NCBI GenBank assembly: GCA_013697245.1
Contig: JACCXH010000030.1
Span: 1-36,298 of the forward strand
Direction: 5' to 3'
Origin: Bacteroidota bacterium
GTDB taxonomy: Bacteria; Bacteroidota; Bacteroidia; B-17B0; Aurantibacillaceae
DNA: 36,298 bases
Below the pieces are notes generated by a model. It saw nothing but the letters and a program-made list of their open reading frames with translations, had not been told where the DNA came from and did not search any database. A program made the position numbers and the translations under genes. This document shows positions 1-36,298 of the stretch, piece by piece; the stretch's first letter is position 1; each line of letters opens with the position of its first letter.

Positions 1-29
1 CTTTTGCTTTACAAAACAACCCAAAAAAG

Positions 30-125
30 TGGCCTAATTAAAATGAGAACGACTGGCCTATTTTGGATGAGAATGACTGGCCTAATATAAATGAGAATGG
101 GTGGCCTATATTAGATGAGAATATC
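30..125. repeat. Four 24-bp tandem repeats, possible insertion-sequence end
   Basis: Four consecutive 24-bp units begin at 30, 54, 78 and 102. Each has the form TGGCCTA, six variable bases, ATGAGAA, then four bases. The conserved blocks keep exact spacing while the six middle bases vary, which looks like repeated protein-binding sites rather than slippage. IS21-family elements carry multiple repeats of this general kind at their ends, so this may be the terminus of an element lying left of the window. No transposase is visible here, so that part is inference. Confidence 0.6.
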
Positions 126-256
126 CAGATAAGTCATTTTGAAAAAAGACCATCCAATAGTCGATTTTCCAAATGTTAAAATTCAAGGTGTTTAAGATCA
201 TCAATTTTAGCCAAAACCCTATTTAATTTGTTCGAGTCTGATATGGTTGCGTGTAC

Positions 257-296
257 AAAGGTAAATATCTAATTTACAGATATTTACCTTTTTTTT
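257..296 (+). terminator. Rho-independent terminator
   Basis: A perfect 14-bp stem (257-270 with 278-291) has a 7-base loop and runs into eight T residues at 289-296. The T tract is only on the plus strand, so it ends rightward transcription from beyond the left edge. No gene lies between the tandem repeats and this hairpin. Confidence 0.7.
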
Positions 297-310
297 ATTG
301 CCTAAAATAG

Positions 311-451
311 CCGACTATTAGCAGTACAAAATACACACAAGTTGATTTAGACGCCCGAGTAAATGAGCTTTGGTATAAAGATATATTGATAGAGAATTGT
401 AAAGAGCAATCCCAAAACTTCAGCCATATTTTATGGATGGTTTTTATATAG
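311..451 (+). pseudogene. Possible gene remnant, 46 codons without a start codon
   Basis: An open frame runs from just after a TAG at 308 to a TAG at 449. It has no ATG, but its later part reads as a plausible soluble peptide (DARVNELWYKDILIENCKEQ). I do not recognise the family. It sits downstream of the terminator at 257-296 and next to the repeat array, so it may be a fragment left by a mobile element. A chance open frame is equally possible. The rest of 126-474 shows nothing else I can support. Confidence 0.2.
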
Positions 452-474
452 AAATTTAAAAATGTTTTATAGAT

Positions 475-1386
475 TTATTCATCCTGTTTAATGACTTTTA
501 TTGTTTTTGAAATTGAATTTGTTTTTCCAACAATCGTTAAAATATAAACACCTGCCTTTAAATCATAAACACTTCCTTTATAAGAGTTGCCAACGAATTT
601 AATGTTTCTTATTTGATGTCCTGTAAGGTTGCAAATAGTAATATTATAATCATCAAGGACAGAAGTTTGTATTGTGAAACTATTATTTACAGGGTTTGGG
701 GAAAAAACCAGAACAGGATCTTGTGCTTCGCTTTCAATTAAGCCTGTTGGATAATTACAGCTTCCGTAAATAGGAATATTTTTTTCTTTATAACAATTTA
801 ACGTCCAGCTAATATTACCGGTAAAACACCAGTCGCCTATCCAATTATCAAATGCGCTTCCAATGCCCTGAATCCAAATCTCAGATTGCCCATTATAATC
901 AAAATGAATACGTTTGCGGTAATTACCATTTATTAGAATGCTATCTATCAAGGATACAGGATGACATAAGACACCACAAGGCTGATAGTTAAAACAAAAT
1001 GTATCTCCAAGGTTTAATGCAAAATCATAATAAAGAATATCGGTTGATAAGGAGGGTTTTCTAAACCAAACCTTTTTAGTAGCATCTTCTCTAAATGCGC
1101 CATAATAATTAGCAGTTTGACGATTAAAATTGCCTTCGGGATTAATAGAACCCAGAGAACCAAGGTTAGCGTATATTTTAGAATATGTTAGTGAGTTAAA
1201 TACGGTATCGCCGGATAAACCAAAATGCCATGTGCCTGTTTGGGGTGGATACGGAAACGTTCCTGCTCCATATTCAACTACAGTCCAGGTGGCGCTGTCT
1301 GTTTTAAATGGGTAATAGGTTTGTGCAAACAAATGTTGTAAAGTGCAATATAAAATAGTTGCTAATAAGAGTAATTGTTTTTTCAT
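475..1386 (-). CDS. Secreted protein with T9SS type A sorting domain
   Basis: The 303-residue product begins with a clear signal peptide (MKKQLLLLATILY, cleavage near FAQ at about 20-22). The central region (about 25-210) is rich in aromatic residues and contains several cysteines (FCF, CGVLC, WCF, NCY), compatible with a disulfide-bonded extracellular domain; I do not recognise its function. The C-terminal ~80 residues match the T9SS type A sorting domain: SPNPVNNSF, a beta-rich stretch, GVYILTI, and a basic end. Such proteins cross the outer membrane through the type IX system and are released or anchored after CTD removal. No terminator is apparent downstream. The gene stands alone between two gene-poor stretches. 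Confidence 0.85.
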   Translation of the reverse strand: MKKQLLLLATILYCTLQHLFAQTYYPFKTDSATWTVVEYGAGTFPYPPQTGTWHFGLSGDTVFNSLTYSKIYANLGSLGSINPEGNFNRQTANYYGAFREDATKKVWFRKPSLSTDILYYDFALNLGDTFCFNYQPCGVLCHPVSLIDSILINGNYRKRIHFDYNGQSEIWIQGIGSAFDNWIGDWCFTGNISWTLNCYKEKNIPIYGSCNYPTGLIESEAQDPVLVFSPNPVNNSFTIQTSVLDDYNITICNLTGHQIRNIKFVGNSYKGSVYDLKAGVYILTIVGKTNSISKTIKVIKQDE

Positions 1387-2375
1387 CTGGTCTGATCTTA
1401 TATTTTAAAGATAATTAATTTTTAGCACAATATGATTGGATTTCTTTATTTATGCTTAATTATTGAACAAACGGTTCGCGTTTGCCCTCCTTCTATGTAC
1501 GTTTAAATGAAAAAGGCGTATAATACTTTTAAATGTTACTAAGGCTTTTTCAGTTTCGTTAGAGAATGATTTCATAACTATTATTATCATTTAGCTTGGT
1601 AAATCAGCAATAATCTAATTTATATAGTTTTGCGATATGCTCCCTTGTTCCAATCTAAGGTTCTTTGGCTTAACTATTTTAACAAGTTCACATTTTTCGC
1701 TATTTAAGTTATTTGTGACCTTTTCCTTTTTTTCGTTCTTGATTAAACTGGCTTTATGGGCACACTTTCTAAATACGCCTGTGTGGTTAGCAAATGTTCT
1801 TGAGTGGTGTAGTAATCTACTTCAGTAGCAATTAGCATATGAACAACTGCATTTTGAGTATATGAATGTAGAAAAAAGGAAAACAACTTCCTGCGGACAT
1901 AATATTTATAAGTTTTAATGCAGTAGAGTACTATAGTAATTTTATGCTCGTTTCTAATGATTACAATCTTTGTCTTTTCTTACTATATATTTGAACCAAA
2001 ATTAAACTCTAAATATTACACTTTAGTTCAAGAAGATAAAAACTGAGACTAGATCTGCATATAAAATGAATGTACATCAACAATGAACATTCATTAAAAA
2101 CCATTTTTCAAAAAATTAATTTTAAGGCGCAAATTATTCACAAGTATCACTTTAAAGGATATGTTTTATTAAACCGTCAGCAAAACCCAAAGAATCCCAC
2201 CATCCCAAAACGGGGCATTATATGCCCATTAAAAATTAATAGTTGGCTGCAACGCCCTGTTTGCGTTCGGCTCAATTATAGCTAACTATAGTTAAGTTGT
2301 TATGTATATTAAGATATAATAGTGTAACTTATTTATAACATGACCTTGTATATTAACATTTAAAAAATATAAACT
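1387..2375. other. About 1 kb without a recognisable gene
   Basis: This stretch separates the divergent genes at 475-1386 and 2376-3425. Only short open frames occur, none with a recognisable domain. The supportable content is a noncoding module at about 2202-2284 that recurs upstream of the second DUF3494 gene, and a hairpin-forming GGGCAT/ATGCCC pair at 2213-2227. I see no convincing TAnnTTTG promoter just before 2376. The composition and lack of genes would suit decayed mobile DNA, but no transposase remnant is identifiable. Confidence 0.5.
2202..2284 (+). repeat. Noncoding module shared with the second DUF3494 gene (copy A)
   Basis: From about 2245 to 2284 this sequence matches the minus strand at 14232-14193 at roughly 34 of 40 positions, including GGCTGCAACG, CTGTTTG and GTTCGGCTC in the same order and spacing. 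Weaker similarity extends leftward: a CGGG block lies exactly 34 bases before GGCTGC in both copies, preceded by ATCCC. AACGC and GCGTT (2251-2255 with 2262-2266) can pair. In the other copy the two changed positions in this stem still allow G-U pairs. Both copies lie upstream of, and point toward, a DUF3494 gene; here the ATG is about 90 bases away. Confidence 0.6.
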
Positions 2376-3425
2376 ATGAAAATCTCTGCACAAAATTCAA
2401 AAAAAACCTTAATCAACTTTAGGTGCTCTCTCGGAAAGGCTCTGATGATTGCTCTAATAATACCTGCTATTGCTGTATCTCAAACCTCACCGGCGCCGGT
2501 GAATCTTGGAACTTCCGGCAGTTTCGTGGCTCTTGCAAAAACAGGAATTTCAACTACAGGAGCCACTTCAATTGTTGGAGATATTGGGGTTAGTCCTAAT
2601 AACGCTAGTTCCATAACTGGATTTGGTTTAGTGGCAGATGCCTCAGGTGAATTTTCAACTTCATCTTTAATTAATGGAAAAGTTTATGCAGCAAACTACG
2701 TGGCTCCAACCCCTGCAAAAATGACCACTGCTGTGAGTGATATGCAAGCTGCATACACCGACGCAGCCGGACGAGCACCAAATTTTACCGAACTATACAC
2801 TGGAAATCTTACCGGACAGACCTTAACTACCGGTGTTTATAAATGGAGTACCGGAGTTCTGGTATCAGCCGGAGGCTTTACTATCTCAGGCAGCTCAACG
2901 GATGTGTGGATCTTCGAGATCGCGCAGAACCTAACTGTAGCTAACGGAGCCACTATTACTCTTAGTGGAGGTGCAAAGTCATCCAACATCTTCTGGCAGG
3001 TGGCCGGCCAAGCTAGCCTTGGAACAACATCCAGCTTCAGAGGAATCATATTATGTCAAACATTGATAAATATACAAACAGGAGCAGCTTTTGATGGAAG
3101 AGCGCTATCACAAACCGCTGTTACATTAGATGGCAATAGTATAAACAACAACAGTACGTTAGGTCTTGCCGATCTATATCTTGAAAATGGCATCACTATG
3201 TATCCAAACCCGGCTCAAAATAATGTCACCATCAAAAATTCTAACAGCATCAAATTGGATCAGTTAGCTATTTTCGATGTATACGGAAGACTGATCCATT
3301 CGATCGATCTTCGTGATATGCAACAAGAGAAAATTATTGATGTCTCTAACCTATCATCTGGCGTGTACATGTTACAGATCCAGGGTGATGGAGCGAGAAC
3401 AACAAAACGATTGATTAAGAGTTAG
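2376..3425 (+). CDS. Probable ice-binding protein (DUF3494) with T9SS sorting domain
   Basis: The 349-residue product has a signal peptide (hydrophobic 21-35, cleavage after AVSQ), one DUF3494 beta-solenoid domain at about 40-255, and a T9SS type A sorting domain at about 270-349 (MYPNPAQNN, then GVYMLQI). Diagnostic DUF3494 segments include LGTSGSFVALAKTGIST, GDIGVSP, ITGFGL, GVYKW, NIFWQV and FDGRALSQTAVTLD. This closely resembles characterised bacterial ice-binding proteins, which adsorb to ice and prevent recrystallisation or freezing of the surroundings. It would act outside the cell. Base composition looks richer in G+C than the surroundings: I counted 59 of 120 bases in 2821-2940. Ice-binding genes of this family are known to move horizontally. 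A DUF3494 adhesin without ice activity remains possible. Confidence 0.88.
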   Translation: MKISAQNSKKTLINFRCSLGKALMIALIIPAIAVSQTSPAPVNLGTSGSFVALAKTGISTTGATSIVGDIGVSPNNASSITGFGLVADASGEFSTSSLINGKVYAANYVAPTPAKMTTAVSDMQAAYTDAAGRAPNFTELYTGNLTGQTLTTGVYKWSTGVLVSAGGFTISGSSTDVWIFEIAQNLTVANGATITLSGGAKSSNIFWQVAGQASLGTTSSFRGIILCQTLINIQTGAAFDGRALSQTAVTLDGNSINNNSTLGLADLYLENGITMYPNPAQNNVTIKNSNSIKLDQLAIFDVYGRLIHSIDLRDMQQEKIIDVSNLSSGVYMLQIQGDGARTTKRLIKS

Positions 3426-3458
3426 GGTTTATAAACTAATACTCCTTCTAGCAGGTCC

Positions 3459-3493
3459 AAAAAGCCTCCTCAAAACGAGGAGGCTTTTTTTTT
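3459..3493. terminator. Bidirectional terminator between convergent genes
   Basis: A 13-bp stem (3459-3471 with 3477-3489) around a 5-base loop has T residues at 3485-3493 on the plus strand and a matching A run (3459-3463) that serves the minus strand. It lies between the stop of the ice-binding gene and the stop of the propeller gene at 3522. Confidence 0.85.
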
Positions 3494-3521
3494 AATGATA
3501 AAACTTAAAACCTGATTGTTG

Positions 3522-5252
3522 TTAATTTTTAATAAACTTATAAGTCCCCTGCTTGCTGCCACTATTTATTTTTAACTGATACACGCCAGCAGGTAACCCT
3601 TTAATATTAATAGAATACGACTGTTTACTTGCTGTTGATAGTAAAACAACTTGCCCTAATGCATTTGCAATCTCCAATTTAAAATCTTTAGGTTTTAATT
3701 CATCATCTTGGAATTTGATATTTAACTCATCATTGACAGGGTTAGGATAAATAAAAAAATTATTTCTAATACTTAACTCATTTAGCCCAACGTCTTTCGC
3801 ACTATATTTGGCTACAAACGCATCAAAGGAACCTGTGGCGACCAAATTTGCCGAAGACAAAGTGTCAAAATTACAGGTGTTGGTAAAATATCCTGAAACG
3901 TAAATACTTCCAGAATGATCTGAAGTAATGCAATTGCCTAAATTATTACCCGGCCCTCCGGTTTTTGTTGCCCATACAAAATTACCATTAACATCTAATT
4001 GCGATACATAAATATCGAGACTTGATGTACTTGTTAGAGAATAAACTCCAGGTCCCGGATCAAAATCAATTGTGAGTTGAATTTTGCCTGTAGTAAAAAT
4101 ATTACCGAGCCCATCTAAAGCGAGAGAAGTATGCCTTTCATCTGCAGTTCCACCAAAACTTTTTGCCCAAATAAAATTACCTGCATTATCGAGTTTAGAA
4201 ATAAAAACATCTGCATTACCATTCGACATCAATGTGTATGTTCCCGGACCGGGATCAAAATCAGCAGTACCTTTAAAGTTACCCGTAGTATATATATTTC
4301 CTAAAGCATCTAACTGAATATCTTTAGGTTTTCCATCAAATAAAGCAGAACTATTACTACTTATATTTGATAGGTTTTTTGCCCATAAAAAAATACCATT
4401 TGGATCCAGTTTAGAAATATAATCGCCACCTGCTAGCATATTTAAATTATATGTGCCCGGCCCCGGATCAAAATCTACAATTCCCTGAAAAATACCGGTA
4501 GTATATATATTTCCGGTATTATCATATGCAATTGCGTAACCATAATCATGATCTCCTCCTCCAAAGTTTTTAGCCCATGCAAAATTGCCGGTAGCGTCTA
4601 TTTTTAATATAAAAACATCCATATAGTTATATGGACCAGAATTAATCGGTGATAAAACATAATTTCCTGATCCGGGATCAAAATCAGTAGCCCCTGCAAA
4701 ATAACCCGTAGTAAGAATATTATTATTTTTATCAATCATGATAGAATTAATGACAACCTCACCATTAGAGCTTCCTGTAACTTGTTTTGCCCACACAAAA
4801 TTTCCATTCACATCGAGTTTAACAATAAAACCATCTGTATTCGCAACAGATACTAAATTATTCAATCCTGGTCCCGGATCAAAATCAACTGTACCTGCAA
4901 ATATCCCTGAAATATAAATATTTCCAATAGAATCTAAAGCAATTGAATATCCTATTGTATAGCTTAAACCACCGAATTTTTTAGCCCAAATAAAATTACC
5001 ATTTACATCCAATTTCGAAACAAAGCAATCATAATCCTGTGAAGAATTTGAAGCTAAAGTATATGTACCAGACCCGGGATCAAAATCAGAAACCCCATTA
5101 TAGTAACCTGTTGTAAAAGAATTACCTTTGTTATCTGCAACTATAGCCCAGCTGCGCTGTTCGTTTACACCGCCAAAATCCTTTGCCCACTTAAAATTTT
5201 GCGCATGAATTATATGGGTTGCAATAATAAAAATTAAAGTATAAAATTTCAT
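3522..5252 (-). CDS. SBBP seven-bladed propeller protein with T9SS sorting domain
   Basis: The product is 576 residues from the chosen start. It is almost entirely made of about 65-70-residue repeats with the pattern KLDxNGNFxWAKxFGG, GNIYTTGxF, then FDPGPGTYxL. Six copies keep FDPG and a seventh is degenerate (NFDTLSSANL), so the repeats would close a seven-bladed beta-propeller of the SBBP type. The last ~80 residues are a T9SS type A domain (IYPNPVNDELNI, GVYQLKINSG). I chose the start at 5252 because it gives a clean signal peptide ending HAQ. An in-frame ATG at 5270 would put a lysine inside the hydrophobic core. Ligand and role are unknown; surface adhesion or polymer binding is the usual guess for such proteins. 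Confidence 0.85.
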   Translation of the reverse strand: MKFYTLIFIIATHIIHAQNFKWAKDFGGVNEQRSWAIVADNKGNSFTTGYYNGVSDFDPGSGTYTLASNSSQDYDCFVSKLDVNGNFIWAKKFGGLSYTIGYSIALDSIGNIYISGIFAGTVDFDPGPGLNNLVSVANTDGFIVKLDVNGNFVWAKQVTGSSNGEVVINSIMIDKNNNILTTGYFAGATDFDPGSGNYVLSPINSGPYNYMDVFILKIDATGNFAWAKNFGGGDHDYGYAIAYDNTGNIYTTGIFQGIVDFDPGPGTYNLNMLAGGDYISKLDPNGIFLWAKNLSNISSNSSALFDGKPKDIQLDALGNIYTTGNFKGTADFDPGPGTYTLMSNGNADVFISKLDNAGNFIWAKSFGGTADERHTSLALDGLGNIFTTGKIQLTIDFDPGPGVYSLTSTSSLDIYVSQLDVNGNFVWATKTGGPGNNLGNCITSDHSGSIYVSGYFTNTCNFDTLSSANLVATGSFDAFVAKYSAKDVGLNELSIRNNFFIYPNPVNDELNIKFQDDELKPKDFKLEIANALGQVVLLSTASKQSYSINIKGLPAGVYQLKINSGSKQGTYKFIKN

Positions 5253-5567
5253 CAAAATTATTTTATACAAGTTACAAATAAATTTTACAATATGAAATAT
5301 CGATAACTATGCTTTTTTTGTAAATAAACTTACATTATACTTCAAAGCCAAAATGCTTTAGGTTATCATTTATTTCGCAAAATGAAATAACTAATAAGGT
5401 TCGGGTTTGAACTACTCTCATTTACAGCTAATCTCCGCTTTGGCCGGGTTTTTTGAAAAAGCACAAAAACTTCACTTTTTTGACTATTCATATACAGTAA
5501 AACAAAAATAACTACTTTAGTATTGAATATATTTTGATAGATAATAATTTCTATTTTTAAAAAACGT

Positions 5568-7649
5568 ATGAAAACAAAATTATTTTTATTACTCTTTTGT
5601 TATTTAACATTATCTGTTTTTTCGCAAAATTTAAAACTTACAGACTCTTTACAGAACCTTGCCAAAGTTGCCAAAGATGATACATCTAAATCAAACCTAC
5701 TTAATAAAATTTCAACTACTTATTTAGAAATTGATCTTGAGAAGTCGTTAGATTTTGCTAAAAGATCTCTTGCCTTATCTGAAAAACTGAACTATAAAAA
5801 AGGGATCGCAAATGCTTATTTTTCATTAGGGAACATAAGTAATTATAAAGCAGAATACCTTGAAGCAATTAACTGGTTTAAAAGATCTTTATCTATTAGA
5901 AAAGAACTTTTTTTAATGTCAGACGTTGGCCAAACTTACAGTAGTATAGGTTATTGTTACGAAGATATGGGCAACTTTTCGGAGGCTAAAAAAAATTACT
6001 TTGCCTCACTAAAAATTCGTGAACAATTAAAAGATAAAATAGGTATTGCTAAGTGCAATGCAAATATCGGCAACGTCTATTATCAAAACCAAAATTTAAC
6101 CGAAGGGCTTAAATATTTGCTACCGGCTTTAAAAGTGTTTGAAGCCGCGGGAGAAAAACGAATGATAGCTGCCGTTAGTCATAATATTGGCACGATCTAC
6201 ATGTATCAAGGTAAACCTGAAGCCATGACCTTTTTACAAGCTGCCTTAAAAAATAATGAAGAAATGGGAAACCGATTTTGGAAAACAAGTAATCTTGGGT
6301 CGATGAGCGAGCTTTATAGAAAACAAGGTAATTACACAGAAGCCGAAAAATGCCTAAAGAGGGCATTTAAGATCTTAGAAGAATCAGGGCAAAAAGAAGG
6401 TATGATAAACATCTATAATTTATTGGCAAAATTAAATATGTCTCAAAAAAAATATAATGAGGCAAGGTTAAACCTAAATAAGGCTCTGGAACTTGCAACT
6501 CTATCAAATAGTATTACCCGACGTCAAATTTGCTACGCAAGTTTAGCAGAGTTAGAGCAAGAGCAGGGTAATTATAAAAAAGCACTAGACTGTTACAAAT
6601 TATCAATTATCCTTCGCGATAGTGTATTTAGTAAGGAGAATATAAAAAAAATGACGCAACAACAAATGCAATACGATTTTGATAAGAAAGAAACATTAAC
6701 GAAAGAGGCACAGGAAAAAAAAGATATTATAATTCAAAATGAAATTCAAAGTCAAAAAAATCTTCGTAATGGTTTTATAGGGGGCTTTATTTTAGTATTG
6801 CTTGCTGCATCGTTATTCTTTTTTCAACGAAACAAAATTAATAAAGAAAAGAAAAGAAGTGATCAGCTTTTACATTTGGTAGAAGAAAAACACAAAGAAA
6901 TAACAGATAGTATTAATTACGCGGAAAGAATACAACGAAGTTTTATAGCAACCGAAGAAATACTTGCGACAAATTTAAAAGATCATTTTGTTTTTTTTAA
7001 ACCAAAAGCTATTGTAAGTGGCGATTTTTATTGGGCCGGCAAATTAAGTAACGGCAATTTTGTTTTAGCAACTGCCGATAGTACGGGACATGGCGTACCG
7101 GGAGCAATTATGAGTTTACTAAATATTACTAGTTTAGAATCAGCAATAAAAGATGGCTTTACTCACCCTTCTGCAATATTAAATGACACGCGCAAAACAA
7201 TTATTGAACGCTTAAAAAAAGATGGTAGTGCCGAAGGAGGTAAAGATGGTATGGATGGAAGTTTGATCAGTTTTGATTTTAAAAATAATAAATTTACCTA
7301 TTCAGCGGCCAACAATCCTGTTTGGGTTGTACGAGAAAACCAGATCGTTGAACTTGACCCCGATAAAATGCCAATAGGCAAACACGACAAAGATCATATT
7401 TCCTTTACTCAACATGAGTTTGATCTGCAAAAAAATGATGTGGTATACACCCTCACCGATGGTATGCCCGACCAGTTTGGCGGGCCGAAAGGAAAAAAAT
7501 TCATGTATAAAAAATTAAAAGAGCTTTTAGTCTCTATTGCTAATTTATCCATGAACGAACAAAAAACAATTCTTTTAAATTCCTTGAATGAATGGAAGGG
7601 TAATTTAGAACAAGTAGATGATATTACCTTGATAGGAGTTAGGGTTTAA
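5568..7649 (+). CDS. TPR sensor with SpoIIE-type PP2C phosphatase output
   Basis: The 693-residue membrane protein has a signal sequence (1-19, ending VFSQ), tetratricopeptide repeats over about 50-350 (for example GQTYSSIGYCYEDMGNFSEA), a short helical linker, one transmembrane helix at about 402-421, another coiled linker, and a cytoplasmic SpoIIE/PP2C phosphatase domain at about 450-693. Metal-binding and signature motifs are intact: SGDFYW (Asp486), ADSTGHG (Asp504), TDG (Asp631) and DDITL (684-688). It probably senses a periplasmic protein or peptide through the TPR superhelix and dephosphorylates a Ser/Thr-phosphorylated partner, as in partner-switching systems. No anti-sigma antagonist (STAS) or kinase gene is adjacent. 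The next gene, 83 bases on, encodes a small membrane protein with a FecR-like N-terminus. Confidence 0.88.
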   Translation: MKTKLFLLLFCYLTLSVFSQNLKLTDSLQNLAKVAKDDTSKSNLLNKISTTYLEIDLEKSLDFAKRSLALSEKLNYKKGIANAYFSLGNISNYKAEYLEAINWFKRSLSIRKELFLMSDVGQTYSSIGYCYEDMGNFSEAKKNYFASLKIREQLKDKIGIAKCNANIGNVYYQNQNLTEGLKYLLPALKVFEAAGEKRMIAAVSHNIGTIYMYQGKPEAMTFLQAALKNNEEMGNRFWKTSNLGSMSELYRKQGNYTEAEKCLKRAFKILEESGQKEGMINIYNLLAKLNMSQKKYNEARLNLNKALELATLSNSITRRQICYASLAELEQEQGNYKKALDCYKLSIILRDSVFSKENIKKMTQQQMQYDFDKKETLTKEAQEKKDIIIQNEIQSQKNLRNGFIGGFILVLLAASLFFFQRNKINKEKKRSDQLLHLVEEKHKEITDSINYAERIQRSFIATEEILATNLKDHFVFFKPKAIVSGDFYWAGKLSNGNFVLATADSTGHGVPGAIMSLLNITSLESAIKDGFTHPSAILNDTRKTIIERLKKDGSAEGGKDGMDGSLISFDFKNNKFTYSAANNPVWVVRENQIVELDPDKMPIGKHDKDHISFTQHEFDLQKNDVVYTLTDGMPDQFGGPKGKKFMYKKLKELLVSIANLSMNEQKTILLNSLNEWKGNLEQVDDITLIGVRV

Positions 7650-7732
7650 TAAGTAGCCATACAAATGTCGGACCCGAGAAAGAGCTATTAAATGTTGAAT
7701 AGAAAACAATAAAGAATATTAAATAATTATTT

Positions 7733-8269
7733 ATGCAAGAAAAAAAAACATGGGAAATGCTTTTAAGGCATCTGGGCGGAGAAGATTCTAAAGAGGAGAA
7801 AGAAACGTTCGCAAAATGGTTAAATAAAAGTGAAAAGAACAAAATGCTTTTTTGCAAAGTGAAAATTTTGTGGTTTGATGAAAATAATATCGATCAATCC
7901 TTTCAGCAGAAAGCATCACAAACATTTTTGGGCCGGTTCACTAAACAGAAAATTAAAGACTTTGTCTTCAAGCAAGCAGTTGGTAACCTTATTGGTTTTA
8001 CAGTAGGGATGTGGGTAACAGCGATGTTTTCCCATCACGTTTTAGAAAAAAGGGGGCTTAAAAATCTTTTTGGATTATCGGGGCGGAAAAAAATCGCGGT
8101 CAATGAAATTCCGGAATGGCTGCAAAGCGGAATAGCTATTTTGGTTGGATTTATTACACTAGAATTAATTAACCATTTTTTTCAAACTAAAAAGCATCTG
8201 ATAGTTTTGGGACATATTAAAAAATTATACGTAAGAGTAATATCAGGTAATAAAACCAGTGAGAATTAA
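7733..8269 (+). CDS. Small membrane protein with FecR-like N-terminal domain
   Basis: The 178-residue protein opens with a helical region (about 7-47, WEMLLRHLGGEDSKEEK and WLNKSEKN to KILW). This matches the spacing of the cytoplasmic sigma-binding N-terminus of FecR-type anti-sigma factors: small/acidic GE, EE, WL, and a terminal W. In place of the usual single membrane helix and periplasmic FecR domain it has two predicted membrane segments (about 82-100 and 132-150) joined by a basic loop with GRKK. It ends in a basic cytoplasmic tail. The gene follows the phosphatase gene in the same direction with an 83-base gap and no visible terminator, so co-transcription is possible. A role in anti-sigma control is inference; the FecR similarity could be coincidental. 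Confidence 0.65.
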   Translation: MQEKKTWEMLLRHLGGEDSKEEKETFAKWLNKSEKNKMLFCKVKILWFDENNIDQSFQQKASQTFLGRFTKQKIKDFVFKQAVGNLIGFTVGMWVTAMFSHHVLEKRGLKNLFGLSGRKKIAVNEIPEWLQSGIAILVGFITLELINHFFQTKKHLIVLGHIKKLYVRVISGNKTSEN

Positions 8270-8321
8270 GTGCTATATTTTATTTGTCTTCAAACGCGTC
8301 GTTCATATTTGATTTGGGACA

Positions 8322-9413
8322 CTAATGCGTCATTGTATCCTCATTATACTGCCATAGAAGTTTTCCCGAGATATCGCGGCATTGTATACCATCGGCAAAA
8401 ACAAGATATAATTTATTATCTGCAACAAAGGCCTCTTTCATCAGGTCTTTTGGATCGGTTTGTGTAATATCATATTGGCTTTTAATTGTCCCCGACGAAT
8501 CAACATGTGTAAGCATATTCTTCTGCCCTTTTCCCATTCTGTCAAAATGATAAATAAACAAACTACCATCATTAAAACAAAGCGGCCGGCGCGTAAAAGC
8601 ATCGTGTACAAAATAACCTTCAATAAATTTTTGTTCAAGTACAATATGTTTTTTTGTGACAAACATGGGCGGGCCACCACCCGGGTGATCTCTGCGATCC
8701 CATTTGTATTTGTCAAGATGATATAATTGTTTCGCATCGTCGCCAATTAATTGATAAATATTTTTACCGTCCTCTCCATCTTTATATGCCATATAATCGC
8801 CTACATTATATTCCCTCGCCCCAACATTTTCTAAACCATTCTTCATATCAAAATCACGTTTTTCGTTTGTGTAATCTGTTGCTTCAAAAGTTATTGGGTT
8901 TATATAATATTTTGACGCGTCAAAAGTTGTAATAAGTAAGTTGCCGCTATATTTATCAGGTCGCGACGATGCTATCTTACCTTTAATTAACGGATACTTA
9001 TCTTCCACCTTTGCAATAATTGATTTACTACCTTCTATTACTTCTAACGTAAAAGGATCGCGCGAATGCATGATTATGTTTGTGTCGGAGCTGATGAGCC
9101 AAATGTTTCCTTTATCTCTTCCAAAATATTCGATGTGATTTGTATGGAGTCGTTTTATTTCTTTTCCTGTAACAGCGTCCAGTGAAATAAGCCAGCTTGA
9201 ATGCACTGTGCGTGAACTGCTGCCTCGTCCACCACCATGTCTTTCGGTAGTATAATCATTAATAACAATTACTTTTCCTTTGTCATTTTCTAAATAATAC
9301 GCACCATCTATATTTCCAGGATCGCCTTGACCACCATGCATAAAAAGGCTTACCATGTATATTATAGCGCCAAAAAAGCAAACAAAAATGATAATCTTAA
9401 AAAATTTTGCCAT
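8322..9413 (-). CDS. N-terminally membrane-anchored protein of unknown function
   Basis: The 363-residue protein starts with one hydrophobic helix (about 4-25) and no obvious cleavage site, so it is probably anchored with the rest in the periplasm. The body is beta-rich with repeated segments such as WLISLDAVTGKEIKRL, NIWLISSDTN and KLYLVFADGIQCRDISGKLLWQY. These resemble blades of PQQ/WD-like propellers that alternate a reading and a label. A glycine/histidine-rich loop (HGGGRGSSSR) and HPGGGPPM stand out. I do not recognise a named family. It is convergent with the FecR-like gene (52-base gap) and divergent from the acetyltransferase gene. Confidence 0.7.
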   Translation of the reverse strand: MAKFFKIIIFVCFFGAIIYMVSLFMHGGQGDPGNIDGAYYLENDKGKVIVINDYTTERHGGGRGSSSRTVHSSWLISLDAVTGKEIKRLHTNHIEYFGRDKGNIWLISSDTNIIMHSRDPFTLEVIEGSKSIIAKVEDKYPLIKGKIASSRPDKYSGNLLITTFDASKYYINPITFEATDYTNEKRDFDMKNGLENVGAREYNVGDYMAYKDGEDGKNIYQLIGDDAKQLYHLDKYKWDRRDHPGGGPPMFVTKKHIVLEQKFIEGYFVHDAFTRRPLCFNDGSLFIYHFDRMGKGQKNMLTHVDSSGTIKSQYDITQTDPKDLMKEAFVADNKLYLVFADGIQCRDISGKLLWQYNEDTMTH

Positions 9414-9544
9414 CTGATATATTATATATAACTAATAAAGGTAGTTTTATTAAACAGAAAGCATTGTTTTTATTTAATAAATGGGGGAAAACATTACATT
9501 TATTGAACGACTACACTAAAAACTATTGAAGTAAAAATAACAAA

Positions 9545-10066
9545 ATGCAGTCTCCAAAATTAAATATAACTAATAGCGAGCTTACAGACCTTCCTATTAT
9601 TTTTAGTTTTTTTGAAAGCGCCATTCAATATCAAAAAAAGAAAGGTTATGAGCTATGGCCACAATTCAGTCAAGAACTCATTACAAACGAAATAAATAAA
9701 AAACAACATTTGAAAATCGTTAATGGCAATACAATCGTTTGCGTTTTTTCAGTAATGTATAATGATCCGGTAATATGGAAAGAGAAAGATATTGATCCAT
9801 CCGTTTATTTGCATCGTATTGCTATTAATCCTTTATTTAAAGGCAATTACATTATGAAGTTAATTAAAGAATGGGCTTTAGAACATGCTAAACTCGAGAA
9901 CAAAAAATTTGTACGCATGGACACCTGGGGCAATAATGAAAATTTAAGAAACTATTATATAGCCTGTGGCTTTAACTACATTGGGCAGCAATACCTAACC
10001 GAAACGCCAGGTATACCCGCGCATTATGGCGGTAATATTCTTAGCTTATTTGAATTAGAAGTATAG
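9545..10066 (+). CDS. GNAT-family N-acetyltransferase
   Basis: The 173-residue cytoplasmic protein has the GNAT layout. The acetyl-CoA-binding motif A is at about 88-112 (YLHRIAINPLFKGNYIMKLI), where the usual Q/RxxGxG/A loop reads PLFKGN. Motif B follows at about 124-146 (RMDTWGNNENLRNYYIACGF), with the conserved N-x-x-x-x-x-YY-x-x-x-GF pattern seen in many small-molecule acetyltransferases. The family transfers acetyl groups from acetyl-CoA to amines. The acceptor cannot be told from sequence. It stands alone, with a roughly 130-bp spacer to its divergent neighbour. Confidence 0.85.
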   Translation: MQSPKLNITNSELTDLPIIFSFFESAIQYQKKKGYELWPQFSQELITNEINKKQHLKIVNGNTIVCVFSVMYNDPVIWKEKDIDPSVYLHRIAINPLFKGNYIMKLIKEWALEHAKLENKKFVRMDTWGNNENLRNYYIACGFNYIGQQYLTETPGIPAHYGGNILSLFELEV

Positions 10067-10193
10067 AAGGTATTTAAAAATTAAAAGAATAATTTAATTG
10101 GCATTTTTGTAGACTACAGGTATTAAAGTATATTTTTTATACAACTAAAAAAAACATAAAGGATATTAAACCACTCCCTTTTATCCTAATCAA

Positions 10194-11561
10194 CTATCCC
10201 GGTATGCAATCCAACTCCAGGGCACCGCTTTTTTTGGTATCGGAATTTAAAATCATTTGTTTGGATTTTCTTCCGTCATTGATCTCAATAGCCGCTGTAT
10301 TTGGCGGTATTCTGCCTAAATTTAAGGCATGCATTACCAAATAATTTTTGCCCGGGTTTAAATGCAGCACTATTTGTCGTTTAGCTTTTGCTACAGTATA
10401 ATCCTGTAAAATTTCCTTCCCATTTAAATACAAGGTTATTCTATCACCGTCAATTTTTCCTTTATCCCAAACATAAGCTACCACTACACTATCGTTTAAC
10501 TCTATTTTATTTTTAATTTTTACTTTTCTGCCATTTATAAAATGTGGTTTATGGTTGTGCACGATCATTGGGGACGCTGGCTCATGCATTTTTTGCCAAA
10601 TCTTTAAAGTATCAATGGGTTTTGAATGTATCTTTGAATTAAAATTGTAAGTAACATTCAAAAGAAAACTTCCACCCTGGAACGTAATATCTTCTTTACC
10701 AAAAAATTGCATGGTAGTTGGCTGATGTGTATTACCCGGTATCTTTTTCAAAAATTCATACTCTCTTGTATAACTACTTGTTAAAGGTAAATGCCAGGCT
10801 AGAGCAAACTTTAGTGAACGATCTTTATTAGGAGAAAAAGAACAAACACCAATTTCGGAACTTAATACATAGGGTGTACGATTAGCGACAATAGTGGTGG
10901 CATTTATAACATTTCCCAATTCATCGCTACCCGAATCTGTTTGTCCAACATCTACCACACTCCTTCCCTGGTTGCGGTGCATGAAACTTTGCCCAAGCGA
11001 TACTTTAAAATAACCATACTTCTCACCATTCATAAGGTCGGCTTCTTTACGAATATACCAAAGGTGCTGAATGCCAACTGCCAGTTTCAGATACTTATCT
11101 GTTTCTATCCATTTGCCTGTACTAACTTCGGTGGAGTCGCCAAGATAAGGGTCGTCTGCATCTTGATCGCCACCGCGCTGAGGAACCTTCTTTTTAAATG
11201 GCATATCAAAAATATAGGAGTTTCTGTTTTGTTGAAGGTCAGCAATTATACCCCACATATTTTTATTGCGTTTATTTTGCCTGCAAAAACCCATGTTAAC
11301 TCCAAGGCTGGTAGTGCCTGTAAAAGTAAAACCACCACGGCCATTATTACCGGCCACAACCCCCAATGTTCTGGTAAAACCTTTACCAGAAATAGATTGA
11401 TGTGAAGAAGGTGTTAAACCAAAATACCCCAAGTTGTAGCCCAAGGTAAAATACGTTAAAGGCTTAGTTTTTGTTTGGGCATTACTATGTGTATTAATAA
11501 GAAAAATAAATATGAGTATATATATAAATTTAATTTGGTTAATTATTTCATCGGATTCCAT
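10194..11561 (-). CDS. Outer-membrane-like protein with C-terminal secreted-type domain
   Basis: From the chosen start the product is 455 residues. It has a signal peptide ending SNAQ, an N-terminal part (about 30-310) with alternating beta patterns and aromatic ends reminiscent of outer-membrane barrels (YFTLGYNLGYFGLTP, LGVNMGF), and a C-terminal beta-sandwich-like domain (about 345-445). That last domain contains DGDRITLYLNGKEIL, HLNPGKNYLVMHALNLG and IPPNTAAIEI, a module I have seen in other Bacteroidota envelope proteins but cannot name. I prefer the ATG at 11561. The longer frame from 11612 would place a charged 17-residue extension before the signal peptide. The gene is single, with no clear terminator at its 3' side. 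Confidence 0.7.
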   Translation of the reverse strand: MESDEIINQIKFIYILIFIFLINTHSNAQTKTKPLTYFTLGYNLGYFGLTPSSHQSISGKGFTRTLGVVAGNNGRGGFTFTGTTSLGVNMGFCRQNKRNKNMWGIIADLQQNRNSYIFDMPFKKKVPQRGGDQDADDPYLGDSTEVSTGKWIETDKYLKLAVGIQHLWYIRKEADLMNGEKYGYFKVSLGQSFMHRNQGRSVVDVGQTDSGSDELGNVINATTIVANRTPYVLSSEIGVCSFSPNKDRSLKFALAWHLPLTSSYTREYEFLKKIPGNTHQPTTMQFFGKEDITFQGGSFLLNVTYNFNSKIHSKPIDTLKIWQKMHEPASPMIVHNHKPHFINGRKVKIKNKIELNDSVVVAYVWDKGKIDGDRITLYLNGKEILQDYTVAKAKRQIVLHLNPGKNYLVMHALNLGRIPPNTAAIEINDGRKSKQMILNSDTKKSGALELDCIPG

Positions 11562-11621
11562 GTTTTTTTGTTTTAGTTTATTGAAAAACATTTTATTAAA
11601 ATGGTAAAACACTATTGATCT

Positions 11622-11692
11622 TAAAAGACAACAGGAAGTTATGAGTCCGGTTAATTTCTAATTACCGGAGTATGTCCGTGAGTTGTCTTTTT
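11622..11692. repeat. Long imperfect palindrome
   Basis: The outer arms AAAAGACAAC (11623-11632) and GTTGTCTTTT (11682-11691) are perfectly complementary. The inner arms around TCCGG (11646-11650) and CCGGA (11665-11669) pair through about 10 bp with one extra T. The two halves remain partly similar between these blocks, so the whole of about 70 bp folds as one long hairpin. It lies directly downstream of the small secreted-protein gene on the minus strand and could end its transcript. T tracts are short on either strand, so it may have another role. Confidence 0.55.
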
Positions 11693-11715
11693 AAAGAAAA
11701 AAATTACGATGAATT

Positions 11716-12060
11716 TTAGATCCGAAAAACCGATTGACGTTTGAATTTTTTTTCGGTTGAGATAAACGAAAGGAATTGTATTTGTAAATTATTTAAATTC
11801 TTAAGATCGTTATTATTAAAACAAACAAGGCATTGAAGAAATGTTACAGCATCTTTTTTCAGCTGATCATTATCTTCAATATCATTTGATAAAAAAGAAA
11901 AAATATTAGGCTGGTTACTATTTATTTGAATATTATACGTGCATTTTTCCTTATGTAAACATCGTTTTTTAGTCGGCGTAACAGTATTAGAGTAAATATT
12001 TTCCTGAGACAGCAGAAAACTAAAAAGAAAAATAATAAAGGGTAGCACTTTCTTAAACAT
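11716..12060 (-). CDS. Small secreted hypothetical protein
   Basis: The 114-residue product begins with a strong signal peptide (MFKKVLPFIIFLFSFLLSQ). The remainder is Asn/Lys-rich with two cysteine pairs, CLHKEKC and CLVC, that could form disulfides. No family is recognised. It lies upstream of the 10194-11561 gene on the same strand. The two are separated by about 150 bases holding a long palindrome, so they are probably separate transcripts. Confidence 0.6.
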   Translation of the reverse strand: MFKKVLPFIIFLFSFLLSQENIYSNTVTPTKKRCLHKEKCTYNIQINSNQPNIFSFLSNDIEDNDQLKKDAVTFLQCLVCFNNNDLKNLNNLQIQFLSFISTEKKFKRQSVFRI

Positions 12061-12152
12061 ATGTATGTGTATTAAGACCAGTACTAAATTATAAAAAAAC
12101 CACTCAGGGTTTAATTAGTAAACTATTTTTTAAGGCTTTTTTATAATTAATT

Positions 12153-12197
12153 AACGGATATTAACCTTTGAGATCAGTTAATATCCGTTCTTTTTTT
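12153..12197 (+). terminator. Terminator-like hairpin, plus orientation
   Basis: A perfect 13-bp stem (12153-12165 with 12177-12189) encloses an 11-base loop and is followed by seven T residues (12191-12197) on the plus strand. Both flanking genes run leftward, so the T tract points the wrong way to serve them. Its inner sequence GATCAGTTAA recurs in the two minus-strand terminators at 28735 and 29697. It could block antisense transcription or be a copy of a dispersed hairpin. Confidence 0.55.
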
Positions 12198-12232
12198 AAA
12201 ATAAGCGTTTAAAATTTCGGGCAATACAATTA

Positions 12233-12418
12233 CTATAATTCTGTAATGATCTTGTGAAGTTCATCCTTAGTTCTTCCTAGTATCAATTGTAATTTACCAA
12301 GCATCTCGTCGTATTTTCCTTCAACTAACACCACATCTCTATCAGTAAGAATACCGAATTTTTGTTTTACTTTTCCTTTTGTTATGTTCCAGTCACCTTT
12401 AAATTCAAGATTTGTCAT
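12233..12418 (-). CDS. CsbD-family general stress protein
   Basis: The 61-residue protein matches the CsbD family over its whole length: WNITKGKVKQKFG, then a short charged segment, EGKYDEMLGKLQ and a C-terminal helix. CsbD-like proteins are small, soluble, strongly induced by envelope, osmotic or stationary-phase stress in several bacteria, and have no established biochemical activity. The start is well defined (MTNLEFKGDW). It is monocistronic in appearance. Confidence 0.9.
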   Translation of the reverse strand: MTNLEFKGDWNITKGKVKQKFGILTDRDVVLVEGKYDEMLGKLQLILGRTKDELHKIITEL

Positions 12419-12514
12419 TGTTTTGTTTTAATTTTTAACATGAATAAATATTACCAATTGCATCAAAAACTAAAAAAAGAAGTTTTGTGTTGCTTATTTG
12501 GTAAGTTACGTTAT

Positions 12515-14137
12515 TTATTGTTGTGAAACTAATTTACCTGAATGTATAGCTTTATTATTGCTGATCACTTTATAAAAATAGATTCCTGCAGCAAGGTTTC
12601 CGGTTTCAATTGTAACAACAGGGGTTGTAACAGATCTATTCATAACTTCTACACCCAATGCATTGTATAACTTGAATTCGCAAGTGTTTATTTTTGAAGC
12701 TTCAGTTATATTAACCTCAATAAATGTTGTGAATGGGTTTGGGAAAACTTTAATATTGTATGGATTTCCTGCATCGTAAGAATGAATACCCACATTAACA
12801 CAGCCAGAAGGGAATGTATTTGCAGTAATAGTAGTGGCAGCGGTTGTTAAAGCTCCGGTAGTTGTTAATGCACGTCCATCAAATATAACGCCTGTATTTA
12901 TAGCACCTAATGCGCCATTATTACATATAACAGTTCCTCTAAACACCGAATAATTATTGATACTCGCACCACCTTCAATTTTCCAGTATACATTTTTTGC
13001 CTGTGCCCCATTAATTAATTTAACTTTCGCATAAGTACTTGTAGTGAGTGCACCGTTTATTTGTATAACAAAAACCGCATTCACATTACCCAAAGCATTT
13101 AAATAAAGCGAATCAACAAATGTTGCAGCACTATTCATACGATAGGTATGTGGCGTAAGTACTAAATTATTTCCAAACTGTGCCGGATATAATAATTCAA
13201 TATCATAGGGCAATGTATTTACGTAAGTGTATGCTATTAAAAGATCATTCGCAGCTTGCGCAGTAGAACCATCCGGAATAGTATGTGTAGTGCCAGCTAC
13301 CAAAGCCGGATTGTAACCGGTAACAGGCCCGTTATTACTTCCAACATCGCCCGTAATTTGAGTTACACCCGTATTTGAAACAGCGCCGTTAGAAGAAAAA
13401 ACCGCATAACACCCTGCAACACCTAATACTGGAGCTGTTGGCCCCGTAAGCACAGGACTACCACAACCAATTGGTGTATATGCAAATGCATTATCTATCG
13501 TAACAGCTCCGGTAGTTGAAAGAGCTCTTCCTTCAAGCGTATCGCCTGTGTTTATATTTATGGCCGCATTATTAGCAATAATTGTTCCTCTCATAGTTGC
13601 GCCAGAAGCCATGCTTACCAAACCTTCCACTTTCCAAAACACATTACAGGCTAAAGCGCCATTAATTAATTTTACTTTAGAAGAGGCGTTTGCAGAGAAT
13701 GCACCCTGTATCTTAAAAATAAATACAGCATTGGGATTATTTTGTCCATTTAATATAAGATCAAGATTTAAGGTAGCATTACTGCCTATTGAATATACGC
13801 CTGCATTAAGCATTTGCCCGTTACCTAAAAGCGCTGCAGGAAAAAAGCCCGGAACAGTTGCGTTTAACTGATTATAGGCGATCAAAAGATCCGCTGCACA
13901 TTGCGCGCTTGCACCATCATTATCATGCATTACACCGTTCACATTTCCAAAAGCAGTGCTAGAACCGTTATTCGTTCCCACGTTGCCGGTAATTTGTGAA
14001 ATGCCGGTATTACTGACAGCACCATTTGATGAAAATAGCACAAAGTTAGCAGCGGTACCTAAATTAGGAGCCTGTGCAACAGTTAGTGCAGGAGATAATA
14101 ACGTAAAAATCGAAACGACTAGTAGTAATTTTTTCAT
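12515..14137 (-). CDS. Tandem DUF3494 protein with T9SS sorting domain
   Basis: The product is 540 residues from the chosen start (signal peptide MKKLLLVVSIFTLLSP, cleavage near VAQ). Two DUF3494 domains follow, at about 25-225 and 240-440. Each carries NFVLFSSNGAVSNTG or YAVFSSNGAVSNTG, a GDVG/GNVG step, AVFIFKI or AVFVIQI, NVFWKVEG or NVYWKIEG, and GRALSTTGAVT or GRALTTTGALT. The last ~80 residues are a T9SS type A domain (VFPNPFTTFIEVN, GIYFYKV). It is of the adhesin-like DUF3494 kind rather than the compact ice-binding kind at 2376; ice binding is not assured. The in-frame ATG at 14167 adds ten residues before the signal peptide and is less likely. Upstream lies a noncoding module shared with the other DUF3494 gene. 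Confidence 0.87.
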   Translation of the reverse strand: MKKLLLVVSIFTLLSPALTVAQAPNLGTAANFVLFSSNGAVSNTGISQITGNVGTNNGSSTAFGNVNGVMHDNDGASAQCAADLLIAYNQLNATVPGFFPAALLGNGQMLNAGVYSIGSNATLNLDLILNGQNNPNAVFIFKIQGAFSANASSKVKLINGALACNVFWKVEGLVSMASGATMRGTIIANNAAININTGDTLEGRALSTTGAVTIDNAFAYTPIGCGSPVLTGPTAPVLGVAGCYAVFSSNGAVSNTGVTQITGDVGSNNGPVTGYNPALVAGTTHTIPDGSTAQAANDLLIAYTYVNTLPYDIELLYPAQFGNNLVLTPHTYRMNSAATFVDSLYLNALGNVNAVFVIQINGALTTSTYAKVKLINGAQAKNVYWKIEGGASINNYSVFRGTVICNNGALGAINTGVIFDGRALTTTGALTTAATTITANTFPSGCVNVGIHSYDAGNPYNIKVFPNPFTTFIEVNITEASKINTCEFKLYNALGVEVMNRSVTTPVVTIETGNLAAGIYFYKVISNNKAIHSGKLVSQQ

Positions 14138-14192
14138 TTTATTTAGATTTATATGATTAAACTTCACACAAGATTAAGTGCTTGGTTAATCC

Positions 14193-14276
14193 TTGCCATA
14201 ATCGAGCCGAACACAAACAGTACGTTGCAGCCGATCCAAAAAAAATATGTGTATATATTGCGCCCGATAATGGGAT
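14193..14276 (-). repeat. Noncoding module shared with the ice-binding gene (copy B)
   Basis: Read on the minus strand from about 14276 to 14193, this sequence repeats the order and spacing of copy A at 2202-2284: ATCCC, CGGG, a 34-base step to GGCTGCAACG, CTGTTTG, GTTCGGCTC and ATTAT. It lies about 56 bases before the preferred ATG at 14137 and points toward that gene. Conservation without any open frame suggests a regulatory RNA element, a promoter or leader region duplicated with an ancestral DUF3494 gene, or a mobile-element end. Confidence 0.6.
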
Positions 14277-14293
14277 AATAGGATAATGGGATA
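14266..14293. repeat. Direct repeat of 12 bp
   Basis: GATAATGGGATA occurs at 14266-14277 and again at 14282-14293 with a 4-base spacer. It lies between the divergent DUF3494 and DUF1003 genes and overlaps the outer edge of the shared module. A binding site or a simple duplication are both possible. Confidence 0.5.
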
Positions 14294-14347
14294 TTAGCTT
14301 AATTTTACAACAAATTCTTTAGGCAAAACGCCATTAAATAAGTTGTT

Positions 14348-14890
14348 ATGGAAAATAAACAAATAGACCAAATGTTAAGCGAACAAAGCGAACACTTAAA
14401 CAAACTTCATCAAATAGTTAATGATACTATTAAAGAAGAGAAATTGATTATCAACAATTTATTGCATCCGGAAAAAGAGATCTTAACTGTGGGTCAAAGC
14501 ATTTCCGACAAGGTGGCGCGTTTTGGAGGTAGTTGGAAATTTATCATTTTATTTGGGATCATTTTAACCATATGGATCGTTTACAATGCGCTTGCACCAA
14601 AGGGTGCTGATTTTGATCCATATCCATTTATATTGATGAATTTGATCCTTTCGTGTATTGCCGCCTTACAGGCACCGGTTATTATGATGAGTCAAAATAG
14701 GCAGGAAGAAAAAGACCGAATGAGGGGCGAAAATGATTATTTGATAAATCTTAAAGCAGAAATGGAGATCCGCAGCTTACATCAAAAAATGGACTTGCTT
14801 TTGGAGGAACAAATCAAAACTCTTTTTGATACACAGGCAAAACAATTTGCGATACTACAGGAAATAAACAAAAAATTGGAGAAACATTAA
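14348..14890 (+). CDS. DUF1003 inner-membrane protein
   Basis: The 180-residue protein is a clear DUF1003 member: SDKVARFGGSWKFIILFG, a first membrane helix at about 63-80, FDPYPFILMNLILS, a second helix at about 93-115, then APVIMMSQNRQEEKDR and a long amphipathic C-terminal helix (about 120-178). Both termini should be cytoplasmic. The function of the family is unknown; it is widespread and often near transport or stress genes. An identical 15-base upstream string (TTAATTTTACAACAA, 14299-14313) also precedes the giant gene at 21352 and might be part of a promoter. The gene is convergent with the DUF4835 gene with only 23 bases between stop codons. Confidence 0.9.
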   Translation: MENKQIDQMLSEQSEHLNKLHQIVNDTIKEEKLIINNLLHPEKEILTVGQSISDKVARFGGSWKFIILFGIILTIWIVYNALAPKGADFDPYPFILMNLILSCIAALQAPVIMMSQNRQEEKDRMRGENDYLINLKAEMEIRSLHQKMDLLLEEQIKTLFDTQAKQFAILQEINKKLEKH

Positions 14891-14913
14891 ATAAGAAAAT
14901 TAACAGAAAAGAA

Positions 14914-15819
14914 TTATTTTCCTGCGGTAATCTTCATGTATTTGTTAGTGTTAGCCGGATCAACCAACATTAAGGTCTCTAATGCTTTATTTTGCTCTTC
15001 GGGTAAGCCTCCTTTAAAAATGTTAACCAATTCATCCGCTTTTGCATTAAAGAACAATTGCATATTAAAAGAAGCAGGCCTGGCAGAATATACCGGTTTT
15101 AGCAGGTCTAACGATTTTAAAACATTTGCTCTTCCCTCTTCTACTTTCTCATTCATAATATCTAAACCATTGCGACAGTATTCGTAATTACAATTTCTGA
15201 TCCCTTTAAAAACAGGCTGCAATGTATTTTCTATTAGCCAATAACGGTTCTTATTACTTTCATTGCTTCTCCAACCTTTTTCTGCTGCTGTTTGTGCGTT
15301 GTTAACTATTAATTGCGCTTTTTGCCAATACTCGGTACCACCAAGTGGCGCATAAGAATCTCCGTCAATTGCCAACACTACATAAGCATAATACGCTAAA
15401 ACAGAAGTCAAATTATTCTGGAAAGTTGTTTCGTTAAATTCTAAAGCTGAGAATTGTTGGAATTTAAATTGAAAATTATCATCCTCGTAATTAAATACAG
15501 GCGTATAATATGAACTTTTAAATACCGGTCGGCGGCTTTCTACTTGTATCGAACCTGAAAAATCCTCGGTGCTTAAAGCTTCTTTTACATTAATAAATAC
15601 CGAACAATCTATTCGCTCCGGAGTAGTATAAATTTCTTTAGTCCATTTTTTATTATTCATAAATTCAAAAATGGCTTTTTCTAACTGATCAAAGATCTGC
15701 TTATTGGTTGTACCCTGAATTTGTGTGTAATTAATTTTTACCTGGCAATTTAATTCTTGTGCAAAAGAATTTGATCCTGCAAAAAGTAATGCAATAATTA
15801 TGGAACAAAGTTTTTTCAT
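14914..15819 (-). CDS. DUF4835 secreted protein, envelope/T9SS-associated
   Basis: The 301-residue product has a signal peptide (MKKLCSIIIALLFAGSNSFAQ) followed by the full DUF4835 pattern: LNCQVKINYTQIQGT, an FEFMNNKKWT segment, PVFNYEDDNFQFKF, and LTSVLAYYAYVVLAIDGDSYAPLGG. In Bacteroidota this family usually follows coaBC in the bamD cluster, and some annotations name it PorD, a T9SS-associated protein; I treat that name as tentative and leave the symbol empty. It starts 3 bases after coaBC, which implies co-transcription and probably translational coupling. In many Flavobacteriia recN comes next, but here a convergent DUF1003 gene follows. Confidence 0.85.
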   Translation of the reverse strand: MKKLCSIIIALLFAGSNSFAQELNCQVKINYTQIQGTTNKQIFDQLEKAIFEFMNNKKWTKEIYTTPERIDCSVFINVKEALSTEDFSGSIQVESRRPVFKSSYYTPVFNYEDDNFQFKFQQFSALEFNETTFQNNLTSVLAYYAYVVLAIDGDSYAPLGGTEYWQKAQLIVNNAQTAAEKGWRSNESNKNRYWLIENTLQPVFKGIRNCNYEYCRNGLDIMNEKVEEGRANVLKSLDLLKPVYSARPASFNMQLFFNAKADELVNIFKGGLPEEQNKALETLMLVDPANTNKYMKITAGK

Positions 15820-15822
15820 TTT

Positions 15823-17016
15823 CTATTTTATAAAATCAATCAGGTAAGCTATTATATCATCTGCCACCTCTTGTTTTGATTTTAACTCAAAATTAGAGAT
15901 TTTATTGTGTTTATCAATAATTGTGATCTTATTAGTATCCACGGTAAATCCAGCCCCTTTTTCGCCGGCAGAATTAGCTATAATGATGTCTAGATTCTTG
16001 GTTTTTAGCTTATCTTTGGCGTAACCCAAAAGGTTTTCGGTTTCAAGGGCAAAACCAACCAGGCATTGTTTCTTTTTTTGTTTTCCTAACTCAGTTAAAA
16101 TATCTTTTGTTTTTATCAACTCTAAACTAAGGCCTTCTTTTTGTTTTTTTATTTTTTTATCGCTTACATTGGCAGGCTTGTAATCTGCCACAGCAGCAGA
16201 ACAAACAACAATGTCCATACCTGTATAGTTTGAAAGCATGGCCTCATACATTTGATCACTGCTTTCAACATTTATTATTTTTACAGAAGGGTTCTTTATT
16301 TTTTCGTGGCTGGGGCCTAATACCAATATAACTTCAGCACCTTTAGCAGCAAGGGCTTCGGCAATTGCCATGCCCATTTTGCCGCTGCTGCGGTTACCAA
16401 TAAATCTAACCGGATCGATGGCTTCGTAAGTTGGGCCTGCATTTACCAAAGCTGTTTTTCCATTCAATGGTAAGCCGCGTTTTAAAAAGTCATTAATAAA
16501 CGTAACAATATTTTCAGGTTCAGCCATTCTTCCTTCGCCAATCAAACCGCTTGCCAGTTCACCAGTTTCGGCGGGTATAATTAAATTACCATTTTTTTGT
16601 AATATCTCTAAATTGTGTTTAACGCTGGGGTGTTGGTACATATCCAGATCCATAGCGGGCGCTACAAGGCATTTACTTTTTGAAGAAAGGTAAGTAGCCA
16701 TTAAAACGTTATCGCATAAACCTGTAGCCATTTTAGCAAGTGTATTAGCCGTTAAAGGTGCTATTACCATAAGATCTGCCCATTCGGCCAAATGCACATG
16801 GTTGTTCCAGTTAAAATTGGCGTCAAAAAAATCAACAATCACTTCGCTCTTACTTAAAACAGACAGGGTTTGAGGGGTAATAAATTCAGCGGCAGCCGGT
16901 GTTAAAATAACTTTTACTTGGGCCCCCTGTTTTATCAATAACCTAACTAAATGCGCGCATTTATATGCAGCAATGCCACCTGTAATACCCAAGATTATTT
17001 TTTTATTGTAAAGCAT
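15823..17016 (-). CDS. coaBC: CoaBC, phosphopantothenoylcysteine synthetase/decarboxylase
   Basis: The 397-residue bifunctional enzyme makes 4'-phosphopantetheine precursors in coenzyme A synthesis. The N-terminal FMN decarboxylase half (about 1-180) shows GITGGIAAYK, the catalytic His in NNHVHLAEWAD (His73), APLTANTLAKMA and PAMDLDM. The C-terminal synthetase half (about 185-397) shows ALVNAGPTYEAIDPVRFIGN, NRSSGKMG, AAVADYKP and KIKKQKEG. Length is normal for the family. Two decarboxylase positions differ from the E. coli pattern: PAMN reads PAMD, and the clamp cysteine aligns with Ser156 (GELASGLIGEGRM). I believe this is common in Bacteroidota. The gene follows the omega gene after a hairpin and precedes DUF4835 by 3 bases. 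Confidence 0.95.
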   Translation of the reverse strand: MLYNKKIILGITGGIAAYKCAHLVRLLIKQGAQVKVILTPAAAEFITPQTLSVLSKSEVIVDFFDANFNWNNHVHLAEWADLMVIAPLTANTLAKMATGLCDNVLMATYLSSKSKCLVAPAMDLDMYQHPSVKHNLEILQKNGNLIIPAETGELASGLIGEGRMAEPENIVTFINDFLKRGLPLNGKTALVNAGPTYEAIDPVRFIGNRSSGKMGMAIAEALAAKGAEVILVLGPSHEKIKNPSVKIINVESSDQMYEAMLSNYTGMDIVVCSAAVADYKPANVSDKKIKKQKEGLSLELIKTKDILTELGKQKKKQCLVGFALETENLLGYAKDKLKTKNLDIIIANSAGEKGAGFTVDTNKITIIDKHNKISNFELKSKQEVADDIIAYLIDFIK

Positions 17017-17033
17017 AAGGCTTACTTAAAAGT

Positions 17034-17067
17034 AAAAAGGCAGTAGAGCTTTTGCTTACTGCCTTTT
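17034..17067 (-). terminator. Internal terminator or attenuator before coaBC
   Basis: An 11-bp perfect stem (17035-17045 with 17057-17067) and 11-base loop is followed on the minus strand by a run of five T. It sits between the stop of the omega gene and the start of coaBC, so it would reduce read-through inside an otherwise tight cluster. Confidence 0.7.
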
Positions 17068-17084
17068 ATAAGGTTTTTGAAATA

Positions 17085-17411
17085 TTACTCAGCAACTTTT
17101 GTTGGGTTACGGAAATAAATTTTTTCCTCTAAAAATTCCTGAATAGAAATTAAAGTTGGTTTCGGTAATTTTTCGTAATGTTTAGAGATCTCAATTTGCT
17201 CGCGGTTCTCGAACACTTCTTCTAAATTATCAGTATGACTGCTAAATTCCTGCAATTTGCCTGATAATTCTTCTTTTAATTCTGAACTAATTTGGTTTGC
17301 ACGCTTACTCATAATAGATACTGCTTCGTAAATATTACCTGTTGGCGCGTCAAATCTGCGAATATCGCGGGTTACAATGCTTTGTTCTGCGTTTGTTTTT
17401 TTAAAATCCAT
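17085..17411 (-). CDS. rpoZ: RNA polymerase omega subunit (Bacteroidota type)
   Basis: The 108-residue protein matches the Bacteroidota omega/Rpb6-like subunit: MDFKKTNA, the core PTGNIYEAVSIMSKRANQIS, then EELSGKLQEF and the clade-specific tail LEEVFENREQIEISKHYEKL and EEKIYFRNP. Omega helps assembly and stability of RNA polymerase and, in some bacteria, ppGpp binding. Its start lies 2 bases after the bamD stop, so the two are translated from one message. It is separated from coaBC by 68 bases that contain a terminator-like hairpin. Confidence 0.92.
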   Translation of the reverse strand: MDFKKTNAEQSIVTRDIRRFDAPTGNIYEAVSIMSKRANQISSELKEELSGKLQEFSSHTDNLEEVFENREQIEISKHYEKLPKPTLISIQEFLEEKIYFRNPTKVAE

Positions 17412-17413
17412 GA

Positions 17414-18175
17414 TTAGTTTAAGTTTTCTTTTAATTTTTTACAGCTGCTATAAATAGATTCTGAGCGGCTAAGATACGAACTTTTGGGGTATAAATCGAG
17501 AAATTTTATATAATTTTCTATAGCCAGGTCTAAACGCTCCTCTTTTTTAGCCTTTATACTGTTAATTGCCAGCAAATAATAAGAATCTATCATTAAATAG
17601 AACATCTCTTCGTTAAACCTGCTGGAAGGGTATTCTTTAATAAAATTCTTAGTAGAAACAATAGCCGCTTTCCAATCATCTACCTTAAAATATTGTTTTA
17701 CAATTGCATGGTCTTTCTTCTCTAACTTGTAACGCAGTGTATCAATAATATCATTGCAGCTGTCTAGCTTAGTACTCTCAGGGTAAACATCCACAAAAGA
17801 TTGAAATTCTTTGATGGCATTTTTTGTACTTGTTTGATCCAGTTTATAATTTGCAGATGTTAGATAATAGCAATAGGCATTCATAAAATAACATTGTTCG
17901 GCATGCGTGCTTGCGGGAAATTGTTTTGTAAAATTCTTAAAATGATACTGACTTATAATAAAATCGCCCATGTTATATTCACTCCAGGCATAATAATAAT
18001 ATACCTCTTCGGCTTTATCAGTGCCTTTAACAATTGGAATAAGTTCTTCGTAAAGTTGTGATGCTTTTATATAATGTTCCTTATCGTAATACTCTTTTGC
18101 CTTGGTCATTTTTAACTCGTAATCGCTGCTTTTAAGCAATTTGTTATAATGATCGCAAGATATAAATGTTAGCAT
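17414..18175 (-). CDS. bamD: BamD, outer-membrane assembly lipoprotein
   Basis: The product is a TPR lipoprotein of the beta-barrel assembly machine: LLKSSDYELKMTKAKEYYD, YYYYAWSEYNMGDF, FPASTHAEQCYFMNAYCYY, FQSFVDVYPEST and later TPR pairs. The coordinates use the only canonical start, ATG 18175, but this leaves just six residues before the lipobox cysteine (FISC), too few for a signal peptide. The open frame continues upstream to a TAA with no ATG, GTG or TTG. Starting at CTG 18211 (MKAIKIFIPVFVMLTFISC) or ATT 18202 restores a perfect lipoprotein signal. The real start is therefore probably non-canonical. bamD leads the cluster with omega, coaBC and DUF4835. Confidence 0.92.
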   Translation of the reverse strand: MLTFISCDHYNKLLKSSDYELKMTKAKEYYDKEHYIKASQLYEELIPIVKGTDKAEEVYYYYAWSEYNMGDFIISQYHFKNFTKQFPASTHAEQCYFMNAYCYYLTSANYKLDQTSTKNAIKEFQSFVDVYPESTKLDSCNDIIDTLRYKLEKKDHAIVKQYFKVDDWKAAIVSTKNFIKEYPSSRFNEEMFYLMIDSYYLLAINSIKAKKEERLDLAIENYIKFLDLYPKSSYLSRSESIYSSCKKLKENLN

Positions 18176-18216
18176 TACAAATACGGGAATGAATATTTTA
18201 ATTGCTTTCAGAGTAG

Positions 18217-18224
18217 CAAAAGTA
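18217..18224 (-). promoter_or_regulatory. Candidate -7 element for bamD
   Basis: On the minus strand this reads TACTTTTG, an exact match to the Bacteroidota TAnnTTTG box. Transcription would start near 18211, almost at the CTG discussed for bamD. A -33 TTTG is not evident; the T tract of the preceding terminator occupies that position. If the box is real the message would be nearly leaderless for the CTG start and have a 36-base leader for the ATG start. Confidence 0.4.
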
Positions 18225-18239
18225 CTATATTTTTAGCAT

Positions 18240-18267
18240 AAAAAAAGCCCGGGAAAACCGGGCTTTT
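18240..18267 (-). terminator. Terminator of the 18288-19961 T9SS gene
   Basis: A 10-bp GC-rich stem (18243-18252 with 18258-18267) with a 5-base loop runs into seven T on the minus strand. It isolates the T9SS gene from the bamD cluster that follows within about 30 bases. Confidence 0.9.
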
Positions 18268-18287
18268 AGAAATTATGTTAATTAAGA

Positions 18288-19961
18288 TTATTGATTAATG
18301 ATCTTAACAGTTCTTGAAGCTTTGTTTGAATCTGTAACTCTTACTAAGTAGTTACCTATTGGTTGGCTTGAAAGATCAATAGAAACCACTTCATTCTCTG
18401 AAGTTAAAGTTAATACCGATTGGCCTAACATGTTGTAAACTACAACAGTGTTTGTTCCTTCTAATCCTGCAATTGTAGTTTTACCATTAACAGTTGGATT
18501 AGGATAAACAGAAACTTTAGTATCTGCAATTAATTGAGCAAGACCAACAGATCCGCAAGTGCTGGTAAATATAGCCTCAATACCAAAATAACCTAAGTTA
18601 CTAGTTAAAAAAGCAGGAGCAGCAGTAGCAGTTAATGCAGAAGTATAGTAATTAGTTGGTGTAACAGGGGTTGCTTGTGAGCCAACTGGGTACCATGCAG
18701 CAGCACCAACACCTTGAGCAAGACCGGTATAATAATTTGTATTGGCCGTTAAAGCTTGTGGAGTTGTAAAGTTCAATGTTTGGAATGTTCCTAACATAGC
18801 GGGTGTAACAACAACTGAATTAGTTTGTCCGATAATAGTTCCTGCTGCATTTAATAATACGCCAGAGATAACATTACCAGGAGTACCAGTATCTGTTGAA
18901 ACGGCTAAACGAACAGCAGTACAAGTAGAAGCAACCGGAGTAGCAAATTGACTTGAGATAATTCCTGAACCTGTTCCAAAACCAACACCAGCAGTATAAG
19001 TACCTGAAGGTGGATTATATGCCCACACGTTACATGTGATGCTTTGTGATGTAGTGATGACATTATTTAAGTTATTTTGATCGGGAGCAACTCCAACTGA
19101 AATAGTATTCACACCTTGAACAGTAGTAGTCATTGGTCCAAAAGTAATTACTGTAGAAGCACCAGCTGCAAGCGAAGCAATAACCTGGCCATTTGTAAAG
19201 GTATTAACCCCGGTAACACTTAAACCAACAATAATATTGGTTTTTGTAATATTACTTCCGTTAAAGATGCTGGCAGTAATAGATTCAGGAGTACCAAAAG
19301 ACGTTGGGTATTTACCAGGGGCACTAATGCTTTGAATTGCGATGTCGTTCGTGAAAGTATTTGGACTTCCAAATCTTATAATTGGCCTGAAACCAGTGCT
19401 GCCTAAAACAGGAGCAACAGCAGTAGAAGTTGAAGAACCCGTAGCACCAAGCGCAGAGCCTGCAAAAGCAGTATAAACTGCAGAGTTAGTCGCAGTAACA
19501 GCAGCTGTATATTCGTAAGCAATGTTTAATGCACCACCTGTGTAGTTAAAAGCAGATGGTAAAGTTAAATCAACGTTAGCAGCAGAAGCTCCCACAGGGA
19601 TAGCATAATTACCGGTATAAATCGTGGTCATACCAGCAGTACTCCAAGTTGTACCTGCAGTATAAGATGCAGCACCAGTATGTTGTAAATAAACGGTCAA
19701 TGTTCCATTAGCAGCACTTGCAACGCCACTTGTTAAAGCAAATCCAAAAGAAGTAATCGTTGGACTTAAAGTAGCCAGATCAGCAGAAGCAATAAAATAT
19801 TGTCCTCTCATTACAGTGTGAGACGCATTTCCGTTTGGTGCACGAAGGCCGGTAGTGCCAGGTGCTGTATTTGGCGTAGGAACGTTTAATACAGTGTTTA
19901 CCTGAGCAAAAGTTGCCAAAGAAACCATTGCAGTAAATAAAGTTAAAGTAATTTTTTTCAT
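18288..19961 (-). CDS. T9SS cargo protein with CARDB-like domain
   Basis: The 557-residue product (start MKKITLTLFTAMVSLATFAQ) has a signal peptide, a Ser/Thr/Ala-rich beta region (about 20-200), a CARDB-like immunoglobulin fold (about 205-310, with ITASIFNGSNITKTNIIVG and VAPDQNNLNNVITTSQSI), a second beta domain (about 315-480) and a T9SS type A sorting domain (about 490-557, VYPNPTVNG, GNYLVRV). I chose ATG 19961 because a -7 promoter box lies at 19992-19999, overlapping the longer frame's start at 19994. The role outside the cell is unknown; the composition suggests an adhesive or structural surface protein. It has its own promoter and terminator. Confidence 0.85.
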   Translation of the reverse strand: MKKITLTLFTAMVSLATFAQVNTVLNVPTPNTAPGTTGLRAPNGNASHTVMRGQYFIASADLATLSPTITSFGFALTSGVASAANGTLTVYLQHTGAASYTAGTTWSTAGMTTIYTGNYAIPVGASAANVDLTLPSAFNYTGGALNIAYEYTAAVTATNSAVYTAFAGSALGATGSSTSTAVAPVLGSTGFRPIIRFGSPNTFTNDIAIQSISAPGKYPTSFGTPESITASIFNGSNITKTNIIVGLSVTGVNTFTNGQVIASLAAGASTVITFGPMTTTVQGVNTISVGVAPDQNNLNNVITTSQSITCNVWAYNPPSGTYTAGVGFGTGSGIISSQFATPVASTCTAVRLAVSTDTGTPGNVISGVLLNAAGTIIGQTNSVVVTPAMLGTFQTLNFTTPQALTANTNYYTGLAQGVGAAAWYPVGSQATPVTPTNYYTSALTATAAPAFLTSNLGYFGIEAIFTSTCGSVGLAQLIADTKVSVYPNPTVNGKTTIAGLEGTNTVVVYNMLGQSVLTLTSENEVVSIDLSSQPIGNYLVRVTDSNKASRTVKIINQ

Positions 19962-19991
19962 GTTTTTATCGTTTTTTAGATGTTTAAGTAC

Positions 19992-19999
19992 CAAATATA
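19992..19999 (-). promoter_or_regulatory. Candidate -7 element TATATTTG
   Basis: An exact TAnnTTTG box on the minus strand sits about 30 bases before the chosen ATG at 19961. The same octamer is used upstream of the genes at 20154-21185 and 29755-31671. A -33 TTTG is not clear here. Confidence 0.5.
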
Positions 20000-20101
20000 T
20001 AAAAAATAAAACTGTTTCTAGAAAATAGATGGCTTAAATGTTTTTTTTTAACATATCTCAAAAGCCTATTAAAATCCCAATTTACTAAACCCTTTTAAAA
20101 C

Positions 20102-20134
20102 AAAAAACCCTCATGGAAATACCATGAGGGTTTT
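20102..20134 (-). terminator. Terminator of the 20154-21185 T9SS gene
   Basis: A 13-bp perfect stem (20104-20116 with 20122-20134), 5-base loop, and a run of six T on the minus strand. It starts about 20 bases after the stop codon. Confidence 0.9.
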
Positions 20135-20153
20135 AAAAAATTAAAATTTAAAA

Positions 20154-21185
20154 TTATTTGTTTAAGATCAAACGTTGAACCATTTTATCTTTTCCGTTGC
20201 TAACAGTTACAAAATAAACACCGTTAGATTGGCTGGTTAAATCTAATGAAACAATTTCGTTAGAAATTCCATCATATTTATTGGAAATGATTTGTTGTCC
20301 TAAAGCATTCGTAACTGTAACAGTTATGTTTTCAGTTTGAGCTAGAGCTATAGAAACATTAACTAAACCAGTTGAAGGATTAGGCATAATTGTTACATTT
20401 TTGCTTAAACCTAAATTTTTAGAGATACCGCTAATGATGTTAGAACCACAAATGTTTGGGTAAAAAGCCATATTAGCTTTGTACGTAGTTCCCCATCCTG
20501 CAGGAGTACCCATATCAACCCAAGTACCAGGACCCGGAGCTTGTTTTTCCCAACCTAAATTAGCCGGAGCAGCACTTTGATTAAGAATAACGATGGTATC
20601 ACCAGCAGCATTAGGTACAGTTAGTGCACAAAAGAAACCGGCAGCAGGGGCTACAATAGGAGTAGTTAAAGTAAATGTATAAAGAAATGCACTATTGGTA
20701 CCGGTTTGCGCTGCTATAATTTGAGCTAAAGTAGCTACTTTAGTCGCTAAAGGTGCGCCGGTAGGACCAGATGCCATAGAACCATTATAAATATTTAAGG
20801 CAACTGTACCTGTTGTACCACTTGTGCCATGGCCTAAAGTTTTATAGAAACCAACAGCAACATTTGTAATTGTTGGCCCTGTAACTGCTGAAAATGTTGA
20901 AGGAGCAAAATAATTTGCTTTTTCTAGATCACCATAACAATTTGTACCGTTAACAAATCCACCAAAAGGAGAAGTTGTTACACAAGGTGCAGCCGTGTTA
21001 ATTGTAATTGAATTAGTTGTTTGAGTTGTAACTTGAATACAACCAGCTGAAGCAGTTTTGCTTGCCGAAATGATATTGTTTCCGGTTGTTGCATTAAATG
21101 AATTAGGACCAACTGACTTCGCAGTTTGAGCTGTAATTGTTGCAATAGAGCCAATTGCAAGGATTGTAAGTAATTTTTTGATCAT
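20154..21185 (-). CDS. T9SS cargo protein of unknown function
   Basis: The 343-residue product has a signal peptide (MIKKLLTILAIGSIATITAQ), a beta-rich body of about 240 residues with cysteines near 49 and 68 and conserved-looking segments (FVNGTNCYGDLEKANYF, YKTLGHGTSGTTGTVALNIY, FFCALTVPNAAGDTIVIL), and a T9SS type A domain (about 260-343, MPNPSTGLVNVSI, GVYFVTVSNG). The body resembles jelly-roll domains often found in cell-surface proteins of the phylum, but I cannot name a family. It has a TATATTTG box upstream and a strong terminator downstream, so it is monocistronic. Confidence 0.83.
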   Translation of the reverse strand: MIKKLLTILAIGSIATITAQTAKSVGPNSFNATTGNNIISASKTASAGCIQVTTQTTNSITINTAAPCVTTSPFGGFVNGTNCYGDLEKANYFAPSTFSAVTGPTITNVAVGFYKTLGHGTSGTTGTVALNIYNGSMASGPTGAPLATKVATLAQIIAAQTGTNSAFLYTFTLTTPIVAPAAGFFCALTVPNAAGDTIVILNQSAAPANLGWEKQAPGPGTWVDMGTPAGWGTTYKANMAFYPNICGSNIISGISKNLGLSKNVTIMPNPSTGLVNVSIALAQTENITVTVTNALGQQIISNKYDGISNEIVSLDLTSQSNGVYFVTVSNGKDKMVQRLILNK

Positions 21186-21211
21186 TTTTTTTGTTTTTAA
21201 AGGTTAATGTG

Positions 21212-21219
21212 CAAATATA
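21212..21219 (-). promoter_or_regulatory. Candidate -7 element TATATTTG
   Basis: An exact TAnnTTTG box on the minus strand, 27 bases before the ATG at 21185, giving a leader of about 20 bases. No convincing -33 TTTG is visible. Confidence 0.5.
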
Positions 21220-21351
21220 AATCTTTAATTTTAAATTATTGTTAATTTATCCTATTTTTAACACAACTAGTATGGAAATATATTAATTACAGCACCTTAA
21301 TTTATATAGCACTTTACTAATAATATTATTAATTTTACAACAATTGATTTT

Positions 21352-24300
21352 ATGAGATTAAGGTTTTATACCTTATTTAACGTTTTATTACCCGAACTGA
21401 AAATTGTTAAAAAAACTATCGTTTTATTGACATTGATAATTTCTTGCCCAGTTTTTTCTCAAAATGTTTCTATTGAAGATATCAAAAAGGAAGCCAATAA
21501 ATTATTCGAGGATGATGAATTTACAAAGGCTTACAAACTATACGCACAGTTAGTTTCCAATTATCCAAAAGATCCGGAATACAATTTTAAACTTGGGGTT
21601 TGTATGATATACAGCGAGCCCGATAAAATGAAATGCCTGCCCTACCTCAATTTTGCTAATAGCCATGCCGACGAGGCGCCGAAAGAGGTGAAGTTTTACT
21701 TGGGCAAAGCATATCACATTAATTACCGCTTTGATGAAGCCATTAAATATTATAACGAATATAAAAAAGTAGGTTCCTCATCTAAACAAAAAAAATTAAT
21801 GGTCGATCGGGAGATCATTTCCTGCGGCTATGGTAAACGCTTGTTGAGCAATTTATCTGACCTTGAAGTTAAAACCAAAAAACAATTAAATGAGGCCGAT
21901 TATTTTAGAAGTTACGACCTAAAGGATATTGGCGGAAAATTATTAATTAAACCCGAAGCCTTTAGAACAGCCGCCGATAAAAGAAAAAAAGAAAAATCTG
22001 TAGTTTATTTACCTCGCAGCGCCGATAAGGTTTTTTTTAGCAGTTATGGAGAAAATACAGATAGTAAAGACATTTATTATGCGGTGAAACTGGCCAATGG
22101 CGAATTTGCAAAACCTGTAAAACTAAATGGTATTAATACAGATTATGATGAGGATTACCCATTCCTGCACCCCAACGGCAGAACACTTTATTTTGCCAGT
22201 AAAGGTCATAACGGTATGGGGGGTTACGATATCTTTAAATCAGATTATATTGATGCAACCGATTCGTGGACACAACCTGTGAACCTTGAATTTCCTATAA
22301 ACTCGCCGGATGATGATTATTTATACGTAACCGATTCACTTGAAAAAGTAGCTTATTTTAGTACCGGCAGGCAAAGTCCGCCGGGTAAAATTGATGTACT
22401 AAAAATAAGTACCGAACGTAAGATCATCGATATCCTTGCGCTTAAAGGTACTGTTGTAAAAGAGAACGCCGGGCAGAGTTTAAAAAGTAAGGTCACTGTT
22501 AAGAACATGGGTAACGGCGAGATAGTTGGTGTTTATGAAGCAGAAGATAATGGCAATTATAATATGGATCTTCCTAATGGCGCAAAACTATTATACACCG
22601 TTGAAACACCCGGTTTAAAAACGCAATCAGAAAGAGTTGGCTTACCACTTGCTACAAGCTCAAGACCGTTAAAACAAACCATTTCATACGACAGAGGTAT
22701 TTTAAAAATCCTTAACTACTTTGATGAAACACCCACCGACGAAAGTTATTTACAATACTTAAAGCTCATCGAGAAAAAATCAAAGCTTGATGTAAATGAA
22801 GGAGAGAATAAACTTGGCCCAACCACTCTTGATACAACTGCAAAAAATAATGTAGCAGTTAATACAAATACCAACACCGGGCCCACTATTGTTGATGCGG
22901 GAGTTGATACCACAAATAAAACGGCCGTAACAAATACCATAGCAGTAGTAGCTACAAAAACAGTGGCTGCTGTATCAAATAAAGAGTTGGTAAATATTGC
23001 CAAACAAGATGCCAACGATTCTAAAAAGGAAGCTGCACAATTACAGCAGGATGAATGGGATGCCGAGCAATTAGGGGAACAAAAGAAAATTGATGCCAAT
23101 AAAAAATTAACCGAGGGAGAAGATATAGTTAAGAATGCGCAAACAATTACCAACGAAGATGAAAAAAATAAGGAAATAGAAAAAGGTAATGCCATTAAGG
23201 CAGATGCTGAGAACGAATTAGCTGTAGCCAATAAAATTTTAGACTTTGCCAATAAGTTAAAGGAAGATGCTGCCAATAAACAAAAAGAAGCCATTTTAAA
23301 CGAACAGTACGCAAACGAACTTGCAAAAATAAACATTAATAAAAATAAAGACAACAAAGAATCTTTAGCCAAGCTGGATGATCTGCAAAAACAAATTGCC
23401 CAACTATCCAACAAAGAAAAAAGCTCTGATAACCTTTATAAATCTATTAAAGATAATGTAGAGCAAAAAGAAAAAGAACTGGCTATAGCTGAGAAAAATA
23501 ATAATGCTACTAACACTAACCTACAGGAAATTAAAACCGAAGTTGCCAGCAATGAAGCTGAATTGGCAAAAACAAAAAAGAAAAAGGATAAAGAGGTTAT
23601 AAATAACCAAATCACCGAACTTAAGACCGAGCAAATAGAAAAAGAAAAACAGGTTGCGCAAAATCAAACTGAGATCAAAAAATTAAATGATGAACTAGCG
23701 GCGTTAAAAAATGAGTTAGATCTTGCAACAAAAATTAAGACAGAAACTATTGCAGCGGCAAAAACAACAACTATTAATAACAACACGAGCAATCCAAATG
23801 AAAATACAACTTCCATTGGAAACAATACTACAACAACGGCTACTGCATCAAATAAAATTACCGATAAGGTATTAAAGGATAAGTATAAAGATAAGATCGC
23901 AGTAACCGATATCAATAGTCCGCAAAATTATATCGCAAGCAATAAACAAATTTTAAGCTACAATAAAGAAATAGATGCCGCAATTGCCAATGATAAAAAA
24001 GAATTAGTAAAAGCAAAAACTGATGCAACAAAACAACAGATTGCCAATGATATAAAACAATTAGAGTCCACTAAAAAAGAAAATAACCAGCTAATTGCAA
24101 CAAATAATAAACAAATACAAACGCTTAACGCTGATATTGCAAAAAACAGTACTGCAACTAATTCAACTGAAAAAACAATTAACCTTAACCCTATCGATGC
24201 CAAAAATAATAATGAAGCTATAAAAAATCTTGACGATCTTAATAATCAATTGAATGGTAATGATAATGCCAACTTTGAATACAACTCATACCAAAATACC

Positions 24301-27300
24301 GAAGCGCAAAAATTAAAGATAGAAGCCGATTCGAAAATAAATGACGCAGTTGCCCAACAGAAAAAACTAAAAGATATAATTGCCACCACAAAAGATGAGA
24401 TTCAAAAATCCGGTAATGGAAACAACAATGCCAATGCAACACCCACGCAATTAAATATTGAAGCGGAAGAACTATATACAAATGCACAAAAATTAAAGAA
24501 CGATGCGCAAACCAAGACCGGCGCTGATAAAGAAAAAATATTAACGGAAGCAAAAGCTTTAGAAGATAAAGGAAATGAAAAGAATTTACAAGCCGCCGAA
24601 ATTGCCAAGAATGATAACGCCGCAGTTTACAATGTTAATCTCGAAAATATAAATGCATTGATCGCAGCCAATAAGTCTTCTGAAGCTGATATAACAGAAG
24701 CAAAGAAAATGAACGAGGAAGCAGCAGTTGCTTTTAAACAAGCTGCTGCCATTAGAGTTGAAGCTAATTCCTTAACAAACGTTGGCGCAAAATTAGGCAG
24801 CATGAGCAATGCGGAAGAAAAAGAAGCCTGGGCGCTTAATAAACAACAGGAAGCAATTAATCTTCTAAAAAAATCAGATCCTTCGTTAACTTTAAAAACC
24901 GCCTTAACTTCAACATCGTCGATTAAAGTAGTAAAAGACGACAATACTATTAACACCAAACTGCAAGCCGTTAACACCGAACTAAACAGTCTTGCTGAAA
25001 CCAAAACAGCTGCTTACCAAAAATTATACGACGCAAACGTTTTAGAGCTGGAGCAATTAAACAATAGCTTAAAAACCAATGAAACACTTATTTCAAATAC
25101 ACCCAGCTTAAAAAGTGAATCAATTGCCGCTATTAATAAAGTAGCGGCTGCCGCTGGTCTAAAACAAAAATCAGATGCCGATGCGAACAATACAGATAAA
25201 TTAAACGACCTTATTGCAGCAACTAAAAAACAATTGGAAGCTGTTAATCAATTAAACGGTTTAAACAAAAAAGTGAGCAACCAGTTAGTAGCTAACACAA
25301 CAAAAGATAATTCTACTAAAGATAATTCTACAAAAGATAATACAACTAAGGACAATGCAGTTGCTACAAAAGATAATGTGACAAAAAATAATTCAACTAA
25401 AGATAATACTACGAAGGATAACGCTGTTGCTACAAAAGATAATACAACTAAAGCTAATTCTGCAAAAGATAACACAAATACAAATAAAAACAATACCACT
25501 AACGAAAATGCTACCTTAATAAAAGACAATACAACTAGCACTGCTGCAAAAGTGGTAGATACAAAAACAGTTGGTGTAAGTGAATTAAGTAAAACAGACA
25601 CAACCGCTAATCAATTGTTAGGTTATTTTGAGAACAAACAACCTACAATTCTTAAAAATCCACAGGCAAATCGTCAAAAAAATAATGCCATAACCGAACT
25701 AAAAAACACAGATCAAGAAAACAACGCGGTTGAAGCAGAAATAAAAACATATAAAGAACAAAACCCAACAGCTACATCTAATACGGTTACCCCGGCGGAA
25801 CTTAAAACAAAAGCAGATGCTTTAATTGTTGAGGCAGAAGAACTAAGTACTAAATCGTTTGACCTAAAAACTAAAGCTAATAGCACTTCCGCTACTGAGA
25901 AAGATAGTCTTATTGCAAAAGCAAATGAATTAGAAAATACTTCCCAGGGTAAAAAATTGGAGGCTTCTATTTTAAACGAACAAAGTAATGCCATAGACTA
26001 TAAAACAAACAATAATGCTATCACCGAACTATTAACTAAATTAAAAAGCGAGAACCCTACCCTAAATATAGAGTTAGAACAAAAAAATAATGAGATAACT
26101 GTTTTAAAAACGCAGGCACAAAAGTTAAGAGAAGAAGCAAACGCACAATCTAATACTGCTGCTAAAGTTGGCGCGTTAAGTAATGTCGAAGAAAAAGAAG
26201 CAGAACTGCTTATTAAGCAAAATCAATTAATTACAGAGTTAAAGAAACAATACCCTGATTATGTTGTTAAACCTTCCACTATTGAGAGTACTTCTGGTTT
26301 ACCAACGAACTTAGCTTTAAAACAAAAACAGGTTCAAGATAAACAGGCATTAGAATTAACCAGTTTAACCAATGCTTTAAGTTTAGAGTATGAAACAGCT
26401 AAGACCTATGTGCCAAAAAATTTAACTGCCGATGAGAAAATAGTAAAACAAAATGCAGATGAATTAAATACAGAATCAAAACGTTTATTAATTAAATCAA
26501 CACAGGAACAAAACCCTGTTGAAAAAACAAAATTGCTTGCTTTAGCAGCAAAAACAGGCGATGCGGCAGTTAATCAATTAAGTAAAATTACCGGCGATAA
26601 AGTGGTTGCAAATAATACAAACCCACGAAATAATAACGCAACTAACCCAAATAACAACACAAGTAATCCAAAGAATAATACTACCAATACCAATCCTCGA
26701 AACAATAACAATACTGCAAATAATAACACAACAAATACTAATCCACGAAACAACAATACTACTAACCCGAATAACAATATCATTGCGAATAACACTAACA
26801 ACCCAAGAAATAATACAACCAACCCTGCTGTAAATAATATAAAAGGAACCGTGAAGATAGAAGGTTTAGAAGTTGTTTCGGGTAATGCTTATAATGCCGC
26901 TAAACCAATTCCGGTTGATGCTAAAATGCAGGATGGACTTGTTTTCAGGGTACAGATAGGTGCTTTCAAAAGTCAATTAGCAAATGATGCCTTTAAAGGT
27001 TTAAGTCCTTTAAACGGCGAAACTGTTGGCAATGGTTATATCCGTTACACCGCAGGTAACTTCGTGAAATTCGAAAATGCAAGCGCTGTAAAAAATGACC
27101 TTCGCAATTTAGGATATAATGATGCTTTTGTGGTAGCTTACTTTAACGGCAAACGCGTAACCGTTGCTGAAGCAATTGAATTATTAAATAAAGAAGGTAA
27201 AACGATCGATAACAATGCGCCAACCTCTGCAGGTATCACAGCTAATTCAAACGTGCCTAAAGTAAATGCAACAACCGTAACTCAAACCAATTTTAATTCG

Positions 27301-28098
27301 AGCGAACCTGTAAATGTTACCAAAGAGTTAGAACAAATAAATGGTTTATTATTTACTGTTCAGATTGGTGTTTATAACAGGCAAGTAAGCAAAGGTCAGT
27401 TAAGGAACCTTGGCCCAATCTTTAGCGAGAAATTACCTAACGGCTTATACCGCTACACAGCAGGTATCTACAGCGATCCTGAAAGATTATTAACAGATAA
27501 ACGACGCGTTACCGAAGGTTATGTGCGTGATGCATTTGTAAGCGCCTACTTAAATGGTAAACGTATAACTTTTGCAGATGGTAAAAACAAAAAAGCGAAC
27601 GATACAACCATAAAATTAGAAACACAAAATCCAATTGTTTTCCCTGAAGGTGGCGCCGTTATTAATACACCGGTTAACAACACACCTGTTGTAAACACAC
27701 CTGTTGTAAACACACCTGTAAATAATACGCCGGTTAGCAATACACCAACCGTGCAACCATTTACAAATGGTGTAACCACGTACCCAGCTGCTACTGCCGA
27801 AAATGGTGTTAAAGCTACTGAAGAAGGTGTAAGCTTTAAAGTACAAATTGGAGCTTACAGCAAACAGGTGCCAAATGATGTGGCTGCCAGATTCTCAGCA
27901 ATTAAAGCCTGGCCGGTAGAAAATAAATTAATTAACGCGCTGTATATTTATAATATCGGTAATTTTACAGATGCTAAATTTGCTAAAACGTTAAAAGAGC
28001 AAGCCGTTAGTATTGGTATTACCGATGCGTTTATTACAGTTTATAAAGACGGTAAAAAAGTTTATGGCGCTGAAGCTACCGCTTTATTAAACAAATAA
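21352..28098 (+). CDS. Giant PorE-like/coiled-coil/SPOR envelope protein
   Basis: The 2,248-residue exported protein has, in order, a signal sequence ending near 37 (LIISCPVFSQ, where LIISC could also be a lipobox); TPR-like helices at about 44-143; PD40 propeller segments at about 215-355 (DYDEDYPFLHPNGRTLYFASKGHNGMGG, paraphrased by its DYPFLHPNG and GGYDIF motifs); a carboxypeptidase-regulatory-like beta-sandwich at about 362-450; an Ala/Lys/Glu/Asn-rich helical region at about 543-1750; Asn/Pro/Arg repeats at about 1753-1826; and three SPOR-like domains at about 1861-1945, 1997-2085 and 2159-2248. The first 450 residues match the layout of T9SS PorE and of OmpA-type anchors. SPOR domains bind denuded peptidoglycan, so the protein probably links an envelope complex to the septal or growing wall. 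No OmpA domain is present. The n-region before the signal core is unusually long. It is followed after 2 bases by a hydrolase gene. Confidence 0.85.
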   Translation: MRLRFYTLFNVLLPELKIVKKTIVLLTLIISCPVFSQNVSIEDIKKEANKLFEDDEFTKAYKLYAQLVSNYPKDPEYNFKLGVCMIYSEPDKMKCLPYLNFANSHADEAPKEVKFYLGKAYHINYRFDEAIKYYNEYKKVGSSSKQKKLMVDREIISCGYGKRLLSNLSDLEVKTKKQLNEADYFRSYDLKDIGGKLLIKPEAFRTAADKRKKEKSVVYLPRSADKVFFSSYGENTDSKDIYYAVKLANGEFAKPVKLNGINTDYDEDYPFLHPNGRTLYFASKGHNGMGGYDIFKSDYIDATDSWTQPVNLEFPINSPDDDYLYVTDSLEKVAYFSTGRQSPPGKIDVLKISTERKIIDILALKGTVVKENAGQSLKSKVTVKNMGNGEIVGVYEAEDNGNYNMDLPNGAKLLYTVETPGLKTQSERVGLPLATSSRPLKQTISYDRGILKILNYFDETPTDESYLQYLKLIEKKSKLDVNEGENKLGPTTLDTTAKNNVAVNTNTNTGPTIVDAGVDTTNKTAVTNTIAVVATKTVAAVSNKELVNIAKQDANDSKKEAAQLQQDEWDAEQLGEQKKIDANKKLTEGEDIVKNAQTITNEDEKNKEIEKGNAIKADAENELAVANKILDFANKLKEDAANKQKEAILNEQYANELAKININKNKDNKESLAKLDDLQKQIAQLSNKEKSSDNLYKSIKDNVEQKEKELAIAEKNNNATNTNLQEIKTEVASNEAELAKTKKKKDKEVINNQITELKTEQIEKEKQVAQNQTEIKKLNDELAALKNELDLATKIKTETIAAAKTTTINNNTSNPNENTTSIGNNTTTTATASNKITDKVLKDKYKDKIAVTDINSPQNYIASNKQILSYNKEIDAAIANDKKELVKAKTDATKQQIANDIKQLESTKKENNQLIATNNKQIQTLNADIAKNSTATNSTEKTINLNPIDAKNNNEAIKNLDDLNNQLNGNDNANFEYNSYQNTEAQKLKIEADSKINDAVAQQKKLKDIIATTKDEIQKSGNGNNNANATPTQLNIEAEELYTNAQKLKNDAQTKTGADKEKILTEAKALEDKGNEKNLQAAEIAKNDNAAVYNVNLENINALIAANKSSEADITEAKKMNEEAAVAFKQAAAIRVEANSLTNVGAKLGSMSNAEEKEAWALNKQQEAINLLKKSDPSLTLKTALTSTSSIKVVKDDNTINTKLQAVNTELNSLAETKTAAYQKLYDANVLELEQLNNSLKTNETLISNTPSLKSESIAAINKVAAAAGLKQKSDADANNTDKLNDLIAATKKQLEAVNQLNGLNKKVSNQLVANTTKDNSTKDNSTKDNTTKDNAVATKDNVTKNNSTKDNTTKDNAVATKDNTTKANSAKDNTNTNKNNTTNENATLIKDNTTSTAAKVVDTKTVGVSELSKTDTTANQLLGYFENKQPTILKNPQANRQKNNAITELKNTDQENNAVEAEIKTYKEQNPTATSNTVTPAELKTKADALIVEAEELSTKSFDLKTKANSTSATEKDSLIAKANELENTSQGKKLEASILNEQSNAIDYKTNNNAITELLTKLKSENPTLNIELEQKNNEITVLKTQAQKLREEANAQSNTAAKVGALSNVEEKEAELLIKQNQLITELKKQYPDYVVKPSTIESTSGLPTNLALKQKQVQDKQALELTSLTNALSLEYETAKTYVPKNLTADEKIVKQNADELNTESKRLLIKSTQEQNPVEKTKLLALAAKTGDAAVNQLSKITGDKVVANNTNPRNNNATNPNNNTSNPKNNTTNTNPRNNNNTANNNTTNTNPRNNNTTNPNNNIIANNTNNPRNNTTNPAVNNIKGTVKIEGLEVVSGNAYNAAKPIPVDAKMQDGLVFRVQIGAFKSQLANDAFKGLSPLNGETVGNGYIRYTAGNFVKFENASAVKNDLRNLGYNDAFVVAYFNGKRVTVAEAIELLNKEGKTIDNNAPTSAGITANSNVPKVNATTVTQTNFNSSEPVNVTKELEQINGLLFTVQIGVYNRQVSKGQLRNLGPIFSEKLPNGLYRYTAGIYSDPERLLTDKRRVTEGYVRDAFVSAYLNGKRITFADGKNKKANDTTIKLETQNPIVFPEGGAVINTPVNNTPVVNTPVVNTPVNNTPVSNTPTVQPFTNGVTTYPAATAENGVKATEEGVSFKVQIGAYSKQVPNDVAARFSAIKAWPVENKLINALYIYNIGNFTDAKFAKTLKEQAVSIGITDAFITVYKDGKKVYGAEATALLNK
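24463..26600 (+). repeat. Internal duplicated helical module in the giant gene
   Basis: A protein module of about 140 residues occurs at residues ~1038-1180 and ~1495-1637, offset by about 458 residues. Landmarks keep register: AEELYTNAQKL with AEELSTKSFDL, and GAKLGSMSNAEEKEA with AAKVGALSNVEEKEA. A partial third copy begins near residue 1702 (ADELNTESKRL). The copies have diverged, so the duplications are old. Confidence 0.6.
25297..25520 (+). repeat. Coding 12-bp tandem repeats (TKDN)
   Basis: Units encoding TKDN, STKDN or TTKDN are repeated, and a longer block ending DNAVATKDN occurs twice. The nucleotide copies differ mostly at third positions, yet remain close enough for slippage or recombination to change copy number without breaking the frame. 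They form a flexible linker inside the helical region. Confidence 0.7.
26611..26829 (+). repeat. Coding Asn/Pro/Arg-rich repeats
   Basis: Repeats of NPRNNNTTN and NPNNN type form a disordered linker between the helical region and the first SPOR domain. A similar shorter linker of NTPVVNTPVNN type (27661-27750) separates SPOR domains two and three. Confidence 0.7.
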
Positions 28099-28100
28099 AA

Positions 28101-28721
28101 TTGAATTCTATCACAGAAATAAAAGATCTATCCAACCAGCAATTTATTGAGAAATATGCCAAACAAGCTTGCGTGGGTTTAGTTGGCGGTACTCATTTTA
28201 TTGACCAATCGATCAAAAAACATCAAAAAAAGATCACTTCGCACGGAAAAGAAAGTTTATGGTCGCACGCTTTAATTTTTAATGAAATAAGACAAGATGG
28301 AAAATGGTGGGTTGTAGAGTCAGACCTGGAATTTTATAAAAAGCAAATGCGCGTTGGTGTGCAGGAAAACCGGGCGGATAAATATTTTGATAAAGCCCTA
28401 TTTTCTAATATTGCCATTCTTGATTTTAATTTAAATAAAGAAGATCAAAATAAAATAATAGCCGAAGCACTAAATTTAGTAGCACTTAGAACAGAATACA
28501 GTATCCGCGAAATATTTGGTGTTCTATTTTCACTTACCGGAAAGAATAGGAACGCAGAGAATTTATTGGCTCAGGAAAATTCCTTTTTTTGTTCTGCCTT
28601 TGTGCAACACTGTTATAATAGTATTAATTTAGACTTTAATAAAGATGTTTCTACCAAACATTTAACGCCTGAAGAGATCTTTGCTACCGATCAAAAATGT
28701 TCTATCACCGTTTTATTGTAA
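28101..28721 (+). CDS. YiiX-like permuted papain-fold hydrolase
   Basis: The 206-residue protein has the order expected for permuted NlpC/P60 (YiiX/YaeF-like) hydrolases: a catalytic His in SLWSHALIF (His56), an acidic residue in VVESDL (Glu73), then the nucleophile in FFCSAFVQHCY (Cys164). The family cleaves amide or ester bonds in peptidoglycan, lipids or proteins; the substrate here is unknown. No signal peptide is present, so it may be cytoplasmic. The start is TTG 28101: the first in-frame Met is residue 83, after the catalytic His, and the only upstream alternatives before a stop are ATA 28095 and ATT 28086. It begins 2 bases after the giant SPOR gene stop, so the two are almost certainly co-transcribed and coupled. 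Confidence 0.78.
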   Translation: MNSITEIKDLSNQQFIEKYAKQACVGLVGGTHFIDQSIKKHQKKITSHGKESLWSHALIFNEIRQDGKWWVVESDLEFYKKQMRVGVQENRADKYFDKALFSNIAILDFNLNKEDQNKIIAEALNLVALRTEYSIREIFGVLFSLTGKNRNAENLLAQENSFFCSAFVQHCYNSINLDFNKDVSTKHLTPEEIFATDQKCSITVLL

Positions 28722-28734
28722 GAACATCGGAAAT

Positions 28735-28766
28735 AAAAAAGGTTAACTGATCGCTCAATTAACCTT
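28735..28766 (-). terminator. Minus-strand terminator, GATCAGTTAACC type
   Basis: An 8-bp stem (28739-28746 with 28759-28766) and 12-base loop runs into six T on the minus strand. It is in the convergent gap after the hydrolase gene and would end transcription of the DUF4412 gene. It is nearly identical to the htpG terminator at 29697-29729. Confidence 0.75.
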
Positions 28767-28883
28767 CTCTATTATACTTATCAGGGGATGGAATACTGAT
28801 TTGACAGATCAAACAAATTTCCTACAGAATAAAAAAACTGTGAAGACCCGTATTACCCGTTCTATCTGTGTTTTATCACATTA

Positions 28884-29651
28884 TTACTTACCGTATTTCT
28901 TTTTCATTTCCTCAATATACTTTTCTCTTTCTTCCGGACTCATAGCCATAATTTCCTGTTGTGATTTTACACCGGATGGATTTGAAGGAGAAGTAGAACT
29001 ATTAGTTTCTGATTTAGTATAACCGGCAGGGATCTCAAAATCAGATTTTGAATAGGATTTCTTTTCCATTTTAACCAATTCCATGGTCATTTCGCCTTCG
29101 CGCTCATTACCTTTGTGTATGGTTTTTACCGGGAATCCGTCGCAACCCGCATCTTTTAATGCCTTTTGGCGTTTGCTGGAACCCATTTTCTCATTCGTGT
29201 TCATCGCCTCAGCATACTTATCATAATCAGGAAAATCTTTCGTGTTCCAAACATCATAGGTTTCTTTACCGCTTGAAACAATTGCATGAATACATTTATA
29301 TCCATTTACTTTTTCTTCACCAATTTTCTTTACCGTATAAATATTATTATCTGTTGTTTCTTTTGTTTCGCCTTTTTTTCTTTCAGTATATGTCTTGTTA
29401 CTTTCATTTAAAGTATAGGTAATATCAGGCTTATCCTTTTGCATTAAAGTAGTCATTTGTATTCCGCCACCCGGCATTTGTGGCATTGCCATATTCATAT
29501 TTACTTTTGAACCATATTCAGAATGTTTATTAATGATGGTGCCTGTTAATCCTTTCGTGGAGGTCATTTTAAATTCAATTAAAGCGCCACTTTGAGCAAT
29601 GGAGAATGTGCTTATTAATACAGCAGAGAGATTGATAAAAAGTTTTTTCAT
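28884..29651 (-). CDS. DUF4412 family secreted protein
   Basis: The 255-residue product (start MKKLFINLSAVLISTFSIAQ) has a signal peptide and the DUF4412 pattern: a lipoprotein-carrier-like beta fold with EFKMTSTKGLTGTI, a Met/Pro/Gly segment (MPQMPGGG), YTLNESNKTYTE, YKCIHAIVSSG, and DVWNTKDFPDYDKY. The C-terminus is a Ser/Pro linker and charged helix. The family's function is unknown. I chose ATG 29651; the longer frame from 29690 adds 13 residues before the signal peptide. It lies between two near-identical terminators and downstream of htpG, but is a separate transcript. Confidence 0.83.
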   Translation of the reverse strand: MKKLFINLSAVLISTFSIAQSGALIEFKMTSTKGLTGTIINKHSEYGSKVNMNMAMPQMPGGGIQMTTLMQKDKPDITYTLNESNKTYTERKKGETKETTDNNIYTVKKIGEEKVNGYKCIHAIVSSGKETYDVWNTKDFPDYDKYAEAMNTNEKMGSSKRQKALKDAGCDGFPVKTIHKGNEREGEMTMELVKMEKKSYSKSDFEIPAGYTKSETNSSTSPSNPSGVKSQQEIMAMSPEEREKYIEEMKKKYGK

Positions 29652-29696
29652 GTAATTAGTTTTAATTTTACCTAAAATTACTGATTTCAATTAAAT

Positions 29697-29729
29697 AAAA
29701 AAAGGTTAACTGATCTCTCAATTAACCTT
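29697..29729 (-). terminator. htpG terminator, GATCAGTTAACC type
   Basis: An 8-bp stem (29702-29709 with 29722-29729) with a 12-base loop and a run of seven T on the minus strand, about 25 bases after the htpG stop. Its loop differs from the hairpin at 28735 by a single base. Confidence 0.85.
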
Positions 29730-29754
29730 AATTTTTACTCTTGAATTTTTAATT

Positions 29755-31671
29755 TTAAATTAATTCAACGCTTCTCTTAATAAAATTAGTTAAGCCCTCA
29801 CCTTTTAATAATCCCTGCGAAAGTAAAGCAAGATCAGTTGCCTGTTTAGCAAGGTTGGTCTGCTTCTCAGCATTCTTCTCATCAAGAATCTTTGTAATTA
29901 ACGGGTGATTAGAGTTAACAACTAAATTATACATATCAGGCATGGTACCATAAAAGCCCATTGCTCCGCCGCCACCCATTTGGTTCATATCTTTCATACG
30001 GCGCATAAATTCTGGTCGTGTAATTATCATTGGCGCATCCTTCTCACTTAAATTCTCAAACGAAACAGAAAATTGTTCCTTGCTTATTGTACCCTCAATA
30101 ATTGGTTGCAATTGTTTTTGCTGTTCTTCTGTAATCTTGCTTACCGTATTCTCGTCCTTCTTAATTAGTTTATCAATTGTATCAGCATCCACCCTTACAA
30201 ACGAAATGTCTTTTAATTTACTTTCCAACTGATTAATGTAATGTGGATCCAGCATAGTTTCCATTAACAACACTTCGTATCCCCTACTCTTGGCAGCATC
30301 AATATAAGCATGCTGCTCCTGAACATTCGTGGCGTACAAATAGATCAGTTTATTGTCTTTATTGGTTTGAATGGGCTTTACTAAATTCTCAAATTCTTCA
30401 AACGTATAATATTTATTTTCAGTTGTTTTAAATAAAGAAAATTTTACAGCTTTTTCGTAAAATTTCTCATCGCTGATCATTCCATACTGAACAAATATTT
30501 TTATATCATCCCACTTTTTCTCAAAATCAGAGCGTTCTTTTTTAAATAACTCTTCTAATTTATCGGCCACTTTTTTGGTAATATGGCTTGAGATCTTTTT
30601 TACATTTCCGTCAGCTTGTAAATAGCTACGGCTTACATTTAACGGGATATCCGGGCTATCAATCACACCACGCAACAAGGTTAAAAAATCCGGAACGATG
30701 TTCTCTACATTATCTGTCACAAACACCTGGTTGCTGTATAACTGAATGCGATCCTTTGGCATTTCCAGTTTATTGCTCAGCTTTGGAAAATATAAGATCC
30801 CCGTTAAGTTAAATGGATAATCAACATTTAAATGAATATGAAATAAAGGTTCTTCAAATTGCATTGGATACAATTCGTGGTAAAATGCTTTATAGTCTTC
30901 GTCTTTTAATTCGGCAGGTTTTTTAGTCCATGCCGGTGTGGGGTTATTGATGATGTTATCAACCTTTACTTCAATATCCTTAGCATCTTCTGCTTTTTCA
31001 CCTTCTTTTAATTCAGGTTTAATTCTATCTGTTTTAGTGCCAAATTTTATTTCAACCGGTAAAAATTTACAGTATTTATTTAAGAGGCCTTCAATTTTAT
31101 GATCATCTAAAAATTCTTCACAATCATCAGCAATGTGTAAAACAATATCCGTTCCACGCTGTGTTTTAGAATCAATTTCTTCTACCTGGTATTCAGGGCT
31201 GCCATCACATTCCCAGCGCACTGCCTTTGCACCCTCTTTGAAGGATAAAGAAAAGATCTCTACTTTTTTTGCTACCATAAAAGCAGAGTAAAAGCCCAAG
31301 CCAAAATGACCTATTACTACATTTTTATCTACTTTATCTTTGTATTTATTTACAAATTCTTCAGCACCGCTAAAAGCAATTTGTGCAATGTATTTTTCAA
31401 TTTCTTCTGCTGTCATACCAAGACCTTTATCTTTTATGGTAATGGTTTTAGCAGTTTTATCAACTATTACTTCTATTTTGGTATCGCCAAGGTCGCCTTT
31501 TACCTCGCCCATACTGGCAAGAGCTTTCAATTTTTTGGTAGCATCAACTGCATTGCTTACCAACTCACGTAAAAATATTTCGTTATCACTGTAAAGAAAT
31601 TTTTTAATGATCGGAAAAATGTTCTCTGTCTGAACATTTATCTTTCCGGTTGTAGTTGTTGTCTTACTCAT
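29755..31671 (-). CDS. htpG: HtpG, Hsp90 molecular chaperone
   Basis: The 638-residue chaperone has the GHKL ATPase domain first (about 10-230): ELVSNAVDA with Asn40, DKGLGMT with Asp81, and GHFGLGFYSAF at 121-131. The middle domain follows (about 270-500, with LYSNQVFVTDN and GVIDSPDIPLNVSRS), then a dimerisation domain. It refolds or matures client proteins in the cytoplasm. ATG 31671 is preferred to the longer open frame from 31818 because it matches family N-termini (NVQTENIFPIIKKFLYS follows at once) and because a full promoter lies at 31704-31736, inside the longer frame. Length and motifs are normal. Confidence 0.96.
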   Translation of the reverse strand: MSKTTTTTGKINVQTENIFPIIKKFLYSDNEIFLRELVSNAVDATKKLKALASMGEVKGDLGDTKIEVIVDKTAKTITIKDKGLGMTAEEIEKYIAQIAFSGAEEFVNKYKDKVDKNVVIGHFGLGFYSAFMVAKKVEIFSLSFKEGAKAVRWECDGSPEYQVEEIDSKTQRGTDIVLHIADDCEEFLDDHKIEGLLNKYCKFLPVEIKFGTKTDRIKPELKEGEKAEDAKDIEVKVDNIINNPTPAWTKKPAELKDEDYKAFYHELYPMQFEEPLFHIHLNVDYPFNLTGILYFPKLSNKLEMPKDRIQLYSNQVFVTDNVENIVPDFLTLLRGVIDSPDIPLNVSRSYLQADGNVKKISSHITKKVADKLEELFKKERSDFEKKWDDIKIFVQYGMISDEKFYEKAVKFSLFKTTENKYYTFEEFENLVKPIQTNKDNKLIYLYATNVQEQHAYIDAAKSRGYEVLLMETMLDPHYINQLESKLKDISFVRVDADTIDKLIKKDENTVSKITEEQQKQLQPIIEGTISKEQFSVSFENLSEKDAPMIITRPEFMRRMKDMNQMGGGGAMGFYGTMPDMYNLVVNSNHPLITKILDEKNAEKQTNLAKQATDLALLSQGLLKGEGLTNFIKRSVELI

Positions 31672-31703
31672 CTTTCTTTTTTTTAATTGTATTGTGCTAA
31701 TTG

Positions 31704-31736
31704 CAAATATAGTACCAATGCGGCGAAAGTGACAAA
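31704..31736 (-). promoter_or_regulatory. htpG promoter, full Bacteroidota consensus
   Basis: On the minus strand TTTG (31736-31733) is followed by 21 bases and TATATTTG (31711-31704), matching the Bacteroidota -33/-7 consensus. Transcription would start near 31698, giving a leader of about 27 bases to the ATG at 31671. Confidence 0.65.
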
Positions 31737-31804
31737 TTGACAACCGATTTAGAACAGAGATACTGAGAACGCAGCGTTTTATTAAAAAGCTTGACTTTAT
31801 GGCA

Positions 31805-31834
31805 ATAAAAAATCCCACTATGTTTAGCGGGATT
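31805..31834 (-). terminator. Terminator of the 31859-33319 TPR gene
   Basis: Stem AATCCC(GC)/(GT)GGGATT on the minus strand with an 8-base loop (about 31811-31834) runs into six T and ends the TPR transcript about 25 bases after the stop codon. Confidence 0.75.
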
Positions 31835-31858
31835 CTTAATATATTGTTGCTTTATATT

Positions 31859-33319
31859 TTATTTATGGTCATGACATTTTCCAGAAGGATCTTTTGTCAT
31901 ATTCTTACATCTTTCTCCTGAAGCGGTCTTTCCAGAACATTGAACTGCTTCTTTTAATTCAGTAGTACTTCCGGCTTTCATTTTTTCATTCATTTCTTTT
32001 CCTTTTGCCTCGTTACCGGTTAACAAATATAATTTACGTAAAGCCCCCATAGTCGCCTTATCATCAGGCTTAACGGTTAATGCCTGCTCTAAATGCGGAA
32101 TGGCTTTTTTATAATACTCCTGGCTTTTTGCCTCCATTTCTTTACCTTTTTTTGCGGCTTCGGCAATGGTTAAAGCAGAAGCTTTGTTTTGAATATAACC
32201 ACCGTAGTTATTATACATAGCGCCTAAATTATAAAGCGAATTATAAAGCATTTCGGTAGCCGGTTTTAATTCAATTGCTTTTGTGTAATTAGTTTCTGCA
32301 CTTTTAAATAACTCGTCAAAATTGACAGGTTTATCTTGGTCCTTACCGGTAGCTTTGTCCTTTGGATTGGCCATATTATCATAAATATTGCCGGCAACTA
32401 AATAAAATAAAGCATTGTTTGGATCTTTTTCGCTGGCTGCTTTTAAATTATTTAATGCTTCCTGTTGTTTACCCCTGGCAAGAAATTGATTAGTTTCCTG
32501 GTTCAATAAACCCATATCGTTAGGGAAAGCAACTCTTCCTTTTTTAAGATATTCTAATGCAGCGGTTGAATCTCCTTTTGCAATATTTCCATTGAACATA
32601 GATTCATAATTGTAAGGTGATGAGATCTTACCATCGATCATTTTTTTATTGTACTCTAAAATTTTAGCATTGTTCTTTGCTTTAGCAGCAGAAACACACG
32701 CATTGTAAAAATTAGAAGTATCTTTTACTTTATACAACAGCGTATTCATAATACCTGTTTTATAAAAATAATCCGATGCTTCATCATACTTTTTTGCTTT
32801 GTATTTTCCACTGGCAATATTACCCGATTCCATTTTTAATTGCTGTGCAACCATGGCAAACTTAAGATCATCTTCGCTAAGCATGGATGTTCCTTTTGTT
32901 AAACCTTCTTTAATGGTTTCCATAAATTTTGGGTCCAACTCCTGGATCTTGTTTAACTCTTCCGCAGCCAATTCAAAATCACCCAACGGCGTATTACCAT
33001 AAGCTAACATAGCACGTTCATTCTTATCAGGTGTTGTGGCTTCGAGTTTTTTTAACTCCTGCGCTAAATTATATTGGTATTGCGCATAACTAATCCTGGC
33101 TTTGTAAGCATGGGTCTTGCCTTGGTTTTTTGTTTCTTCGTTCACTAAAGCAAGATCAATGGCTTCTTTAGCTTTATTTAAATAAACAAGATCAGGTTTT
33201 CCGTCTTTTACGGTTGCTTCATAGTCGTTAAGCGACCGCCAGGCAGTTTGTACTTTTGATTTTTGGGCCACGCCAAAAAATGGCAATAATGCAAGGGATA
33301 ATATTGATATTTTTTTCAT
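31859..33319 (-). CDS. Secreted TPR protein with Cys/His-rich tail
   Basis: The 486-residue product starts with a signal peptide (MKKISILSLALLPFFGVAQ). Many TPR helices follow over about 30-450, including YLVAGNIYDNMAN, LYNSLYNLGAMYNNYGGY and YYKKAIPHLEQALTVKPDD. The last 32 residues are a small C-x(9)-C-type metal-binding-like motif (CSGKTASGERCKNMT, GKCHDHK), resembling short tails seen fused to various Bacteroidota and phage proteins. TPR proteins directly after gyrA are common in the phylum, though their role is unknown. The gene begins 66 bases after the gyrA stop with no terminator between, so read-through from gyrA is likely. Confidence 0.83.
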   Translation of the reverse strand: MKKISILSLALLPFFGVAQKSKVQTAWRSLNDYEATVKDGKPDLVYLNKAKEAIDLALVNEETKNQGKTHAYKARISYAQYQYNLAQELKKLEATTPDKNERAMLAYGNTPLGDFELAAEELNKIQELDPKFMETIKEGLTKGTSMLSEDDLKFAMVAQQLKMESGNIASGKYKAKKYDEASDYFYKTGIMNTLLYKVKDTSNFYNACVSAAKAKNNAKILEYNKKMIDGKISSPYNYESMFNGNIAKGDSTAALEYLKKGRVAFPNDMGLLNQETNQFLARGKQQEALNNLKAASEKDPNNALFYLVAGNIYDNMANPKDKATGKDQDKPVNFDELFKSAETNYTKAIELKPATEMLYNSLYNLGAMYNNYGGYIQNKASALTIAEAAKKGKEMEAKSQEYYKKAIPHLEQALTVKPDDKATMGALRKLYLLTGNEAKGKEMNEKMKAGSTTELKEAVQCSGKTASGERCKNMTKDPSGKCHDHK

Positions 33320-33385
33320 TTTGTTTTTTGTTATACGACGTTTATCTTTTCAATTTACATACCACATTTTGGCATTTAACAATTT

Positions 33386-35959
33386 TTATTCTTTTATGTC
33401 GGTAGGTGTAGTGTTATCTGTTGAAGGAAGATCTGTTTCCCCTCCGGCGTTATCGCTTTGCCCGTTCAAACTTATGTCACCGGCATTAAGCGCGCTTTCA
33501 GTTCCTTCTTCATCTTCATGATCAACTTTGGTTACTGCTGCTATCTCATCTGTTTCAGAAATATTAATTAAACGAACACCTTGTGTAGCTCTTCCCATTA
33601 CACGCAATGTGCTAACGTTTAAACGAATGGTAATACCATTTTTTGTAATGATCATTAGATCGTTAGCGTCGGTAACAGATTTAATTCCAACTAAATTTCC
33701 GGTTTTGTCAGTAATATTAATGGTCTTAACACCTTTACCACCGCGGTTTGTAACACGGTACTCTTCAATATCCGAGCGTTTACCATAACCTTTTTCAGAA
33801 ACCACTAAAACGTTGGCGTTCATATCATCTATACAGATCATACCAATAACCTCATTGTTTCCGCCTTCTTCGTCGTTAAGATCAATGCCAATTACACCGC
33901 TGGCATTTCTCCCCATCGGACGCACTTTCTCTTCGTTAAAACGACATACTTTGCCCATTTTTGTGGCAAGCATAATTTCATTCTTACCATTAGTTAAAGC
34001 TGCTTCTAATAAAATGTCTCCTTCACGAATCGTAACAGCGTTAATACCATTAGCACGCGGACGCGTATACGCTTCTAAAGTTGTTTTTTTGATGATACCA
34101 TTTTTAGTTGCCAATACAATGAAGTTGTTATTGATGTATTCTTCATCGCTTAAACTGGTAACATTAATAAATGCTTTTACTTTATCATCCGGCGCAATGC
34201 TAATTAAATTTTGAATAGCGCGGCCTTTGCTTGTTTTTGTTCCTTCTGGTACTTCGTAGGCACGTAACCAGTAACATTGTCCTTTTTCGGTAAACAATAA
34301 TAAATAATTGTGTGTACTGGCAATGAACATGTGTTCTATAAAATCTTCCTCGCGTGTGTTAGAGCCTTTACTTCCTTTACCACCCCTGCCCTGAGCGCGG
34401 TACTCATCTAAATTAGTACGTTTCATATAACCCAGGTGAGATATTGTAATTACAACATCTTCATCGGCTATCATATCTTCTACTCTAAGATCGTCACCAG
34501 AGTATACAATATCCGTGCGGCGTTCATCGCCATATTTTTCTTTTATCTCAACTAATTCGCCTTTAATGATTGTGTAACGCAGCACTTCATTACTTAAGAT
34601 CTCATTTAAATGAGCAATGGTCTTCATTAACTCTTCGTACTCTGATTTAATTTTATCACGCTCAAGCCCTGTTAAAGTTCTTAAACGCATATCTAAAATT
34701 GCACGGGCCTGAATTTCTGACAAACTGAATTTGCTGATCAATTCATCTCTTGCAATATCCGGACTTTCGCTTTCGCGAATAATTTTAATTACTTCATCTA
34801 AGTGATCAATAGCAATTAATAAACCCTCTAAAATGTGAGCGCGTTTTTCTGCCTGTGCTAATTCGTATTTTGTACGACGTACAACTACTTCATGCCTGTG
34901 CTCAACAAAATACTGGATCATGTCTTTCAGATTCAACATCTGTGGACGACCTTTTACCAATACAACATTATTAATTGAGAATGAGGTTTGTAAAGCAGAA
35001 TACTTATATAAATTATTTAATACAACATTCGAAATAGCATCAGCGCGTAATTCGTAAACAATACGCATTCCTTCGCGGTTACTTTCGTCACGGATTTCAC
35101 TAATACCTTCAATTTTTTTCTCGTTGCAAAGTTCCCACTGGCGTTTTATCATTTCCGCCTTATTTATTTGGTAGGGAATTTCTGTAATAATAATACGTTC
35201 CCTGTTTCCAACAGGTTCAATGTTTGCTTTAGCGCGCATGATAACGCGGCCACGACCTGTGTGGAATGCTTCTTTTACACCTTCGTAACCATAAATGGTT
35301 CCACCTGTTGGAAAATCCGGTGCTTTAATATGTTTCATTAAACCGTCGATATCGATTTCGCGGTTATCGATGTATGCTAAAATGGCATTAATACATTCTG
35401 TTAAATTGTGCGGCGCCATGTTAGTGGCCATACCCACGGCAATTCCGGAAGCACCGTTCATTAATAAATTGGGGATGCGCGAAGGCATAACCGTAGGCTC
35501 GGTTAATGAATCATCAAAGTTAGGTCGAAAATCAACGGTATCTTTTTCGATATCTGCTATCATTTCTTCTGCAATCTTGCGGAAACGAACCTCTGTGTAA
35601 CGCATTGCTGCCGGAGGATCGCCATCTATTGAGCCAAAATTTCCCTGCCCGTCAACCAGCATATAGCGTAAACTCCAGTCCTGAGCCATACGTACCATTG
35701 TGTCATAAACGCTGGCATCACCGTGTGGATGGTACTTTCCGAGCACTTCTCCAACAATACGGGCCGATTTTTTATAAGGGCGGTTATGTAGTACCCCAAG
35801 GTCCAACATACCGTATAAAACCCTGCGATGTACTGGCTTCAAGCCATCACGAACATCAGGTAAAGCACGTGATACAATAACAGACATCGAATAATCGATG
35901 TATGCCGTTTTCATTTCATCTTCAATATTAATCGGAATAATTTTTTCTCCGTCAGCCAT
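33386..35959 (-). CDS. gyrA: DNA gyrase subunit A
   Basis: The 857-residue subunit introduces negative supercoils together with GyrB. The N-terminal breakage-reunion domain shows the start IINIEDEM-like region, [21 protein letters not shown], the catalytic Tyr121 in [10 protein letters not shown], and FPTGG. The C-terminal pinwheel domain has six GyrA-type repeats and the GyrA box QGRGGKG, which separates it from ParC. The tail is acidic (about 815-857). In the quinolone-resistance region the position equivalent to E. coli Ser83 is Ala82 ([11 protein letters not shown]). It is divergent from clpC and followed by the TPR gene. Confidence 0.97.
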
Positions 35960-36028
35960 GGTTCTTTTTCTTTATTTAATTTTTAATTTACTACCTTTAA
36001 TTAATGCTCTTTTGTCAGACAATTTAAA

Positions 36029-36057
36029 CAAACTATCGTTAAATTATTTCGTACAAA
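36029..36057 (-). promoter_or_regulatory. Candidate gyrA promoter
   Basis: On the minus strand TTTG (36057-36054) lies 18 bases before TAGTTTG (36035-36029), a -7 box one base shorter than the TAnnTTTG consensus. The gap to the gyrA ATG at 35959 gives a leader of roughly 60 bases. Confidence 0.4.
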
Positions 36058-36175
36058 AATTTGAACTTTGAACCCATGAAAGTACCGAAAAATCAACAAA
36101 TACACTCAAAACTTATCAACAAAAATATTGTTAAAAAAACCACTTGTAAAATTTATCAAACCGATTATTTAAGAC

Positions 36176-36183
36176 TATTTTTG
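36176..36183 (+). promoter_or_regulatory. Candidate clpC -7 element
   Basis: TATTTTTG is an exact TAnnTTTG match, 46 bases before the clpC ATG. The nearest upstream TTG (36144) is too far for the usual -33 spacing, so only the -7 part is supported. Confidence 0.4.
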
Positions 36184-36229
36184 AGTTTGGCATTATATAT
36201 GTAATTTCACTTATTAAAAGGAACAATTT

Positions 36230-36298
36230 ATGGAAGCAAAATTTTCGCCCAGGGTAAAAGATGTTATTACCTACAGCCGTGAAGAGGCTTTAAGATTA
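36230..36298 (+). CDS. clpC: ClpC, N-terminal fragment (cut by window end)
   Basis: Twenty-three codons encode MEAKFSPRVKDVITYSREEA and LRL, matching the start of Bacteroidota ClpC, the AAA+ unfoldase of the ClpCP protease. The gene continues past the window. Its divergent placement from gyrA agrees with the order seen in related genomes. Confidence 0.85.
   Translation, partial: MEAKFSPRVKDVITYSREEALRL

Follow-up and report, generated by a model that had tools for sequence, protein, structure and literature searches.

PorE (NCBIfam NF052230; Porphyromonas gingivalis) and CHU_0125 (NF053607) are both outer-membrane proteins that bind the cell wall (PMC7192894, PMC5891637). PorE is described as an acylated lipoprotein in which an N-terminal TPR, a beta-propeller (residues 167-435) and a CRD are followed by a wall-binding C-terminus (PMC7192894). 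CHU_0125 (656 aa) combines a TPR and PD40 head with a wall-binding OmpA end, and its deletion is reported to harm outer-membrane integrity and to raise vesiculation (PMC5891637). SPOR domains offer another grip: RlpA touches the glycan with its Q270, R302 and R309 side chains, F274 packs on it, and the domain requires denuded glycan, which is enriched at septa; FtsN Q251 and R285 are the counterparts of RlpA Q270 and R309 (PMC6895207). In the Tol-Pal system, the propeller belongs to TolB and the OmpA domain to Pal. To our knowledge, the SPOR proteins FtsN, DamX, RlpA and CwlC are far smaller than the protein described in this work and have no TPR/PD40 head, and the way in which the outer membrane is held and constricted in dividing Bacteroidota is, as far as we know, not settled.

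The window analysed here (the whole stretch of DNA, 36,298 nt) encodes a giant protein composed, from the N- to the C-terminus, of a probable signal peptide, a TPR/PD40/CRD head, a segmented middle and three SPOR domains (Table 1). Sequence comparison revealed relatives in other genomes that span its full length, which ruled out a chance or spurious ORF. Its architecture, the conservation of this architecture and the assignment of the SPOR domains with their key binding residues are established in this work. Searches of open-licence literature found no paper describing this architecture (the query “PorE” also retrieves “pore”), and the giant, conserved across many Bacteroidota, has seemingly not been described before.

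Besides the signal peptide, no transmembrane or cytoplasmic part was seen in the protein by eye. By pattern search alone, only this giant and two near relatives among the 52 family members have a lipobox-like IISC motif, so the family overall looks soluble after export, in contrast to the lipidated PorE. Because this lipid anchor is not conserved, attachment to the outer membrane is something we infer.

Table 1. Coordinates of the features of the giant protein and of neighbouring genes in the window.
Feature	Position (nt)	Strand	Basis and remarks
porD (T9SS), Pfam name DUF4835	14914-15819	opposite to giant	PorD 360.7 bits, cut-off 170
Whole giant ORF	21352..28098	+	2,248 aa; uninterrupted; orthologues found
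Probable signal peptide, residues 1-36 (...SCPVFSQ)	21352..21459	+	By eye; compared across the family
TPR-like helical domain, residues ~41-156	21472..21819	+	Weak TPR matches; modelled helices, second half of low pLDDT
PD40/propeller-like region, residues ~226-353 (Pfam PD40 261-295)	22027..22410	+	Pfam; TolB fold match; low pLDDT
Carboxypeptidase-regulatory/transthyretin-like beta sandwich, residues ~358-460	22423..22731	+	Fold match; CarboxypepD_reg in the family
Helical segment 1, residues 543-779 (helix lengths 54, 61, 18, 50 and 36 residues)	22978..23688	+	Model, block pLDDT mostly 86-95
Asn/Thr/Ser-rich linker, residues 790-845	23719..23886	+	Composition
Helical repeat, two copies, residues 1033-1090 and 1119-1176	24448..24879	+	Family profile
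Low-complexity TKDN-type linker, residues 1302-1407	25255..25572	+	Composition; DNA tandem repeat inside
Helical segment 2, residues 1481-1752 (further helical repeats at 1490-1547 and 1579-1632)	25792..26607	+	Model; family profile
Asn/Thr/Ser-rich linker preceding the SPOR tail, residues 1740-1837	26569..26862	+	Composition, repeat search
SPOR domain 1, residues 1861-1941	26932..27174	+	Pfam, profiles, contact residues
SPOR domain 2, residues 1997-2077	27340..27582	+	Profiles, contact residues
SPOR domain 3, residues 2158-2242 (lacks the binding arginine)	27823..28077	+	Profiles, fold match, contact residues
Next ORF, weakly YiiX/C92 permuted papain-like amidase	28101..28721	+	Pfam 17.7 bits, cut-off 27; 3 bases after giant

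The PorE-related head

The order TPR, propeller, CRD, which the original prediction had assigned to the first 450 residues as a PorE layout, was borne out by Pfam and by fold matches, with a propeller region that was short (about half as long as residues 167-435 of PorE) and modelled with low confidence; the propeller fold is a tentative assignment. The Pfam PD40 domain reached 26.8 bits in the giant (cut-off 20.9), and TPR scored under its Pfam cut-off in this protein. Among 42 family N-termini (a subset of the 52 giant family proteins), PD40 was matched in 38, CarboxypepD_reg in 23, and TPR_16 and TPR_14 in 37 each (Pfam, E up to 0.1). The sandwich model was similar to the PepT2 ectodomain (Z 9.5, 90 residues, rmsd 2.5) and the propeller region to TolB 7mx5 (Z 8.5, 101 residues, rmsd 3.3), the single TolB row among the fold matches. 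Foldseek gave nothing at E < 0.001 for the N-terminal model, and the rows of a second fold search were dominated by the transthyretin-like domain.

The NCBIfam models for PorE and CHU_0125 matched all 42 N-termini scanned. The best NCBIfam score for the head of the giant was that of CHU_0125 (91 bits, positions 242-477 of 639, cut-off of 620 not reached), and the match to PorE was partial (79.9 bits, cut-off of 600 not reached; 70.8 bits over model positions 297-473 of 648 in the genome-wide search); with the full-length giant, the NCBIfam scan gave zero matches. The giant differs from PorE in having no OmpA domain or conserved lipobox, a much shorter propeller region, and an additional neck of about 1,390 residues with a SPOR tail; it differs from CHU_0125 in its length (2,248 versus 656 aa) and in carrying SPOR where CHU_0125 has OmpA. 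It shares with Tol-Pal a PD40-type propeller and, putatively, wall binding, but is a single polypeptide with SPOR instead of OmpA and no TolB_N, a domain absent from the Pfam scan of the giant and from its own genome and present in 2 of the 119 genomes of the class sampled for it.

OmpA was not found in the giant by the Pfam scan (E up to 10), nor was the giant among the 32 OmpA matches of its genome. The idea of a PorE whose OmpA end had been replaced was not supported: this genome also contains 56 PD40 matches, 16 ORFs carrying both PD40 and OmpA (paired by contig and frame length, by eye), and, as its best PorE match, a different gene (690 aa) scoring 494.2 bits versus 70.8 for the giant. 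Since these 16 ORFs and the far stronger PorE match coexist with it in one genome, the giant looks like a paralogous lineage rather than a converted PorE. No gene of the genome, this best candidate included, passed the PorE cut-off of 600. In a related genome (G016), a 985-aa ORF (L113:3925-6882) contains PD40 twice and matches the head of the giant twice, and is likely a tandem duplication of that head.

Segmented middle and SPOR tail

About 1,200 helical residues had been predicted to form a single giant coiled coil, some 180 nm long when extended; the coiled coil was not confirmed, and the 180-nm helix was rejected. The structure models span residues 21-780 and 1480-2248, and their two helical segments consist of helices of 18-61 residues with turns between them; with 0.15 nm for each residue, the longest of these would be about 9 nm. 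Five Asn/Thr/Ser-rich stretches (residues 495-529, 790-845, 917-946, 1302-1407 and 1740-1837) break up the middle (about 1,390 residues in total), and heptad periodicity exceeded the 95th percentile of shuffles in 10% of windows, versus 5% expected. Because of the interrupting linkers and this small heptad excess, coiled-coil character is confined to parts of the middle; one rigid helix was ruled out by the short modelled helices, the linkers and the weak heptad signal.

The DNA tandem repeat within the TKDN-type linker (25300-25477) has a period of 66. Self-BLAST of the giant found no internal repeats; a family profile of the repeat detected four copies of a helical repeat in this protein, and the repeat was present in 36 of 52 family members. 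Across the 48 members with at least two SPOR domains, the length of the middle had a median of 1,290 and a standard deviation of 238.

The three C-terminal SPOR modules of the original prediction were confirmed by Pfam, by a SPOR profile built on family members and by the predicted fold. Scanned alone, the C-terminal region of the giant scored 29.4 bits with Pfam SPOR (cut-off 21, one stretch passing singly), and all 10 C-terminal regions scanned in this way, this one included, were matched (E up to 1); in the full-length giant, the score was 16.6 bits, under the cut-off, and the gene was absent from the matches of the genome-wide SPOR search. The beta-alpha-beta-beta-alpha-beta fold was present in the model of the tail (block pLDDT about 50-84 in the SPOR domains), with the CwlC SPOR domain (1x60) as best Foldseek match (E 0.023, nothing reaching E 0.001; TM normalised by target 0.75). 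VIA-align gave Z values of 6.6 for CwlC (74 residues, rmsd 2.5) and 5.9 for the RlpA SPOR domain, both alone and with glycan, lower than the value of 8 that this tool treats as telling, below which a match can reflect a common arrangement. This SPOR profile, trained on the giant family itself and searched in the last 700 residues, counted three SPOR domains in 44 of the 52 proteins; of the other eight, 4 have two domains and 4 have one.

The residue register was set by profile matches to CwlC and FtsN together with the published contacts (PMC6895207; Q270, F274, R309 and R311 of RlpA were compared), and residues were counted over 39 of the 44 members with three SPOR domains, five near copies being excluded. 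The glutamine, phenylalanine and arginine corresponding to Q270, F274 and R309 were all kept in SPOR1 (39/39). SPOR2 kept the glutamine in 39/39, had arginine in 34 and lysine in 5, and carried tyrosine or phenylalanine at the F274 position in 38/39. SPOR3 had the glutamine in 32/39 and the arginine in just 2. The R311 position was not kept (threonine or serine in most members). Because these contact residues, which the first two domains share with FtsN, DamX, RlpA and CwlC along with the SPOR fold, are kept in SPOR1 and SPOR2 and the arginine is lost in SPOR3, the first two appear binding-competent and the third appears changed; SPOR3 may not bind glycan, since the arginine is missing in 37/39. 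The proposed junction of a PorE-like head with SPOR modules was supported, the key glycan-binding residues being kept in two of the three domains.

The SPOR1 profile aligned weakly with the SPOR domain of FtsN (E 0.21), with the residues matching FtsN Q251 and R285 kept, and the SPOR2 profile also had a weak lipoprotein match. The SPOR3 profile also hit designed PPR proteins of the PDB; no stretch passed by itself, and these hits were discarded as repeat artefacts.

Four shorter relatives of the giant (L077, L078, L100 and L105) have one SPOR domain and represent an ancestral or a reduced form; the first three keep a clpS-nfeD-floA neighbourhood and L105 keeps clpS. In the own genome of the giant, a 798-aa ORF (L110:1079-3475; G000:C52) resembles PorG weakly over one stretch (42 bits, cut-off 130) and carries a C-terminal SPOR domain (Pfam 35 bits); it may be an outer-membrane protein that has a SPOR grip of its own.

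Distribution and gene neighbourhood

A wider search revealed that the architecture is not confined to this locus: the head was matched (E <= 1e-40) in 131 of the 296 sampled genomes of the class, belonging to 64 of 165 genera and, by our count, to 32 family codes, and three SPOR domains were present in most of the proteins inspected (44/52). The full architecture was checked in these 52 proteins; a few of the 131 head matches are short or contig-end frames. Left out of the 52 were a near copy (L025), contig-end cuts (L031 and L071), a different PD40 protein (L035), a gene split over two contigs (L075/L076), L085 (identical to L032), and the short stretches L005-L023 and L036-L065. Since more than half of the sampled genomes had no head match at this threshold, the function of the giant is dispensable there or otherwise met. 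In the N-terminal tree most families cohere (family f5 does not), a pattern expected from vertical descent; the clade that unites the giants against four paralogues had a support of only 54.

The genes recurring near the giant in the 52 loci, a few of them not adjacent and some loci ending early, encoded ClpS (21), PlsY (18), M48 (14), NfeD (9) and FloA (9). Among the 34 loci outside family f1, PlsY and/or ClpS were present in 29 (both in 9), PlsY mostly directly upstream and ClpS directly downstream of the giant. None of these recurring neighbours (plsY, clpS, M48, nfeD, floA) is a known division gene.

At this locus and in near relatives, the giant sits between T9SS cargo genes and the C92-like ORF. 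The latter adjoins the giant in 5 of 52 loci, exclusively in near relatives; it is probably not a constant partner and was rejected as an operon partner. Upstream of the giant, other families encode a conserved protein of some 1,500 aa that was matched by neither Pfam nor NCBIfam (L066:9689-14206; in the own genome, G000:C46:54115-58539). It was found in 240/296 genomes of the class and near the giant in 16/52 loci; being commoner than the giant, it was discarded as a dedicated partner. The window also encodes two ice-binding-like proteins (2376-3425 and 12515-14167), each bearing a T9SS sorting tail, which may hint at a cold habitat.

Possible roles of the giant protein

The best reading of the giant is a protein built like PorE or Pal but gripping the wall differently. 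We lean, by a small measure, towards an exported tether that would be recruited to denuded, probably septal, glycan and would link an outer-membrane-side scaffold to the wall; its place at the outer-membrane side and at the septum, its partners, its binding to glycan and its tethering role are what we infer from its relatives. By analogy with PorE and CHU_0125, the head would hold partner proteins at the outer-membrane side of the periplasm, and the middle (about 1,300-1,390 residues), in which short helices and helical repeats are interspersed with flexible linkers, would serve as a long compliant neck. SPOR1 and SPOR2 at the least would bind peptidoglycan strands without stem peptides, which could be produced by Amidase_3 enzymes (two matches in the own genome). 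Glycan binding would recruit the giant to sites of amidase action, chiefly the division site, and the septal wall would thereby be coupled to the outer-membrane-side scaffold.

A general anchor between outer membrane and wall, similar to Pal or CHU_0125, acting along the whole cell and using SPOR to hold denuded strands anywhere with no septal preference, is the alternative that survives best, and we consider it unlikely. The CHU_0125 model fits the head slightly better than the PorE model does (91 vs. 79.9 bits), the genome holds 16 PD40+OmpA ORFs, and the loss of CHU_0125 damages outer-membrane integrity and raises vesiculation (PMC5891637). However, the wall grip of the giant is SPOR and not OmpA, and the RlpA SPOR domain depends on the denuded glycan enriched at septa (PMC6895207).

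The T9SS or gliding scaffold of the original prediction, tying the secretion machine to the wall, is possible, weakly supported and, in our view, quite improbable. The relation of the head to PorE in 42/42 members, the presence of SprA, the T9SS translocon, in the own genome and the six genes with T9SS sorting tails within the window agree with it, as does porD, a modest point, which lies on the other strand about 5.5 kb upstream of the giant, in a bamD-coaBC-porD cluster, with T9SS cargo genes in between. This nearness of porD and cargo genes stood, but it is restricted to near relatives (BamD in 7/52 loci, CoaBC in 6/52), and other families have plsY, clpS, M48, nfeD or floA instead; moreover, a far better PorE candidate exists elsewhere in the genome. 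SprA was detected in 288/296 genomes, with or without the giant, versus 131/296 for the head, and one head carrier (G092) had no detected SprA. Because SprA is nearly universal, its co-occurrence is uninformative for or against a T9SS role, and it was discarded as decisive evidence.

An FtsN-like divisome activator, brought to the septum by its SPOR tail and stimulating septal wall synthesis or amidases through head or neck with no tethering, is very improbable: SPOR1 aligns, weakly, with FtsN SPOR (E 0.21) and keeps the Q251 and R285 equivalents, but no transmembrane or cytoplasmic part was seen by eye besides the signal peptide, the head is of the wall-anchor type, and the head match is missing in more than half of the class sample.

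A more specific form of the favoured septal tether, doubtful at present, would make the giant a tether for outer-membrane constriction in Bacteroidota, built as one polypeptide: its TolB/PorE-type head would hold partners at the outer-membrane side, the long flexible neck would allow these to follow, and the SPOR domains would latch on to septal glycan when amidases denude it. If this were true, the giant would fill at the septum the role that Tol-Pal has in proteobacteria, within a class where canonical TolB is rarely detected (TolB_N in 2/119 genomes). Judging from the giant and the PD40+OmpA proteins of its genome, TPR/PD40 wall anchors seem to grip the wall in at least two ways, through OmpA and through SPOR, both used within a single genome. 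Widely conserved and uncharacterised, the giant is a candidate for keeping the outer layers of the cell attached to the wall at division, and its localisation is predicted to depend on denuded glycan.
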